Positions 1 to 64,000 of a stretch of DNA of 64,000 nt are shown piece by piece. The notes under the pieces are model-generated. The model did no database searches, was not told where the DNA came from, and was given only the letters and a program-made list of their open reading frames with translations. The stretch lies in NCBI GenBank assembly GCA_958296045.1, contig CATQHT010000001.1:124001-188000 (forward strand). Reading direction: 5' to 3'. The translations under genes and the position numbers were made by a program. The stretch comes from Rhodothermales bacterium. GTDB taxonomy: Bacteria; Bacteroidota; Rhodothermia; Rhodothermales; Bin80. Position 1 is the first letter of the stretch; each line of letters begins with the position of its first letter.

Positions 1-633
1 AAGGTCCACCTCGATAAGAAAGCCGCCATCCGACTGGGTTGGGCGCCCCGCATAGTTGATCAGCACGGACTTGAAGATCGGGTCGCTTCCGCCTTCGGCA
101 AACCCCACTACAACATATTCCACATCGATGCGGGGCATGGTCGGAGGGTTACCATGCACGAAGATGGGCATGAGTGCCTCGGCCGGTTTGAGGGTGTCGG
201 GCTCTAAGACTTCGAGGGAAACCTCGCCAGGGATCGTGGTGACCGCAGTGGACGTCTCGCCGTCGGAACGCATCACTTCGAGGCGGTACGTTTCGTCCCC
301 GGTGGCCTTGAAAACCGCCCAGTAAACATGACGGTAGTCCCCATCGCTCAGCTGTATCACGCTGTCTCGCCACACCAGCTGCTCCCCGGTCTGGAGCAAT
401 GTAGAGGTGACCAATGCATCGATAGGATTCGGCTCGATGAGCTTGATGGTGCTCTTGATTTCAAAAACGCGCACTCCGTGCGTGTCGGCGCGCGGGTTGA
501 TGAGGCCGTAGATGGCGAACGGCCGATCCAGGCGCAGACGCGTGTCGACGGATTCTGTGCAACCAGTACCAAACGCTGCTAAGCACGCCCAGACGAGAAG
601 AGCGGACAGGATATGTGGACCGTGGCGGCTCAT
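1..633 (-). CDS. DUF4249-like outer-membrane lipoprotein (partial, runs off window start)
   Basis: The minus strand is open from an ATG at 633 to the window edge (211 codons), so the gene continues beyond the window. The start MSRHGPHILSALLVWACLAA is a signal peptide, with a cysteine near residue 27 (FGTGC) that could be lipidated although the lipobox is imperfect. The visible part contains a beta-sandwich-like repeat typical of extracellular domains (YWAVFKATGDETYRLEV). Its ATG overlaps the stop of the upstream TonB-dependent receptor gene as ATGA, so the two are translationally coupled. In Bacteroidota, lipoproteins in this position next to a receptor with a carboxypeptidase-regulatory-like domain are usually DUF4249 proteins, thought to sit on the receptor and help capture substrate. 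The family name is an inference from context and general look. Confidence 0.6.
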   Translation of the reverse strand, partial: MSRHGPHILSALLVWACLAAFGTGCTESVDTRLRLDRPFAIYGLINPRADTHGVRVFEIKSTIKLIEPNPIDALVTSTLLQTGEQLVWRDSVIQLSDGDYRHVYWAVFKATGDETYRLEVMRSDGETSTAVTTIPGEVSLEVLEPDTLKPAEALMPIFVHGNPPTMPRIDVEYVVVGFAEGGSDPIFKSVLINYAGRPTQSDGGFLIEVDL

Positions 634-2939
634 CTCGTCTCAAACTTCACGCTCACGGTTGGCACGAAAGGCAGCTGATAGCTCTTTTCTACGGTAAAGA
701 GGTCCAGAGCAAACAGGTTCTTGCGGTCATAAAGGTTGATGACTCCGACCTGAGCAATAAGGCTGTTCGATCCCCAGGCAATGCGCCGCTCCACGTTCAC
801 ATCGAGCCGGTGGTACGTGGGCAGGATGCCGCCAAAGGGCGTGCCATAGATGACGCGCTGGTCATCCGGGACGGTGAAGATGTCCTGGTACCCGTCCATA
901 TTGATAAAGCCGTCAAACCCGTAGACTCGAGTGAAGGGCCGGCCGGACCCAAAATTCCAGCGGGCACTCACCTCGTAGGCGCCGAGACGGAAGTTGGCAA
1001 CCACATTGAGCTGGTGACGCCTGTCATGCGGCGGCCGAAACCGCAGCCGGTCCCGCCCGAACCACACATTGATGGAAGGCTCTTTGGCTATATATTGCAC
1101 CGATGACAGCCCATAGTTGATGTACCCATAAAAGCGGGTATGGCGCATCTCCGCGCGCACATCCATGCCGATGACCTGCCCGTCCGCCCGCTGCAGACGC
1201 GTAGTGAAGCGCGGGAAGGATGTCCACTCCCCGATAAAGAGGTTGCTGAGCCGCTTGTAATACGCTTCCGCCGACAATTCAAGCCCGGTCGCAGGACTGT
1301 ACCGGTAGCCAGCCAAAGCATGTACGGAGCGCGACAGTTCCGTGGCGGGTGCGCTGCGCCACGCAGTGAACACGTTCGTGGCGTCACGCCGGTCGTTGAG
1401 TCCGAACACCTCCTGGTGGTAGAGGCCAGCCGCCGCACTGACTTCGTGCACATCGCGACTCCAAACAAGCCTCATCCGGGGCTCCAGGATGCTCTGCCCG
1501 TCGTCTTGCCCAGGAAACAGCTCCGCGATAACCGTCACGCGCGCCCGCAGCTCCGGTGTTAAGTAGAAGTCCGGTTCCAGGTACAGGCCCGCCTTATGGC
1601 GCCGGCTGTAGCCGACTTCGAGATTCTGAAAAAGCCCGCCGAGCTCGGAGGTGATCTGCGGCGCCCGCCAGAACAATCCCCAGTGCCATTCCGCGCGCTG
1701 GTAGAAGCTGGTCATGTTGACCGCATAGCTGAATCCCTCGAACCGGGACCAGCGCACTGGGTCGCCTGGTGGACCCTGCTCAGACTCCAGACGCGAATAG
1801 GAGAGAAGCACCTCGGCCACGAAAGGCAGCGCGCGCGGCAGCACGACATAGCGTGCGCCGATGGCGTGGTTGCGCCACGCCACCTCCTCCAAGATCCGGT
1901 CCTCGGACTTGAGTCCTATTGTTCCAGTGTCGTGCGTGTAGAGGCCGCTGATGGAGAGCTGACTGGTCGGTCCGATAATTACGTGCACCTTAGCAAAGGC
2001 ATCTCCAAAGGTGTAGGGCAGCTGCTGCGCCACGTAGAGCTGCGCAAACTGGCGAATCATGGACTGGCGAAAGGAGCCGATAATGGATGCCCTATTGCGG
2101 ATTAGTGGCCCTTCAAACTGAAGCGCACTCACGAAGGGGGCCACCGAGGCGGAGCCGTCAAAATCGCGCTTGTTGCCGTTGCGGGACTTAACATCGATCA
2201 CGGAGGAAATGCGCCCGGAGAACGGGCCTCCATACGCCGCCGTATGGATGTCGGCCTGCCGGATAATGTCGGACGGAAACGCGGAATAGAATCCCAGGAT
2301 GTGCGACGGCTGGTGCACATACATGCCGTCAATGAGCGTCAGGTTATGAGAAGGCTCGCCTCCTCGGATAAAGAGCTGGCCTCCGCGGTCACCCAGTGTG
2401 ATGACGCCGGGAAGTGCCGTAAGAAAGCTGGCAAGGTCGCCAGTAATGTCGGGGGTCGGAATCCGGTCAATATCTTGCGGCGTGACGATCTGTTGGCCAG
2501 CGGTGATGCGTGCAGCGCCGGTTTCTGGGGCGGCTTCGACGACAATCTCATCCAGCGGGTTGTCTACCTCAGCCAGAACTAGGTTAAGTGTCAGGCGCTG
2601 GCCTGCTACAAGGCGCAGTGTGTCCTGGTAGCTGGTATAGCCGACAAACGAGGCTCTTAGAAAGTAAATGCCGGGCGGGATACGCGTGAGGCTGTAGATG
2701 CCATCCGTGTCGGTGACGTTGCCACGGAGGTCACCGGCGCCAGATTCCAGAAGGATGTGGACGCCGGTCAGGGATTCGCCGTCACTGGCATCGGTGACAA
2801 AGCCGCTCATCGATGCGAGTTGGGCGTACGACAGCATAACCGGGCCCAACAGTAAGGCAGCGACCAGCGCAGCAGCGACGGTCGCGGATCGGAAGTGGGG
2901 GCGGGCAAAGGCCCGCGCAGATGCAGGCGGCGTTGGCAC
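630..2939 (-). CDS. TonB-dependent receptor with carboxypeptidase-regulatory-like domain
   Basis: A 769-aa outer-membrane receptor that would import an unknown ligand using TonB/ExbBD energy. A signal peptide occupies about residues 1-39 (AALVAALLLGPVMLSYAQ). Then comes a carboxypeptidase-regulatory-like beta-sandwich (about 43-125, GFVTDASDGESLTGVHI), a plug domain (about 135-250, containing LPGVITLGDRGGQLFIRGGE and LTLIDGMYV) and a beta-barrel ending in the short aromatic-rich strand VSVKFETR. The start is a GTG; no better ATG lies before the signal peptide. The downstream lipoprotein gene overlaps its stop by 4 bp. The substrate cannot be read from the sequence. The family is clear; the ligand is unknown. 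Confidence 0.9.
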   Translation of the reverse strand: MPTPPASARAFARPHFRSATVAAALVAALLLGPVMLSYAQLASMSGFVTDASDGESLTGVHILLESGAGDLRGNVTDTDGIYSLTRIPPGIYFLRASFVGYTSYQDTLRLVAGQRLTLNLVLAEVDNPLDEIVVEAAPETGAARITAGQQIVTPQDIDRIPTPDITGDLASFLTALPGVITLGDRGGQLFIRGGEPSHNLTLIDGMYVHQPSHILGFYSAFPSDIIRQADIHTAAYGGPFSGRISSVIDVKSRNGNKRDFDGSASVAPFVSALQFEGPLIRNRASIIGSFRQSMIRQFAQLYVAQQLPYTFGDAFAKVHVIIGPTSQLSISGLYTHDTGTIGLKSEDRILEEVAWRNHAIGARYVVLPRALPFVAEVLLSYSRLESEQGPPGDPVRWSRFEGFSYAVNMTSFYQRAEWHWGLFWRAPQITSELGGLFQNLEVGYSRRHKAGLYLEPDFYLTPELRARVTVIAELFPGQDDGQSILEPRMRLVWSRDVHEVSAAAGLYHQEVFGLNDRRDATNVFTAWRSAPATELSRSVHALAGYRYSPATGLELSAEAYYKRLSNLFIGEWTSFPRFTTRLQRADGQVIGMDVRAEMRHTRFYGYINYGLSSVQYIAKEPSINVWFGRDRLRFRPPHDRRHQLNVVANFRLGAYEVSARWNFGSGRPFTRVYGFDGFINMDGYQDIFTVPDDQRVIYGTPFGGILPTYHRLDVNVERRIAWGSNSLIAQVGVINLYDRKNLFALDLFTVEKSYQLPFVPTVSVKFETR

Positions 2940-3056
2940 AGTACTGCCAAAATAGCGAATTGGGCAGCCAACGGGGGCCTGTGTCTGGGTGCCAGGCGGC
3001 TGGGCCGCCGGCTGGGCTCACGGGTGCACAGCCAAGCAACTGAAGCGTCGGTCGCG

Positions 3057-3064
3057 TACTTTTG
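3057..3064 (+). promoter_or_regulatory. Candidate -7 promoter element (TAnnTTTG type)
   Basis: TACTTTTG matches the Bacteroidota -7 consensus TAnnTTTG and lies 30 bp before the chosen ATG (3095) of the Tat-exported isomerase gene, within the 155-bp divergent spacer. No good -33 TTG was found at the expected distance, so this is tentative. Confidence 0.35.
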
Positions 3065-3094
3065 TTTTGCAACCCCAGCCTATCCAAGAGCGTG

Positions 3095-3949
3095 ATGTAC
3101 CATTCCCGCCGTTCATTTCTCAAGGTAGCTGGCGCGGCCGCGGTGGCGGCTACGCTGCCAGGCACTTTGCGCGGTGCTCCGCGCCTGCCCCGAATCGCTC
3201 TTCAGCTGTACAGCATCCGCGAAGCTATGGCGAAGGACGCTCCAAGCGCGCTGGCGCGGGTGGCTGCCATGGGCTACAGGGCGGTGGAAACCGCCTTTTT
3301 TCCTGAGGGGTGGACCCTGGAAAAAGCCGCGCACCTTCTTGCCGACAGCGGTTTACATGCGGTGGCCTGCCATGTGGAGATTCCCGTGGGGGAGCACAAA
3401 GACGCGATGCTGGAAACTGCCGAGGCTTTTGGCGCAGAGCTGATGGTCTGGCATGGGTGGCCTGAAGATCCGAGGTACGGTACCGTGGACGGCATCAAAG
3501 AGCTGGCGGAGATTTACAACGAAGCGTCGGCCTTTGCCCAGGCGAACGGGCTTCGCTTCGGGGTGCACAACCACTGGTGGGAGCTGGAGGAGGTGCCCGA
3601 AGGTGTGCGCCCGTGGTATATTCTGCGCGACCTAGTGGAGCCGGAGGTCTTCTTTGAAGTGGATACCTGGTGGGCGAAGGTCGCAGGTATGGTTCCGGCG
3701 CAGGTTGTGGCTGACTTTGGCTCGCGTGCTCCTTTGCTGCACATCAAGGACGGAGCAATTCTGGGTGAGGAAGGCCCGATGGTGGCGGTGGGTGATGGGC
3801 TGCAGGACTTCCCATCCATTGCCGAAGCGGCTGGGGACGCAACAGAATACATGATTGTGGAGCTTGATGACTGCGACACAGACATGTTCGATGCATTGGC
3901 TAAGAGCTACGAATTCCTGACCGGCACCGGGCTGGCCGCAGGCTCCTGA
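3095..3949 (+). CDS. Tat-exported sugar phosphate isomerase/epimerase (TIM barrel)
   Basis: A 284-aa xylose-isomerase-like TIM-barrel protein. The ATG at 3095 is chosen because it starts MYHSRRSFLKVAGAAAVAA, a twin-arginine signal (SRRSFLK) followed by a hydrophobic stretch; the open frame extends 11 codons further but would bury the signal. Family landmarks include ALQLYSIREAM at the first strand, HNHWWE near residues 158-163, VDTWWAK, LLHIKDG and IVELDDCD, which supply the usual metal-binding Glu/His/Asp residues. Tat export implies that it folds in the cytoplasm and acts in the periplasm, a common arrangement for Rhodothermota and Planctomycetes members of this family. The exact sugar substrate is unknown. 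It is divergent from the TonB receptor, with no further gene behind it. Confidence 0.85.
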   Translation: MYHSRRSFLKVAGAAAVAATLPGTLRGAPRLPRIALQLYSIREAMAKDAPSALARVAAMGYRAVETAFFPEGWTLEKAAHLLADSGLHAVACHVEIPVGEHKDAMLETAEAFGAELMVWHGWPEDPRYGTVDGIKELAEIYNEASAFAQANGLRFGVHNHWWELEEVPEGVRPWYILRDLVEPEVFFEVDTWWAKVAGMVPAQVVADFGSRAPLLHIKDGAILGEEGPMVAVGDGLQDFPSIAEAAGDATEYMIVELDDCDTDMFDALAKSYEFLTGTGLAAGS

Positions 3950-4229
3950 AGTCTGCCGCGTGCGGACCAGTCGGGTACCGTCGAGCAAAGCATCGCTGGT
4001 TGCGGCTGAAGCCCCCGGGGATCGCCATCGGTTGTTGGTACTTCGCACTCCAATTGCACAGAATCGGCTGGGCGCGGGCCCTTACGTCAGTGTTGCGGGT
4101 GGTAAGACCGTCCAGAAGCGCCATATCTTGTCGTACAGCACCCATAAGGGCCATAAGGCAGAGGTACCAGGATGACGCATGGATACAGGCGCATGGTGGG
4201 CTAGGACTACCCGGTAATCACTCAAGCAG
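3950..4229. other. Intergenic, no gene seen
   Basis: About 280 bp between the isomerase stop and the presumed left end of the IS4-type element. Short frames exist on both strands but none has a recognisable start, composition or family look. Confidence 0.5.
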
Positions 4230-4274
4230 CTTGACAACGAGCCCTCAAGGTGCATAGGGCGGGCAGAGTTTGGC

Positions 4275-4364
4275 CATTCACCACGCGGTTACCCGACAAG
4301 AATAGCATAGCCCTCGTAGCGGGAGGCCTGCGCTTCGCGCTGGAGGTGAATGTTACGCTATTCT
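4275..4364. repeat. Interlocked inverted repeats at the transposase 3' side of the IS
   Basis: CATTCACC (4275-4282) pairs with GGTGAATG (4345-4352), and AGAATAGCATA (4299-4309) pairs with TACGCTATTCT (4354-4364, one mismatch). The two stems cross each other, which would give a pseudoknot-like fold, with a small GCGCTTCGCGC hairpin (about 4330-4340) between them. The stems are seen; function is unknown. Confidence 0.45.
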
Positions 4365-4527
4365 AAGTGGTAGATGCGAAGGGTCAAGGCCATTCGCGTA
4401 GCGAGCGTGAGTTAAGGGTGTAGGCACCGACCGCGACGGGTGCGTGTACCCCCTCGCTTTGCGGGCATGCACCTTGCGGAGCGTGCGGTGAGCGGAACCG
4501 TTGAGATTGCCGAACCTACGCCATGCG

Positions 4528-6822
4528 CTATGGTGGCTGGCGCTCCACAAGGTCGTAAATCGCTCCGAGTTCTTCGTAGGCTATGGCGCGCATCTGCAGA
4601 CTTGCGTACCCACGCCACATGATTTCGTGCCCAGGCGGCGGGTCGTGCTTTCGGTTCATGTAGCCGCCCATCATCGCCATCAACAGAATTCCCGAGGTGA
4701 GGTCCTTGAGTTCGGGAAGGTCGTAATTGCGGGCATAGACCCGCAACATATGCATCTCCGCGTCCGTGAAAATCACTTCCGCGTCCATGCTGGCAGTCAC
4801 ACGCCCCAACAGCGTCATGAGCATGAGCCGCCAGGACGTGACGATATACAGCGTTATTACCCGGTGCAGGTTCTCTGCCTGCTGCATGCGCAGCTTTTCG
4901 ACGCGGCAACCCGTCTTGAGTACCCGAAAGGTGTCCTCCACGCGCCAGCGCAGGGTGTAGTATTCCAGTATCTGCTCTGCCTCCTGTAGTGAGGTAACCT
5001 CCACGGTGGTTAGCAGAAACCACTCAATCCGATCTGCACCTTTGGGCGGTGCTATCTCACGAACGTGGACCGCGGAGACCTTCACGGGATCTTCGGCAAA
5101 CCCGCCTGTTGCTGGCAGCCTCACTTGGCGAAAACGCACCTCCATGCGTGCATTGCGCTTCGGACGGCCCTTGTGCGTGATCCGACCAGACTTCGCCCGA
5201 AGACTCAGACGCTCTACCAAGAGCTCCAGCACACCGGCAGCAGGTCCACGGCGCATGGCTTTAAACAGGCGATCATGGTTCTTACCCAGATTCCGATCGT
5301 GTTTGGCCCGAATCAGCACATCGGTCCGCTTCAAAGTGCGCTGCGCCGCAAAGATCTCGAATGCATCCGCTTCCCGGTCCATCACGCTAAGCACGCGCGT
5401 CTTGCGCGGCAGCGTCTGTGCAGCCTCATCTATGTCGCGAAGCCCGTCAATCCATTGATGCGTCGTGGTTTGCCCTTCCTTTTTTCTGTACGAACACCGT
5501 AATACTCCCAAGGGCAATCCCTCGTCGTTCAACGCCAGGGTCGCGTGCAGATGTACGCCGCGCGCCTGTGCCTTGGTCTGGTTACTACCGATTACTTCCA
5601 ATCCGTCGCACTGCGGACGTGTGCTGTAACTAATGTCTGTACCATCCTGCACGCACAGCACCGTTTTCTGGGTGCGCATCCGCTCAATGGTCCGCTGCCG
5701 GTGCGGCGCCAGTATCTTCGCAGGTGTGATGCCGAACCTATCGGCCTTCTCGATGAATCGCCAATATCCCCTTACAGCAGCTAAGTCTCGGTTGGGAACC
5801 GTGGTTACGGGCTTTCCCATCGTCTTTGCTACTAGTGCCGCGCTCTTTACCAGACGGGCGGTGCGCCGAATATGGCCCAACGCTGCACCGCCGAATTCCT
5901 GTTCCGCCCAAGAGTCGCTCGCCAGCCCAGCGCCCACCTCCAGCCGGGGTCGCAATTCCACATGCGGTACGCCCAGACGATCGCGCCACGCAGGATCCAG
6001 TTCATAGGCGAATACCTTCTTCCGTGAACGCTTTCCCACGCCGCTCGGTGCATGCCGACCGCGCCCCTGGGTGAGGCCTAAGTATTGGAAGCCTGCTGCC
6101 TTGAAACACGTACCCTCGTAACGTGGACCCACGAAGGTCTCTACCACGTAAGGTACATACATATACCGGGCCATGAAGTCGGAGGACAATCGCCGAAACA
6201 CGCGACCCAGCACGAAGCTCGCCAGATTCTTGCACCGAACACTTGGACGAATCAGAAAACGACTCAGGTTCACTACGCGCTTAAGATGGCCGCTGCGCTG
6301 CTCATGACTCCACGCCATCCACTGGTCCCGCGCCCTGAGATAAAGCGCAGCGGCAGAGAATCCGACCGCCCCCAGATAACCGTGGGCGCTCTTAATTAGG
6401 TAGCGCATTTGTGCTCCCGCAAAGGTGGTCACCCCCCGCGGATGCTCTTCGTCCATAAGCGTATTCCAGATGGCGCGATCTTGTGCGCTGTCTACTCGGA
6501 CGATCTCGAAATCCTCGATCTCGCGCACATCAGCCGGAACGTCCACCGCCTCTGGTACCGGTTTACCCAATAGCCGTGGCTTGGCGATTTGAAGCTTCAC
6601 CTGTGGAGGGGGTAAAACAATCTGCTCTTCAGAATGCAGCACCCTAAGGGCCTTCATGCAGCCCGCCAGCCGCTTCTCGCCACGTGCATCGACCAAGCGG
6701 AATTGATCGCACACCATACCCGCGAGCGCACGCCGACTCTTATCACGGTGCGCCGCTACCGTAGCCGACACCTCCGGCACGGCTCTGCGAAGCGTTTCCA
6801 AGATCCCGAGAGGCCCCTGCAT
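4528..6822 (-). CDS. IS4-family (Tn5-like) transposase with N-terminal DruA/DUF4338 domain
   Basis: A 764-aa fusion. The first ~270 residues resemble the DUF4338/DruA family, the domain named after the Druantia anti-phage system, with GYLGAVGFSAAALYLRARDQ, RFLIRPSVRCKNLASFVLG and VETFVGPRYEGTCFKAAGF. The remainder is a Tn5-like DDE transposase: an N-terminal DNA-binding segment (DSWAEQEFGGAALGHIRRTA), first Asp in CVQDGTDISY (D393), second Asp in VMDREADAFE (D482), and the IS4 signature Y-x2-R-x3-E-x6-K in YTLRWRVEDTFRVLK (E629). All three catalytic residues are present and the frame is intact, so it may be active. DUF4338 domains fused to IS4 transposases are known; what they do there is not established. 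It catalyses cut-and-paste movement of its own element. Confidence 0.85.
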   Translation of the reverse strand: MQGPLGILETLRRAVPEVSATVAAHRDKSRRALAGMVCDQFRLVDARGEKRLAGCMKALRVLHSEEQIVLPPPQVKLQIAKPRLLGKPVPEAVDVPADVREIEDFEIVRVDSAQDRAIWNTLMDEEHPRGVTTFAGAQMRYLIKSAHGYLGAVGFSAAALYLRARDQWMAWSHEQRSGHLKRVVNLSRFLIRPSVRCKNLASFVLGRVFRRLSSDFMARYMYVPYVVETFVGPRYEGTCFKAAGFQYLGLTQGRGRHAPSGVGKRSRKKVFAYELDPAWRDRLGVPHVELRPRLEVGAGLASDSWAEQEFGGAALGHIRRTARLVKSAALVAKTMGKPVTTVPNRDLAAVRGYWRFIEKADRFGITPAKILAPHRQRTIERMRTQKTVLCVQDGTDISYSTRPQCDGLEVIGSNQTKAQARGVHLHATLALNDEGLPLGVLRCSYRKKEGQTTTHQWIDGLRDIDEAAQTLPRKTRVLSVMDREADAFEIFAAQRTLKRTDVLIRAKHDRNLGKNHDRLFKAMRRGPAAGVLELLVERLSLRAKSGRITHKGRPKRNARMEVRFRQVRLPATGGFAEDPVKVSAVHVREIAPPKGADRIEWFLLTTVEVTSLQEAEQILEYYTLRWRVEDTFRVLKTGCRVEKLRMQQAENLHRVITLYIVTSWRLMLMTLLGRVTASMDAEVIFTDAEMHMLRVYARNYDLPELKDLTSGILLMAMMGGYMNRKHDPPPGHEIMWRGYASLQMRAIAYEELGAIYDLVERQPP

Positions 6823-7129
6823 GCCCGTAAGGTAACGGACACAAACGTAGTTGTCAAGTCGATCGCTTAAGCAAGGGGGAGGGCTAGGAGGTGCTGATGG
6901 CCGCTGTGGTGCTGGCCGCTTCCCAGGCGGCAGTTCTGGGGCTGGCCTAACAGCCTACGCCCGAGTCCGTGCAGGCCGTAGCGGTCGTGCAGATCGCTTC
7001 GGGCGTGCCGATCCATGTCAATGCTGGGGCAGACTGGGCTCTGGACCTTTGACCGACGGGCTGCGGCATTCTATATTAACTGGTTTGGGCGCGCATGTGC
7101 GTATCTGAACTTCGCTGCTGTAACGCCCA

Positions 7130-8340
7130 AAGCCCATCGTGGTACGAATGCGTTGCGACGCCCGTACCACGTGCGCTTCCGCGCGGACGCCGCACCCGAC
7201 CTTGCGGCAGGCAGCCTCATAGGGGAGACGGCCGTCGTCTACAGTGACCGCCTCCCGGTGCTACGGGCGCTTCCCATAGAGGCAACGTAGCGCATCGATC
7301 CCAACGATGCGCTGCTCTCTCGGAGATGAGCCATCTGCGTCTGCCAGAGGCCAGGGATCAGTACGGGAGGGAAGATGGAGCTCCGCGCGTGGCGATAGCC
7401 GCCGTGACGGCGGCGTTCAATGGTGCAATGAGGATATGCATGACAATGTGTGGATCAATGCCGACAGCAGCATTGATGACTCTTACAATGGGCTCATTGA
7501 TGATGTGCATGGCGTTAAGTTCGCCAACGGAGATGCTGCCGCCAACGACCCGAAAGGGCTGGCGGGCACACATTTCACTGCGCGTTGCGGCACCTTTTAT
7601 CGAAGGCATCGCAAACACCGTATCGACCAACAACATCGGTCTATCTGGTGCGGCATGGAATGCCGATATGATGCACGCCAATGCCGGTTGTTCGACTGCG
7701 GACTAGGTCCTCTGCTACAGGTTTGAGGGTCTGCTGTATGCCGCGGGCAACGGAGCCGACATCATTGTGGAGTTATGGTCCCAAACGGTCCCCAACGAAG
7801 CCGCGGCTCAGTTTGTCGAACAGCCGCTTCATGCGGTCGCAGACCTCGGTGTACTCGTCGTGACCGCCGCCGCTGGTAACAGCGTTAGCGCGGATGAGTA
7901 CAGGTACTACCCGGCGCGGAACGCACGCGTACTGACGGTAGGCGCGACCGAGAATGACGTACGCTTGCGTAATGGGAGTTCACACTTCGGCAAGCTCGTT
8001 GCCGTATTTGCGCCCCGAGCCAGCATCGTGGTGACCCAGGTCCATAGCACGATTGAGCGGGTTTCCAGCACGTCGATGGCTATGCGTCACCACGAACCTG
8101 ACAGATGACCAGGGGGCAGCGGATTGCCAACTTTAAGGACTCGCGCCCAGGCAAAGACATCTGTCGTATAGCCGCGATCTGCGGCGCCTTCTACAGCACG
8201 CACCGGCTGCGCTATCTCAAGCCCAGAAAGGCCACCACACTCCCCGAGGATATTGAAGGAAAGGGGCGAATTTGGACTAAGCCCTCGGAGGTGATGTCCG
8301 ATGTGGGCGCCCTTCTTGGTTATCGCCTGTTAGATTGATA
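7130..8340 (+). pseudogene. Decayed subtilisin-like (S8) serine protease gene
   Basis: Pieces of a subtilase appear in order but in different frames with several stops. First a prodomain-like piece, RPYHVRFRADAAPDL (about 7167), then RIDPNDALL (about 7293). Next ADSSIDDSYNGLIDDVHGVKF (7458-7520), the usual calcium/Asp-His region, and NDPKGLAGTHFTARCG, where the catalytic His loop GHGTHVAG has decayed. Then NTVSTNNIGLSGAAWNADMM in another frame. Finally a long stretch holds LGVLVVTAAAGNSVSADEYR, the oxyanion-hole region, and SSTSMAMRH, a damaged copy of the catalytic-Ser motif GTSMATPH (around 8070-8090). Short frames from 8105 to 8340 may be its tail but are not recognisable. Frame jumps and the loss of catalytic motif residues make function very unlikely. 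Confidence 0.7.
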
Positions 8341-8488
8341 CGCTTGATTTCGATGCTGGTGAAGGGCTTGGTCGACTACCGCGATCAGCGCCGTATCCGG
8401 CACACGATGCCTGAGCTGCTGCAGCAGGTGCTGCTGTCGTTTATGCAGTATTCAGCGGTCCCTCCTGTCAGCAATCCCCAACCCTATA

Positions 8489-9142
8489 TCAGAAAGAACG
8501 ATACGCTCCCAATTTCACCGATGGCCGCACTCTGTGCCTATTGTGGCGGGAGAGGGGGATGAATGCCTGAACTTCGGCGTTAACGGCCAATCGGTTCGCG
8601 AAGGGTATGGCTAGACGCACCCCTGCCTCCCAAGTGCCAAAGCGATCCCGGTAATCTGTGCCAGAGCTGCCGTCAGCACCGGCTCCGCCCACATAGTGAG
8701 CCTGGAGGAAATGATATGACAGCCCGGTCAAGAGATCCAAGGGAAAAGCATAGGGATCCACATAGAATCGTATGCCAGTTATATAGCTTCGGTGAGAGTA
8801 AGTTATGCAGTCTCTGCATGCTTCCGAGATCTTGTTGATGCCGTCATCCCAGTACCCTGCATAGAGTTCGCCACTGGTAGCGATTAACCCGTTATAAAAT
8901 GTGCCCAGCTTTCTGCCGATTTGCGCTTCCGTGTATAACGCATACCTGGGCAGATCGACGCTTTTCTCCTGTAGGTTACGGATTAGCCCACTCTTTACCG
9001 AAATGACCGGTGAAATGGATTGCGCGGCTGTGTTCGATACCAGCATCATACTGACCGCTAATGTCAGAATGACAGCATGTTGCAGCACTTTTGTCACGTT
9101 GACGTCAGGATGGCGTAGCTTTCGATTCATGGATCTGTTCAT
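8489..9142 (-). CDS. Predicted outer-membrane beta-barrel protein, function unknown
   Basis: A 217-aa protein from an ATG at 9142. This start is preferred over a longer frame from 9250 because it is followed by a signal peptide (VLQHAVILTLAVSMMLVSNTAAQ region), is preceded by a GGTGG ribosome-binding-like run, and overlaps the upstream small ORF's stop as ATGA. After cleavage near TAAQ the chain shows alternating aromatic/polar strands (ALYTEAQIGRKL, ELYAGYWDDG, ITGIRFYVDPYAF, WEAGVRLAIPF, PSVKLGAYRSF) ending in an aromatic Phe, as in small outer-membrane barrels. Two cysteines (ACRDC) could form a surface disulfide. No specific family was recognised. Confidence 0.6.
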   Translation of the reverse strand: MNRSMNRKLRHPDVNVTKVLQHAVILTLAVSMMLVSNTAAQSISPVISVKSGLIRNLQEKSVDLPRYALYTEAQIGRKLGTFYNGLIATSGELYAGYWDDGINKISEACRDCITYSHRSYITGIRFYVDPYAFPLDLLTGLSYHFLQAHYVGGAGADGSSGTDYRDRFGTWEAGVRLAIPFANRLAVNAEVQAFIPLSRHNRHRVRPSVKLGAYRSF

Positions 9143-9327
9143 TTCACCACCGAAGGATTCACAACGCGGTGCACACCGCCGGTCGTCGGATTGACATCCA
9201 CCTGAAAGATGCGACCCGCTTGTCCAGGAGGGAAACGCGGTCTTGTCCAAAAGACACGTACCAGGGACACAGGGCCAGTAATAGAGCGATAAGAAGTCGG
9301 TTGAGTGGCGGCGTTAACGGTGGTCAT
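9139..9327 (-). CDS. Small ORF coupled to the barrel protein, possibly a gene remnant
   Basis: A 62-codon frame whose stop overlaps the start of the barrel-protein gene (ATGA), which is the main reason to take it seriously. The last half, GQAGRIFQVDVNPTTGGVHR, reads like the end of a secreted repeat protein, so this may be the 3' stub of a larger gene. No clear ribosome-binding site precedes its ATG. Confidence 0.3.
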   Translation of the reverse strand: MTTVNAATQPTSYRSITGPVSLVRVFWTRPRFPPGQAGRIFQVDVNPTTGGVHRVVNPSVVK

Positions 9328-9588
9328 CGTTTCGTATTGTCGAGTGTGCAGTTAAGTGTCGTCCTTACTAACAACAGTTGCATGATACGCTAAACATGTG
9401 AGACAATCAGGTGATACTGTCGGACGTGGATAACTTGTGAATAACTGGTTTAGCGCTTGTATACCCCTGTGTGCATATCTTGGGTGGTACAACTCGTGGC
9501 TTCGAGTAAGGCATCCTATGCAGCGGGTACGGGCATCTTCAGGCGCCCGATTTCCGGCCCTTTGTGCCACCACAATCCGTCACCAGAC
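9328..9588. other. AT-richer intergenic with two DnaA-box-like sites
   Basis: CGTGGATAA (9425-9433) and TGTGAATAA (9436-9444) are, on the minus strand, TTATCCACG and TTATTCACA. The second fits the DnaA-box consensus TTATNCACA and the first misses by one base; they are 2 bp apart in the same orientation. No dnaA, dnaN or replication gene is nearby, so an origin is not claimed. Confidence 0.3.
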
Positions 9589-9984
9589 ATGACCACACGC
9601 AGGCAGAATCACACGAATGGAAGGCCGGACCCCGAGGTTGTACCGCGTGCGCAACGCCGACGGTTTTCGCCCACTTATAAGCTCCGCATCCTTGATGAGG
9701 CAGATGCCTGTGAGGGTAAGACCGCGCTGGACGCGCTGTTGCGCAGAGAAGGTCTTTACTCGTCCCACCTTAGCAACTGGCGCAGGCAGAAGGCTCAAGG
9801 CCGGTTGACTACCGGGGCGCGGAGTGTAGAGGAATTTGAAGAACTCCAGGCAGAGAGAGACGCGGCAGTGCGGAGAAGCGCTAGGCTGGAGCGTCGCTTG
9901 GAAATAGCCGAGTTGATCATTGATGTTCAACACAAGGTCTCGATGGCCTATGGTTTCGATGTCAGCGATACCCGAAGCCGATGA
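9589..9984 (+). CDS. IS3-type transposase OrfA (helix-turn-helix), probably defunct
   Basis: A 131-aa protein from the ATG at 9589 (the open frame starts earlier, but without family resemblance). RRRFSPTYKLRILDEADAC followed by LLRREGLYSSHLSNWRRQ is the helix-turn-helix of IS3-type OrfA proteins, followed by a charged coiled-coil (EEFEELQAERDAAVRRSARL) and LEIAELIIDVQHKVS, the usual end of the leucine-zipper part. The frame then diverges. OrfA binds the element ends and needs OrfB for catalysis; only an OrfB stub follows, so the element should not move by itself. Confidence 0.6.
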   Translation: MTTRRQNHTNGRPDPEVVPRAQRRRFSPTYKLRILDEADACEGKTALDALLRREGLYSSHLSNWRRQKAQGRLTTGARSVEEFEELQAERDAAVRRSARLERRLEIAELIIDVQHKVSMAYGFDVSDTRSR

Positions 9985-10150
9985 GCATTGCAGGGTTAAC
10001 AGCATCAAAGGAGCTATGGGGGTGTCGGGTGCCTGCAGGCAGGTCGGTCTGTCTTGGACGACCTACTTTCGCAGTATCCGGCACCGCTCCCGCATACCCT
10101 CGCAGCGGCGACACTGCCCAAGATGCCGGTCATTACGTTACAGTATTTGA
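9956..10150 (+). pseudogene. 5' stub of IS3-type transposase OrfB
   Basis: In the frame next to OrfA, KGAMGVSGACRQVGLSWTTY matches the start of IS3 OrfB (the region just before the integrase core). The frame stops at 10150 and no DDE residues follow, so the catalytic domain has been lost. Confidence 0.5.
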
Positions 10151-10555
10151 AACGATAACCTGTACTAAAACCGTTTGCACATTCCGGCTCGGCATATTGA
10201 TCGCCCGAAGGAACGCTCTTAACTTAAGATCAGCGATGCCGGTCGGTTTGTTGGCTTGTGGCGACACTATGGCATCATGATGCTGTACCCCATGAAGTGG
10301 CCGCCATGATTTCGGGGTAGAAGCTGACGGATGGGCGACAGCCGGTGGTGAGCGCTGAGCCACGGGGCTGGGCCTGAGCGCATAGGGTCACCGCTTATAC
10401 AGGACTGGCGAAACTCGTATGTTGGATTGTGGGGCTTTGGCTGAAAGGCCCCTTGAAACCTTCAATAACTCGGCGTGCCGGGAAGCCGGACGCTGCACCA
10501 GGCATCCTTGGATGCGCAGGCGGGTTCAACAGGCGTACCAGATCGCAGGGATCGC
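10151..10555. other. Intergenic with one hairpin, no gene seen
   Basis: The first part is probably degraded IS DNA. Around 10431-10452 GGGGCTTT and AAAGGCCCC form a stem with one bulged base. No T-run follows on the plus strand, so it is not called a terminator; it could lie in the etfB leader. Confidence 0.35.
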
Positions 10556-11302
10556 ATGAAGATAGCGGTATGCATCAAGCAGACGCCTGATACCGAAGCG
10601 CGCATCCTTGTGGCGCCTAGTGGCTGCAGCATTGAGGAAGCAGGCCTCACCTGGATCATCAGCCCGCACGACGAGTCAGCACTAGAGCAGGCGCTACAGA
10701 TTCGGGACCGGTGCCAGGGTAGGGTCACGGCAGTGGCTTTGGGACCAGCCAGGGTGAAGCAGGCCCTGCGGGAAGCACTGGCTATGGGTGCGGACGAAGC
10801 GCTGCATCTTCCGTGCGACGCTATGCCGGCAGACGCGGCGGTGACGGCCGCCGCTCTGGCACAGGCGCTGGCGCCACGCACGTTTGACCTGATCCTGACC
10901 GGGGAGCAATCGATTGACCAGGCGGGTTCGCAGGTGCCGCAGCGCCTCGCGGTGGCGCTTGGGTGGCCTTGCGTAACCGCAGTAGAGGGGCTGGAGGTAG
11001 ACGGAAACTCCGTGAACGCGGAGCGGCCCCGAGAGCAGGCCGAGGAGACAGTACGCTTCGAGCTGCCAGCCGTGGTGGGGATCAATCGCCGGATTGGTGA
11101 GCCACGTTACCCTTCCTTCAGGGGTATCATGAAGGCCAAACGGAAGCCCATCGGTGTGGCCGTAGTGACGCTTGATGAGGAGGCCATGGTACGTGTGCGA
11201 ATGCGTGCTCCGAAGGCGAAAAAGCAGGGCGTGGTTGGTGCCTACGGCTCCGGCATCGAAGACACGGTAGCGGCTTTGCTGGCCGGGGCGGCCAAGGTCT
11301 AA
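10556..11302 (+). CDS. etfB: Electron transfer flavoprotein beta subunit
   Basis: A 248-aa beta subunit of the heterodimeric electron-transfer flavoprotein, which carries electrons from acyl-CoA and other dehydrogenases to the ETF-quinone oxidoreductase. The ATG at 10556 (MKIAVCIKQTPDTEARI) is preferred over an upstream in-frame ATG because it matches the conserved N-terminus and has GCAGGG upstream. Visible landmarks are SPHDESALEQAL, the nucleotide-binding region EALAMGADEALHL, LILTGEQSIDQAGSQVP, the family signature region TAVEGLEVDG, and GIMKAKRKPI. The alpha-subunit gene follows after 6 bp, so the two are co-transcribed. Confidence 0.93.
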   Translation: MKIAVCIKQTPDTEARILVAPSGCSIEEAGLTWIISPHDESALEQALQIRDRCQGRVTAVALGPARVKQALREALAMGADEALHLPCDAMPADAAVTAAALAQALAPRTFDLILTGEQSIDQAGSQVPQRLAVALGWPCVTAVEGLEVDGNSVNAERPREQAEETVRFELPAVVGINRRIGEPRYPSFRGIMKAKRKPIGVAVVTLDEEAMVRVRMRAPKAKKQGVVGAYGSGIEDTVAALLAGAAKV

Positions 11303-11308
11303 GAAAGG

Positions 11309-12226
11309 ATGGCAGAGATTCTCGTCATAGAAGAGGCGGTCACCTTCGCGGCAGGAGATGGGACTCATCCGGTGACCCGCGAACTATGCCATGCGGCTGA
11401 CGATATCGCCCGGCGGACCGGCCACGAGTGGGCATCGCTGGAGGTAGCCTTGCCTGAAGCCTTGCTGCGTGATCCGGCAGCATTCGGTGAAGCCATCGCG
11501 GAAGCCTCGCGCGACTCGTGGCTTGTCATGATGGGGTCAACGTCGCTGGGGCGGGACGTGATGGCTCGCGCTGCGGGGCTTCTACAGGTGCCCTTGGCGC
11601 AGGATTGTACGGCATATTCTGTGACCGATGGCAGCCCCACCTTTACACGTCCGCTGTACGGAGGTAAGGTGCTGGTCGATGTTCAGCTGAAGTCTCGTCC
11701 GATGCTGGCGACCTTCAGGCCGCGCGCACTGCCTGCATTCGACGGCGTGGCACGCGTTCTGAAGCATGTGGCATGCCGAAGCCCGACAAGTCCGGTGGTA
11801 CAGGTAGATGTATGCGCTGCCAGGGTAGGGCGGACGCTTGGGGTGACCGAAGCAGACGTTGTAGTCAGCGGCGGGCGTGGCATGGTAGGGCCCGACAACT
11901 GGCACATCCTAGAAGAGCTGGTCAGCGTACTTGGTCCGCGAGCCACGCTGGCGTGTTCCCGTCCGGTAAGCGATGAAGGCTGGCGACCGCGCGCCGAGCA
12001 TGTTGGTCAGACAGGGCAGGCCATAGCGCCGGATGTGTACATCGCCTGTGGGATTTCTGGTGCGATTCAGCATGTGGCTGGCATCACGGGATCGAAGTGC
12101 ATCATTGCCATCAATCGCGACGCGGATGCTCCGATATTCAAGGTGGCCGACTATGGTATTGTGGGGGACCTCTTTGAGGTTGTACCGGCCTTGACGCAGG
12201 CTATTCGCGCTTTTGGGGACTCGTGA
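11309..12226 (+). CDS. etfA: Electron transfer flavoprotein alpha subunit
   Basis: A 305-aa alpha subunit that carries FAD in ETF. The start is set by AAGAAAGG directly before the ATG. The C-terminal FAD domain is complete: SGGRGMVGPDNWHILEEL, SRPVSDEGW, GQTGQAIAPDVYIACGISGA, IQHVAGI and INRDADAPIFKVADYGIVGD. It follows etfB immediately. Its last 26 bp overlap the end of the convergent MobA-like gene, so the two transcripts must read through each other's 3' ends. Confidence 0.93.
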   Translation: MAEILVIEEAVTFAAGDGTHPVTRELCHAADDIARRTGHEWASLEVALPEALLRDPAAFGEAIAEASRDSWLVMMGSTSLGRDVMARAAGLLQVPLAQDCTAYSVTDGSPTFTRPLYGGKVLVDVQLKSRPMLATFRPRALPAFDGVARVLKHVACRSPTSPVVQVDVCAARVGRTLGVTEADVVVSGGRGMVGPDNWHILEELVSVLGPRATLACSRPVSDEGWRPRAEHVGQTGQAIAPDVYIACGISGAIQHVAGITGSKCIIAINRDADAPIFKVADYGIVGDLFEVVPALTQAIRAFGDS

Positions 12227-12842
12227 CGGCTCTGCGGACCCGGTAGGGTGTGGCATTCTCTCTAGCCGCGGCAAGGTCGGAAGCGATGTCCACATCCCAG
12301 TTAGAGCCCTCGACCTCAATGTTACAGACATGCATTCGGTAGCGACGAACCAAGTCTCTGCAGCCGTCTGAGCCCTTGTGTGCTAAGATCGCATCGCGAT
12401 AGGTCGAAGAGAATAGCACGGGGTGCCCTGGCTGCTTGTGCCACGTAGCGCGTACGATAACCTTTGGATTGACCGGCCTCACGCGTCTGAATGCGGCGAT
12501 AATATCATTGATGCCGAAGGAGGAAACGAATGGTATATCAGCAGGGAATACTAAGAATCCCATTGCTCCGGGCTCAGTTGCTAGCACGCCTGCCTGGATG
12601 GAGGACGTGAGTCCATCGGCGAACCCGTCGTTGCGGACGAAGCGGACTGGCAGGCCCGTCAGCGCGCCTTCGACTTGGGTCGCTTGGTATCCCGTGACTA
12701 CGAGAACCTCATATACTTGCGAGAGCAAGGCCGCCCGCGTTGCATACGCCGCCAGCGGCAAGCCATGCAGGGGCAGCAGCAGCTTGTTGGCAGACCCCAT
12801 GCGCTCGGATGTGCCTGCTGCCAGTACGATCCCGCTAATCAT
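12201..12842 (-). CDS. MobA/MocA-like nucleotidyltransferase
   Basis: A 213-aa member of the MobA-like NTP-transferase group, which attach GMP or CMP to molybdopterin. The P-loop-like start GIVLAAGTSERMGSANKLL, the metal-binding FPADIPF, GHPVLFSS and the terminal NWDVDIASDL (equivalent of DIDTPEDL) are all present. The LAAGxSxRMGxxKLLLP pattern fits the MocA (CTP:molybdopterin cytidylyltransferase) branch better than MobA. Its ATG overlaps the stop of the upstream heavy-metal-domain gene as ATGA. No molybdoenzyme gene is in the window, so the client is unknown. Confidence 0.8.
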   Translation of the reverse strand: MISGIVLAAGTSERMGSANKLLLPLHGLPLAAYATRAALLSQVYEVLVVTGYQATQVEGALTGLPVRFVRNDGFADGLTSSIQAGVLATEPGAMGFLVFPADIPFVSSFGINDIIAAFRRVRPVNPKVIVRATWHKQPGHPVLFSSTYRDAILAHKGSDGCRDLVRRYRMHVCNIEVEGSNWDVDIASDLAAARENATPYRVRRAVTSPQKRE

Positions 12843-13048
12843 GCGGAGCGCACCTGGTAGCCTGCCGCCTCAATGGTGCGCAGGACCGATGCGTGTTGCT
12901 CCGGCGTGATACGCACCTTGGCGCGCCCGATGCGGACTTTTCGGACCTTGACGCCAGGGAGGTCCTGCAAGGCCTGGGATACGGCTTTGACGCAATGGCC
13001 GCACGACATGCCATCGATGTGCAGCGTAACAGTGGAATGGGAAGGCAT
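12839..13048 (-). CDS. Heavy-metal-associated (HMA) domain protein, copper-chaperone-like
   Basis: A 69-aa ferredoxin-fold HMA protein from the ATG at 13048 (MPSHSTVTLHIDGMSCGHCV). The GMSCGHC motif gives the CxxC pair that binds Cu(I) or another soft metal, and the remainder (AVSQALQDLPGVKVRKVRIG, TIEAAGYQVRSA) fits the CopZ/MerP fold. The frame is open further upstream but that part has no family look. It overlaps the MobA-like gene by 4 bp, so both proteins are made from one message. Confidence 0.85.
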   Translation of the reverse strand: MPSHSTVTLHIDGMSCGHCVKAVSQALQDLPGVKVRKVRIGRAKVRITPEQHASVLRTIEAAGYQVRSA

Positions 13049-13533
13049 GGTTTGAAGAGGCTTATCCGATAGAGGATATCCGTTGCTCAACAAGATAAGC
13101 TGTATCGCTTTGCCACCGGCCAGTCCCAGGTGGGGCGCGCCAGCGAATCCAACGAAACAACCAATCGGCGATCCTTGGGGCGCGTCCGAAACGCGGGGAT
13201 GCCCCACGACGCGGTGCCACAAGGCTGGCAAGGTCAGTCACGCCTGCCGCGTCGCTCTAGGAAGAGCGAACCCTCAACGAAACAGAGACTGTGGCGATTT
13301 GTGGCAATTTGTGGTAAGTTCACGTCGTGGGATGTGCTCACCGCGGCCGCATTGCCGACCATGCACCATATGCCAAAGCGAGGTTCCATCGTAAGGTCAC
13401 TCATATGAACCACGACCTTGGTGGCTGTCAGTAGGTGGGTTTGCAGCGTTAATTTGACAAAATGATCGTTAATGATACTTGGGCGGCGATCACAGGCGCC
13501 TTATTACCGCTACTGAACCAAGGCTGAGGCCCT
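13049..13533. other. Intergenic before addB; possible helix-turn-helix remnant and promoter
   Basis: A short plus-strand frame (13130-13408) holds KQRLWRFVAICGKFTSWDV, which resembles a winged-helix DNA-binding segment of mobile-element proteins, but it stops soon after and has no good start. From about 13440 the DNA becomes AT-rich. TTGACA at about 13454 with TAATGATACTT 10-20 bp later is the best promoter candidate for addB, 50-70 bp before its ATG. Confidence 0.35.
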
Positions 13534-16503
13534 ATGTCCAAAACGCCATTATTGGAAATTCTGTTGGTTCCAGACTCGAGCGCTGCGCGTCGCGTGCGTC
13601 GCCGTCTGGCCGAAGAGCAGCCGCGCTGCGGTGTGCTGGTGGCGACCATGGATGACCTTATCGGCCGCGCGGCTCGTCGCTACCACATCTTCGAGAGTGG
13701 AATCACAGACGAAGATTTCGAAGCGGTGCTAGGCAATATGAGCGATCGGTTCTGGTCTGGAAGCTTCGAGGTGGCGCCAGCCGAGACAGCTGCAGCCATC
13801 AAGAGTGCACTTACTACCCTTGTTGCAGCATCCGATCCCAGCGATCCGGTCAATTCGATTGTATGGGATGCCGCCAAGTGCCATTCAGAACGTTTGTGTG
13901 AGCGCCTTGAGCACCTCAAGGAGCTGCTTTTAGGTGAGCTTTGTGGAGTTCTCCCAGGCCGCCAACAGCAACTTAGGCGCTTACTAGAGCACGATGCAAC
14001 CAGACATCCCCCTGCGGAAATGATCAGGGTGCATTGCGTGCCTGAACAGCCATATCTGTCCCGCTGGGAAGCGGCATTGGTCGAAAAGCTCAACACGGAT
14101 GCCGGAGACACGCGCCATTCGGACCTTCAGGGCTTGCTCACAGAGTGTCTGGTGCAGGCTCCAAGCGCTTCTAAGGGTACGGCTTTGTTCATGCTGCAGA
14201 AATATCTGATAGGTAGCAGTGAAGTACCCAAGGGCGAGAAGACCCAGGCTGAAGTCCGTCTCGATGACACTGCGCAGTGGATTCGGGTGCGGGACTGCTA
14301 CCAGGAGGCGGAGGTTGCGGCCGGCTTGGTGCAGGAGTTTATTTCAGGCTCGGGCACAGAAGCAGCTGACGTTGGCATCCTGGTCCCTCAGGGAGAAGAG
14401 TATGCGTACGCAGTGCGCCGTGCGCTTCGCTACGAGGAGATCGTACCCTCAGGCTTACCCGATGCTGGGCAGGCGCCGGACTACGGATACCAGTTGGTGT
14501 TTAACCTGCTGCACTGTCTGCCCCCAGACGGTACGAATCGGGACAAGTCTATTTGGTGGCCACCGGTAATGGCGCAGGCATCGGTATTGTCCTCCCCGCT
14601 TATGCCGTGGAGCATCCGGGTGGGCAGATCTATGGCGCAGCGCGTTATGGAGGGCAAACGTGAAATTGCGGCCTCCAAGGGCATTCTCGATGAGATTGGC
14701 GAAAGGGCGCATCTGGTGTTCGCATTGCTCCAGCTAAGGCTACCATGCCGATGTGCCGCCCATGGTACGAGTTGTGAAAGGTCCGGTCACGGGACCGGCT
14801 TCGGCAATGAAGTGCTGGAAGCCTTGCGGAACGATATCGTACGAATGCCGCCGCCGGAAATCCTCCGTACACTTCGCGATTGGCTTACCCTGTCCTCCAA
14901 GCTTAGCCCACAAGGTCGCAGGAGGCGTACATTTGGGGAGGAATGGCGGCGTGCGTTAGACGGCTTAGCGCGGGTAGAGCGCGAGCAAACGCGCTTAGGA
15001 TCGGCCGACTGGCAGGCACTTGCAAGAAGGGTTGCGCCGAAGCCTTGTACCGTGCCGCCTCAGGCATCGTGTTGGTCCGTAGAGGGTGTGACGATTTTGC
15101 GCGAAGGACACGAACCATGGCGTACCGTAGACCACTTGATTGTGCTTGGGTTCGACGAAAGTCGTTACCCGAGAGTGCCCTCAAGCTTACCCGTGCTTAC
15201 AGGAGCTGAATGGAGCGACATGGCTTGCAGTTTGGACCTGGACGTTGATCTACCGGTACGTCAGCTGGAACGCCGCAGGAGTCTGTTTTACCGACAGCTG
15301 AGCGCTGCGCTCAAATCTGTCACGTTTTTACTGCCTCACTGGGGTTTGGACGGGAAGCGGAAGCAGCCATCAACTACGCTGCACTTTATGCGCGCGCTGT
15401 TCGCTGGCAGTAGTTGCAAAACGACGGGCGAATTGCCAGAACTGGTGTGCAGCATGGACGATGAGCCTGATTGCAGCAGGGAGAAGCATTCTGCCGAGCT
15501 TATCCAGGTAGAAAGCGGTAACCCGGTTTCCCGCGAATCGGGTGGTGCAGCAGCAATGCTGGACCTGAAGATGGACCTGCTCCAGTCTGGTAAAGGGCGC
15601 AAGGACCCGGCGCAGTCTCTGAGTAGGCTTGATACGCTCCTTGTGTCACCGCTTGCATGGCTCTTGAATCAACTGTGCGCACTCCCGCCCCAGGCGTGGA
15701 AACCGAGTGATTTGACAGTACTCTTAAAGGGTAACATCATGCACGCGGCATTTGCCTCCATATTTAAGGGTTGGACGTTGGATCCTAGCAAAAGAGAGCT
15801 GGACCGCGAAAGCGCAGAAGAGCATTTCAAAAAGGCGGTGGCGAGTTTGGCACCTTTCTTATCCCTGAAACGCTGGCGGATAGAGTACAAGCAGCTGGAA
15901 GAGCAATGCCTGGAAGCTGCTGATAAATGGCATGGGCTGCTAGTTTATCTCGAGGCCAAGGACATCCAGACCGAATTCACGTTTCCGCCGAAGGACATCC
16001 AGACCGGATCCACGTTGCCGAGTGTTTGGAATGGCGTTGACATTTCTGGAAGGGCGGATCTTATCGTATCCGTCGGATCGGATCGGCGGCTTGTTGTGGA
16101 CTACAAGTCGGGCAGTCTACGTAACCTGGAAACAAGGATGAAGAGCGGGTATGAGCTTCAGGCCAGCCTGTATGCCGAGCTGCTCAAGTCGTCTAAGGCG
16201 CTTGGAATGACCGATGCGACCAAGGTAGCAGTTGCATACTACAGTATGAGCAAACACGATTGTTGTTCCGATATGTCATTCCATCGAGGAGCCATTGCCG
16301 ATGCCCCATTGACTTGGACCGAAATCCAATCCAAGACAGCAACCAGCATAAGCGAACATGCTAAGAATGTGCTTCGTAAGCAATTGGACGACGTCACACA
16401 AGGTCGCATCTGCTTGGTCTACTGCGAAAAGTTTGGCCTACCCAGGTACGCTCTGGACTCCAGCCCACTTGTAAGGCAGTTTTGCAAGGAGGTGCAGGCA
16501 TGA
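13534..16503 (+). CDS. AddB-like PD-(D/E)xK nuclease subunit
   Basis: A 989-aa protein resembling AddB/RexB, the partner of AddA in double-strand-break end processing for RecA loading. The C-terminal nuclease domain is visible: HAAFASIF (conserved His), GRADLIVSVGSDRRLVVDYK (Asp, then DxK) and GYELQASLYAEL (Gln). The N-terminus (LEILLVPDSSAARRVRRRLA) lacks a Walker A motif. The Fe-S cluster cysteines seen in many AddB proteins are missing: the first position reads VSPLAWLLNQL and no CxxC group occurs at the end. Residues 809-830 are an 11-aa unit repeated twice (KDIQTEFTFPP, KDIQTGSTLPS). The stop overlaps the addA-like start. It could be an accessory rather than the main recombinational nuclease. 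Confidence 0.75.
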   Translation: MSKTPLLEILLVPDSSAARRVRRRLAEEQPRCGVLVATMDDLIGRAARRYHIFESGITDEDFEAVLGNMSDRFWSGSFEVAPAETAAAIKSALTTLVAASDPSDPVNSIVWDAAKCHSERLCERLEHLKELLLGELCGVLPGRQQQLRRLLEHDATRHPPAEMIRVHCVPEQPYLSRWEAALVEKLNTDAGDTRHSDLQGLLTECLVQAPSASKGTALFMLQKYLIGSSEVPKGEKTQAEVRLDDTAQWIRVRDCYQEAEVAAGLVQEFISGSGTEAADVGILVPQGEEYAYAVRRALRYEEIVPSGLPDAGQAPDYGYQLVFNLLHCLPPDGTNRDKSIWWPPVMAQASVLSSPLMPWSIRVGRSMAQRVMEGKREIAASKGILDEIGERAHLVFALLQLRLPCRCAAHGTSCERSGHGTGFGNEVLEALRNDIVRMPPPEILRTLRDWLTLSSKLSPQGRRRRTFGEEWRRALDGLARVEREQTRLGSADWQALARRVAPKPCTVPPQASCWSVEGVTILREGHEPWRTVDHLIVLGFDESRYPRVPSSLPVLTGAEWSDMACSLDLDVDLPVRQLERRRSLFYRQLSAALKSVTFLLPHWGLDGKRKQPSTTLHFMRALFAGSSCKTTGELPELVCSMDDEPDCSREKHSAELIQVESGNPVSRESGGAAAMLDLKMDLLQSGKGRKDPAQSLSRLDTLLVSPLAWLLNQLCALPPQAWKPSDLTVLLKGNIMHAAFASIFKGWTLDPSKRELDRESAEEHFKKAVASLAPFLSLKRWRIEYKQLEEQCLEAADKWHGLLVYLEAKDIQTEFTFPPKDIQTGSTLPSVWNGVDISGRADLIVSVGSDRRLVVDYKSGSLRNLETRMKSGYELQASLYAELLKSSKALGMTDATKVAVAYYSMSKHDCCSDMSFHRGAIADAPLTWTEIQSKTATSISEHAKNVLRKQLDDVTQGRICLVYCEKFGLPRYALDSSPLVRQFCKEVQA
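15958..16023 (+). repeat. In-frame tandem duplication of 33 bp inside the AddB-like gene
   Basis: Two adjacent 33-bp copies (15958-15990 and 15991-16023), both starting AAGGACATCCAGACCG, encode KDIQTEFTFPP and KDIQTGSTLPS. The copies have diverged a little, so the duplication is not brand new. It lies in the linker before the nuclease core. Confidence 0.85.
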
Positions 16504-19500
16504 CACCAGACAACTTGTTGATTGTCGAGGCTGGAGCCGGATCAGGCAAGACCACTGCGATCCAGAATGTGCTGGGCGACCTGGTGGCTCCAGAGGGTAG
16601 CCGGCAGCGGCCTTCTGACTGGGGAAGCCACGTAGATGAGCTGGCTGACCTGATGATTCAGGCTGTGTGCGATCGTAAGCAGGCTGTGTGCGCAGGTCTG
16701 GTGGATCCCAGGCGCATCATGGCTGTTACGTTCACTGATGCAGCTGCAGCGCAACTGCGTGCGAAGGTGTCACAGGCGCTGCTAGAACGGGGTCTGACAG
16801 ACGCGGCCCAGGAACTCTCCCAGGCGTACATCCACACATTTCACTCATTTGGGTTGCGTCTGATCAAAGACTTCGCCTTTGATGATACTCAGTCTCCGCA
16901 GCCTCGTCTGATTGCGCGCCAGGAACAGGATGCGTTACTGAGGCGTGCCTTGGATGAGTCGGACGAGCTGTCGGCTATGTTAGGCAGAATTCCACAACAT
17001 GGCTATACCTACGACTGGAATACTAAGCAAACGGGTGAGCAGAGGTTTATAAATGACATTCTAAAGACTATCGACTTACTGCGGTCTCTCAACTTTACCG
17101 GATTGCAAGGCTTACCGCTACTTCTGCATGCAGTCGAAGAGTCTTTGAAGAGCTACTATGGTGAAGTAGCGTCGCGCGAAGACTTGGAGAATGAGCTTAG
17201 GGCTCGCATTGATACATTGCTTGATCACGACGACTATAGGGACGGTGCGGTCAGTCTTATGACCGATGAGTGGCCTAAATCTCCTCGCCCCAGGCTAAAT
17301 CTTCATCGCGATTACCGTAATATGAAGGCCGCCCGCGAACCGGGACGTATCAGCACAGACTGGAAACTCTGGACAGATTTGCAGAGACTACAGGGTAACA
17401 CACGTCCAGCCCCACCCAAATCGATAAAACAGCAGTACGGGAATTATGTAACACTCACCAAAGAGGTATCCAAAGCGGCGAAGAGGCTCTCCAGTCACCC
17501 GGGTCCCTTGGAGGACGCGAAGAGACTGGTGCATGTGCTCCTGAAGACTGCAGCACGTACTATTAAATCTTACAACGAGTTAAAGCGAAGGGCCGGAGTG
17601 GTTGACTACACGGACATGGTGGCGAATGCGTTGGCGCTGCTGGAAAAGCCTGAAGTCCTAAACAGCGTGCGCAGCCAGATCGACGTTATCGTAGTAGACG
17701 AGTTTCAAGACACCAACCCGCTGCAGTTCGCGCTTGCGTGGAAGCTCCACGATCTGGGTATACCTTTGATGGTTGTCGGTGACTTGAAGCAGGCCATCAT
17801 GGGTTTTCAGGGTGCCGATCCGCGATTGATGGAGGGGATGCGATCCCACGGACATCGGGAAGACATGCCAGCCAACTACCGGTCCCAAGAGGACCTGATG
17901 AACGTGCTTAACGCGTTCGGAACAGTGCTTTTCGAGGATGGCTACAAGGAGCTGGAACCGAAATCGCAGTCTGGTTTGCGGTGTCGGCACGCTTTGGAAG
18001 TCGTGAAGTTTCAGAAGAAGCCAGCCGTAAAAGATGGCGGTCGAGCTTTGGCGGTGGGCAGACGGATCAAGGAATTGCTGGAGGACGAAAGCGAGTTCTT
18101 CGTCTGTGAGTCAGGAGATAAGCGCCGCATACGAGGGGGCGACATTGCCATTCTCTGTCGGACAAACTCGGTGCGCGAAACGTACGCAAACGTGCTGCGC
18201 AATGATTTTGGTTTTGCCGTCCAGGAAAGTTCTGGGTGGTACGACTCCCGACCTGTCGAGATCGTGCGGCATGCGCTACAGTATGTACACGACAAGCATG
18301 ACCGTCATGCGGCGCTGTATCTTGCGACCATCGATCAAGATACCAGTTCGTTGGAAGGAGCATTGGCCAAGATGGCGGCTGGCGAGGCTCTTACGGGGGA
18401 GGATTACCCGCAGCTGCAGGGACTCGAAGCGCTGCGCTCCTTGCAGTACCCCATATTCGCGCTGATATCGGCCATCATTGATAGCCTCGGTCTGTTTGCA
18501 TGGGAGGACCATGACATGTCCCATGATCAGTGGCGAGCGAATATCGTGAAGCTGTTGGACTGGGCAAGCGAGTTTTCCAACGCTGATCCGGTGGCATTGG
18601 CACAGTCGGGTTACCATGGCAGCGGCATCCCAACATTTCTGGGATGGCTGAAGTCGAAGGCGGAATCAGACGATGGCGATCTGCAGCCAGAGGCAACTTC
18701 GCGCGACAGGGATGCTATTGCTGTTCGCACCATACATAAGGCCAAAGGCATGGAGTGGCCCGTGGTCGTAGCGGCACACTTGGAGTATACGTGGAAAGGA
18801 AATCTGCCTCACCTCAGTAGCGAGTACGGCGATTTCAATGACCTGTCCCAGGTCGTGGCAAATGGTTGGATCCGCTATTTCCCCAAATACCTAGGCGCCA
18901 ATGCCAACGAAAAGGCAAAAGATAAGCTACTTGACGAAGGAAGGATAGAACATCAACGGCTCTTGTATGTGATGCTCACTCGTGCACGCAACAAGTTGAT
19001 CATTGAATGGCCGGAAAATGCCAAGGAGAATTCCCTCTGGTCACTGATGGCCCATAGGGGCTGCAAGCTGTCTTACCGCAAGCCTAGTGTACCTAATCAG
19101 TCCGCAGGCGAAGGTAAGCCCTCCAACGGACGGTTTTGGATTAAAGGAGACTCGTTCCAGTGCCTCATCACCGATGGCGGGGCTTCGTCTAAGGAGGATA
19201 GCGTGGCGAAGACTCCGTCCCGGTCGCCAAACCGGTCCACGTTTCGGCTACCGAAAGGAATGGCGCCAGCTAAGCGTGGGGACGCATGCAAGGATCTGAC
19301 GCCCGACATCGTCCATCCAAGCGACGGCAAAGGAAGCTCTTTGCAGAAGGCGGGTTGGAGGCCAACGGTGATTAGTAAAGAGGATTGTGTTCCAGGGCTG
19401 AAAATAACCCCCGCTAAGCGCGGTGGAGCCGAGTCCGTAGCCGGATTCTTTTCGGGCCCGAAGCTGGGATCGTTTCTGCACCGGTGCTTTGAGGTGCCTG

Positions 19501-19907
19501 GGATGCCCGCGCAGGCGTTTAAGCATTTTGCACAAGAGGCGGGCGCGGCGCTGTCCGATGTCGATGCGGAGGCCATTGCTAAGGCCGTAAGAGAATTTGA
19601 AGGCTGGATGCAGCGTGTTTTGCGCCCCGTGTCAATTTGCCGTGAGTGGCCGCTGCTGCTTGAATTGGACAGCAGCAGCGTCGTATCTGGAACGATTGAT
19701 GTCCTGGTGGAAACCCGCAACGGGCTTATCGTGCTCGATCACAAGTCAGACTACCTTGGCGACCACAAGGAGCGCGAGGGCGAGCATGGCAGGCAGCTTG
19801 CCACCTATGTCGATCTCTTAAGGGCAAGTGGCCATCACGTACTCAAGGCTGGTATTCACTCGATCCAGCACGGGACTGTAACCTGGTACAGCCTACCGCC
19901 AGAGTGA
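16500..19907 (+). CDS. AddA-like UvrD-family helicase/nuclease
   Basis: A 1135-aa superfamily-1A helicase with a C-terminal nuclease. The ATG at 16500 is chosen over an earlier in-frame codon because AAGGAGGTG (16486-16494) sits at the right distance and the ATG overlaps the AddB stop (ATGA). Helicase motifs: Walker A EAGAGSGKTTA, Ia AVTFTDAAAAQLRAKV, IHTFHSFGLRL, II VVDEFQDTNP, III VVGDLKQAIMGFQGAD, IV NYRS, V TIHKAKGMEWPVVVAAH, VI LLYVMLTRARNKLI. Nuclease motifs: LGSFLHRCFEV, SGTIDVLVE, IVLDHKSD and RQLATYVDLL. Both nuclease sites of the pair thus look intact. Together they would unwind and trim double-strand ends, in repair or against foreign linear DNA. Confidence 0.85.
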   Translation: MTPDNLLIVEAGAGSGKTTAIQNVLGDLVAPEGSRQRPSDWGSHVDELADLMIQAVCDRKQAVCAGLVDPRRIMAVTFTDAAAAQLRAKVSQALLERGLTDAAQELSQAYIHTFHSFGLRLIKDFAFDDTQSPQPRLIARQEQDALLRRALDESDELSAMLGRIPQHGYTYDWNTKQTGEQRFINDILKTIDLLRSLNFTGLQGLPLLLHAVEESLKSYYGEVASREDLENELRARIDTLLDHDDYRDGAVSLMTDEWPKSPRPRLNLHRDYRNMKAAREPGRISTDWKLWTDLQRLQGNTRPAPPKSIKQQYGNYVTLTKEVSKAAKRLSSHPGPLEDAKRLVHVLLKTAARTIKSYNELKRRAGVVDYTDMVANALALLEKPEVLNSVRSQIDVIVVDEFQDTNPLQFALAWKLHDLGIPLMVVGDLKQAIMGFQGADPRLMEGMRSHGHREDMPANYRSQEDLMNVLNAFGTVLFEDGYKELEPKSQSGLRCRHALEVVKFQKKPAVKDGGRALAVGRRIKELLEDESEFFVCESGDKRRIRGGDIAILCRTNSVRETYANVLRNDFGFAVQESSGWYDSRPVEIVRHALQYVHDKHDRHAALYLATIDQDTSSLEGALAKMAAGEALTGEDYPQLQGLEALRSLQYPIFALISAIIDSLGLFAWEDHDMSHDQWRANIVKLLDWASEFSNADPVALAQSGYHGSGIPTFLGWLKSKAESDDGDLQPEATSRDRDAIAVRTIHKAKGMEWPVVVAAHLEYTWKGNLPHLSSEYGDFNDLSQVVANGWIRYFPKYLGANANEKAKDKLLDEGRIEHQRLLYVMLTRARNKLIIEWPENAKENSLWSLMAHRGCKLSYRKPSVPNQSAGEGKPSNGRFWIKGDSFQCLITDGGASSKEDSVAKTPSRSPNRSTFRLPKGMAPAKRGDACKDLTPDIVHPSDGKGSSLQKAGWRPTVISKEDCVPGLKITPAKRGGAESVAGFFSGPKLGSFLHRCFEVPGMPAQAFKHFAQEAGAALSDVDAEAIAKAVREFEGWMQRVLRPVSICREWPLLLELDSSSVVSGTIDVLVETRNGLIVLDHKSDYLGDHKEREGEHGRQLATYVDLLRASGHHVLKAGIHSIQHGTVTWYSLPPE

Positions 19908-20425
19908 TCGCTAGGTGCTGTTCAGGCTGTGTCAGCGGCCGTGCCGTGTGGAAGCAGGCTGTAATGGCAACAGCGAGCGGATCAATGCAGAAGATGTGCC
20001 GTGCATGTCCTCACCTTCAATCCACAGGAACCGAGACCCTTGAAGGGCGCGATCGCGAGCCTGTGTGGTCTTGTCGCGCGAGAGAACACTTTCGAGTCCA
20101 ATGACCTTGAGATTGTGCTTTGGCAGCCTTCGGGGTGCCAGGCGTAAAAGGTCTTGGCCGAGGTGGTCAGAAGGTGATTCGACCGCTGCAGCGGGCATCT
20201 GAACGATCATAGGCGACAGAGACCAAGAAGGTTGGCCGAGCGTCGGCATACCCGCTGCGCGCCGCGAAACCGCTGACACCGATAGGCGCCGGTGGCCGCC
20301 TGCGTAGGTCCATGCGCCGCTGCGGCAACAACCTGGCGCGTCGGGCATAATAAGACCTGTACCGAGGCGCGGCAGACCGAATGTCATGTGTTCTCGGCTC
20401 CTTGCCAACGACCTCCCCGCCCGCT
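19908..20425. other. Intergenic, no supported gene
   Basis: About 520 bp between addA and the GWxTD gene. A minus-strand frame of 158 codons (19932-20408) exists, but it has no family resemblance and no convincing start. No hairpin-plus-T-run terminator stands out after addA. Confidence 0.4.
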
Positions 20426-21844
20426 ATGGAACGCGTACTACGGATCTGGGCATGCGCACTGTTCGCGGGTGCGGTGCCGTGCGCCGCACAGCTGCCCATA
20501 GACATCAGCGTCGAGTATGCCACCTTCATGTACGACGAGGCGGAGTCGATCGTAGAGATCTACTTGGCCGTAGGCGCCGCCGACCTGTCCTACGCTGTGC
20601 GCGACACATCCTTCGTAGCTGCGGTACCGGCAACGCTGGGCCTCTGGCGTGCTACCGATGCCTCGCTGGAAGGCACGCCCGAAGAGGCCGTCTGGTACCA
20701 CGCGGAAGACCTGGAATTTGTCGCAGACGACACAGCCGCCATCGCCGAGGGCTGGTACCACGTCCGGCAGCTGCGCATCACTGTGCCCCCTGGAGAATAC
20801 GAGCTGCGCGTAGCAGCGGTGGCTGCGACTGGCCAGGAGGTTGAGGTGCGGCGCGACATGATAGTGCCGGCGTACGCCACCATCGAATCCTGCGCTATAT
20901 CTGACATTACACTTGCAACGCGGATCGAGAAGTCAGGGGACCGGAATGATCCCTTCTTCAAGAACGGGCTGGCTATAAGCCCCAACGCCAACCAGCTCTA
21001 CGGCCAAGGCATGGACCGCCTCTGGTACTATGCGGAAGCCTACGACACGCAGTGCGCGGCGTCAGACGCCGGGCAGTATACGCTGTTTGTGTTCGTGTCA
21101 CGTGCCAATGCACCGATGCCCGATGGGGTGCTCCAGAGGCGGAGGGCGCGCACCGCGCGACCCGTAGATGTGCTGGTTGGGTCCTTCTCCCTGTCAGAGC
21201 TGGGGTCAGGATCCTACTTCTTGCGCATGGTGATGCTCAATGAGGCCAACGAAGCGGTCGTAGAGCAAAGCAGGAAGTTCTTCGTCTTCAACCCGACGGT
21301 AGCAGCCCAGGTCACCACCGTGGCTGCTGCACCCACCTTCGAAACCAGCGAGTATGCCACCATGCCCGACGACGAGCTCGAGCGTGCACTGGAGCATGTA
21401 GCGGTGATCGCCAACGATACCGAGAAGGGTCGGATGCGGCGCATCCGAGACCCAGACGAGCGTCGCCGGTTCCTCATGAATTTCTGGCAGGTGCGTGACC
21501 CGAACCCGAACACGCCCGCCAACGAGTATCGAGAAGAATTCTATACTCTCCTCGGATACGCGAATGAACGATACTCTACCGCCAACGAAGAAGGATGGCG
21601 CTCAGATCGCGGCCGTACCATCATCAAATATGGCCAGCCGTCTTCCATTGAGCCGCGACTCTATGAGGCAGACACGAAGCCGCACGAAATCTGGAATTAC
21701 AACAGCATCGCTGGAGAAGGCAAAGCGGTGTTCATCTTTGCAGACCTCAATGGCTTTGGCATCTATGAGCTTATACATTCCACGGTGACCGGAGAGCGCA
21801 AGTTGGCTAACTGGCAGGTGGAACTGCGGAGCACTCGGTTCTAG
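20426..21844 (+). CDS. GWxTD-domain exported protein
   Basis: A 472-aa exported protein from the ATG at 20426, which begins a signal peptide ([20 protein letters not shown], then AQ). The last third carries the GWxTD-type domain: [22 protein letters not shown], then [20 protein letters not shown], where GWRSDRG is a variant of GWxTDRG, and EIWNY near the end. Such proteins are typical of Rhodothermota, Ignavibacteriota and relatives and have no established function; some lie in secretion or polysaccharide loci. The middle portion is beta-sandwich-like ([15 protein letters not shown] type). The last base of its TAG stop is the first base of the asnS GTG start. Confidence 0.8.
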
Positions 21845-23349
21845 TGGACCGTTCGGCTGTTTCAATAGAGGCACTTCAAGAGTACGCCGGTACCACGGTT
21901 GCGCTGCAGGGGTGGCTGCAGAATAAACGGGCGTCCAAAGGACTCTACTTCCTGGTGTTACGTGACGGGAGCGGTACCGTCCAGTGCGTGGTATCTCAAA
22001 AAGAAGTGGACCATGAGGTGTGGTCCGTGGCGATGGAGGCGACACAGGAAAGCGCACTCTGGCTCAAAGGGACCGTAGTACCGCATCCGCGCCACCAAGG
22101 GGTTGTGGAGCTGCATGTCACCGGTGCACGGCTGCTCAGCCTAGCGCAGGGCTATCCCATCACGCCCAAAGCGCACGGGGTGGAGTTCCTGATGGATCGC
22201 CGTCACCTGTGGCTGCGCAGTCGCCGGCAGTGGGCCGTCTTGCGCATCCGCAACCGCGTCATCATGTCGATACATGAGTTCTACCAGGAGCGCGGATTTG
22301 TGCAGATGGATGCGCCTATCCTGACGGGTAGCGCCGTAGAGGGCACCAGCACCCTGTTCGAGATTGACTACTTCGGTAGCCCAGCCTACCTGACGCAAAG
22401 TGGCCAGCTTCATGGCGAAGCCATGGCGATGGCCTTGGGCAAGATCTATACGTTCGGGCCCACCTTCCGCGCGGAGAAGTCGAAAACCCGCCGGCATCTG
22501 ACGGAATTCTGGATGATAGAGCCGGAGATGGCTTTCTATGATCTGGACATGAATATGGACTTGGCGGAGGACTTTATTGTCCGCATCGTCCACGATGTGC
22601 TTCGCGACTGCGAGACAGAGCTGGAGGCCTTAGGACGCAAACTGACCCCGCTGCAGTCGGTGCAGAAGCCTTTCCCCAGGCTTTCGTATTCTGAAGCCGT
22701 GGACCTCTTGCAAAGCGCCAAGACGCAGGACCTTTTGCAGGACCGCATCGACAGTATGCGCCAGGAGGGCGCAGCGCTAAAGGCTGAGCAGGAGCAGATA
22801 CGTAAGACCCTTGGGCACGCGAAAAAGTGGAAGCGCCGCCGCATGGATGCGCGCAAGATCGAAATCAATCACCGACTGGACGAAATCGAAGAAGAGCTGC
22901 GCAACGTCCCGCAGTGGCAAGCGTCGGCTGCCGCTTTCGAGTGGGGCCGTGACTTTGGCGGCAGCGACGAAACCGTGCTGACATGGCACTTTGACCGGCC
23001 CATCATCATCCACCGATATCCGGCAGCGGTCAAAGCTTTCTATATGAAGCGCGACCCAGAAGACGATCGGCTAGCATTGGGCATGGATGTCCTGGCCCCC
23101 GAAGGGTACGGCGAGATTATCGGAGGCGGCGAGCGAGCCACGGACCTTGCATTCCTGCAGCGTCAGGTGGATGCACACGGCTTGCCGAGAGAAGCCTTTG
23201 AGTGGTACTTCGATCTGCGACGGTATGGATCTGTGCCACATGCTGGGTTTGGGCTGGGTCTGGAACGCACCGTGTCATGGGTGTGCGGACTGGATCACAT
23301 CCGCGAAACGATTCCATTTCCCCGCATGCTTGGGCGGGTCTACCCCTAG
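21844..23349 (+). CDS. asnS: Asparaginyl-tRNA synthetase
   Basis: A 501-aa class II synthetase that charges tRNA-Asn. It starts with a GTG that shares one base with the previous stop, so translation is coupled. The N-terminal OB fold ([20 protein letters not shown]) binds the anticodon. The catalytic core shows [19 protein letters not shown], motif 2 [20 protein letters not shown], and motif 3 [15 protein letters not shown]. About residues 285-350 form a charged, coiled-coil-like insertion ([18 protein letters not shown] ... [15 protein letters not shown]) in the catalytic domain, making the protein about 35-60 residues longer than a standard enzyme. Assignment as Asn rather than Asp enzyme rests on overall layout and the [14 protein letters not shown] region. 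Confidence 0.9.
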
Positions 23350-23440
23350 GGTTCAAGTGAGCGCGGGACGCAGCGGACCGCCCAGGTCGCAGGCAGACCG
23401 AGGATCCAATGATTCCAGAGGATCGGGCCAGCAAGGCAGC

Positions 23441-24166
23441 GTGGCGGTTCATCCGCACATTCCGGTCACGTACAAGGAACGACCCTTGGCGTTGATGCGG
23501 GCGCGGGCTGAGGAATTCTATCGCCTGATGGATGATGCCCGAAGGTCCATCCGGTCATTCAGCGAACGGCCCGTGCCTCGCACGCCGATAGAGAAAGGGA
23601 TACTGACGGCCTCGACGGCGCCCAGCGGAGCACATCGCCAGCCATGGCGTTTTGTGGCGGTCAGCGACCCAGCGCTCAAAAAGCGCATCCGCGAAGCGGC
23701 CGAACAAGAAGAATACGCGAGCTACCACGGCCGCATGCCACCGGAGTGGCTGGCCGCGCTCGCGCCTCTGGGAACCGACTGGCGCAAACCCTTCCTGGAA
23801 ACTGCGCCCTGGATCGTTGTCTGCTTCGCCGAAATCCATGGCTTCAGCTCGAACGGCGCGAAGTAGAAGAACTATTACGTCCAGGCGAGTTGTGGCATAG
23901 CGTGCGACCTGTTTATTGCCGCGTTGCACACCATGGGCCTAGTGACCTTGACGCACACGCCAAGCCCCATGCGCTTCTTGTCCATCCTGAATCGGCCGAC
24001 CAATGAGCGCCCGTTCGTGCTGTTCCCTGTCGGGTATCCGGCAGAGGATGCCACCGTCTCCGACATTCGACGGAAACCGCTTGCAGCGATCTCCGCAGGG
24101 CATGAACCACCGCCTGCGCGCGAACCGGAGTGGCCTCCGATCCGCACACCGGACTCGTCACAGTGA
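23441..24166 (+). pseudogene. Nitroreductase-family gene interrupted by an in-frame amber codon
   Basis: A flavin-dependent nitroreductase reading frame (about 242 codons from a GTG at 23441 with AAGG upstream) is continuous except for one TAG at 23864-23866. Before it: DDARRSIRSFSERPVPR, IEKGILTASTAPSGAHRQPW and APWIVVCFAE. After it, in the same frame: KNYYVQASCGIACDLFIAAL, GLVTLTHTPSPMRF and PFVLFPVGYPAEDATV, which are typical of the family's second half. A single base change in one codon would explain it. Many genes here end in TAG, so recoding is unlikely; the gene is either newly inactivated or carries a sequencing error. FMN binding needs both halves. Confidence 0.8.
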
Positions 24167-24169
24167 TGC

Positions 24170-26335
24170 CTACTTAACGAAGAGCATCTCCTGATAGGTC
24201 GGCAACGGCCACAGGTGCGCTGGGACTTGGCCCTCAAGGCGGTCGCAGAACCTGCGGACGTTGGCCATCGCAGGTACGACGTCGTCGCGGCGATGCTTCG
24301 CACCCTCCAACGTGCTGCTGCCATGGTAGTCCAGAGCACTGTTCAGCTGGAGGAGCGCTTCGACAAGGTCGTCGCAGTTCTTATATATTGCTTTAAGCTC
24401 TGACTGCAGCCCAGCGCAGCCCGACATCTTCGTGAGCTCACTAGCGTACTGCACGGCAGCGGGCAGAACCATCGTCCGGGCCATTTGAAGCATCGTCTTG
24501 GCCTCTATGTCGATGGCCATCTCATACTGCTCGAGCCAGACCTCCTGGCGTGCGAAGTATTCCCGATTACCTAGCACGTCATAATCATCAAAGAGCCTCA
24601 CATTCTTTTCGTCGCCCATCCGTGCCAGCGCATCCACCGTCGTGCGCAGGTTGAGCAGTCCGCGCTTTTCCGCTTCGCGATGCCACGCCTCGTCGTAGTT
24701 GTCACCCTCGAAAAGGATGGGGCTGGCCTCGATAACCACTTCGCGAACGACATCAGAGACGGCTGCGGCCAAGACCCCGGGATTCTTGTAATCTTTGCCC
24801 TCCAGAGCCGCCTCGAGCGCCTGTCCCATAATGTCCAGAGATTCCGCCATAGTGATGTTCAGCACCACGTTGGGGAAAGACACAGATTGACTTGAGCCCA
24901 CCGAGCGAAACTCAAACTTATTGCCCGTAAAGGCGAACGGTGACGTACGGTTGCGGTCCCCGGCATGCTTTGGCAAGGTCGGTAGGCTCGTGACGCCAAG
25001 AAACATCTTGGACCCGCGCAAACTGCGCGTGGCCGGTCCTTTTAGAAGCTGATCATAGACATCGCGGAGCTGCTCGCCCAAGAAAATGCTCATGATCGCC
25101 GGTGGCGCCTCGTTGGCACCGAGGCGATGGTCGTTGGCAGCAGAAGCCACCGAGATCCTCAAGAGATCCTGGTGCTTGTACACGGCACGAATGACGGCCG
25201 TGCAGAAGAACAGAAACAGCGAGTTGGCATGTGGCTGCTTGCTCGGATCCAACAGGTTCAGACCCGTATCCGTGCTGAGCGACCAGTTGTTGTGTTTGCC
25301 CGAGCCGTTGATGCCAGCAAACGGCTTCTCATGCAGCAGACATACCAGCCCGAACTCTCGCGCGGTCCGCTGGAGCGTCCGCATGATAAGGTGCTGGTGG
25401 TCCGAACCCAGGTTGGCGTTTTCGAAGACCGGAGCGAGCTCGTACTGGCCCGGCGCCACCTCGTTGTGTCGCGTCTTGGCCGGGATGCCGAGCAGGTACA
25501 GCTCCTTTTCCGCAGCCAGCATACACGCGATTACGCGCTCTTCGATGTCACCGAAATAGTGGTCATCCAGCTGCTGCCCTTTGGGTGGCGCTGCGCCAAT
25601 GACCGTGCGGCCGCAGTTGACGAGGTCCGGCCGGCGGAAGAACAACTCCTCATCAATCATAAAGTACTCCTGCTCCGTACCGACTGTGGAGTACACGCGC
25701 TCCACCTCGATGTCGAAGAATCGCAGCACGCGGCGCGCATACATGTCAAGCGCATCGATGGAGCGCAACAACGGCGTCTTGTGGTCTAGCGCTTCTCCAG
25801 TCCAGGAGACAAAGGCAGTCGGGATGGCCAGGTAGCACCCATTGCGGCCTTTGGCCAGAAACGCCGGCGATGTCGGATCCCATGCGGTATAGCCGCGAGC
25901 CTTGTGCGTCGATCGCAGGCCGCCGCCAGGAAAACTCGAAGCGTCCGGCTCGCCCTGAATCAGGTCACGCCCCGATAGCGTAGTGACGACCTTGCCGCCG
26001 CCAACAGGGCTGAGGAAGCTGTCATGCTTGGCGGCCACGCCGCCGGTGAGCGGCTGAAACCAGTGCGCAAAGTGGGTGGCGCCATGGTCAAGCGCCCACT
26101 CCTTCATGGCTTGTGCAACGATGTCGGCGACGCTGGAATCCCATGCTGATCCTCGCTCCATGGCATTGATCATAGTGCGGTACACCGCCTTGGGCAGCCG
26201 CTTGTGCATCTCCACCGGGCCGAACGTATAGGCACCAAACGTGGATTCCAGGTTCGGCGGCGCAATAGGATCAGGACCGCCGGTCCTGTCCTTCGTGGCC
26301 GCGGCAACAAGGTGATTGAAAGCGTTCGCGCTCAT
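24170..26335 (-). CDS. glnN: Type III glutamine synthetase
   Basis: A 721-aa GSIII enzyme (ATP-dependent glutamate + ammonia to glutamine), the long form found in Bacteroidota and cyanobacteria. The N-terminal extension before the catalytic core is present (FGAYTFGPVEMHKRLPKAVY). Then ATHFAHWFQPLTGGVAAKHD, the nucleotide region GTEQEYFMID, AKTRHNEVAPGQYELAP, the ammonia/glutamate loop FAGINGSGKHNNWSL, and NRTSPFAFTGNKFEFRSVGS follow. The C-terminal part (DNYDEAWHREAEKRGLLNL, ALARMGDEKNVRLFDDYDVL) is GSIII-specific. It is divergent from the sulfatase gene across about 150 bp. The 3' end comes 4 bp from the nitroreductase stop. Confidence 0.95.
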   Translation of the reverse strand: MSANAFNHLVAAATKDRTGGPDPIAPPNLESTFGAYTFGPVEMHKRLPKAVYRTMINAMERGSAWDSSVADIVAQAMKEWALDHGATHFAHWFQPLTGGVAAKHDSFLSPVGGGKVVTTLSGRDLIQGEPDASSFPGGGLRSTHKARGYTAWDPTSPAFLAKGRNGCYLAIPTAFVSWTGEALDHKTPLLRSIDALDMYARRVLRFFDIEVERVYSTVGTEQEYFMIDEELFFRRPDLVNCGRTVIGAAPPKGQQLDDHYFGDIEERVIACMLAAEKELYLLGIPAKTRHNEVAPGQYELAPVFENANLGSDHQHLIMRTLQRTAREFGLVCLLHEKPFAGINGSGKHNNWSLSTDTGLNLLDPSKQPHANSLFLFFCTAVIRAVYKHQDLLRISVASAANDHRLGANEAPPAIMSIFLGEQLRDVYDQLLKGPATRSLRGSKMFLGVTSLPTLPKHAGDRNRTSPFAFTGNKFEFRSVGSSQSVSFPNVVLNITMAESLDIMGQALEAALEGKDYKNPGVLAAAVSDVVREVVIEASPILFEGDNYDEAWHREAEKRGLLNLRTTVDALARMGDEKNVRLFDDYDVLGNREYFARQEVWLEQYEMAIDIEAKTMLQMARTMVLPAAVQYASELTKMSGCAGLQSELKAIYKNCDDLVEALLQLNSALDYHGSSTLEGAKHRRDDVVPAMANVRRFCDRLEGQVPAHLWPLPTYQEMLFVK

Positions 26336-26489
26336 GGTCTTGGGGTCTATTTGCTGGGACCAGGTCTACGGCGTCGGCAAAATAGCAATTAGCGGGAAGC
26401 CGATGCACCGCCGCGTGGATATTGACTGTAAATTAAAGAAGTGCAGATGCATTCAAAAACGTCGCTATCCGCCCGACATACCTGAGAAA

Positions 26490-27920
26490 ATGAGGTTCCT
26501 AGCAGTACTCGCTCTCCTTCCCATACTATTCGGGGGCGCAGCGCCCGATGAGCGCCCGAACATCCTCGTGATTATGGCCGACGACTGGAGTTGGCTGCAT
26601 GCGGGGGCCTACGGCGACCAGGTTGTGGCTACGCCGAACATGGACAGGGTGGCCCGCCAAGGGGTGGTCTTTGAGCATGCCTTTGTGTCTTCACCCTCGT
26701 GTACGCCTTCGCGTGCTTCGGTACTGACGGGGCAGCACTTCTGGCGTTTGCACGGAGGTGGCAACCTGTACGGCCCGCTGGGGGCGCAACACCCGACCTA
26801 TACGGACCTCTTGGAGGCGGCTGGCTACTATGTAGGCTTTACGCGCAAGGGGTGGTCCCCCGGAAGGCTGGGGGAGCGGGACCGCAACCCGGCTGGGGAC
26901 CGATATGAGTCCTTTGCCGCCTTTCTGGAAGCGCGCGAGAAGGGCCAGCCCTTCAGCTTCTGGTTTGGCACGTTTGATCCGCACAGGGTGTATGAGCTAG
27001 GGTCGGGTGAAGAGAGCGGCATTCCGGTGGACAGCATCTCGGTGCCGGCGGTGTTTCCAGATGTGCCTGCGGTGCGCAGCGACATTGCGGATTACTATTT
27101 CGAAGTGCAGCGCATCGACCGGGAGCTAGGGGAGCTCCTTGACCTTCTAGAGGGTCTGGGCGAGCTGGATCGCACGGTGGTTGTCATAACCAGCGACAAT
27201 GGGATGCCCTTTCCACGCGCTAAGGGCAACCTGTACGACCTCGGAGTTCGCGTGCCGCTTATTGTGCAGCTGCCAGAGATCATTCCGGGTGGGCGCCGCC
27301 TGACGGACCTGGTAAGCCTGACAGATCTGGCGCCGACCTTTCTGGAGATGGCTGGCTTAGCGGTGCCTGAACAGATGACGGGTCGCAGCCTAGTGGCATC
27401 GATGATGGCAGCGGGCTCAGGGCGCGTCGATTCGTCGCGCGTCGCAGCTTACTTCGGCAGGGAGCGGCACACACCGGCGCAGGCCAGCCCTATTGGCGGC
27501 GGCTATCCCATGCGGGCCATTCGCACCGACGACTTCCTTTACATTCATAACTTCGCGCCCGAGCGCTGGCCTGCTGGCACGCCGGATGCGGAGCAGGCGT
27601 TCTGGTATGGGGCATGGTACAGTGATATCGATGCCAGCCCAACGAAGCACTTTATGGTCGATAGCGCCGCGGCTTATCCTCAGCGGTTCAAAGCCGCCTT
27701 TGGCAAACGGCCCGGCGAAGAGTTGTATGACCTGGCGACCGACCCAGACCAGATGATAAACAGAGCCCTGGACCCGGCGTATGCCGACGTAAAGCGCGCC
27801 CTGTGGAATGACCTGATGGGCCTTTTGCAGCGATCCGGTGACCCCCGCGCTGTGGGTATGGGCGGTGTGTTTGACTATCAGCCCTATACCGGCGGCATCG
27901 TAAGGCGTCCAAAGCAGTAA
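26490..27920 (+). CDS. Exported sulfatase (formylglycine type)
   Basis: A 476-aa arylsulfatase-type enzyme from the ATG at 26490, which begins a signal peptide (MRFLAVLALLPILFGGAAP); the longer open frame upstream lacks one. Metal binding is seen in ILVIMADDWSW, and the active-site cysteine lies in CTPSR (residues 71-75, with SCTPSRASVLTG). That is the C-x-P-S-R form modified to formylglycine by the anaerobic or aerobic maturase. VVITSDNGMPFPRAKGNLYD supplies the second metal/sulfate site, and ELYDLATDPDQMIN is the usual C-terminal feature. It probably removes sulfate from extracellular polysaccharides. No maturase gene is in the window. Confidence 0.88.
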   Translation: MRFLAVLALLPILFGGAAPDERPNILVIMADDWSWLHAGAYGDQVVATPNMDRVARQGVVFEHAFVSSPSCTPSRASVLTGQHFWRLHGGGNLYGPLGAQHPTYTDLLEAAGYYVGFTRKGWSPGRLGERDRNPAGDRYESFAAFLEAREKGQPFSFWFGTFDPHRVYELGSGEESGIPVDSISVPAVFPDVPAVRSDIADYYFEVQRIDRELGELLDLLEGLGELDRTVVVITSDNGMPFPRAKGNLYDLGVRVPLIVQLPEIIPGGRRLTDLVSLTDLAPTFLEMAGLAVPEQMTGRSLVASMMAAGSGRVDSSRVAAYFGRERHTPAQASPIGGGYPMRAIRTDDFLYIHNFAPERWPAGTPDAEQAFWYGAWYSDIDASPTKHFMVDSAAAYPQRFKAAFGKRPGEELYDLATDPDQMINRALDPAYADVKRALWNDLMGLLQRSGDPRAVGMGGVFDYQPYTGGIVRRPKQ

Positions 27921-28120
27921 GACGGCGACGCAGAACGTACGTGCTGCACGCTACATTGAAGCGCCCATAGCGCGGCCTTGGCCGCAACCTTCGGCGCGCT
28001 CTGTGCGTTTACCTCGACTGTGACGGTGAAGGCACCAGTGTGCCAGGGCGGCGTTGAAGCGCGAGCCCGGGCCTGCGTTCGGGCCCACGTCCGGGGCATA
28101 GCGCACATGGCGACTCGATT

Positions 28121-30088
28121 ATGAAAGGCAGCGTTACCAAGGTTTCTGCGGTCATCTTCTTCCTGCTGCTCTCAGGCTGGTACCTGTACCCGTCGCTGGT
28201 GCGGATATACTACAATAACAAGCTCGATAGCCTATCCGAAGAGGAGCGCGCAGAGTACGAAGACGAGAACTACGCGAAGCTTCAGCGCAACAAAGAGAGG
28301 GCACTGAACTTGGGGCTGGACCTTCAGGGCGGTATGCATGTTACGCTTGAAGTGGGTCTGTCGGAGCTCTTGGCACAGTTGGCTGGCGAGCGCCGTGACG
28401 ACGATTTTGATGCCGTACTCGCGACGGCCAACACGCAGGCGGTACAGGAGGGCGTTCCCTTGGTGGATGCCTTTGTTGATGAGTTTCAGGCGCGGGACCC
28501 CAGCGCCAGCCTGTCCCGCTACTTCCGAAGCGAAGAGATAACGCGGCGCTCTGACAACGCGGAAGTTACCAGTTATCTACGGTCACAGGGTAGCGACGCG
28601 GTGACACGCGCGATAGAGATCATTCGCAGCCGGGTAGACCGTTTTGGTGTCACTGAGCCTTCTATTCAGACACAGGGCGGCCGGCGCATCGTGGTGGAGC
28701 TCCCGGGCATCGACGACCCAGAACGTGTGCGCCGCCTGCTCAAAGGGACTGCTCGGCTGGAGTTTCGGCTGATGGCGGACCCTGGCGAGCTGAACACCGC
28801 GCTGCAGCGCATCATTGAGCATTTTGAGGTGGACGTGGCCGAGACGGATACCGCAGCCGCGGACGAGCCAGACGAGACCGACGCCCCGGAAGAACTGCCC
28901 CAGGTTGCGGACGGCGCGGACGCGGGCGCGGATGCTGAAGATGACACCAGCGACGCCGAAATTGATGACGATGCTATTGATATCGCTGACCTCTTAGCCG
29001 AGGGCAGTGAGGATCTGATGGGTGGATCGACGGGCAACACGCTTTTGGATGTGCTGCGGCCCGCTGGGCAGGGAAGTGTAGTGCTCGGAGAAGTCGAGGC
29101 CCAGGACACGGCAGCCTTCAATGCGATGATACGCGATCCCGAGGTGCTGGATATGCTGCCGCGCAATATTGAGCTGTTGTATCACTCCCGGCCATCAGAC
29201 CCGAATGCTAGCATTGAGTCGTTCGCCGTCTTGGGGGTTAACGTCAATGAAGAGCTCTCTGGCGAAACTATCGTCGATGCTCGAGTGGACTTTGATCAGA
29301 CCACCAATCAGCCGCTGGTGGCCATGACGATGAACTCGGAAGGCTCCCGCATTTGGTCGCGCCTTACCGGCGCGAATGTGGGCAAGAATGTGGCGATAGT
29401 GCTAGACGGTGTGGTTTATTCCTATCCAACTGTTATCAGCAAAATTACCGGCGGCAATTCTCAGATTACTGGGCTCGGGTCGCGGGCCGAAGCCGAGGAT
29501 GTCGTCACGGTGCTTAAGAGCGGGGCGCTGCCCGCGCCGGTCAACATCGTCGAAGAGCGTACCGTGGGGCCGAGCCTGGGGATGGTGTCGCGCCAGGCCG
29601 GGTTCACTTCCATCATGGTTGGCCTCTTCATTGTGGCCATATTCATGATGTTCTACTACCGCGGTGCGGGTGGAGTGGCGGACTTAGCGCTACTGATCAA
29701 CATCATCTTCATCCTGGGCATCCTGGCTGGCTTCCAAGCCACGCTGACGCTGCCAGGCATCGCCGGCATCGTGTTGACGATAGGTATGGCCGTGGATGCC
29801 AACGTGCTCATCTTCGAGCGTGTGCGCGAAGAGGAGGGAAGCGGTAAGACGCTCAAAGCGTCTATTGACGGCGGCTACAGCAAGGCGCTGAGCGCGATTA
29901 TCGATGCGAACATCACCACCTTCTTTGTGGGCGTAATCCTGTACTCATTCGGCGTGGGTCCCATCAAGGGGTTCGCCGTCACGCTGATGGCCGGGATCCT
30001 GGCATCGCTCTTTAGCGCCATAGTGTTTACGCGCATCATTTTTGACTATGTGGTTCTGGAACGCCGTGGCAAGGTCAGCTTCGGCTAG
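28121..30088 (+). CDS. secD: Protein translocase subunit SecD
   Basis: A 655-aa membrane protein that works with SecF to pull exported proteins across the membrane using the proton gradient. The N-terminal TM helix (VSAVIFFLLLSGWYLYPSL) is followed by NLGLDLQGGMHVTLEV (P1 domain start), RSRVDRFGVTEPSIQTQGGR and IVVELPGIDDPERV. The C-terminal block of five TM helices holds ILAGFQATLTLPGIAGIVLT, IGMAVDANVLIFERVREE, and ALSAIIDANITTFFVGVILY. About residues 237-305 (28829-29035) form an inserted, very acidic stretch (such as ADEPDETDAPEELPQVADG) not found in ordinary SecD. SecF follows after 24 bp. Confidence 0.95.
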   Translation: MKGSVTKVSAVIFFLLLSGWYLYPSLVRIYYNNKLDSLSEEERAEYEDENYAKLQRNKERALNLGLDLQGGMHVTLEVGLSELLAQLAGERRDDDFDAVLATANTQAVQEGVPLVDAFVDEFQARDPSASLSRYFRSEEITRRSDNAEVTSYLRSQGSDAVTRAIEIIRSRVDRFGVTEPSIQTQGGRRIVVELPGIDDPERVRRLLKGTARLEFRLMADPGELNTALQRIIEHFEVDVAETDTAAADEPDETDAPEELPQVADGADAGADAEDDTSDAEIDDDAIDIADLLAEGSEDLMGGSTGNTLLDVLRPAGQGSVVLGEVEAQDTAAFNAMIRDPEVLDMLPRNIELLYHSRPSDPNASIESFAVLGVNVNEELSGETIVDARVDFDQTTNQPLVAMTMNSEGSRIWSRLTGANVGKNVAIVLDGVVYSYPTVISKITGGNSQITGLGSRAEAEDVVTVLKSGALPAPVNIVEERTVGPSLGMVSRQAGFTSIMVGLFIVAIFMMFYYRGAGGVADLALLINIIFILGILAGFQATLTLPGIAGIVLTIGMAVDANVLIFERVREEEGSGKTLKASIDGGYSKALSAIIDANITTFFVGVILYSFGVGPIKGFAVTLMAGILASLFSAIVFTRIIFDYVVLERRGKVSFG

Positions 30089-30112
30089 GCGGATCACCCA
30101 ACTAGGTTCTTA

Positions 30113-31069
30113 ATGCGCATCTTTGAGAAGACGGACTTCAGGATCGTCGACAGCCGGCGTACCGCATACATGGTGTCTGGAGCGTTGCTAATCCTCAGCC
30201 TGGGATCGTTCTTAGCGCGCGGCCTGGAGCTGGGCATCGACTTTAGGGGCGGTCGGGAATTTGTCGTGGAAAGTGCGGTCGAGCTCAGCGCTACCGATAT
30301 TCGGCTCACGCTTACCGAGACCTTGGGCCAGGCGCCTGAGGTGAAGACGTACAGCGATATGTCTGCTGGAAGCGTGGATGCGCTACTGATCCGTACCGCT
30401 GGAGAAGGTGAAACCACCGAAATTCAGAATCAGATCGTCACATCCATTGGTGCGGCCTTTCCTGAGTCCAGCCCGCGGGTCGTCAAAACCGATGTGGTGG
30501 GGCCGCGCTTTGCGGATGACCTCAGGCGCGGCTCCATCTACGCCGTGTTCGGATCGCTGCTGGTCATCTTTGTGTATGTCATGATCCGCTTTGAATGGCG
30601 GTTCGGGCTGGGGGCTGTGGCGGCGCTGTTTCATGATGTGGCCATCACCCTAGGGCTGTTTTCGCTGTTGCGCGGGCTGGTGCCGTTCTCGCTCCAGATT
30701 GATCAGGCCATCATTGCGGCATTCCTCACTATTGTGGGGTACTCGCTCAATGACACGGTCGTCATCTTTGACCGGATCCGGGAGTTCACCAACCTTTACA
30801 AGACCGAGCCCTACAACCAGGTGGTCAACCGGTCTGTCAACACCACGCTCAGCCGTACGGTCATCACCTCCACCACCACCTTGCTTGTGGTGGCCATCCT
30901 GTTTATATTTGGCGGGGAGGTCCTTCGCGGCTTCGCTTTCGCGCTCATCATCGGTATCCTCATCGGAACGTATTCATCGGTCTTTGTGGCCACGCCCGTC
31001 GTGGTGGAGCTGCACAACCGGAAGCTCGCCCGCCAGGCGGCGACCAGTGTGCGGCGCTACAGGCGCTAA
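30113..31069 (+). CDS. secF: Protein translocase subunit SecF
   Basis: A 318-aa membrane partner of SecD. The first TM segment (AYMVSGALLILSLGSFLARG) leads into the characteristic GLELGIDFRGGREFVVE. The periplasmic loop is followed by VVGPRFADDLRRGSIYAVFG and the conserved helices AIIAAFLTIVGYSLNDTVVI, FDRIREF and NTTLSRTVITSTTTLLVVAI. These are the VGYSxNDTVVxFDR and RTxxTSxTTL signatures of SecF. Length is normal. It is second in the run secD-secF-STAS-purA-kinase. Confidence 0.95.
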   Translation: MRIFEKTDFRIVDSRRTAYMVSGALLILSLGSFLARGLELGIDFRGGREFVVESAVELSATDIRLTLTETLGQAPEVKTYSDMSAGSVDALLIRTAGEGETTEIQNQIVTSIGAAFPESSPRVVKTDVVGPRFADDLRRGSIYAVFGSLLVIFVYVMIRFEWRFGLGAVAALFHDVAITLGLFSLLRGLVPFSLQIDQAIIAAFLTIVGYSLNDTVVIFDRIREFTNLYKTEPYNQVVNRSVNTTLSRTVITSTTTLLVVAILFIFGGEVLRGFAFALIIGILIGTYSSVFVATPVVVELHNRKLARQAATSVRRYRR

Positions 31070-31102
31070 GGCGAGCTCCTAATTCTTCATACAAGGCAGG
31101 CT

Positions 31103-31450
31103 ATGCAGTTTTCTGTTAGCGAACGTTACAACTCGGTTGTCATCCAGCTCAAAGGGAACGTGATGGGTGGCCCCGATGGCGCGAAGCTTCACGCCCGGCT
31201 GCAGGAGTTCAAGGAGGCCTCCAAGCTCAATGTGGTGGTGGACCTCAAGCGCGTCAGGTTCATGAATTCTAGTGGACTGGGCATGCTAATTAGCGGGATG
31301 ACGACGATGCGCAATGCCGGAGGAGATCTCCGCCTAGCCAATGCAGCCGACCGTATCCGGTCCCTCCTGATTGTCACGAAGCTCATCACGGTGTTTAAGC
31401 ACTACGGGTCGGTGGATGAGGCGGCTGCCAGCTATGCAGAGGCCACATAG
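31103..31450 (+). CDS. STAS-domain anti-sigma-factor antagonist
   Basis: A 115-aa single STAS domain like SpoIIAA/RsbV. The phosphorylatable serine lies in RVRFMNSSGLGMLISGMTTM, the standard NSSGLG loop. Such proteins bind and are phosphorylated by a serine kinase of the RsbW/SpoIIAB type, freeing a sigma factor or controlling another partner. No RsbW-type kinase gene is in the window (the downstream kinase is a membrane histidine kinase), so its partner is elsewhere. It lies 33 bp after secF and about 100 bp before purA. Confidence 0.88.
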   Translation: MQFSVSERYNSVVIQLKGNVMGGPDGAKLHARLQEFKEASKLNVVVDLKRVRFMNSSGLGMLISGMTTMRNAGGDLRLANAADRIRSLLIVTKLITVFKHYGSVDEAAASYAEAT

Positions 31451-31547
31451 CCAGCAGACCCGGGGCATCCCAGCCCCTGACTGTTGCTCCTGATCCGATT
31501 GTGACGCTGCTGCCGCGTGCCGCCCAATTGTCTATGCCTGGTCGCCG

Positions 31548-32834
31548 ATGCCGGTAACGGTTGTCCTCGGTACCCAGTGGGGGGACGAGGGAAAAGGCAA
31601 GATCGTTGACCTCTTAGGTGCGCAAGCCGATGTGGTGGCCCGGTACCAGGGAGGTGCCAACGCGGGCCACACCATTGTGTGGGGCGACCGCAAGGTGGTG
31701 TTGCACTTGATTCCCAGCGGGATATTTTCCAAGGGCGTCGTGTGCGTGATCGGCCACGGCGTAGTGATCGATCCGTTTGCCCTTCTTAAGGAGATCGACA
31801 CGATTCGTGCGCTTGGGTACCCGATCGACGAGCAGCTGAAGGTCTCTCTGGGTGCCCACCTTATCCTGCCATACCATAAGGCGATCGAAGCGGCCCGGGA
31901 AACGATGCGCGCGGACCGGGCTATCGGGACCACACGCCGCGGCATTGGTCCAGCATATGTGGACAAGGTGGCACGTACAGGCATCCGTGTCGGTGATCTC
32001 ATAGGGGCGGAGGATCTGGCATCAAAGGTCAGCGCTGCTGTGCGTGAGAAGAACGCACTGCTGAAGCACATCTACCACGCGCCGCTGGTCGACCAAGGCA
32101 CCATCCTTGCCCAAGTGCAGTCGGTGGCGTCGCGTCTTGCACCATTCGCTTGCGACACCACGACGCTGTTGCATCGGTCCTTAGCTCATGGGCGGCATGT
32201 GCTCGCGGAGGGAGCGCAGGGGGCACTGCTGGATGTGGACTTCGGGAGCTATCCGTATGTGACGTCGAGCAGTCCGACAGTGGGCGGGGCGTGTACAGGC
32301 TTGGGCATCCCGCCTAGTGCCATCGACCGGGTGATCGGAGTCACTAAGGCGTATGCTACGCGTGTGGGCAACGGGCCCTTTCCGACAGAGCTGGAGGATC
32401 GCACGGGCGAGCGATTGCGCAATCGCGGAGCCGAATTCGGAGCTACCACCGGGCGTCCGCGACGCTGCGGGTGGCTGGATCTGGTGGCACTTCGCTACGC
32501 AGTCGCCATCAATGGGGTGACGGAGCTGGCGCTGACGAAGCTGGATGTGTTGGCTGGGTTTGAACAAGTCCGGGTGAGCACCGGGTACCGGATAGGCCAG
32601 GATGTGGTGCGCCACGCCAGCGCGGACGAGCGCACGCAGCGTGCTGCCCAGCCCGTGTATGATACACTGTCGGGCTGGGCAACTGACATCCGTGGTGCCC
32701 ACACCTTTGAGGATCTGCCCGCGCCCGCGCGTGCGCTGGTCCGTTACATAGCGCGCGCTGCCGGTGTGCGTGTTGGCATGATTTCCACTGGCCCTCGGCG
32801 TTCTGAAACGATACGAGTAGATATTTCCCCTTAA
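31548..32834 (+). CDS. purA: Adenylosuccinate synthetase
   Basis: A 428-aa GTP-dependent enzyme that joins IMP and aspartate in AMP synthesis. The GTP-binding start VVLGTQWGDEGKGKIVDLLG is exact, including the catalytic Asp. Further landmarks are YQGGANAGHTIV, TTRRGIGPAYVDKVARTGIR (IMP-binding loop), EGAQGALLDVDFGSYPYVTS, GVTKAYATRVGNGPFPTEL, TTGRPRRCGWLDLVALRYA and LTKLDVL. Length is normal. It is followed after 14 bp by the kinase gene. Confidence 0.96.
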   Translation: MPVTVVLGTQWGDEGKGKIVDLLGAQADVVARYQGGANAGHTIVWGDRKVVLHLIPSGIFSKGVVCVIGHGVVIDPFALLKEIDTIRALGYPIDEQLKVSLGAHLILPYHKAIEAARETMRADRAIGTTRRGIGPAYVDKVARTGIRVGDLIGAEDLASKVSAAVREKNALLKHIYHAPLVDQGTILAQVQSVASRLAPFACDTTTLLHRSLAHGRHVLAEGAQGALLDVDFGSYPYVTSSSPTVGGACTGLGIPPSAIDRVIGVTKAYATRVGNGPFPTELEDRTGERLRNRGAEFGATTGRPRRCGWLDLVALRYAVAINGVTELALTKLDVLAGFEQVRVSTGYRIGQDVVRHASADERTQRAAQPVYDTLSGWATDIRGAHTFEDLPAPARALVRYIARAAGVRVGMISTGPRRSETIRVDISP

Positions 32835-32848
32835 CTGGGGCAGGTCCA

Positions 32849-34150
32849 ATGAAGTTCTTTCCGACCACGGTAAACATGAAGCTCGGGTTGATCGTGTTTG
32901 CCGTAATTATCGCGCTGGCGTCTCTTCTCTACGCCAATGGCCTAGTGAACCGGCTGCGTGACCGGGAGAGGGCGGGCATGGAGATTTGGGCTGGCGCTCG
33001 CGAGGAGGTGGCACGTGGTGCGGTGGGCAACCCGTACCTGAAGGAGTTCTACGCGTTGGGCAGCAACCTTGATACCGATGGCGACCCAGAAACGGATCGT
33101 CTGCGTGCCGCGCTCTCGTGGGCTCTTCGGATGCCTTCGGGCGAGCACACGAACTTCTTCTTTTCTCTTATCAGCGAGTACTACCAGGATGTCCCAGCCA
33201 TCATTGCCGACAGCGCCAATGAGCCTATTACGTGGCGTAACCTGGGCATTTCGGAAGAAGGGCCCGTCAGCGCGGCTGATTCCGCAAGGGTGCGCCGGCG
33301 CATCGCCCAGATGGCTGAGGTATATCCGCCTCTGTCCATCGTGGTAGCTCCGGGCGACGGATTTGCCGGTCTTAATCAGCGCGTCTATTACGACGAGTCG
33401 ACGCTCATCCGCGAGCTGCGCATCTTCCCGTACGTACAGCTGTTGTTTGTCGGGTTGCTCATCATGGTGGGCTACCTGGGGTTTTCGTACGTGCGGAGGA
33501 ATGAGCAGAGCAGCCTCTGGGCGGGCATGGCGCGCGAAGCAGCGCATCAGCTTGGAACGCCGTTGTCCAGCCTTCTGGGCTGGAATGAGCTGATGCGTCA
33601 GCGGGGGGATGCGGACCAAGAGGTGCTAGATGAGATGGCGCGTGACCTGAAGCGCCTGACCCGGGTGACGCAGCGATTCAACGATATAGGATCGATGCCG
33701 CGGCTGACGGCGCAGCCTTTGGCGCCTTCAATAGCCAGCACCGCGGACTATATTCGGCGGCGCATGCCAAGGAGCGGTGTGACGCTTGAGGTTGATGTGC
33801 CCGATGATCTGGTCGCTCCCCTGAACGCAGAGCTATTTGAGTGGGTGATAGAAAACCTGCTCAAGAACGCGCTTGATGCCACGTGTGGTGACGAGTGTCT
33901 TATCCGGCTCACGGGATCTGCGCAGGGCAAATGGATCCATGTGGACTGTGTCGACAACGGCAATGGTATTGACCGGCGGCATCGCAAGGATATATTCCGT
34001 CCTGGCTACAGCACGAAAAAGCGCGGCTGGGGGTTGGGGCTGAGCCTAGCCAAGCGCATCATCAAGGACTATCATGGCGGCTCCTTGGTGCTACTCCACT
34101 CGGCACCGGGACAGGGGGCCACATTCAGGATAGAGTTGCCTCGTGCTTAA
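32849..34150 (+). CDS. Membrane-bound sensor histidine kinase
   Basis: A 433-aa kinase with an N-terminal TM helix (LGLIVFAVIIALASLLYANG), a periplasmic loop of about 190 residues, and a second TM helix (YVQLLFVGLLIMVGYLGFSY). The cytoplasmic part has the H-box MAREAAHQLGTPLSSLLGW with the phospho-accepting His, the N-box ENLLKNALDAT, G1 VDNGNGID, and G2 GLGLSLAKRIIKDYHGG. There is no HAMP or PAS domain visible. No response-regulator gene is adjacent, so it is an orphan here. It is last in the secDF-STAS-purA run. Its end overlaps the convergent adenosyltransferase gene by 4 bp. Confidence 0.88.
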   Translation: MKFFPTTVNMKLGLIVFAVIIALASLLYANGLVNRLRDRERAGMEIWAGAREEVARGAVGNPYLKEFYALGSNLDTDGDPETDRLRAALSWALRMPSGEHTNFFFSLISEYYQDVPAIIADSANEPITWRNLGISEEGPVSAADSARVRRRIAQMAEVYPPLSIVVAPGDGFAGLNQRVYYDESTLIRELRIFPYVQLLFVGLLIMVGYLGFSYVRRNEQSSLWAGMAREAAHQLGTPLSSLLGWNELMRQRGDADQEVLDEMARDLKRLTRVTQRFNDIGSMPRLTAQPLAPSIASTADYIRRRMPRSGVTLEVDVPDDLVAPLNAELFEWVIENLLKNALDATCGDECLIRLTGSAQGKWIHVDCVDNGNGIDRRHRKDIFRPGYSTKKRGWGLGLSLAKRIIKDYHGGSLVLLHSAPGQGATFRIELPRA

Positions 34151-34953
34151 TCTCTTTGAGGCACGCGGCGGATGCTGACTGGCATGCGGCGCTTGATGCC
34201 GAGCTGTTGTGCGGCACTGCCCTGATTGACCGCTACCTCCAGCCTGTCGCTGCTGCTAAATAGCAGCAGGGGTTCATTCCGGGGCACATCGCTATACGTG
34301 CGGCTGAGGTCTCTGATGTTGGTGTCTCCCACGTTACATGTGACCTTTGGGCTGGCAAAGTGCTTTACCAGCAAGCTTCGCGGGATGTTGGTGATGCAGT
34401 TGCCGAAGCGATCTATGTGGACGATGTGGCCGTGAATGCCCTGATGGTCAACGATAGGAAGCTGCTGCGGCACAGCGAGGAGTTGGCCAATGGGTGAGCC
34501 GAGGCTTTGTAGCGGCTGGCCCGTGGCGAGAAGTGCGGCCGCGGGTGCGAAGATGTCTCGTCCGTGAAACGTCGCGCTTGGCGGGTCGGCACGATATGTT
34601 GACGGGCGGTCCAGCACCACCATGGCCCCAGGCTGGTTGCTTCCCGTCAATAACGCAAAAAGGCCGTTGTCTGGGCCGACCAGGTGGTAGCCGTTCCAGG
34701 ACACTGCTACGGGTTGTTGCTTCGATCCTACGCCCGGGTCAACGACCACCAGGTGGGTAGTGCCGGCTGGAAATTGCGGAATGGCCTGACGTAGCACAAA
34801 GGCGGCTTCGGTAACATTGAAGGCGGGGATGGAGTGTGTGATGTCCACGAGGCGGGCACGGGGCGCGATGGCCAGGATCACACCTTTCATCGCTCCGACG
34901 TAGCCGCTGCTATAGCCGAAGTCGGTGGTAAGGGTGATGATATGCTCTGACAA
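34147..34953 (-). CDS. SAM hydroxide adenosyltransferase (DUF62 family)
   Basis: A 268-aa enzyme of the family that includes fluorinases and chlorinases; the common members split S-adenosylmethionine with hydroxide to adenosine and methionine. Seen: TLTTDFGYSSGYVGAMKGVI, LVDITHSIPAFNV, HLVVVDPGVGS, YHLVGPDNGLFALL, FHGRDIFAPAAALLATG and the C-terminal YSDVPRNEPLLLFSSSDRLE with AVNQGSAAQQLGI. The ordinary hydroxide-using activity is the likeliest; halide use cannot be told by eye. It lies 56 bp after the TonB receptor gene on the same strand, and may share its message. Confidence 0.88.
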   Translation of the reverse strand: MSEHIITLTTDFGYSSGYVGAMKGVILAIAPRARLVDITHSIPAFNVTEAAFVLRQAIPQFPAGTTHLVVVDPGVGSKQQPVAVSWNGYHLVGPDNGLFALLTGSNQPGAMVVLDRPSTYRADPPSATFHGRDIFAPAAALLATGQPLQSLGSPIGQLLAVPQQLPIVDHQGIHGHIVHIDRFGNCITNIPRSLLVKHFASPKVTCNVGDTNIRDLSRTYSDVPRNEPLLLFSSSDRLEVAVNQGSAAQQLGIKRRMPVSIRRVPQRD

Positions 34954-35009
34954 GGTGGATACAGGCTGAACGAATGGCGGGAACCGGGGCAGAGAATTCG
35001 GGGCGCGTC

Positions 35010-36995
35010 CTAGAATGCTATGGCCACGCCAGCCTGCAACGCTCGTCCCGGTGCAGGCTCAAAGTAGCGCCCGCCAAAAGCATTGACGACCAGTGAAGTG
35101 GCATACCGAGTATCGAACACGTTGGTCACACTCAAGAATGGGTTCATAGCCACGCCCTGTGTCATGATCGCACGGTGTCCGACGTAGAAATCCATTGCCA
35201 TGTGTCCGTCACTGCGCGCAGTGTTGGCATTGTCGGCCCAGGTGCTCGAAGCCATGTCCGCGGCGATTTCCAGGGAGAGGCCCTTGCGCTCATAGCGAAT
35301 ACTGACTTGGCTGCGGCGCCGGGGCACCCCAGGGATGTCCAGTCCTTTACCCGGGTTGTTCAGGAACACGAAGTATCCTTCAGACATGGCGATTTGCAGC
35401 TGCAGGGGGCTCCCCAACGGCCATCGGGCTGCCAGCTCCACGCCGCGATGTTCGTTGTTTCCTTCGTTCGCATACCAGGTGCGGCCGTCTTCATTCTGTT
35501 GGGGCAGCAGGCGGTCAGAGATGCGCATCCAGAACAGCGCCAGGTCGGCCTGGAGCCGTAGCTTTCGAAATACGCCGCGCAGTCCGGCTTCGGAGCCTAC
35601 CAGCCGTTGCGGTCCAAGGTTCGGATGGAACCCACCGTCGGCATCGGGCCGGTTGACCAGCTCCGTAGTGGTGGGCGTCTCGAAAGCAGTTCCGGCGTTT
35701 ATGTAAAAGACTAGGTCACCTGTGTGGTATGTCAAGCCTGCTGCGGGGCTGAGCGCTGCCATAGTCCTCTGGCCTGACTGATCACCGTTGGCATGGTACT
35801 GGTCGTCCATAGCAAAGCGCACCGCATCTAGGCGGCCGCCACCGGTGAGGCGCCAGCGCGTGCCGAGAGCCAAGTGGATCATACTGGAGGCGGAAAGGCT
35901 GCGCACGCGCTCTATCTGATTCAGCACATCCTGGCCATCGCGCCGGTTGCGGCGGTTGTCATGCTGCCATCGCATGTCCCAACCCACCGTCCATGCGAGC
36001 ATGTTCTGCTGGCCCTGAAGCTGTGCATAGGACCCGGCTGCTAGGCGATCCAGGTCGATGGTGGCAAACGTTAGGGGATTGTAGAGGCTGCGGCTGATTC
36101 CATAGGCGGTGATGGTAAGCAGGCCCAGCCGCGTTGCGCTGCGCAGGGTGCTGCCGGCTTGCAGGTGGGTACTTTCTTTGCCAGCGCCAGCGGCCACGTA
36201 ACGTGGGTCGGCCATCGAAGAGTTCTGGTCCATCTGCGCGCGTGTCAGCGACCCGGGTGCCAGGACATCCTGGATGGCGGCGGCGCTTGTGACTGCCAGG
36301 GTGGTGGATTGACTGAGTTGAATCTGTCCGCGCACCCCAGCGCGAACAAAGGTCCCTTGGCTGTGTTCGCGTGCCCCTGTGCGTCTCGCGCGGGACGCGT
36401 AGGCGCCGAGCCAGCCGGTCCGAAGGGGCAGGCGTGTTTCAGCCAGGAGGTGCTGTACGCCGTGCCCTCCTAGCAGTCCGCGTACGCGCACTCTCGTCGA
36501 GTCTTGCCGAGCCGAAACCAGGTGCAGTACGCCTCCGCTGCTGTTGCCCCAGAACACCGCGGATGGTCCGCGCAGGATTTCGGCCCGTTTGACGAGGGCA
36601 GGCTCCACGATGTCTGTCATGGACTGGCCATCGGCAATGGTAAGTGGGATGCCATCCAGCAGGATCTGGATGCCGCGCACCCCAAAGGCGGATCGGTATC
36701 CCGTGCCTCGAACCAGGACTCGTTCGCCGAGCGCAAAGTGGCCGCGATCGTGGATCTGTATGCCGGGTGCTCCACGAAGCGCCCGTGCCAGCGAAAGCCC
36801 CGGGTCGGTCATCATATCCTCACGTTCGATGATGTAGACCGATCGTGCGGCATCGGATGCGCTTGCGGTGGCGCGCATCGCCTGGATCTTTACTGTGGGC
36901 AGCGTGCCTAGCATCAGCGTGTCGTCTGGCGTCGGCTGAGCCCAGGTGCGGGTAGGGCAAAGGAGCAATAGAAACGGCAGGACAAGCGAACGCAC
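35010..36995 (-). CDS. TonB-dependent receptor (siderophore/metal type)
   Basis: A 661-aa outer-membrane receptor. Signal peptide (RSLVLPFLLLLCPTRTWAQP), then a plug domain (SVYIIEREDMMTDPGLSLAR, ALRGAPGIQIHDRG, RGTGYRSAFGVRGIQILLDG, ILRGPSAVFWGNSSGGVLHL) and a long beta-barrel that ends NVFDTRYATSLVVNAFGGRY, EPAPGRALQAGVAIAF with the usual terminal Phe. Unlike the receptor at the window start it has no carboxypeptidase-regulatory domain. The plug resembles ferric-siderophore or vitamin receptors, but the substrate is not known. Confidence 0.88.
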   Translation of the reverse strand: MRSLVLPFLLLLCPTRTWAQPTPDDTLMLGTLPTVKIQAMRATASASDAARSVYIIEREDMMTDPGLSLARALRGAPGIQIHDRGHFALGERVLVRGTGYRSAFGVRGIQILLDGIPLTIADGQSMTDIVEPALVKRAEILRGPSAVFWGNSSGGVLHLVSARQDSTRVRVRGLLGGHGVQHLLAETRLPLRTGWLGAYASRARRTGAREHSQGTFVRAGVRGQIQLSQSTTLAVTSAAAIQDVLAPGSLTRAQMDQNSSMADPRYVAAGAGKESTHLQAGSTLRSATRLGLLTITAYGISRSLYNPLTFATIDLDRLAAGSYAQLQGQQNMLAWTVGWDMRWQHDNRRNRRDGQDVLNQIERVRSLSASSMIHLALGTRWRLTGGGRLDAVRFAMDDQYHANGDQSGQRTMAALSPAAGLTYHTGDLVFYINAGTAFETPTTTELVNRPDADGGFHPNLGPQRLVGSEAGLRGVFRKLRLQADLALFWMRISDRLLPQQNEDGRTWYANEGNNEHRGVELAARWPLGSPLQLQIAMSEGYFVFLNNPGKGLDIPGVPRRRSQVSIRYERKGLSLEIAADMASSTWADNANTARSDGHMAMDFYVGHRAIMTQGVAMNPFLSVTNVFDTRYATSLVVNAFGGRYFEPAPGRALQAGVAIAF

Positions 36996-37030
36996 GGTGC
37001 TGCTGATTAATGGTGCGCCATTATACGACA

Positions 37031-37061
37031 GCCCGCCCCGCCGGATACCGGCGGGGCGGGC
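37031..37061. repeat. Strong GC hairpin between divergent genes
   Basis: GCCCGCCCCGCCGG (37031-37044) and CCGGCGGGGCGGGC (37048-37061) form a perfect 14-bp stem with a 3-base loop. It lies in the spacer between the TonB receptor (minus) and the methyltransferase (plus). No T-run follows on either strand, so it is not a standard terminator; it might block transcription between the two genes or be a mobile palindrome. Confidence 0.7.
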
Positions 37062-37108
37062 GAAGGCGTGAGGAACACAGCCAATGGCACCGCCTGCGTG
37101 TCTACTTT

Positions 37109-37131
37109 GTGATAATTTGCCGCATTATCAC
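37109..37131. promoter_or_regulatory. Palindromic operator-like site before the methyltransferase gene
   Basis: GTGATAAT (37109-37116) and ATTATCAC (37124-37131) form a perfect inverted repeat with 7 bp between, ending 14 bp before the ATG at 37146. The left arm runs into TAATTTG, close to the Bacteroidota -7 promoter box, so a bound repressor would cover the promoter. Restriction-modification genes are often controlled from such sites; no controller gene is next to it. Confidence 0.5.
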
Positions 37132-37145
37132 GACCTACGAGAGTT

Positions 37146-39182
37146 ATGCCACGAAACATCGAATCCACGATTAACGGTGAGCTCGCCCGCCTACTCTGCC
37201 AAAGGCACCCGAAGTGGGACCTCAACAGGACACTGTTCTCGGAATGCACAGGAGTGATCGCCGATAACGCCGCGTTGCGCCCTGATCTACTGGTTCAGTC
37301 TCCAGGAGGTCAGCCGGTAGTTATCGAGACCGAGTTCAAAGCGGGGCCGCAGGTAGATAAGGAGGCCAAGTCCCGCCTTAATATGAGGTTATGGGATAGT
37401 CAGGAACGTATCGAGAGCGCCATTGCTGTGGGTATGCCCAGCGAGCTGAGGCACAATCCGCGCGCCCTGGAATCTGTCGACCTTACGTTTGCTACGCATC
37501 AGGTTGCTGAGGCAGATGAACTTATCAGGTGGCCCAAGAGGGACTGGCTTACAGGAAACGTCGACCGTCTTGCCGATGCGGTAGAGTACGTCTCACTCTC
37601 AGAGCGTCGCCTTGCTAAGGGGGCAAGCACGCTGGAAAAGACCGTCGCCAGCATTGCTGACTTGCTACGCCGCAATGCGCCAGACTACGCCCTAGAGGCC
37701 ATTGCTACGATCTTGCACCAAAAGGATGATGAACAGACTACACGCATGGCTGTGGCGATTCTGGCAAATGCGCTGGTGTTCCACTATACGCTGGAAGGCC
37801 AATCGGCCGTGCCATACGTAAATGAGCTTCGTAATGGGAGGTTTCTGTCGTCACGCATACTGGATGCCTGGGAGAAGATTCTGGCGATCAACTATTGGCC
37901 CATCTTCAGCATAGCGAGGAAGATCCTGCGTTGTATCCCGGCGCGATTCACCAGCCCGGTGTTCATGCCTTTGAATGAGGCAGCAGAATCCCTGGTTTCT
38001 CTGGGGTCCACAACCTTTCATGACCTCACCGGTCGCATGTTTCAGAAGATGATCATGGACCGCAAGTTCCTGGCAACATTCTATACGCTGCCCACATCTG
38101 CACAGCTGTTGGCTGACCTTGCCATTGACAGGCTGCACATTGACTGGTCTGACCGCGATGCGATTTGTGGTCTTCGAATCGCTGATTTTGCATGTGGAAC
38201 CGGAGCGTTGTTGTCCGCTGCACAAAGGATTATCTACCGGAGATTTCGACGTGCTGGAGGTAACGATGCGAAGATTCACCGAGACGTTGTAGAGAATACA
38301 CTCATCGGCTCTGACATCATGCCAGCGGCGACGCATATTACGGCTTCCATGATTTCCAGCCCACACCCTGGGGTCACCTATGCCACCTCGCAGATTCATA
38401 CGCTGCCTTATGGGCAGGACAAGTTGCGTGGGATATCAATAGGAGCGTTAGACCTCCTTGATGAAGACCGGACCTCCACGCTTTTCGGTCTTGGAACCCG
38501 ACGAATGGTAGGTATCGCGGGTGCTGAGAAGGTGCGAGATGACTTCGTGGTCGACGAGGAGTCCTGCGATATGGTCATAATGAACCCGCCATTCACCAGG
38601 CCCACGAATCACGCGATAGCGCATGTGCCGGTACCGTCATTCGCTGGCTTTGGCACCTCGAATGAAGAGCAGCAGGCGATGTCGGCGAGGCTCAACAGCA
38701 CCACGGGCACCCAGTTCGGCAGCGGCCACGCTGGACTCGCATCAAACTTCATGGACTTAGCGCACGTAAAGCTGAAGCCTGGGGGCGTCATGGCAATGGT
38801 GCTTCCATTCTCTTTTGCGACAGGAGCTTCGTGGAAGAAGGCCCGCCGCGCCTTGGACCAGCACTATCAGGAGATTCGAGTGATCGCCATTGCTGCTACG
38901 GGCCAGCAGGCCCGGGCCTTTTCTGCTGACACGGGGATGGCGGAATGCCTTTTGGTAGCCTCGAAGAAACGGATTCGTATTGCGCGCAACAAGAATCGGG
39001 AGGGGGGGGGGGGGTGGATCGGGCAGAAATACGGTCTGGCGCGGAATTTACGTCGCTACGAGCGCGTCCCGCATCGCTGCTGGAAGCAAACGCATGCGCC
39101 GACAAGATATGGAGCAGTCAGGCTTACAAAGACAGCATTCTCGATGCCGGTGGCGCTGGCGTGTTGGACGAAGCAATTCTGA
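37146..39182 (+). CDS. N6-adenine DNA methyltransferase with N-terminal PD-(D/E)xK nuclease motif (phase-off frame)
   Basis: A 678-aa frame starting at an ATG with GAGAG upstream. The N-terminal ~150 residues look like a restriction nuclease: LRPDLLV (P46-D47) and VVIETEFKAG (E63-x-K65). The middle is an N6-adenine methyltransferase: SAM-binding RIADFACGTGALL (347-353 DFACGTG) and catalytic MNPPFTRP (N480-P-P-F). LKPGGVMAMVLPFSF and ATGQQARAFSADTGMAECLL are typical of the following core. At residue ~618 it enters a run of 13 G and then about 55 residues that fit nothing, ending at 39182, while the expected C-terminal part continues in another frame. One extra G (or two fewer) gives about 944 aa. 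It would cut and methylate DNA as a single-chain (type IIG-like) enzyme. In the frame given here the target-recognition part is missing. Confidence 0.8.
   Translation: MPRNIESTINGELARLLCQRHPKWDLNRTLFSECTGVIADNAALRPDLLVQSPGGQPVVIETEFKAGPQVDKEAKSRLNMRLWDSQERIESAIAVGMPSELRHNPRALESVDLTFATHQVAEADELIRWPKRDWLTGNVDRLADAVEYVSLSERRLAKGASTLEKTVASIADLLRRNAPDYALEAIATILHQKDDEQTTRMAVAILANALVFHYTLEGQSAVPYVNELRNGRFLSSRILDAWEKILAINYWPIFSIARKILRCIPARFTSPVFMPLNEAAESLVSLGSTTFHDLTGRMFQKMIMDRKFLATFYTLPTSAQLLADLAIDRLHIDWSDRDAICGLRIADFACGTGALLSAAQRIIYRRFRRAGGNDAKIHRDVVENTLIGSDIMPAATHITASMISSPHPGVTYATSQIHTLPYGQDKLRGISIGALDLLDEDRTSTLFGLGTRRMVGIAGAEKVRDDFVVDEESCDMVIMNPPFTRPTNHAIAHVPVPSFAGFGTSNEEQQAMSARLNSTTGTQFGSGHAGLASNFMDLAHVKLKPGGVMAMVLPFSFATGASWKKARRALDQHYQEIRVIAIAATGQQARAFSADTGMAECLLVASKKRIRIARNKNREGGGGWIGQKYGLARNLRRYERVPHRCWKQTHAPTRYGAVRLTKTAFSMPVALACWTKQF
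39002..39014 (+). repeat. Poly-G tract (13 G), candidate phase-variation switch
   Basis: Thirteen consecutive G inside the methyltransferase gene, where the reading frame changes. It encodes a glycine linker between catalytic and specificity parts. With 13 G translation stops at 39182. With 14 or 11 G it runs on to 39979. Poly-G slippage is the standard switching mechanism of phase-variable restriction-modification and pglX-type genes. Confidence 0.85.
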
Positions 39183-39979
39183 CCGCTGTACGCGCGCTAC
39201 TTGGTGGAGAGCTGCTACTGCCGCGCGAAACCAGTGGCACTCCGCTGCCTGTGACCCTGTTGGGAGAGGTCGCGGACCGCGGAGTTGTTCATCGAGAGAT
39301 TTCCAATGCCCGCCAAGGTGCTTTTGACCTGCGCGGGCCCAACCGGGGAGAAGTACCGACGTATCCTATGCTTTGGAGCCACGATGCAAAGCGCGAGCGT
39401 CGCTTTGTGGTACACCCTGACCGGTGCGGTGATATCAAACCAGATCGCACGGCCCAAGCTGCCAAAATATGGGCTAAAGCCTCTCGGCTGCATAGCAATC
39501 TGGATTTTCGATTGAATTCGCAGAGTTTGGCAATGTGTTTGACGCCTGAGCCTTGTATCGGAGGACGCGCGTGGCCCAATGTGCTTCCAAAGAGCCGAGG
39601 CCATGACATCCCCATCCTACTCTGGTCTAACATGACGCTCGGGCTGATCATGTTCTGGTACAAGGGTACTCGCCAGCAACAGGGGCGCGCCAACCTTACC
39701 ATCTCCCGCTTGCTGGATTTACCAGTGCTCGATGTGCGCGCACTGTCTGAAGACCAGCAGGGCGAGTGCCAGCGCATCTTTCGCCAATTCAGCGAGTATG
39801 AATTCTTGCCTGCCAATGAGGCCTACCGGGATTCGGCCCGCAAAGATTTGGACAGTGCCATGCTGAGAATGCTTGGCGTGGATGATTCGCGCCTGCCGCA
39901 GCTCGAGCTTCTTCGCTGCAAGTGGTGCGCCGAGCCGAGTGTCCACGGAGGTAAGTCTACTAGGCCGTCAGGCATCTGA
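39014..39979 (+). CDS. C-terminal specificity part of the methyltransferase, in the shifted frame
   Basis: About 321 codons follow the G-run in the frame next to the methyltransferase's. The open frame formally starts at 38945, but the ATG there lies inside the methyltransferase coding sequence and has no ribosome-binding site, so this is the tail of the same gene, not a gene of its own. ASLLEANACADKIWSSQAYK, HDAKRERRFVVHPDRCGDIK, LHSNLDFRLNSQSLAMCL and LLWSNMTLGLIMFWYKGTRQ look like the target-recognition and closing helices of large single-chain methyltransferases (RANLTISRLLDLPVLDV is a common end). Base composition matches the upstream part. Its stop lies 91 bp before the next gene. Confidence 0.7.
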   Translation: MDRAEIRSGAEFTSLRARPASLLEANACADKIWSSQAYKDSILDAGGAGVLDEAILTAVRALLGGELLLPRETSGTPLPVTLLGEVADRGVVHREISNARQGAFDLRGPNRGEVPTYPMLWSHDAKRERRFVVHPDRCGDIKPDRTAQAAKIWAKASRLHSNLDFRLNSQSLAMCLTPEPCIGGRAWPNVLPKSRGHDIPILLWSNMTLGLIMFWYKGTRQQQGRANLTISRLLDLPVLDVRALSEDQQGECQRIFRQFSEYEFLPANEAYRDSARKDLDSAMLRMLGVDDSRLPQLELLRCKWCAEPSVHGGKSTRPSGI

Positions 39980-40069
39980 CCCGGAATCCACAAGACAACC
40001 AGGGAGGCGCACGGTCCACTGTATCCCATTAGATGTGGCCACTAGAAGAGCCTCTGACGAACAAGCGTT

Positions 40070-42472
40070 ATGGATACTCAGCACATAGATTTTCTGCAGC
40101 TTTTCAATTCGCAGGTACAATATGTGGTGCCGCGATGGCAGCGGAGGTATTGCTGGGGTGAGTCGGACATCAAACGGCTTGTCGAAGACCTGATCGCCGT
40201 TGCGCAATCGACGCGGAATGTTGCGCACTTTGGCGGAACGCTCATCACATTTCCCGAAAACAGAGCTCCAGGGCCGGTGCCGGTGTATCGCGTGGTCGAT
40301 GGTCAGCAGCGACTCACTACGATCAGCATCATCCTGGCTTGCATCGCAAAACGGCTCGGCACCGATGACAAATGCGGCGAGTGGACCGCAGAGATGATCA
40401 GGAATGATCGGCTTTTCAATCCAGGGAAACCACCAGAGAAACGCCGCAAGCTACGTTTGCAAGACGGCGACGAGGAGGAATACCGATCGGGCCTAGAGGA
40501 CGGCGAGGTGCGGGGTCCAGGCGCTGTATCACAAGCATGGAGGATCATTCGTCGATTAGTAAAACTGAACGACGTTGAGTTACTCTTCAAGGGGCTTGAG
40601 CGGTTTCGCGTGGTCAGCATTGGACTTAAGGGACACGATGATCCGCAGCAGATTTTCGAAACTTTGAACGCGACCGGGCGTCCTCTTACTGAGGGCGAGA
40701 AGCTGAAGAACTGGCTGTTGATGGCACTCGACGACGACGAGCAGCAGGAGGTTTACGATCTCTACTGGAAGCGCATTGAAAGATCGCTGGGTGCCAGAAA
40801 CTCGCCAGAACGCATCGACACGTTTTTGCGAGACGTATTGCGCTGGCAAACAGGAGAGATGCGCGGCGTTAAGTACGCCTATTCTGATCTGCGGAGATGG
40901 GCACTGAGAACCGAGAGGGATCGCGATCGCAAAGAACTATCCTCCTGGCTGGCAACGCTCGCTGTTCTGTACGGCACGATCACTGGAACTGGCACCGCTC
41001 ACAGAAGCAAGAGCGTCGAACGAGCGTTGGTGCATCTGCGGGCTATGCGAATGGATACCCACCGTCCTTTGACATTGCGACTGCTTCATGAGGCAGATGG
41101 TAGTGCTTGCGGGTGGACCAACGACGAGCTGGCTAAAGTGCTTAGCGGAGTCGGTACCTGGATGACGAGATTTTGGTTGTCTGACCGTCCTTCCGCTGGT
41201 CTTAACAAGGCATTTACGGAATTGGCTCACTGGAAGGGACCGGGGGCACCATGCGACCTTGTGAAAGAATGGTTTGGCCGAATCAGGAAATTCAGGAATA
41301 CCCGGGCCGGAGTTCCTGGTGATGAAGCTGTCCGTGAGGGTATCCGCGCTCGAAAGGCGTACGGCGGCAAAGCAACCGACGCTACCAAAGCCATTCTTTC
41401 CTACATGATGGAGGACGAGCAGGATGGTGACTCCCCAGCGCGTGAGGGCCTCACCATTGAGCATATCATGCCACGAAAATTGACCGAGGCGTGGAAAGAG
41501 GAGCTAGGACCGGATGCAGAACAGGTGCATAACGAGTATTGTAATCTGTTAGCCAACCTGACGCTTAGCGGCGTGAATGCGAAGCTGGGCGCAAAGTCAT
41601 TCGAGGACAAGAAGGTGATAATGAACCGCAGCGGTATCCTGTTGAACAGGGATATTGCTACCGAAAGTAGGTGGGATCAAGACGCGATGGATCGGCGCGC
41701 AAAGACATTGGCAGCTCGGGCGCTGAAGCTTTGGCCCTGGGACGACGGTGATTCAACTGCGGCCGCTTTCAGATGGCGGCTGGATGAAGGGCCCTGGCAC
41801 AGCGAAAGTAACGGCAGACAGATGGTGATAAATGTCGTCAGCGCCCTCCTCGATCGCGATCCATCCAACGCTGATCACCTGTTGGGCCCTAGGATTTCGG
41901 CTGATTTGCAGTGGGCGGGGGAATTGCCACTCGAAGGGGGGAAATTGCTCATTCCAAAACACAGGGACTACGTCATTAACACCAACTTCACGCAGGACAG
42001 GAACGCTGCTCGGGCGAAGGATATGGCCAAAAAGTGTGGGGTACGACTTGACGTAAGGAGGGCAGACTCTTTTGGTCTGTTTTGGGACCGTTTCCGCGAG
42101 CAGACAGGAGATCGGTATGGACCACCAGAAGGACACAGTCAGTCGTATATGTGGACAAAATACCCCAATAAATTCGGTGATAAGGTCGGCATCAGCCTTA
42201 CCGGCCCATCAATAAGGGTCTACCTCAAGGGGGCTCAGGGCACTAGAGACTCTCTGGACCGAATCAAGCGCATGGCATCCTTTTCTCGCAGCATCCAAGT
42301 CCACATGGCGGATCAGAGCTTTAGCGGGGAGATACAGACCGAAGCCAGCGAAGGGAGGAGTGTTTGTGTAGTCCGCAGCCCGTGGGATATCAATGAAACC
42401 GACGAGTGGACAGGCGATGTGCTCTGGATCAAGGATCAAATCGATCGGCTGACGCAGATCGCCAGCACGTAG
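40070..42472 (+). CDS. DUF262/DUF1524 nuclease, GmrSD/BrxU-like (type IV restriction)
   Basis: An 800-aa fusion. The N-terminal DUF262 (ParB/Srx-like NTPase) domain shows VVPRWQRRYCWGESDIKRLV, FGGTLITFPE and VYRVVDGQQRLTTISIIL; IFETLNATGRPLTEGEKLKN follows in standard order. The DUF1524 HNH nuclease is seen in LTIEHIMPRKLTEAW (E464-H465), then VHNEYCNLLANLTLSGVNAK and LGAKSFEDKK. Residues ~570-800 form an extra domain (SYMWTKYPNKFGDKVGISLT, RMASFSRSIQVHM) not recognised with confidence, possibly DUF4268-like. GmrSD enzymes cut DNA with modified bases using nucleotide hydrolysis. It lies 91 bp after the methyltransferase tail in the same direction. The TAG stop overlaps the target duplication of the following IS. 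Confidence 0.85.
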   Translation: MDTQHIDFLQLFNSQVQYVVPRWQRRYCWGESDIKRLVEDLIAVAQSTRNVAHFGGTLITFPENRAPGPVPVYRVVDGQQRLTTISIILACIAKRLGTDDKCGEWTAEMIRNDRLFNPGKPPEKRRKLRLQDGDEEEYRSGLEDGEVRGPGAVSQAWRIIRRLVKLNDVELLFKGLERFRVVSIGLKGHDDPQQIFETLNATGRPLTEGEKLKNWLLMALDDDEQQEVYDLYWKRIERSLGARNSPERIDTFLRDVLRWQTGEMRGVKYAYSDLRRWALRTERDRDRKELSSWLATLAVLYGTITGTGTAHRSKSVERALVHLRAMRMDTHRPLTLRLLHEADGSACGWTNDELAKVLSGVGTWMTRFWLSDRPSAGLNKAFTELAHWKGPGAPCDLVKEWFGRIRKFRNTRAGVPGDEAVREGIRARKAYGGKATDATKAILSYMMEDEQDGDSPAREGLTIEHIMPRKLTEAWKEELGPDAEQVHNEYCNLLANLTLSGVNAKLGAKSFEDKKVIMNRSGILLNRDIATESRWDQDAMDRRAKTLAARALKLWPWDDGDSTAAAFRWRLDEGPWHSESNGRQMVINVVSALLDRDPSNADHLLGPRISADLQWAGELPLEGGKLLIPKHRDYVINTNFTQDRNAARAKDMAKKCGVRLDVRRADSFGLFWDRFREQTGDRYGPPEGHSQSYMWTKYPNKFGDKVGISLTGPSIRVYLKGAQGTRDSLDRIKRMASFSRSIQVHMADQSFSGEIQTEASEGRSVCVVRSPWDINETDEWTGDVLWIKDQIDRLTQIAST
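42469..42472 (+). repeat. Target-site duplication GTAG, left copy
   Basis: GTAG at 42469-42472 matches GTAG at 46778-46781 on the far side of the IS1634-family element. The last three bases are the TAG stop of the GmrSD-like gene, so the insertion left that protein unchanged. Confidence 0.7.
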
Positions 42473-42514
42473 CCCAAGTTTGTCAATGTAGTGGATTTTT
42501 TACGTGAGGTAACA

Positions 42515-42535
42515 CATCCCTGACATACAGGGATG
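42515..42535. terminator. Hairpin inside IS left end
   Basis: CATCCCTG (42515-42522) and CAGGGATG (42528-42535) form an 8-bp stem with a 5-base loop, 30 bp beyond the transposase stop in the direction of transcription. On the minus strand no clear T-run follows until TAAAAAATCC (about 42492-42501) reads as A-run, so the terminator role is uncertain; it may serve to block incoming transcription. Confidence 0.4.
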
Positions 42536-42564
42536 GTCAGAAGGGCGGGTTTTACCCGTGTGTT

Positions 42565-43698
42565 TTACATGTTCACGTGCCCTTTAGCGGGGCGTCTTGC
42601 TTTCATTCTGCGGGTGTACGTGCCGGTTTTGAGCCCCATCGCGCGGAAGACTTTACGGTGGAACGGCTTGAGGTCCTGGTCTTTCTTGAGCAGGGTGCAA
42701 TGGGTTGCGTTTTGTGGGAGCACGGTTGTTACACGATGCATCTGGTTGAGCTTGACCTTGAGTGTGCCCCAGCTGCTGTGGATGTCGACGGTTCTCAATC
42801 GGCTGCGTATCAGATGCGCTGCGTGAAAGGCGAGAATGGACAGGAAGAGGTGGGCTTCTATGCGAAGGTCCCGACTGTGGTAGATCGGACGTAATCCGAG
42901 ATCGGATTTCATGGTGCGGAACGTGCGTTCGATCTCTCCTAGCTGCCAATAGGTCTGTGCGATTTTCTTGACCGACCATTCTGCGTGGCTGGTGCGCAGT
43001 ACATACCCGCCGAGGGCCTCCGTACATGCCTCGTAGGCAGGCCTCTGTGTGAGGCAGATCTTTTCGGCGTGGGTGCTGCCAGCCTTCCTGGTCACTTTAA
43101 CATCATACTGGTAGGCAACCTGCTTGTACTTTTCTATGAGTCGGCCCACCCGGATCTGCACCTTATCGAAGTTTTTCAGACGTCTGGGCAGCGCAAGTCC
43201 CGCGTTCAGGTGCGCGATGGCCTCCTCGAACTTCACACGCTTGGCTCCAACAATCTGGTCGCTGACTGCTTGTCGGGCTTCACTGTGCAGATACACGCGC
43301 CGTTCTCCTCCTTCGTCTGGGAGTGCCCAGGCACGCACGTCAACATCGCTGGCGGTTTTGAAGACTTGATCCGGTGCGTCTTTGGGTACCGGCGGGGACT
43401 TCGTACGCTGCACGCAGATCCAGTCCAGATTCTGTTCGTTCAAATACGCCAGATTGGCCTCTGTAGCGATGCCAGCGTCCATAATCACCGTGGGCTTGGC
43501 TCCGTTCAGCTGTGCAATGGCCTGGTGCAACGTGGCAGGCTCACTGGCATTGCCCGGGAGGATTTCCGCCGTGCGGGGGAACCCCGATGCATCAATCATC
43601 AAGGCCAACGTCACCAGTGGGCAATCAGACCGTTTTTCCTTGCTGCGACCATGCCGCAGCAAGTCCCCTTTCTTGCGGCCCGTGTAGAACACATTGGT
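42565..43698 (-). pseudogene. IS1634-family transposase, C-terminal part
   Basis: 377 codons continuing the transposase begun at 46567: after the duplicated ACC codon comes NVFYTGRKKGDLLRHGRSKE, then SDCPLVTLALMIDASGFPRT (catalytic region), EILPGNASEPATLHQAI, TVIMDAGIATEANLAYL, and the C-terminal DDE Glu region YWQLGEIERTFRTMKSDLGL with IEAHLFLSILAFHAAHLIRS. These are standard IS1634/IS4-like blocks. No start of its own is likely. The frame is intact, so precise loss of the insertion would restore the gene. Confidence 0.85.
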
Positions 43699-43705
43699 GA
43701 CAACA

Positions 43706-43718
43706 TGGAATCAAAAAG
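43706..43718 (+). repeat. Left inverted end of the serine-recombinase element
   Basis: TGGAATCAAAAAG, perfectly matched in inverse at 45871-45883. Probably a recombinase-binding arm of the attachment site. Confidence 0.8.
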
Positions 43719-43803
43719 ACTGCTGCGGCTGGATCGTGTTTTCGCCCGGCCCTAGTGATGGATCATTTGCATATGATCATATAGTTTTGGTATTATAGGA
43801 TGC

Positions 43804-44124
43804 ATGAAACGAGCCACACTGACGGAGCGCGCCGAGCGCGTGGCTGCAGCCAAGGTGCTGTGTCGGGAGCACAGCGCCGCAGAAGCGGCGCGCATGCTTG
43901 CCGCACGGTTCGATCTCTCCCGGGTGCAGGCTTCCCGTTACGTCCGTGCGGCGCGCGAAGCGGATTCTTCGCTGGCTCGGGCGGAGGCTACCGCGCCCCT
44001 GAGTGTCCGGATTCCCGTGGCTCTGCTTGCGCGTGCGCGGGCTCGTGCACGCCATACCGGTGTGAGTCTGGGGGCGCTGGTGGCTCGAGCGCTGGCGCGT
44101 CTTTTGGACAGCGATTCACCGTGA
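43804..44124 (+). CDS. HTH/ribbon-helix-helix regulator of the element
   Basis: A 106-aa basic protein with two DNA-binding looks: a helix-turn-helix (AEAARMLAARFDLSRVQASR) followed by a ribbon-helix-helix-type segment (LSVRIPVALLARARARARHT, GVSLGALVARALARLL). It is the first gene of the serine-recombinase element. Its stop touches the start of the next small frame (TGA ATG). A role in controlling or assisting the recombinase is inferred from position. Confidence 0.65.
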   Translation: MKRATLTERAERVAAAKVLCREHSAAEAARMLAARFDLSRVQASRYVRAAREADSSLARAEATAPLSVRIPVALLARARARARHTGVSLGALVARALARLLDSDSP

Positions 44125-44313
44125 ATGCGTCCCATCCGCCTGACATACAAACCGGACCGGGCTGCGCAGCAGCGCATAGCCCAGACCTACGAGCTGTTGG
44201 TGCAGCCCTGGATTTCGGACAACAATACATTCTCGCATGAAGCAAGAAGAGAAGATCGCGGCCGTGTACGTGCGCGTATCCAGCGAGAGCCAGCGGCGCC
44301 AGCAGACAATTAA
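44125..44313 (+). CDS. Small ORF overlapping the recombinase start
   Basis: A 62-aa frame beginning directly after the previous stop (TGAATG) and overlapping the recombinase gene by 77 bp. MRPIRLTYKPDRAAQQRIAQ, TYELLVQPWISDN looks like a real short helical protein. The last 25 residues lie in the overlap and may be incidental. Function unknown; small ORFs in this position are common in serine-recombinase elements. Confidence 0.4.
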   Translation: MRPIRLTYKPDRAAQQRIAQTYELLVQPWISDNNTFSHEARREDRGRVRARIQREPAAPADN

Positions 44314-46039
44314 CAGTCAACTGGAGGCCGTGCTGATGAATGCGCGTGAGCGTGGCTGGGCCATCGATAAGCAGCAGATCTTTGCTGACAACGGCTACAG
44401 TGGTGCCACCCTCGCTCGCCCCGGATTGGACGCCTTGCGCGACCTGGTCGCCCACGGCGTCCTGGCGTATGTGTTGGTCTTGTCTCCCGATCGGCTCAGT
44501 CGTAAGTTCGCCTATCAGGTTCTGCTTCAGGAAGAGTTTGAACGATACAACACCCGTATCGTCTTCGTAGAAGAGCCCGATAACGCGACGCCGCAGCAGG
44601 TACTGCTGCGCCAGATTCTGTCCGTCCTGTCAGAGTATGAGCGTACGCAGATTGCTGAGCGCTCTCGCCGCGGCAAACTCTATCGGGCCCGCCAGGGCTC
44701 TCTGAACATGATCAGCAAGCCCCCTTACGGTTATGACCTGATCCGTAAGACGGAGACCTCCGGCGCACGATTGGTGATCAATGCCTCCGAAGCGGCGGTC
44801 GTGCGTCTGATTTTCAAGCTTTATACCGAAAAGGGCGGCACCATTCCGGTAGTGGCACGGAAACTGGATGCACTGGGCCACAATCCCCGACACGCAAAGT
44901 ACTGGGGCATCTCCACCATTTCCAGCATCCTGCGCAATGAGGCTTACATTGGTAAGGCGGCGTATCAGAAGACGATGACATCGGAGAAACGGGTTCGGCA
45001 CAATCGCACCGGACGCAGCAAGAACGGCGCCGTGCGGAGATTGTATTCACGAACGGCTCGTCCACGAGAAGAGTGGATTACCTTGCGCGTGCCACCAATT
45101 GTTGACGAAGCAACCTTCCAACGTGCCAAAGAGCGGCGCAAACATAACCGTCGCTTTTCGGTGCGAAACACGCGTGCGCCAAGTCTTTTGCAGGGGCTAT
45201 GTATCTGCGCGCATTGCGGATATGCGATGGGACGGCTCCAACATAAGAACAGCCGCAGAAAATACTATCGGTGTAATGGGACGGAGGGCTGGCGGTTTCC
45301 CGAAGGCGCCGTATGCGACAACCCCTCCGTCAACGCCGAAGATCTCGACGTAAAGGTGTGGAAGGCGGTGGTGGGATTGCTGGAAGCTCCTGAACTCATT
45401 CAGGCCGAGATTGGTCGTCGAACCAAAGCGGCACGGAACAAGGGCCCGGCGCAACGGCGCAAGGACGAGTTGCAAAAGGAGCGTCTGAGCTGTGGAAGGC
45501 AAAGCCGCCGACTGGTGGATGCATACCAGCAAGGCCTTATAAATCTGGACGAGCTGCGCGATCGAACCGGACCGCTGCAAACGCGACAGCGGGCCATTGA
45601 ATCCGAGCTCAGGGCACTACAGGCCGATCGGATGGACGCCGCGTCTACCTTGACGCTCGCCCACAGTGTTCAGAAATTTGTGGCGCGGATGCACGAAGGC
45701 GAAAAGGACCTGTCCATCACGGAACGGCAGCAGTTGGTTCGGCTCTTGGTTCGCGAAGTACGCGTCGGCAAAACTGAAGTCACCGTATGCCATTGCATTC
45801 CGCTGGCACCCTCAGCAGACCCCAAGCAACGCTCCGACACGCCCCTGGCCTCACCGGCCAGCGAAAACGACTTTTTGATTCCACGTCGTGGTCAGGTCAA
45901 AGAAGGCAATGGTTTCGCTGAATCCCAAGAGCTCCTTCGTGGTGCCGAAGAGTGCATCCATGATCGACTGACGGTGCTCGTAGAGGGCATCTCCGATACG
46001 GTAAAGGCTGCTCAGACTGGGGAGGTCGCAGTGCAGTAA
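44237..46039 (+). CDS. Large serine recombinase with readthrough tail
   Basis: A 600-aa large serine recombinase. The N-terminal catalytic domain has AAVYVRVSSESQRRQQTINS with the nucleophilic Ser, YVLVLSPDRLSRKFAYQVLL, and SEYERTQIAERSRRGKLYRA. The recombinase domain follows (ISKPPYGYDLI, YWGISTISSILRNEAYIGKA). Then a zinc ribbon (CICAHCGYAMGRL with YYRCNG and VCDNPSVN) and a coiled coil. The family's usual end, EVTVCHCIPLAPS, is at residue ~525. Residues beyond ~551 are read from the antisense strand of the interrupted IS, because the frame has no stop before the element's end. It integrates and excises the element by site-specific recombination. Confidence 0.85.
   Translation: MKQEEKIAAVYVRVSSESQRRQQTINSQLEAVLMNARERGWAIDKQQIFADNGYSGATLARPGLDALRDLVAHGVLAYVLVLSPDRLSRKFAYQVLLQEEFERYNTRIVFVEEPDNATPQQVLLRQILSVLSEYERTQIAERSRRGKLYRARQGSLNMISKPPYGYDLIRKTETSGARLVINASEAAVVRLIFKLYTEKGGTIPVVARKLDALGHNPRHAKYWGISTISSILRNEAYIGKAAYQKTMTSEKRVRHNRTGRSKNGAVRRLYSRTARPREEWITLRVPPIVDEATFQRAKERRKHNRRFSVRNTRAPSLLQGLCICAHCGYAMGRLQHKNSRRKYYRCNGTEGWRFPEGAVCDNPSVNAEDLDVKVWKAVVGLLEAPELIQAEIGRRTKAARNKGPAQRRKDELQKERLSCGRQSRRLVDAYQQGLINLDELRDRTGPLQTRQRAIESELRALQADRMDAASTLTLAHSVQKFVARMHEGEKDLSITERQQLVRLLVREVRVGKTEVTVCHCIPLAPSADPKQRSDTPLASPASENDFLIPRRGQVKEGNGFAESQELLRGAEECIHDRLTVLVEGISDTVKAAQTGEVAVQ
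45871..45883 (-). repeat. Right inverted end of the serine-recombinase element
   Basis: CTTTTTGATTCCA, the exact inverse of the left end at 43706-43718. Followed by CGTCGT and the duplicated GGT (45890-45892). Confidence 0.8.
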
Positions 46040-46567
46040 CTCCAGGATGCTGGATCGTTCGTGCATCCATTCATGCGTATGTCGTTCACTGCCGGGGGAG
46101 AGCATGCGCCCGACCACCAGCGCCGTCGCCAGGTGAATCTGATCTTCGCGCAACTTCAGCATTCGCAAGAACTTTGCGAATCCCAACAGCTGCAACGCTT
46201 TCAGAGCCACACGTTCGCCTCCGACGGTACGAGTGTCGGTATGATGGACTTCATCAATGATGACAGCATCCCGGTCGTCGCGTGGGTCGTCCACGTTGTA
46301 GCCCTTTTCCAGCAGCTTCTCAACGATGGTCTCGCTGGTATGGCGGAGGCCTTCACTCTCAAACGCTAGGCGGCTCTGCCCTCGCAAGCCCTCGTCAATA
46401 TGGAGGATCAATGCGCGCCATTGTTCTTTGGGGATTGCGAAGGATTGGCCCAGGTTGAGGACGGTCCGCTGTTTAGGAGCGCCCTTGATACGGTGGCATT
46501 CGACCAGCGCGTAGCTGGTGGCCTTGGCACCTGATTTAAGGATGCGTGTCTTAGCGCGGATGTACAT
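45890..46567 (-). pseudogene. IS1634-family transposase, N-terminal part
   Basis: 226 codons from an ATG at 46567 (MYIRAKTRILKSGAKATSYA, the typical IS1634 start), through KQRTVLNLGQSFAIPKEQWR, ALKALQLLGFAKFLRMLKLR, EDQIHLATALVVGRMLSPGS and SLYRIGDALYEHRQSIMDAL, to ETIAFFDLT, where the insertion begins. FFDLTN is the conserved first-Asp motif. The open frame continues into the inserted element and stops at 45851, so a truncated protein could be made. Joined with the C-terminal part it gives a 602-aa transposase. Confidence 0.85.
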
Positions 46568-46777
46568 GCATGTGAGCGTGCGGGTATCGGGTGCCCATGC
46601 GTCAATATACGGCTTTGCAGCGAAATGGTTCTGGACCATTCCACTACATTGGGTATTTTTGAGAAAAAAAGGTATCAAAGCCATATGGATCATAGGTATA
46701 ACACATAATTTGAGGCTATATTGCCCCAAAATAAACCCCGATTTCGCTGCACATCGGGCGCAATTGACAAACTTGAG

Positions 46778-46781
46778 GTAG
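46778..46781 (+). repeat. Target-site duplication GTAG, right copy
   Basis: Matches GTAG at 42469-42472. Rejoining the two flanks gives the GmrSD-like gene's stop followed by GATTCACC, the pre-insertion sequence. Confidence 0.7.
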
Positions 46782-46939
46782 GATTCACCGTTTGGATGGC
46801 TGCTCCTGTGGCACTGATGCAGCCACTCGAGCTGTTAGCCTGACGCAGGCTGCCCTCGATTCTTGTTGCCTCTGTGCGCTGGTGAGCTGGACCGTGCTAT
46901 CTTGGCTGCCCTTAAGCCACTCATTCCCTTGAGCGCCCC

Positions 46940-47725
46940 ATGATCGTTGACACGCACGCGCACATCTACCATCGCAGGCTTCACGGTGACCTCGATGCCG
47001 TAGTGCAAAGGGCGCGGGCTGCCGGTGTCTCGAGAATGCTCATGCCAGCGATCGATGTGCCTTCCATCCATCAGGCGCTAGCGCTGTGCGGCCGGTATGA
47101 CGGGTTGCATGCCATGGCAGGTATCCATCCGACGGACACCAAGGCGACCTCCGAAACAGAATGGGCGACCGTGGTGAAGCTATGCGACGATCCGCGTGTA
47201 GTAGCCGTGGGCGAAACGGGCCTCGACTACTATTGGGATCGATCCTTTGACGCGCGTCAGCAGGACTTTCTAAGACGTCACATCCGGCTGGCCCTCGCCA
47301 ATGACCTGCCGCTGGTATTGCATCTGCGTGATAAGCCCAAGAGAGATGAATGCCACAAAGACCTGGTGCGGATTCTGACTGAGGAGCATGTTCCGGCCAT
47401 GCGCGGCGTGTTTCACTGTTTCAGCGGCCCGGCATGGGTAGCGGAGGCGGCCCTGAGCCTCGGGTTTCACCTGGGCATCGGCGGAATACTCACATTCAAG
47501 AATGCCGGCGTGGACACCATTGTCCGTACGGTCCCTTTGAATCGCCTGGTGCTGGAAACTGATGCGCCGTTCATGGCGCCGATGCCGCACCGTGGCAGGC
47601 GCAATGAGCCAGCCTATGTCCGCCTAGTGGCGGCCAAGCTCGCAGAGGTCAAAGGGATGAGCCTCACCGAGGTAGCTGAAGCGACCACAGCGAACGCCGA
47701 GGCGCTGTTTGGCATCGGGGCCTGA
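46940..47725 (+). CDS. tatD: TatD-family metal-dependent deoxyribonuclease
   Basis: A 261-aa amidohydrolase-fold enzyme. Metal ligands are visible in order: IVDTHAHIYH, GIHPTDTKA, VGETGLDYYWD, LVLHLRDKPKRDE, RGVFHCFSG and LVLETDAPFMAPMPHRGRRN. TatD proteins are 3'-5' DNA/RNA exonucleases linked to DNA repair and RNA quality control; the name comes from the Tat operon but they are not needed for Tat export. The start MIVDTHAHIY fits the family. It is a core gene between two accessory blocks. Confidence 0.92.
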   Translation: MIVDTHAHIYHRRLHGDLDAVVQRARAAGVSRMLMPAIDVPSIHQALALCGRYDGLHAMAGIHPTDTKATSETEWATVVKLCDDPRVVAVGETGLDYYWDRSFDARQQDFLRRHIRLALANDLPLVLHLRDKPKRDECHKDLVRILTEEHVPAMRGVFHCFSGPAWVAEAALSLGFHLGIGGILTFKNAGVDTIVRTVPLNRLVLETDAPFMAPMPHRGRRNEPAYVRLVAAKLAEVKGMSLTEVAEATTANAEALFGIGA

Positions 47726-47778
47726 TGCCTGGCGCATTCAACGGCATACGCCAAGGGCCTGATGAGGCCAGAATACGC

Positions 47779-47892
47779 TCGAGGCGCCGGACGGATACCC
47801 CTGAGGACAATAAGTCCAGTCGTATGGTTGTAGGCAGCCATCGTACGATTGCCCTGCAGCACCGCGATCTCCATCGAGGATTGGCTGTCTTT
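47779..47892 (-). pseudogene. Fragment of a dnaK gene
   Basis: About 115 bp reading on the minus strand DSQSSMEIAVLQGNRTMAAY, NHTTGLIVLRGIRPAPRA. It matches the DnaK substrate-binding segment [20 protein letters not shown] encoded at about 50820-50950, also on the minus strand. By eye the DNA is roughly three-quarters identical to the intact gene 3 kb away. Nothing else of DnaK is recognisable on either side. Confidence 0.75.
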
Positions 47893-47929
47893 TATCGTGA
47901 TACATGTGTGCGACCTCCTGGCTGGGATG

Positions 47930-48120
47930 GAGGTGTGCTCAACGCGCTGAACAAGCGTACCTTTTTGAGCCAGGCTTACGAACACGACGTGGCCCAGGAG
48001 GCGGTGACGCTGATCAAGGAATGCTACCACCCTGCGCTGCAACGGCTCCACCAGAAACTCGTAGCCAGGCGAACTCCGAGACACACAACATTAAGGACAC
48101 CCATCGCGAGGCGATCATAG
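47930..48120 (+). pseudogene. 3' remnant of a HEPN (HI0074-type) toxin-like gene
   Basis: The frame reads LNALNKRTFLSQAYEHDVAQ, EAVTLIKECYHPALQRLHQK. That resembles the end of nucleotidyltransferase substrate-binding (HI0074) proteins, where R-N-x-x-S/T-H-x-Y and a final PALxxLxxxL helix are usual. Here the key motif has become KRTFLSQAY, without the expected RxxxxH. The 5' part is missing; the DnaK fragment lies in its place. The next gene is its usual partner. Confidence 0.45.
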
Positions 48121-48446
48121 CCGCCCTCTCGACCAATAGCCGCGTGGAACGGGCCGTGTTGTTTGGCCCAAGAGCTACCCAGACGAGCACCGTGACTTCC
48201 GATGTGGATATCGCGTACTTCGGAGACCGGCTTACATTGACGGATTGGGCCCGCCTTGCTGCGGATATCGAGCAGATCCCGATGGCACAATCGGTCGATC
48301 TACTCTTGTATGACTTGATCCGAAACCCGACGCTGCGGGAACACATTCGGCAGGAGGGAATCGAGTGGTATGTCAAGCCACAACCCACAACAGAACACCG
48401 TCAGGAACTGCGCGGTAGTCAGTCAAGGCTGCGGAACAGGCCGTGA
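48021..48446 (+). CDS. MNT-type minimal nucleotidyltransferase (antitoxin-like)
   Basis: A 141-aa frame from an ATG at 48021 (the recognised domain starts near residue 25). RVERAVLFGPRATQTSTVTS, DVDIAYFGDRLTLTDWARLA is the minimal nucleotidyltransferase core, with GPR in place of the usual GSR and DxD intact (DVD). The middle QSVDLLLYDLIRNPTLREHI and EGIEWYVK ending also fit. In HEPN/MNT pairs this enzyme adds nucleotides to the HEPN ribonuclease and silences it. Here the HEPN partner seems truncated, leaving the antitoxin alone. Confidence 0.65.
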   Translation: MLPPCAATAPPETRSQANSETHNIKDTHREAIIAALSTNSRVERAVLFGPRATQTSTVTSDVDIAYFGDRLTLTDWARLAADIEQIPMAQSVDLLLYDLIRNPTLREHIRQEGIEWYVKPQPTTEHRQELRGSQSRLRNRP

Positions 48447-48529
48447 CTGCTTTTGGAAAATGGGCTGTACCAGCTCAACATTGCCTGGCTTGTGATTCTG
48501 GAATCAAGGTCGCCGATGTTCGCCGCTTC

Positions 48530-48652
48530 TGCGTATCCGTTCGGAAATCCGGTTATGTGAGCGCATGTCAGCTGATTGGTGCCGCGCGAGGGTGGCTTGG
48601 CGCCATCTATTGGCTTCAGGTCGGGTAGTGCAAGGTCGTGGGGATGCCGGGC
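48530..48652 (-). repeat. IS66-type remnant, copy A of a direct repeat
   Basis: About 120 bp similar to 49687-49812 in the same orientation; shared words include TCCGGTTA, GGTGCCGCGCG, GGCGCCAT and TATTGGCTTCAGG. It corresponds to the transposase's last codons and the DNA beyond. The rest of 48447-48740 holds no recognisable gene. Confidence 0.6.
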
Positions 48653-48740
48653 GCGTCCAATTGGCAGCTGCCCCGGCTCGCGCATGCAGGTCAACGCGAC
48701 ACGGCCGAGTACCAATGGCAACAAGGTGTCCGCTTCCCTC

Positions 48741-49610
48741 CTACTGCGGCCACAAGACGAACCGCCGGTTGAGCCGCTGCACCGGACGCGCGTTCATTGG
48801 ATACCGGGCTTCGAAGGCGTCAACCTGCGCTCGGGAAACGGTAATAGCGTGGGTCATCAATACCCAACTTACCACTTCGGCGCAGGGAGGCGTGGTCAGG
48901 GAACCGGCATAGCGCAGGTAGCCCGGGTCTTCCGGTAGCAACGCGCTCGGGTCCAATTCCGGGAGAGTCGCGGATGGCTCGCCGAATCCCGGGGCGGCGT
49001 CCCAGATGCTTTCAACCGCCGGATGAATTTCACCGACATCCATGAATACGCCGATCACCGCGAGATCTCCCTCCGCAGCTTGATGGACGAAATGCACCTC
49101 CATAGCGGACCGGATTCCTTCGTATGTATGCTCGCTGGGAAGGTGGAAATGAAACTGCAGTAGCGAGAAACGCCGTCCGTCCAAGGTGATCCAACTTCCC
49201 TCGGGCACATTGACCTGAATGGTGTGGCCATTATCCACCATGTCCGCCTTCGCGGGTTGCCACTGAATGTCCAAGGCATCCAAGGACACCGGAATCGGGG
49301 AAGCAAGATCCACCGGAGACTGTTGCGTTCCGTGGGCGCAAACTTCGAAGGACGGATCCAGATCGCCCCATCTCTCGGCACCCGTCTCGCCATCATAGGT
49401 CCAATGAACCTGGCCGCCTTCCGCCTCGGGTGCGTGCTGTGTGGAACCCACCCCCATTTGGTCGGTGGGGCCCTGAACATCTTGTTGGCACGCATTCAGT
49501 GCGCCGACAAGAATTACCATCACCAAGCCGACGAACAGCGCTCTGGGTAGCGAAGGTACTCGCCGCAGCAACCCTTGGCGAATATTGTGTGATCGCCGTT
49601 TCCGATGCAT
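48741..49610 (-). CDS. Alpha-class carbonic anhydrase, lipoprotein
   Basis: A 289-aa zinc enzyme that interconverts CO2 and bicarbonate. The ATG at 49610 is preferred over an upstream GTG (49628) because GGAGG precedes it. A membrane-anchor signal (ALFVGLVMVILVGALNAC) ends in the lipobox LNAC, so the mature protein is a periplasmic or surface lipoprotein. The alpha-class core is complete: WGDLDPSFEVCAHGTQQSPV, zinc ligands in LQFHFHLPSEHTYEG (H-x-H) and AMEVHFVHQ, and YAGSLTTPPCAEVVSWVLM. The cysteines in EVCAHG and TPPCAEV would form the usual disulfide. It stands between two IS66-type remnants in direct orientation, suggesting it arrived or was framed by them. Confidence 0.9.
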   Translation of the reverse strand: MHRKRRSHNIRQGLLRRVPSLPRALFVGLVMVILVGALNACQQDVQGPTDQMGVGSTQHAPEAEGGQVHWTYDGETGAERWGDLDPSFEVCAHGTQQSPVDLASPIPVSLDALDIQWQPAKADMVDNGHTIQVNVPEGSWITLDGRRFSLLQFHFHLPSEHTYEGIRSAMEVHFVHQAAEGDLAVIGVFMDVGEIHPAVESIWDAAPGFGEPSATLPELDPSALLPEDPGYLRYAGSLTTPPCAEVVSWVLMTHAITVSRAQVDAFEARYPMNARPVQRLNRRFVLWPQ

Positions 49611-49686
49611 TGCCGTCGCAGCCTCCACTTGTCCCGTGCGGTGTACTTCCTACTCAATTATACCATTCCGGGAACGACCTGATCCG

Positions 49687-49812
49687 CTGTATTCGTCCAA
49701 AAGTCCGGTTACTTGAGCGCACTGCAGCGGAGTTGGTGCCGCGCGGAGGTGGCGTGGCGCCATTTATTGGCTTCAGGCCCGGGAGGGAGCTGTGTCTGTG
49801 GGGTAGCGGCGC
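49687..49812 (-). repeat. IS66-type remnant, copy B of a direct repeat
   Basis: The partner of 48530-48652, also reading on the minus strand. Here it is continuous with a longer piece of IS66-type transposase (to about 50290), so copy B shows what the repeat derives from. Confidence 0.6.
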
Positions 49813-50290
49813 TTTCGATGGCTGTGGTGTGCGCAGGCATGCGCTCTAGCACATCTTCGAGCCAGGTTGGCGGATCAATGCCCCGCAGTTTGCAGGCTTC
49901 CAGCAGCACTAAGATGACGGCAGCAGTGCGCTGGGATGGTTTGTGTGACCCGGCATGCAGGCAGTTCTTGCGCCCCAGGGCGGAAGCTGTTCCTGTCGTC
50001 CATCTCAATGCGCCCGTAGCTTGTGTACCGGAGCCGCTTGTCTCACCGCTCCAAGGTATAGCTGACGGCTTTTGCCCCTAACGCTGGCTGGCTGGCGTGC
50101 CAAGGCGCTTTTTGAGCCATGCATTCAGGCCTTCCAGGATGGGGCCGCCTCTTATTGACGTGCTTCGTAGCACTCGGTCGGCGTGCAGCCCGCCTCGCGC
50201 AACCTGTGCTCTATCCTATACGGCTGCTGGACCGTCGTCAGCACATGCCGGGCCCGTTCCGGATAGCCGCTGCTGTGCATGTCTGCGCTT
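49709..50290 (-). pseudogene. IS66-type transposase, decayed C-terminal part
   Basis: Reading the minus strand from 50290 with frame changes and stops: EHRLREAGCTPTECYEARQ, then PILEGLNAWLKKRLGTPASQ, then GRIEMDDRNS (a copy of GRIEIDNN), then ALGRKNCLHAGSHKPSQRTA, AVILVLLEACKLRGIDPPTW and LEDVLERMPAHTT. These are the conserved C-terminal blocks of IS66 TnpC in the right order. Several frameshifts make it inactive. The piece from 50290 to 50343 has no recognisable content. Confidence 0.75.
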
Positions 50291-50343
50291 CAGCCTCCTC
50301 CGCACGTTGCTGTGCGCCGTAGGCGCATTGCCATTCGGGTCAG

Positions 50344-52221
50344 TTATGAGATATCCTCGTATTCCACATCGCTGACCTCCTGCTCGTCGTCGGTGCCATT
50401 ACCCTGGCTGCTACGCTCCTGAGACTGCTTCATGACGTCCATCTGCGCTACCTGTAGCGCCTTCTCCACCGCTTCCGAAGCCGGTCCCATCGCACCAAAG
50501 TCCTGTTCGCTATGGGCGCGCTTTAAGGACTCGAGCGCGCTCTCCAAGTCGGACTTGCTCTGGCCAGAAAGCTTGTCACCGTTCTCATTTAGCATCTTCT
50601 CCGCCGTATAGATCAGCGAATCTGCGCGGTTCAGACTGTCCGCCTGCTCCTTTAGCTGCTCGTCCTGCTCCGCGTTCTCCTTGGCCTCGCGACGCATGCG
50701 TTCAATCTCCGCCTCCGAAAGACCGCTGTCCGCTTCGATGCGGATGGACTGCTCCTTACCAGTAGCCTTGTCCTGGGCTGTCACGTTGAGAATGCCGTTG
50801 GCATCAATGTCAAAGGACACATCGATCTGTGGGATGCCCCGAGGCGCCTGGCGTATATCTTTTAGGTGAAAACGCCCGATCGTGCGGTTGTAGGCAGCCA
50901 TCTTGCGGTTGCCCTGCAGCACCTCAATCTCCACCGAGGTCTGGTTGTCTGCTGCGGTGGAAAAAATCTCCGACTTCTTTGAGGGGATGGTGGTGTTGGC
51001 CTCGATCAGGACCGTCATGACACCACCCAAAGTCAAGATACCCAGGTTCAGCGGCGTCACATCAAGGAGCAGAACATTGGTGATGTCCTGCGCAAGAACA
51101 CCGCCCTGCACGGCGGCGCCCAATGCGACGACCTCGTCCGGGTTGACAGACCGGTTGGGAGCCTTCCCGAAGAAATCCTCTACCGTCTTCTGCACCAACG
51201 GCACACGCGTGGAGCCGCCTACAAGAATCACCTCATCGATCTGCGCGGTAGTAAGCTTGGCGTCTTTGAGCGCCTGCTTCATGGGATCGATGGTGCGCCG
51301 GACAAGGTTCCCAACCAGCTGCTCAAAACGCGCCCTGGTCAGGTTCATCGTCAGGTGCTTGGGCCCCTCATTTGTCATCGTGATGAAGGGCAGGTTGATC
51401 GACGTCTTCATCGCGCTCGACAATTCGACCTTTGCCTTTTCCGCGGCCTCCTTCAGACGCTGAAGGGCCATGGGGTCTTTGCGGATATCGACACCCTGCT
51501 CACTAAGAAAGTCCTCGGCGATATGATCCATGAGCACCTGGTCGAAGTCGTCCCCACCCAGGTGCGTGTCTCCATTAGTGGACTTAACTTCAAAAACGCC
51601 GCCGCCAAGCTCGAGGATTGAGATGTCGTACGTGCCGCCGCCTAGGTCATAAACGGCGATGACACGCTCTTCGTCCTCTTTGCCCAAGCCATAAGCCAGC
51701 GCGGCAGCCGTGGGCTCGTTGATGATGCGCCTAACGGTGAGTCCCGCGATGGTGCCAGCCTCCTTTGTCGCCTTGCGCTGCGAGTCATTAAAGTATGCTG
51801 GCACAGTGATAACGGCTTCGGTGACCTTCTCGCCCAGAAACTCCTCGGCGGCGACCTTGAGCTTCTGAAGGATCATCGCCGAGATTTCCTGCGGCGTGTA
51901 CTGACGGTCCCTGATGCTGACCCGCGCCAAGCCGCCTTGGCCGCTCTGGACCTTGTAGGGCACCGTCTTGATCTCACTCTCCACCTCTGAGAACTTCCGC
52001 CCCATGAAGCGCTTTATGGAAGAGACGGTGTTCTGGGGGTTGGTGACAGCCTGACGTTTGGCGGCGGCCCCGATAAGGCGCTCACCGTCATCTTTGAATG
52101 CCACGATCGACGGCGTCGTGCGAGCGCCTTCGCTGTTTTCAATGACTTTGGGTTCGCCGCCCTCGAAGAGCGCGACAACCGAGTTGGTGGTTCCAAGGTC
52201 AATGCCAATGATTTTGCCCAT
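50344..52221 (-). CDS. dnaK: Molecular chaperone DnaK (Hsp70)
   Basis: A 625-aa Hsp70. ATPase domain: [77 protein letters not shown], and [16 protein letters not shown] (as [11 protein letters not shown]). Substrate-binding domain: [55 protein letters not shown]. The lid ends [14 protein letters not shown], a short acidic EEVD-like tail. LNLGI replaces the usual LSLGI. The start has AGAGGGA upstream. No CIRCE element was found in the leader. grpE and dnaJ are not adjacent. Confidence 0.97.
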
Positions 52222-52702
52222 TGTGTATCCCTCTACGTTGTAGTGCGAGTATGCTCCGAATGGTGAGCCGAGCCGCGGATGTGCAACCGCTGCTGGCTTA
52301 GCAAGCCGGGCTGCAACAATCCTGCCGACAGCAGCCGTATGTCAAAATGGCAGCCCAACTGCCAACATCGGAATCCCCGCGGTGCCACCGGACCATGCAT
52401 GGCCTTGTGGCGGCAGGCAGCAAGACGCGCTTACCCCGTATCATTACCCGATACGGCAGCAGAGCCTCTTCCGAAGTGTGGACAGTGAATTAGCGTCTAG
52501 CCCCCAGTGACCCCCCATACCTGCGGCTGCGTGCATCTGTGATCGCGGTGCACCGTACTGGCATGGCCTTCGTGCACGGATGTCCGCGAAGTTTTCGGGC
52601 GACGCAGCAGGTTCGGCAGCGCAGGCAGCCCAGTACGGGTCGCGCCCTGCGCGGCAACGACTGTCGTATATTCGGACCTGACAAGATCCCAGCACCCTTG
52701 CC
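52222..52702. other. Divergent intergenic between dnaK and pgsA, no gene seen
   Basis: About 480 bp. It should hold the dnaK and pgsA promoters. The AGAGGGA before dnaK is clear; no inverted repeat of CIRCE type and no good sigma-32-like pair was found. Open frames here are short and unconvincing. Confidence 0.4.
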
Positions 52703-53287
52703 GTGAAACGCGTCCCCAACGCGCTTACCATCGCTCGAATGCTGGTCACGCCTATCCTGATCGTGTGCCTGTTTCAGGGAACGCTGCCAGGGTACGGGTT
52801 TGCACTCGCGCTCTTTGGTGTGGCCGCCTTGTCGGACTACCTGGACGGACGGCTGGCCCGACAACTCAAAGCGCATTCCCGCCTCGGCCGATTTCTGGAT
52901 CCCATGGCGGACAAAGTCCTGGTGCTGGGCACGTTCGTGGCGCTGGCCTTTCTGCATCCATCGCTCATTCCGTGGTGGGCTGTAGCCGTCATCGCGGCGC
53001 GGGATTTGGTAGTGACGCTAGTACGGGCACGCGCGGAGATGCGTGGTCGGTCTGTCAAGACGCTGCAGGCGGCTAAGTACAAGACCTCGGTCCAACTGGT
53101 GTTCCTGTTTGGTATGTTGGCTCTGCTTACCGCGTATCATTTTCCGGGGATGCTGGGTGATCTCGCCCGTGTCATCCTGTCTGGGGCGCTTCCGTTGGCG
53201 GCGCTGATATTGGTAGTGGTCTTTTCGGTCGGGACAGGCGTCTGGTATGTAGTGCGGTCAGAATTCGTACCGGTGCCAGGCACATGA
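52703..53287 (+). CDS. pgsA: CDP-diacylglycerol-glycerol-3-phosphate 3-phosphatidyltransferase
   Basis: A 194-aa integral membrane enzyme making phosphatidylglycerol phosphate. It starts with GTG (MKRVPNALTIARMLVTPILI). The CDP-alcohol phosphotransferase signature is complete: SDYLDGRLARQLKAHSRLGR, FLDPMADKVL (D-G-x2-A-R-x8-G-x3-D-x3-D). Four to five hydrophobic segments follow, including LVFLFGMLALLTAYHFPGML and LPLAALILVVVFSVGTGVWY. The next gene overlaps its stop by 4 bp. Confidence 0.92.
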   Translation: MKRVPNALTIARMLVTPILIVCLFQGTLPGYGFALALFGVAALSDYLDGRLARQLKAHSRLGRFLDPMADKVLVLGTFVALAFLHPSLIPWWAVAVIAARDLVVTLVRARAEMRGRSVKTLQAAKYKTSVQLVFLFGMLALLTAYHFPGMLGDLARVILSGALPLAALILVVVFSVGTGVWYVVRSEFVPVPGT

Positions 53288-53949
53288 TTGGGGGCACTGA
53301 GAGCGTCAGGCAGGTAGCAGGCGAGCTATTACGCATTGGTGCCGTCCGCTTTGCAACAGACGAGCCCTTTACCTTCGCCTCGGGGATGAAGAGCCCCATG
53401 TATTGCGACAATCGCCTGACGATGGCGCACCCCGAAGTGCGCGACCTTATCACGCGCTGCTTTACAGAGCAGGTAGCCAGCCGCCATCTGGTGCCCGACA
53501 CCATCGTGGCGGTAGCCACTGCGGGCATCGCCCCCGCGGCATGGCTGGCGCACCACCTCCGATTGCCTTTGGCCTACGTGCGCGGCAAAGCCAAGGATCA
53601 CGGACGCCGCCGCAAAGTCGAAGGGGAGCTCAATCCCGGACAGCGGACCGTGGTCGTCGAAGACCTGGTAACGACGGGAGGTTCGGCACTTGATGCGGTG
53701 GCCGCGGTGCGGGAGGCTACAGGGGTCGTGCCGCTTGCGGTCCTCTGCATCTTCACCTACAACCACTTTGGCGTCTGTGCCCGGTTTGCTGCTGCAGGGT
53801 CGCCCCTGGTGCCGCTGTGTACGTTGAATCAGCTCCTTGACCACTTGCAGGCACGGCTGCCACCTGGAGACGCGGTGCTTGACGCACTCTGGAGCTTTCA
53901 GCGTGATCCGGGCGCATGGGGCCGCCAACACATCGAGAAACATTCATGA
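53284..53949 (+). CDS. pyrE: Orotate phosphoribosyltransferase
   Basis: A 221-aa enzyme of UMP synthesis that joins orotate and PRPP. Seen: GAVRFATDEPFTFASGMKSP, MYCDNRLTMAHPEVRDLI, the K-x-K-x-H loop GKAKDHGRRRKVEG and the PRPP motif RTVVVEDLVTTGGSALDAV. Starts within the stop of pgsA (ATGA) and its own stop overlaps the cinA start (ATGA), so the three are one coupled operon. Confidence 0.93.
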   Translation: MIGGTESVRQVAGELLRIGAVRFATDEPFTFASGMKSPMYCDNRLTMAHPEVRDLITRCFTEQVASRHLVPDTIVAVATAGIAPAAWLAHHLRLPLAYVRGKAKDHGRRRKVEGELNPGQRTVVVEDLVTTGGSALDAVAAVREATGVVPLAVLCIFTYNHFGVCARFAAAGSPLVPLCTLNQLLDHLQARLPPGDAVLDALWSFQRDPGAWGRQHIEKHS

Positions 53950-55172
53950 ATGCGACAATTCTTGCAATAGGCGATGAGCTGCTGGTGGGGCAAGTGGTTA
54001 ACACCAATGCCGGTTGGCTGGCCGGACAGCTGACCCTTCTGGGTATCCGAGTAAGGCGCGTCGTCACTGTCGGTGACCATGAGCATGACATTATCGACGC
54101 GATGGAGCAGGAATGGATCCATAGTGATCTGCTGCTGACTTCTGGGGGGCTCGGAACGACGGGGGATGATGTGACACGGGAGGCCGTGGCGGAATTTTTT
54201 GGGCGGAAGCTGCTGCTAAACACGAGCGTTCTTGCGCGGCTGCAAGAGTCCATCATGGAGCGTGGCCAGACACCTATGGCTGCGCTTGAGCGGATGGCCA
54301 TGATGCCTAGGGACTTTGCGGCGCTGCCCAACCCTGTCGGCCAGGCGCCCGGCCTGCACTACAGAACAGCTCGCCGTCGCCGTACATTCGTCGCTTTGCC
54401 CGGCCCTCCCGAAGAGATGAAGGCTATATTCAAGGGATCCGTCGTTGCTAGATTGTCTGTCCGTCGGGACCGATTTCGTCTGTCGCACCGCACCTTGTGT
54501 ACCGCCGGTATCCCTGAATCATTTCTTGCATCGAAGTTGGCGGATCTGACCGCGAGGTTCGAGATTGCCTTTTTGCCAAGCCCCGGCCAGGTCAGGCTCC
54601 GCCTGACCGCGCTGGGAAAGACTGCCGAAGCGAGTCTGGACGCCCTGGAGAAGGCCATCCGCTCGGTTCTTGGCGACGCGGTGTTCGGCACTGGCGAGGA
54701 TACCCTTGAGCTTGTGGTGGGCAACCTCCTTAGGCAGCAGCAGCGAACTATCGCAGTAGCAGAGAGCTGCACCGGTGGCCTAGTGCAGGACTTGCTGACC
54801 AATGTGCCGGGCTCGTCCGATTATGTGGCAGGGGGCGTGGTGGCTTACGACAATCGGGTCAAGCGCATGCTCTTAGGAGTGCAGGCAGCGACGCTGACTC
54901 GAGAGGGGGCCGTCAGCCGGACTACGGCGCTGGAGATGGCGCGCGGCGTCCAGACCGCGATAGGTGCGGACCTGGGCCTTGCTGTGACCGGCGTGGCCGG
55001 GCCCGGTGGAGGTACGAAGGACAAGCCGGTAGGGACCGTATGGATCGGCCTTGTGGATGGGGACCAGGCGGAAGCTCGCCTATTGACTCTGGGCCAGGAT
55101 AGGCGGCGCAACAAGCAGCAAAGTGCCGTGCTGGCGCTTGACATGGCTAGGCGCCGCCTGCTGCGGCACTAA
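53946..55172 (+). CDS. cinA: CinA-family protein (nicotinamide-nucleotide amidohydrolase)
   Basis: A 408-aa two-domain protein. The ATG at 53946 overlaps the pyrE stop and gives the typical MNATILAIGDELLVGQVVNT. N-terminal molybdopterin-binding-like domain: LLLTSGGLGTTGDDVTREAV, ALPGPPEEMKAIF. C-terminal PncC-like amidase: AVAESCTGGLVQDLLTNVPG, SSDYVAGGVVAYDNRVKRML, LAVTGVAGPGGGTKDKPVGT. It likely cleaves damaged pyridine nucleotides (NMN deamidation, ADP-ribose), and stands before recA as in many genomes. Confidence 0.92.
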   Translation: MNATILAIGDELLVGQVVNTNAGWLAGQLTLLGIRVRRVVTVGDHEHDIIDAMEQEWIHSDLLLTSGGLGTTGDDVTREAVAEFFGRKLLLNTSVLARLQESIMERGQTPMAALERMAMMPRDFAALPNPVGQAPGLHYRTARRRRTFVALPGPPEEMKAIFKGSVVARLSVRRDRFRLSHRTLCTAGIPESFLASKLADLTARFEIAFLPSPGQVRLRLTALGKTAEASLDALEKAIRSVLGDAVFGTGEDTLELVVGNLLRQQQRTIAVAESCTGGLVQDLLTNVPGSSDYVAGGVVAYDNRVKRMLLGVQAATLTREGAVSRTTALEMARGVQTAIGADLGLAVTGVAGPGGGTKDKPVGTVWIGLVDGDQAEARLLTLGQDRRRNKQQSAVLALDMARRRLLRH

Positions 55173-55249
55173 GCGGCAGACTCTACGATCCCAGTGCTGG
55201 CAGCCCCCAGGCGGAGCCACAGAACAAATTTGCCAATTCGTAACAGCCC

Positions 55250-55265
55250 TGACATACTGTTGTCA
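55250..55265. promoter_or_regulatory. Palindromic site upstream of recA, candidate LexA-type operator
   Basis: TGACATACTGTTGTCA has perfect 5-bp half sites TGACA/TGTCA with 6 bp between, 43 bp before the recA ATG. TTGCCAATTC lies 20 bp upstream as a possible -35. Its place suits a damage-response operator, but the local LexA consensus for this group is unknown to me. Confidence 0.35.
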
Positions 55266-55308
55266 CGGTGCGCAGGTATTATAGGTAGCAGACAAACGAC
55301 ACGGTGCT

Positions 55309-56361
55309 ATGGGGAAGACTTCGAAGGACGGCAACGACGCAAGACAGCGGGCCTTGGATCTGGCGCTGCGGCAGATTCACAAGCAGCACGGCAAGGGCGC
55401 GATAATGCGGATGGGGGACGCGCCTCCGGTGAAGGTGGCCGTGATTCCCACCGGATCGCTCGCACTGGATGCGGCACTCGGGACAGGCGGGATTCCACGC
55501 GGCAGGATTGTCGAGATCTTCGGCCCGGAGTCTTCGGGCAAGACAACGTTAGCTACGCATTTCCTAGCGGAGGCACAGAAGCTGGGTGGCCTAGGGGCAT
55601 TCATTGATGCGGAGCATGCCTTTGATCCGATCTACGCGGAGCAGTTGGGAGTGGACATCGATGCGCTGCTCATGTCCCAGCCCGATACCGGAGAACAGGC
55701 GCTTAGCATCTGCGAAATGCTTGTTCGCAGTTCGGCGCTGGACATCATCATCGTTGACTCTGTTGCGGCGCTCGTACCTCGTGCCGAGATTGAAGGTGAA
55801 ATGGGCGACGCCCATGTCGGCCTGCAGGCACGCCTGATGAGCCAAGCGCTGCGCAAGCTGACCGGCGTTATCAGCCGCTCCAAGACGGTGCTCGTGTTCA
55901 TCAACCAGCTCCGCGAAAAGATCGGGGTTATGTTCGGCAACCCGGAAACGACCCCTGGCGGGCGCGCGCTGAAGTTCTACAGCTCGGTGCGCCTGGACAT
56001 CCGCCGCATCGGCGCGGTCAAAGATGGCACGGACGTGGTCGGGAACCGTACGCGCGTGAAAGTGGTCAAGAACAAGGTGGCTCCGCCATTTCGATCTGCC
56101 GAGTTTGACATCATCTATGGTGAGGGCGTCTCCTCCATGGGGGAGCTGGTGGACCTGGGTGTTAAGCATAACATCGTCACTAAGAGTGGTTCCTGGTACA
56201 GCTACGGCGAGGTCCGTATAGGGCAAGGCCGCGAAGCGGCCAAGCGCTGGATGAACGAGCAGACCAAGTACAGGACTGAGATTAAGAGTCGCGTCCGCCA
56301 GGCCTTGGGACTGGTCAACCCGGGGGAGACGGGCAAGGCCGCCGCCACAGGGGACAGTTAG
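55309..56361 (+). CDS. recA: Recombinase RecA
   Basis: A 350-aa strand-exchange ATPase. Walker [14 protein letters not shown] (from residue 72), [39 protein letters not shown] (Walker B region), [16 protein letters not shown], and [20 protein letters not shown] (L2 loop) are all exact. Then [16 protein letters not shown] and the C-terminal domain [20 protein letters not shown]. Length is normal. The window's AddAB-like pair would supply single-stranded ends for it. Confidence 0.97.
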
Positions 56362-56741
56362 TAGTCAGCCGGGGCCGGGTCAGCGCTGCGGCCCGCGCTC
56401 CTGCGTTATGTTTCTGACCCTCGAGTTCACAGCCAGATGGTGGACTATGCTGGTAACCAGCCCCGTGCCGAAGGCGCAAGCTGAGGGCCTCATGTGCAGC
56501 GGATCGGTGGCCTAGGAGCGTGCTGGCTCTCCGCGCGTCCGTTAGAACCGGGTGCAGCGCCCGTGCGTGCGGCCAGCCCAGTGCACGGATGCCTGGCTTT
56601 TGCGGCACACAGCCAGGACAGTCGCATGGCCGCGCAAGAGACGTCGTGCACAGCACGTTCTCCTGGGAGCCGGAAGCCTCGGCGATAGCATGCAGCTTGC
56701 CAGCGCGCGCGGTACGGTCACGAGGCAGGTACACGCACGAC
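56362..56741. other. Intergenic after recA, no gene seen
   Basis: About 380 bp of GC-rich DNA between the convergent recA and aldo/keto reductase genes. It contains some GGCC-rich inverted repeats just after the recA stop (GGGGCCGGGTC ... GCGGCCCGCG) but no T-run. Open frames are short and unconvincing. Confidence 0.45.
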
Positions 56742-57719
56742 CTAGTGGCCGACGATCGGATGGGGCACATAGGGTGCCTCTAGGATCGCTATATGCTCAT
56801 CGTTTAGTATCACATCGAGAGACGCTGCGGCGTCGTCTATATGGGCAAGGCGTGATGTTCCGATAATGGGGGCGGTTACGCCAGGCTTTTGCCGTAGCCA
56901 CGCCAGCGCCACCTGCGCTGGAGGCAGGGCGAGTTTTGTAGCCACCCGCTTGAGTGCCGCTACCACCCTGGCATCGGCTTCGTGCGTGTAACGGGCGTGC
57001 AGCAGCTCGTCACTTTTGGCGCGGCTCGTTCGCCGCGGGTTCGCGAGCGTTTCTGCACGGGCCAGGAGCCCTCGTGCCAGCGGCGACCAAGGCAACACGC
57101 CCACCCCGTTGGCCAGGCAAAGCGGAATCATCTCGCGCTCCTCCTCACGATATAGAAGGTTGTAGTGATTCTGCATGGAAATAAAGCGGGTCCAGCCGTT
57201 AAGAGCGGACGCGCCGAGCATGCTTGCAAACTGCCACGCAAACATGGAACTCGCACCGATATAGCGGACCTTGCCCTGCCGAACAAGGTGATCCAGCGCG
57301 GCGAGCGTCTCCTCTATAGGGACACGCGGGTCAAAGCGGTGGATCTGGTATAGATCGATCGTTTCCACACCGAGCCTCCGCAAGCTGGCTTCGCATGACT
57401 GGATAATGTGCTTGCGCGAAAGACCGCTGCGGTTGGGTCCTTCCTGGAGCCGGAAAAACACCTTGGAGGCCACCACCAGCTCATCGGTGCGGCCGAACCT
57501 GCGCAGGGCGCGTCCGGTAATCTCCTCGCTCACGCCAAGTGAATAGTAGTCGGCGGTATCGAAAAAGTTGATTCCGAGCTCAATGGCCCGCCGGAAAAAA
57601 GGCTGCGACGCGCCCTCGTCCAGGATCCACGGCTGCCAGCCAGGGTCGCCGAAAGACATGCAGCCCAGACATAGGCGCGACACCTCTAGGCCGCTGTGGC
57701 CCAGACGAGTGTATTCCAT
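56742..57719 (-). CDS. Aldo/keto reductase
   Basis: A 325-aa NADPH-dependent reductase of the AKR superfamily. The ATG at 57719 is chosen because MEYTRLGHSGLEVSRLCLGC is the conserved start; an open frame continues upstream without family look. The catalytic tetrad is visible as Asp in NFFDTADYYSLG, Tyr in the same motif, Lys in ELVVASKVFF and His in LYQIHRFDPRVP. KVRYIGASSMFAWQF, MQNHYNLLYREEEREMIPLC and VLPWSPLARGLL are typical of the YhdN/Tas-like class. The substrate is not known. Confidence 0.92.
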   Translation of the reverse strand: MEYTRLGHSGLEVSRLCLGCMSFGDPGWQPWILDEGASQPFFRRAIELGINFFDTADYYSLGVSEEITGRALRRFGRTDELVVASKVFFRLQEGPNRSGLSRKHIIQSCEASLRRLGVETIDLYQIHRFDPRVPIEETLAALDHLVRQGKVRYIGASSMFAWQFASMLGASALNGWTRFISMQNHYNLLYREEEREMIPLCLANGVGVLPWSPLARGLLARAETLANPRRTSRAKSDELLHARYTHEADARVVAALKRVATKLALPPAQVALAWLRQKPGVTAPIIGTSRLAHIDDAAASLDVILNDEHIAILEAPYVPHPIVGH

Positions 57720-57784
57720 GAGACAAGAATTCAAAGGGATGGGATTCACTATAATAACCTTAACGAGACTGGAGTGTTTGCCAG

Positions 57785-59398
57785 ATGGGTCCGATATACG
57801 AACTGCCTGCACGCTACCGCCGGCTATGCAAGAGGCGGGGGCAGCGAACGCCACAGAAAAAGGAAGACCTGCCACCGCCGCTGGCTACGACCGCAGGACT
57901 GGCCGCACGCACCTCGGTCCTTACTCGGACGGAGGCGGCGCACCTTTTGCGGCGGACAGGATTTGGCGCAAGGCCAGCACTGCGGGCCACGTTTGTTGGG
58001 ATGCGGCCCGATGATGCCGCGCAGCGCTTGGTGCAGGAAGCTATCGACCAGCCGCCACCCGACCCGCTAGCCTGGGCCGAAGACTACCCCCCGTGGAACG
58101 GCACAGAGGCGGAAAGACAGCAGTACATCGACAAACAGTTTCCCTGGTTTCGGGAGTTGGTGACCGGGTGGATCGGCACCATGATGCGGGGCGGCCTGCG
58201 GGAAAAGCTGACGCTATTCTGGCACGATCACTTCGCGACCGAGCGTGACAACTATTTCTTCACGATTCTTGCGCTTCAATACCTGACTCTGCTGCGAGAA
58301 CACGCACTGGGCAACTTCAAGGAATTTGTTGTCAAGGTGGGGATCAACCCGGCGATGCTGATTTACCTGGACGGGAGACTGAGCACGCGCCAGGAACCGA
58401 ATGAGAACTACGCGCGCGAACTCTTGGAGCTGTTCACCATGGGGCAGTACGACAGTTCGGGGCAGCCGAACTATACGCAGCACGATATCGTCGAACTCTC
58501 GCGTTGCCTGACCGGCTACCGGGTGGACTATACGGACTTCAGTGCGCATCGCGTGTGGGGGCGCCAGGACCACGGTGAAAAGGAGCTATTCGGCAGAACA
58601 GGCAGATTTGATTATGGCAGCGCCCATGAAGTGATCTTCGAAGAAAGGCAGCGCCAGATTGCTGAATATGTCGCGGCGAAGATCTACACGGAATTCGTGT
58701 ATATCACGCCACACCCTGATATGGTGCAGGCCCTGGCCGATATCTTCGAAGACAGTAGCTTCGAGATCGCACCCGTCATGGAAACGCTCCTGGCGAGCGA
58801 CCACTTCTATGAGGCTGGCGGCATCGGAGCCCAGATAAAGAGTCCTACTGCCATGTTTGTCGGACTCTTGGCCGATGCCGCCAGCGACCTGCCCGCGCAG
58901 GGTGCCCTGCGACGCATCTGGCGCGACATGGATGGGGTCGGCCAGCGACTGCTTAATCCGCCCAACGTGGCAGGCTGGCCAGGGTATCGTAGCTGGATGT
59001 CTTCTTCGACGCTTCTTGGCCGCTGGGAAGGCGTGGATTACGCGCTGGCCAACTACTTCGTGTTCAAGCTCAACATAGTCGGGCTGGCGCGCGACCTAGT
59101 GGATCCTGCCGACGAGCTAGCCGCCTTCAAGGTGCCGGTCGAATTGGCAGAGCATCTGCTGACGGTCCCACTGGACACGCTGGTGCTGGATGCGCCGGCG
59201 GAGTTTGCTGGGGACCTGCAGACGTATCCGATCCCCGATGCCATAGTCAACGGACCGCAACATGTGCGGGACTTGGCCAAAATTTTCCTAGCGGACCGGC
59301 CCTGGTATGAGTGGAGCCTGGAGCGCCAAGGCATCGCCTGGGGCATTGTTAAGTACGTGGGGTATCTGGCGCACCTTCCCGAATTCCATCTAGCCTAG
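57785..59398 (+). CDS. DUF1800 domain protein
   Basis: A 537-aa DUF1800 protein. SVLTRTEAAHLLRRTGFGAR, LREKLTLFWHDHFATERDNY, LLREHALGNFKEFVVKVGIN, AMLIYLDGRLSTRQEPNENY, ARELLELFTMGQY and LLNPPNVAGWPGYRSWM are the family's conserved blocks. No signal peptide is obvious at the chosen ATG. DUF1800 and DUF1501 proteins occur as a pair in many Bacteroidota, Planctomycetes and Proteobacteria; no function is established. The DUF1501 gene begins 4 bp after its stop. Confidence 0.85.
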   Translation: MGPIYELPARYRRLCKRRGQRTPQKKEDLPPPLATTAGLAARTSVLTRTEAAHLLRRTGFGARPALRATFVGMRPDDAAQRLVQEAIDQPPPDPLAWAEDYPPWNGTEAERQQYIDKQFPWFRELVTGWIGTMMRGGLREKLTLFWHDHFATERDNYFFTILALQYLTLLREHALGNFKEFVVKVGINPAMLIYLDGRLSTRQEPNENYARELLELFTMGQYDSSGQPNYTQHDIVELSRCLTGYRVDYTDFSAHRVWGRQDHGEKELFGRTGRFDYGSAHEVIFEERQRQIAEYVAAKIYTEFVYITPHPDMVQALADIFEDSSFEIAPVMETLLASDHFYEAGGIGAQIKSPTAMFVGLLADAASDLPAQGALRRIWRDMDGVGQRLLNPPNVAGWPGYRSWMSSSTLLGRWEGVDYALANYFVFKLNIVGLARDLVDPADELAAFKVPVELAEHLLTVPLDTLVLDAPAEFAGDLQTYPIPDAIVNGPQHVRDLAKIFLADRPWYEWSLERQGIAWGIVKYVGYLAHLPEFHLA

Positions 59399-59402
59399 CG
59401 CC

Positions 59403-61049
59403 ATGGCCCGAAGCATAGATCATCTCGGGAAGGCCCAGCGGGGCGCGTGCCTAGAGCACGGAGCTGCCCATTGGGCAGACCATCGCTGCTGGACGCGCCG
59501 CGACTTTCTGACGGGATTGGGGCTGGCGGCAGGGGCCAGCGTGATGGTGCAAGGCCGTACGGTGCATGCCATGGGGAGATCGTCGTTGATGGAGCAGCTC
59601 GCTCGCTCCTCGTCGGATCGCATCTTGGTGCTTGTCCAGCTCTTTGGTGGCAACGATGGGCTAAACACCATTGTCCCCCACGACAACGACCGGTACTACC
59701 ATCTGCGTCCGATCGTCGCCATCCCCCGCCACGAGGTGCTTCCGCTGACAGGCCAACTCGGTATGCACCCCGCAATGGGTGCGCTGCACGACCTTTTCAG
59801 CGAAGGCGAGATGGCTATCGTGCAGGGCGTAGGCTATGCGAACGCCAGTCTTTCCCACTTTCGGGGCACAGACATCTGGCTTTCGGGCACTGATGCATCC
59901 ACATACCTGAACACGGGCTGGACGGGGCGGCAGCTGGAAATGACCTATCCCGACTTTAATACCCAGCCGACAAACTACCCGTTGGCAGTTCAGATCGGAG
60001 GGATCGGCTCGATGCTTTTTGCCGGAAGCGAGCGCGACATGGGCATTGCCGTGACCAATACAGCGCTGTTCAGGCGGCTTACCCGTGAAGGCAAGTACTA
60101 CGACGAGCAGGGCGTGCCCCAGACACGGTTCGGCGACGAGATGGCCTACCTCCGGCGTGTGGCCAACGACACGTTTCGGTACGGCGCGGCTATCCAGGAT
60201 GCCTCAAGCCAGGGCAGCAACGAGGTCAACTACCCGGGCCAGAACTACCTTGCGGAAAGCCTAGCGATAGTGGCACGCTTGATCAAGGGGAGGCTGGGAT
60301 CCCACATATACCATGTGGGGATTGGCGGTTTCGACACGCATGGTTCTCAGGGGTCCGTCCAGGGCACGCATGCTACGCTCTTGGAGCGTCTTTCGGACGC
60401 TGTTGTGGCGTTCTTGCAGGATGTGCGCGCCGGGGGACGTCACGAAGATGTCCTCGTCATGACTTTCTCAGAATTCGGGCGGCGCGTGGAGCAGAACGGC
60501 TCCCACGGGACCGACCACGGCACGGCGGCACCGCTGTTTATGTTCGGGCCCGCCGCCCATGGCGGCCTGTTTGGCGAAGCGCCGTCTCTTACCGACCTGG
60601 ATGGCAACGGCAACCTGAAGTATCAGACCGATTTCAAGGCTATCTATGCGACCGTGCTACAGCACTGGTTCGGGTTCAGCCAAGGTGCTTCAGAGACGGT
60701 GCTGGGCAATCGATATGAGCCGCTGGGCCTAGTGCGCAACCCGTCAGGGGTGTTGGTGACCGATCGTGAGGCGCAGCAGTTGCCACAGGTGTTCGTGCTG
60801 CACGGCAATTACCCCAACCCGTTTAATCCGTCGACCACCATCCCGTACACGCTCCACGAGGGCGGATCGGTGAGGCTGGACATCTATGACGTTGCAGGGC
60901 GCCACGTACGGACGCTGGTCGATGCCGTGCAGCCTCCCGGGTCGTATACTGCCACTTTCGATGCCAGCGGGCTCGGTAGCGGGACCTACCATTACCGTCT
61001 GCGAACCTCTCATGGTGAGGCAGCCCGACAGATGGCCCTAGTACGTTAG
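59403..61049 (+). CDS. DUF1501 protein with Tat signal and type IX sorting tail
   Basis: A 548-aa protein of the DUF1501 family, related to alkaline phosphatase/sulfatase folds. A twin-arginine signal is seen near residues 31-55 (WTRRDFLTGLGLAAGASVMV). The core has VLVQLFGGNDGLNTIVPHDN, LPLTGQLGMHPAMGALHDLF, GFDTHGSQGSVQGTHATLLE, VLVMTFSEFGRRVEQNGSHG and TDHGTAAPLFMFG. The last ~80 residues are a secretion-sorting domain: NYPNPFNPSTTIPYTLHEGG, VRLDIYDVAGRHVRTLVDAV, GTYHYRL. This suggests Tat export to the periplasm, then passage of the outer membrane by the type IX system. Its stop overlaps the end of pnuC (convergent, 4 bp). Confidence 0.9.
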   Translation: MARSIDHLGKAQRGACLEHGAAHWADHRCWTRRDFLTGLGLAAGASVMVQGRTVHAMGRSSLMEQLARSSSDRILVLVQLFGGNDGLNTIVPHDNDRYYHLRPIVAIPRHEVLPLTGQLGMHPAMGALHDLFSEGEMAIVQGVGYANASLSHFRGTDIWLSGTDASTYLNTGWTGRQLEMTYPDFNTQPTNYPLAVQIGGIGSMLFAGSERDMGIAVTNTALFRRLTREGKYYDEQGVPQTRFGDEMAYLRRVANDTFRYGAAIQDASSQGSNEVNYPGQNYLAESLAIVARLIKGRLGSHIYHVGIGGFDTHGSQGSVQGTHATLLERLSDAVVAFLQDVRAGGRHEDVLVMTFSEFGRRVEQNGSHGTDHGTAAPLFMFGPAAHGGLFGEAPSLTDLDGNGNLKYQTDFKAIYATVLQHWFGFSQGASETVLGNRYEPLGLVRNPSGVLVTDREAQQLPQVFVLHGNYPNPFNPSTTIPYTLHEGGSVRLDIYDVAGRHVRTLVDAVQPPGSYTATFDASGLGSGTYHYRLRTSHGEAARQMALVR

Positions 61050-61654
61050 GGTAGTGCTTTGTGCCATTGGCGGTAGCCAGCGAGCGCCATCGCCAGATAC
61101 AGCACATACAGCGCGGTGGTGAAGTAGAGCCCTTGGCTTAAGAAGACGCCGGCCAGCACGAGGTCGGTGACGATCCAAAGCAGCCAGTTTTCCAGAATCT
61201 TCTTCGCCTGCATCCACGTTCCGGCCAGGCTCATAGCCGTGGCCAGCGCATCCAGCGCGCGTGCTGGCTCGGCCGCCGCGAAGGCTGCCATATCCGAAGG
61301 CGCGAATGGCACGCCGTGGGCGACCCACACCAACAAAGCCAGTATCGCGGTCGCAGCGATGATGACCAGTGCACCCAGCGCCGCGCCTTGCCTGGCACGC
61401 AGCCGCTGCACGTGGACACCGCCACGCTCTGGGCCGCCGCCACGCCACTGGTGCCAGCCGTATATGGCCAAGGCAACATACGCGGCCTGCAGACCCATGT
61501 TGGCGAACAGGCTGGCCTCATGAAACACAATGCCGAACAGGATGGCGCTCAAAGCGGCAGTCGGCCATGCCCATACATTCTGGCGGATGAAGCCCAAGAC
61601 GCACAGGATGCCCAGTACGGTGGCTGCCGCTTCAAGAAAGGTGACCGTTAGCAT
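61046..61654 (-). CDS. pnuC: PnuC-type nicotinamide riboside/mononucleotide transporter
   Basis: A 202-aa inner-membrane protein with about six to seven TM helices (TFLEAAATVLGILCVLGFIR, AALSAILFGIVFHEASLFAN, AAYVALAIYGWHQW, LGALVIIAATAILALLVWVA, LLWIVTDLVLAGVFLSQGLY, FTTALYVLYLAMALAGYRQW). NVWAWPTA and the YGWHQWRGGG and ENWLLWIVTD motifs are typical of PnuC. It takes up a vitamin B3 nucleoside for NAD synthesis. It is last of three genes on the minus strand, 33 bp after the FG-GAP-like gene. Confidence 0.9.
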   Translation of the reverse strand: MLTVTFLEAAATVLGILCVLGFIRQNVWAWPTAALSAILFGIVFHEASLFANMGLQAAYVALAIYGWHQWRGGGPERGGVHVQRLRARQGAALGALVIIAATAILALLVWVAHGVPFAPSDMAAFAAAEPARALDALATAMSLAGTWMQAKKILENWLLWIVTDLVLAGVFLSQGLYFTTALYVLYLAMALAGYRQWHKALP

Positions 61655-61687
61655 CAGTGATAGGGTAACTCCCGCGCCAGACTCGGG

Positions 61688-62890
61688 CTAAGGGATACGC
61701 ACGATATACGCCTCGCCTGGCGCGCCTGCGGAAGCGGCACCGACAAGTGCGCGGTGCCCATCCAGCGCGATGGCGGATCCAAACGCTACCCGACCGATGT
61801 CAATGATGCCCTGGTAGTCCCAGCTTCTACTTTGCCGATCCTGCCGATATACATACACGACCCTATTTATGTTGATGTTCTGCTTGAGCTGCTCGTCATA
61901 TCCGACGACCAGGGCGCGGTCTTTGGAGAGCGCCACCGCGGAGCCGAAGGCGCCATGACGGTAGGGCGCAGGGGGCGCTAGCGTGGCTGCCACGTGCCAC
62001 GTGCCGAGAGAGTCCCGTTCATGCATGGTTACGATCCCAGAGCCGGCGCTGCCCGCTCGGCGCTCACCCACCAGGATCCGGTCGCCATCGACCGCTGTGG
62101 AGATAAAGAAGTCGTCCACTCCATCGATGCGCAGGGATTCCTTCCATTGGCCGGATTCCAGATACTCGAACAGGTACAGGGATCCAGAGGCGTTGTCCAG
62201 GTACCGTGAGCTTGGCACCACGAGCAGGTTGCCACGGATGGAAGCCTGCCCGCCAAAGACCCCGTAGCGGATGCCTCCGCTGCCGGTTAGGCGAGCCGTC
62301 TCATTCCAGAGGCCGGTGGTCGCCTCGTACATAAATACATAGGCGGCGCCGCCATAACGGCCATGAGAGGTGTCGCCCCACGTCGTGAGCACGGCCCGAT
62401 CGCCGCTCAGGGCCACCGAGATGCCCGAGTTGCTATCCTCAAATCGGTCCCCAGCGCTCAGCGTGGCCGTCTGCCGCCAAGTCCCCAACGTATCCCGCTC
62501 ATAGATATAAACTACTTCTGCCTCTCGGCGCAGGTCTTCGCTGTTGGAGGAGGCTATCACCAGGCGGTCGCCGCTAAGAGCGACGGAGCGGCCAAAGAAA
62601 CGGCGGTGTTCGCAGTCCGAAGGCGCCAGGCGCGCCACCTGGGCCCACCGCCGGGTCTGCTTATCTTCTTCATATACGTACGCGGCGCCCCCATCGACAG
62701 CACACACGTCTTCGCCACTGGCACCCACCACCGCGCGCGTGCCCTCAATGGCTACCGCGACGCCAAAAAAGTTGCCAGCAGTGGTATCGGCATGCGGAAA
62801 TTGTTCGATCTGGTGAGCAGCTGCGCTTGAAGTCAGGGTGAGCGCTGCGGCTAGGACCACGCCCCAGCACCACGATTGGGTCTGATTCAT
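61688..62890 (-). CDS. Secreted FG-GAP/integrin-like beta-propeller protein
   Basis: A 400-aa exported protein. The ATG at 62890 (MNQTQSWCWGVVLAAALTLT, then SSAAAHQ) begins a signal peptide and overlaps the stop of the ABC-F gene (ATGA); the longer open frame upstream is antisense-free but lies inside that gene and is rejected. About seven repeats of a propeller blade are seen, each with a pattern like FGRSVALSGDRLVIAS or FGSAVALSKDRALVVGYDE followed by AYVYEEDKQTRRW-type strands. Such repeats form a surface-exposed or secreted beta-propeller; ligand unknown. Confidence 0.82.
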   Translation of the reverse strand: MNQTQSWCWGVVLAAALTLTSSAAAHQIEQFPHADTTAGNFFGVAVAIEGTRAVVGASGEDVCAVDGGAAYVYEEDKQTRRWAQVARLAPSDCEHRRFFGRSVALSGDRLVIASSNSEDLRREAEVVYIYERDTLGTWRQTATLSAGDRFEDSNSGISVALSGDRAVLTTWGDTSHGRYGGAAYVFMYEATTGLWNETARLTGSGGIRYGVFGGQASIRGNLLVVPSSRYLDNASGSLYLFEYLESGQWKESLRIDGVDDFFISTAVDGDRILVGERRAGSAGSGIVTMHERDSLGTWHVAATLAPPAPYRHGAFGSAVALSKDRALVVGYDEQLKQNININRVVYVYRQDRQSRSWDYQGIIDIGRVAFGSAIALDGHRALVGAASAGAPGEAYIVRIP

Positions 62891-64000
62891 TTCTGCTTCA
62901 TCAGAGATTCCCAGCGTGCGTAGTAGGCCTTCAGCTCTGCCTGGACCCGTGCATATTCGGTGCTGGCCTTTGTCACGCGGGCTGGCTCCCGGTACAGATC
63001 CTGGCTTCCAAGGAGCGCTTCCACCTGCTCCCGCTGCTGTTCCAGCTTCGCGATAGCCTGCTCTGCCGCCTCGACCTGTTCCTCTATGGCGCCCTGCGCA
63101 TTGCCATGATCGGGAGCGGCGTGCTTCGCACCCGAGGCACGCATCCGCGCTTCCGCTTCGCGGCGTTTCTGCGCGCGGCTCTTGGGTCCTCCCAATCGCG
63201 TACGCTTCTTGGCTGCTGTCTTTGCGACCGGAACAGCCTTCCGGGTGCGCACCTGCGCGCCCGCGCCATGTGCCATATGCCACCGGAACTCGGAATACGT
63301 GCCACCATACACACGGACACGTCCGCCATCGATGTGCCAGACCGTGTTGGCTACCTGATCGAGAAAGTGCCGGTCATGACTTACCACCACGAAGGTGCCC
63401 TGGTACTGCCGCAGTGCTTCAATTAGGACTTGGATGGACTGGATGTCGAGGTGGTTCGTGGGCTCGTCCAGGATAAGAAAGTTGGTGCCGGTCACCAGCG
63501 TCCGGGCCAGCGCGAGGCGGCTCTTCTCTCCACCCGATAGCACCGCGACACGCTTGAAGACGTCATCCCCACGAAAAAGGAATGCCCCCAGCAGCGTGCG
63601 GAGCTGGCCCTCCAGCATGGATCCAGAAGCCTCCTGCAACGACTCCAACACCGTGTGCCGGATAGCCAGTGACTCCGCTTGGTGCTGCGCAAAAAAGCCG
63701 GCATACACGTGGTACCCTTTGCGGCGTGTGCCATCAAAGGGCTCTGTACCAGCGATGATGCGGGCCAGGGTCGACTTGCCGGCTCCGTTTCTGCCGATGA
63801 GCGCCACCTTTTGTCCGCGCTCAATACACAGCGGACCGGCCTGCCGAAACACCCCCACAGACGCACCACCAGGAGCAGGGTAGCGCTTCGAGAAAGTCGA
63901 CAGTTCCACTACCACCCGCCCAGAGGGGCGTGGCACCGGAAAGCGGATCGTGATCTGCGCCTCCTCCGATTCCGGCGGCAGCAGGCGTTCCATCCTTTGC
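62887..64000 (-). CDS. ABC-F family ATPase, C-terminal part (runs off window end)
   Basis: At least 370 codons, open to the window edge; only the second nucleotide-binding domain and tail are visible. Walker A LIGRNGAGKSTLARIIAG, the Q-loop region YVYAGFFAQHQAESL, signature LSGGEKSRLALARTL, Walker B FLILDEPTNHLDI and VVSHDRHFLDQ are all intact. The tail is a basic linker then a coiled coil (EEQVEAAEQAIAKLEQQREQ) like those of YheS/Uup. ABC-F proteins bind ribosomes and relieve stalled translation. Internal ATG codons are present at 63993 but the true start is outside. Confidence 0.9.
   Translation of the reverse strand, partial: QRMERLLPPESEEAQITIRFPVPRPSGRVVVELSTFSKRYPAPGGASVGVFRQAGPLCIERGQKVALIGRNGAGKSTLARIIAGTEPFDGTRRKGYHVYAGFFAQHQAESLAIRHTVLESLQEASGSMLEGQLRTLLGAFLFRGDDVFKRVAVLSGGEKSRLALARTLVTGTNFLILDEPTNHLDIQSIQVLIEALRQYQGTFVVVSHDRHFLDQVANTVWHIDGGRVRVYGGTYSEFRWHMAHGAGAQVRTRKAVPVAKTAAKKRTRLGGPKSRAQKRREAEARMRASGAKHAAPDHGNAQGAIEEQVEAAEQAIAKLEQQREQVEALLGSQDLYREPARVTKASTEYARVQAELKAYYARWESLMKQK

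What the first reader, a model, noticed from the sequence alone, without database searches (positions are those of the whole stretch)
37146..39979. Restriction-methylation gene switched by a 13-G tract
Seen: a 678-aa frame with PD...E-x-K nuclease and DFACGTG/NPPF methyltransferase motifs breaks at exactly 13 G (39002-39014), and the expected C-terminal target-recognition part continues in the neighbouring frame for 321 codons. With 14 or 11 G the two join into about 944 aa. Known: poly-G slippage switches restriction-modification and pglX genes. Inference: some cells make a full enzyme, others a truncated one without specificity, giving mixed methylation and phage resistance in the population.
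Basis: partly seen in the sequence, partly recalled or inferred. Interest (0 to 1): 0.9.

Follow-up and report, generated by a model that had tools for sequence, protein, structure and literature searches.

The report
DNA-guarding enzyme with slippery G-run switch
A bacterial DNA-cutting and DNA-marking defence enzyme is split in two by a run of 13 G letters that probably grows and shrinks as cells divide, turning the enzyme on and off; the device is known from gut pathogens, and here it recurs in other defence genes of one little-known, probably animal-associated bacterial family.

Summary
Exactly 13 G (39002-39014) separate a 678-aa frame from a continuation in the -1 frame; 14 or 11 G would join them (944/943 aa). 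Relatives cover both halves as single proteins, usually 930-1040 aa, and the homology changes frame within 38969-39044, at the tract. The intact orthologue folds like type IIG restriction-modification enzymes (DrdV, BpuSI). The tract falls in a turn between two late methyltransferase strands, so the short product loses the last strand and the recognition part.

A poly-G switch is the best reading. Relatives in two other genera carry G runs at the same linker (9 G in frame; at least 15 G at a contig end). In the same genome, G runs split an Eco57I-type enzyme (12 G) and a type ISP enzyme (17 G). Across the bacterial family, type ISP genes carry 9-17 G at one fixed site, in all three frame states.

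Corrections: the family's nuclease motif is D...E-x-E in 29 of 35; the window's K65 is not conserved. An own-genome paralogue with 11 G is interrupted by an IS110 element and is not independent support. The measured length, and so the OFF state, is uncertain without reads. Known kind: C. jejuni cj0031, H. pylori JHP1272.

The parts
37146..39001 (+). Upstream coding part in frame 0: REase-like nuclease, helical part and most of the N6-adenine methyltransferase (residues 1-618 of the 678-aa frame)
   Evidence: ORF; N-terminal match of relatives 37146-38996; fold of intact orthologue
37146..37601 (+). Nuclease domain, residues 1-152, catalytic set D47...E61-x-E63
   Evidence: Model pLDDT 94.9; best second-look match BpuSI nuclease domain Z 9.7, 127 aligned; D47 and E61 invariant in 35
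38184..38204 (+). Methyltransferase motif I, DFACGTG
   Evidence: Translation; D, C, G, T, G invariant in 35 sequences
38583..38594 (+). Methyltransferase motif IV, NPPF
   Evidence: Translation; NPP invariant, F in 34 of 35
39002..39014 (+). Poly-G tract, 13 G in this assembly: the proposed switch
   Evidence: Sequence; only G/C run over 6 in the window; frame change of homology lies here; G runs at the same linker in L031 and L032
39015..39979 (+). C-terminal coding part in the -1 frame: last methyltransferase strand and target-recognition part, about 320 codons
   Evidence: ORF 38945-39979; 58-64% identity to C-terminal part of closest relatives; fold match to DrdV, CamA and BrxX over this part
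40070..42472 (+). GmrSD-type (DUF262/DUF1524) restriction gene, 91 bases downstream; neighbour, not part of a conserved pair
   Evidence: Pfam GmrSD_N and GmrSD_C; no match to it beside any relative of the gene

Best explanation
The locus encodes one type IIG-like restriction-modification enzyme of about 944 aa: nuclease, N6-adenine methyltransferase and target-recognition part in a single chain. The gene is a contingency locus. Replication slippage changes the number of G at 39002-39014; lengths of 11 or 14 (and every third one) give the full enzyme, while other lengths stop translation after the tract and give a protein without the last methyltransferase strand and the recognition part, presumably inactive. 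Cells of one clone would then differ in whether they methylate and restrict the enzyme's target site. Shown: tract, frames, intact relatives, fold, G runs at the same linker in other genera, and frame polymorphism at a poly-G site in a second R-M gene of the same bacterial family. Inferred: switching in living cells, enzyme activity, phage defence as the benefit.
For: Relatives are single ORFs over both halves; frame change at the tract; whole-chain fold match to DrdV, best Foldseek match BpuSI, nuclease domain like BpuSI. Same linker: 9 G in frame in L032/L003 (934-aa open frame), contig end in at least 15 G in L031/L002. Homopolymer splits elsewhere in distant relatives L045 and L068. Own genome: 12 G splits an Eco57I-type gene whose relative in G010 is one 1182-aa frame; 17 G splits a type ISP gene inside PF18135, profile 1-178 in one frame and 182-341 in the other. 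Type ISP genes of the family: nine copies with 9-17 G at one site, 3 in frame, 4 at +1, 2 at -1; eight copies with a longest run of 4 G or less all in frame, Fisher P 0.009. C. jejuni cj0031 is a tested precedent (PMC4889913).
Against: No reads, no second strain, no methylome: mixed lengths are not observed. The measured length may be wrong by one or two. Most relatives of this gene have no tract at the linker. MutS and MutL are intact in this genome, so slippage may be slower than in repair-poor species. The contig end in L031 could be inflated by a short-read poly-G artefact.
Confidence: 0.78

Rival explanations
1. The tract length is an assembly or sequencing error: the gene really has 11 or 14 G, is intact in all cells and does not switch.
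For: Long homopolymers are error-prone in all sequencing methods (general knowledge); L032 is intact with 9 G; no other lesion in the gene.
Against: An error in length does not remove the tract, and a coding run of 11-14 G would itself be prone to slip. Several independent assemblies show out-of-frame G runs at one site of the type ISP gene.
Confidence: 0.12
2. The gene is a plain pseudogene: one frameshift in a G run has inactivated it for good and it is decaying.
For: Out of frame as assembled; some relatives are broken without homopolymers, for example L056, L065 and L073.
Against: No second lesion in 2.8 kb; the C-terminal part after the break keeps 58-64% identity to relatives, as high as the N-terminal part, and keeps codon-position composition in its own frame.
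Confidence: 0.07
3. The ribosome or RNA polymerase slips on the G run, so that a fixed 13-G gene always yields both a short and a full product (programmed recoding).
For: The shift needed here, and in the 12-G Eco57I-type gene, is -1, the usual direction of ribosomal slippage.
Against: Among type ISP genes with tracts, offsets 0, +1 and -1 all occur and lengths vary from 9 to 17; programmed recoding predicts one offset.
Confidence: 0.04
4. The G run is a mark of an IS110-type element that in this genome sits next to G runs: the tract is its target or a scar, not a selected switch.
For: An IS110 element (443-aa transposase) has 17 left ends in this genome with 1-15 G in front of them, and one copy sits at the linker of the own-genome paralogue.
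Against: Neither IS end is near the window tract: the C-terminal coding sequence follows directly. Tracts in L031, L032 and the type ISP genes are likewise followed by coding sequence.
Confidence: 0.04

Closest known systems
Campylobacter jejuni cj0031/cj0032 type IIG enzyme (PMC4889913; PMC6321876)
   Same: Single-chain type IIG enzyme; poly-G in the coding region, two thirds along, separates it into two frames; only a subset of homologues carries the tract (12 strains phase variable although nearly all have the gene).
   Different: There phase variation and partial methylation were measured; here only sequence. Lineage differs, and the present family has no Pfam model of its own.
Helicobacter pylori JHP1272 / HP1353-HP1354 type IIG enzymes (PMC3936762)
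   Same: Homopolymer runs in a type IIG gene switch it on and off.
   Different: Runs of C, and a second run near the recognition region changes specificity; no second run here (longest other run in the gene is 5).
DrdV and BpuSI (type IIG, solved structures 7lo5/7lvv and 3s1s)
   Same: Same order of nuclease, helical part, methyltransferase and recognition part; whole-chain fold match.
   Different: Only 12-15% identical; no phase variation known to me.
PglX/BrxX of BREX
   Same: Methyltransferase and recognition-part fold (Z about 21-23); weak profile hit at motif I.
   Different: Nuclease domain present here; no BREX genes among the neighbours scanned.

Membership tests
Type IIG restriction-modification enzyme | REase-fold (PD-(D/E)xK type) nuclease domain in the same chain | tested here: met
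   Window N-domain model matches BpuSI nuclease domain Z 9.7 over 127 residues and DrdV Z 7.1; D47 and E61 invariant, E63 in 29 of 35 and K in 6. Foldseek alone gave no significant hit.
Type IIG restriction-modification enzyme | N6-adenine methyltransferase with motifs I and IV | tested here: met
   DFACGTG and NPPF almost invariant; fold match to CamA, M.TaqI and DrdV.
Type IIG restriction-modification enzyme | C-terminal target-recognition part in the same chain | tested here: met
   Intact relatives carry both halves in one ORF; fold match to DrdV, CamA and BrxX through residue 894. In the window itself the part is in another frame.
Type IIG restriction-modification enzyme | Cleaves and methylates DNA at a specific site | not testable with these tools
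   Needs expression and methylome or cleavage assay.
Phase-variable (contingency) locus with homopolymer | Homopolymer in the coding region whose length decides the frame of the rest | tested here: met
Phase-variable (contingency) locus with homopolymer | Length polymorphism of the tract between copies or relatives | tested here: met
   13 G here, 9 G in L032, at least 15 G in L031 at the same linker; these are different genera, not strains.
Phase-variable (contingency) locus with homopolymer | Reversible switching within a clonal population | not testable with these tools
   No reads or isolates available.
BREX (PglX) | Partner genes such as PglZ and BrxC beside the methyltransferase | tested here: not met
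   Neighbours scanned are a TonB receptor, GmrSD, an IS1634 transposase, a serine recombinase and TatD.

The most novel reading that the evidence does not exclude
A whole bacterial family, probably of animal (sponge) symbionts, uses poly-G slippage as a shared control layer: several type IIG and type ISP restriction systems per genome, together with Ig-like/LRR surface proteins, flip independently, so that each host carries a mosaic of methylomes and cell surfaces.
Probability: 0.45. Interest if true: 0.75.

Novelty: new member of a known kind. Interest (0 to 1): 0.55.

Why it matters
Phase-variable R-M genes are mostly described in host-adapted pathogens. The same device at recurrent sites in several R-M genes of an uncultured, probably animal-associated family suggests that mixed methylation and mixed phage resistance may also be built into long-term symbiont populations, and it names fixed sites where existing metagenome reads can test this directly.

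Tried and rejected
Own-genome paralogue with 11 G (L023/L097): first taken as independent support, then found to be interrupted there by a 2.46-kb IS110 element whose left ends abut G runs of 1-15; not counted. Conserved operon with GmrSD: rejected, not found beside any relative. Members on viral contigs and plasmids exist but are distant and add nothing on the tract. Pfam gives no family for the protein, NCBIfam and PHROGs only weak hits. Foldseek on the nuclease domain alone had no significant match; the second look did. The excess of G/C runs of 10 or more in the genome is only moderate (23 seen, 12.7 expected); it is clear at 12 or more. Enrichment of runs of 9 or more in homologue genes over their flanks is weak, P 0.03. 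The tally of five R-M genes among 17 tracts rests on an assumed R-M share of 1.4-3% of the genome, so its P value is rough. No paper on phase-variable R-M in sponge symbionts was found in the held library.

Full report
Observation. The tract is exactly 13 G at 39002-39014. A frame from ATG 37146 runs to a stop at 39182; the continuation to 39979 is in the -1 frame. Fourteen or eleven G give 944 or 943 aa. The window has no other G/C run over 6 bases; 20,000 codon shuffles of the gene reached at most 12; a first-order model expects 0.24 runs of 13 or more in this 4.78-Mb genome and six are present.

One gene, not two. In the window's bacterial family (16 genomes held) and in 53 further loci from other genomes and viral contigs, most relatives read through both halves as one protein, usually 930-1040 aa. 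The closest share 60-64% identity in the N-terminal part and 58-64% in the C-terminal part. tblastn with six intact relatives places the frame change between 38969 and 39044 for most of them, overlapping at the tract for the rest. No other lesion is present.

What the protein is. Pfam has no family for it. The intact orthologue L032, modelled with 35 sequences (pLDDT 86.7), matches the type IIG enzyme DrdV over the whole chain (Z 21-22) and has BpuSI as best Foldseek match; CamA, M.TaqI and BrxX match the methyltransferase and recognition parts. The nuclease domain of the window protein alone (pLDDT 94.9) matches the BpuSI nuclease domain (Z 9.7) and other restriction-endonuclease folds. The catalytic set is D47...E61-x-E63, with K at 63 in 6 of 35; K65 of the window is not conserved. 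In the model the tract position (residues 611-613) is the turn between strands 602-609 and 615-620, so truncation removes the last strand and the recognition part.

Why switching. (a) Same linker: 9 G in frame in L032 and a contig ending in at least 15 G in L031, which also has an in-frame 12-G run upstream; a short-read poly-G artefact cannot be excluded for that contig end. (b) Distant relatives in Rhodobacteraceae (L045, G9 near residue 28) and Acidimicrobiia (L068, C11 in the C-terminal part) are split by homopolymers at other sites. (c) Own genome: of 23 runs of 10 or more, six abut an IS110 element; of the other 17, five lie in R-M genes (the window gene; 12 G between motif X and motif I of an Eco57I-type enzyme; 17 G within PF18135 of a type ISP enzyme; in-frame C10 and C11 in two more) and four lie near the start of Ig-like/LRR surface proteins. 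(d) Type ISP genes of the family carry poly-G at one fixed site in nine copies with both halves readable: 9, 9, 10, 11, 11, 11, 11, 14 and 17 G; three in frame, four at +1, two at -1. Eight copies with a longest run of 4 G or less are all in frame (Fisher P 0.009); two copies with 6 G are one in frame and one out. All three frame states argue for DNA slippage and against programmed recoding.

Limits. No reads, no second strain, no methylome. Long homopolymers are error-prone, so the OFF state of this assembly is uncertain; the tract is not. MutS and MutL are present. The paralogue L097 is IS110-interrupted at the linker and not used as support.

Known kinds. C. jejuni cj0031 (poly-G splits a type IIG gene; PMC4889913; phase variable in only 12 strains, PMC6321876) and H. 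pylori JHP1272 (PMC3936762) are the same kind of device. The window gene is a new member in another lineage and an enzyme family without a Pfam model. Record titles of relatives are MAGs of Rhodothermales/Bacteroidota, Acidimicrobiia and others, two of them named Candidatus Poriferisocius; that many isolate codes stand for sponge hosts is my own knowledge and was not checked.

Noticed in passing
L085:3539-3549, L086:3509-3521, L088:3574-3583, L101:3527-3537 (own genome): Four very similar starts of large Ig-like (He_PIG)/LRR surface proteins carry 10-13 G between MVSSKAM...RRLEN and a signal-peptide-like stretch; in all four the upstream ATG frame is out of frame with the main ORF.
   Followed up: partly
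L105:3491-3507 (own genome C3:2784090-2784106) and L156-L176: 17 G splits a type ISP restriction gene; the same site carries 9-14 G in copies from several other genomes of the family, in all three frame states.
   Followed up: yes
L090:3513-3524 (own genome C2:164512): 12 G splits an Eco57I-type R-M gene between methyltransferase motif X and motif I; the relative in G010 is one 1182-aa frame.
   Followed up: yes
L099:3526-3535 and L095:3543-3553 (own genome): Runs of 10 and 11 C lie in frame inside two further Eco57I-type enzymes (1182 and 1437 aa).
   Followed up: partly
L097:2564-5037 and L112-L128 (own genome): A 2.46-kb IS110 element (443-aa transposase) has 17 left ends with 1-15 G in front; tandem copies in L100 join by G7. 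It may target G runs, or its end run may slip.
   Followed up: partly
L087:3523-3532 and L103:3501-3510 (own genome): Runs of 10 G are followed by a nearly identical repeat (taaa.ctgttacg..cagcataaggcttcagctgtga), in L103 close to an outer-membrane-protein-like frame.
   Followed up: no
L042:167-15393: Tandem array of at least four homologues of the gene on one contig, the last cut by the contig end.
   Followed up: no
L045:333-341 and L068:11108-11118: Distant homologues in Rhodobacteraceae and Acidimicrobiia are split by G9 and C11 at other places in the gene.
   Followed up: partly
window 37146-46039: The gene, a GmrSD-type restriction gene, an IS1634 transposase and a large serine recombinase sit between a TonB receptor and TatD, which looks like a small acquired defence island.
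   Followed up: partly
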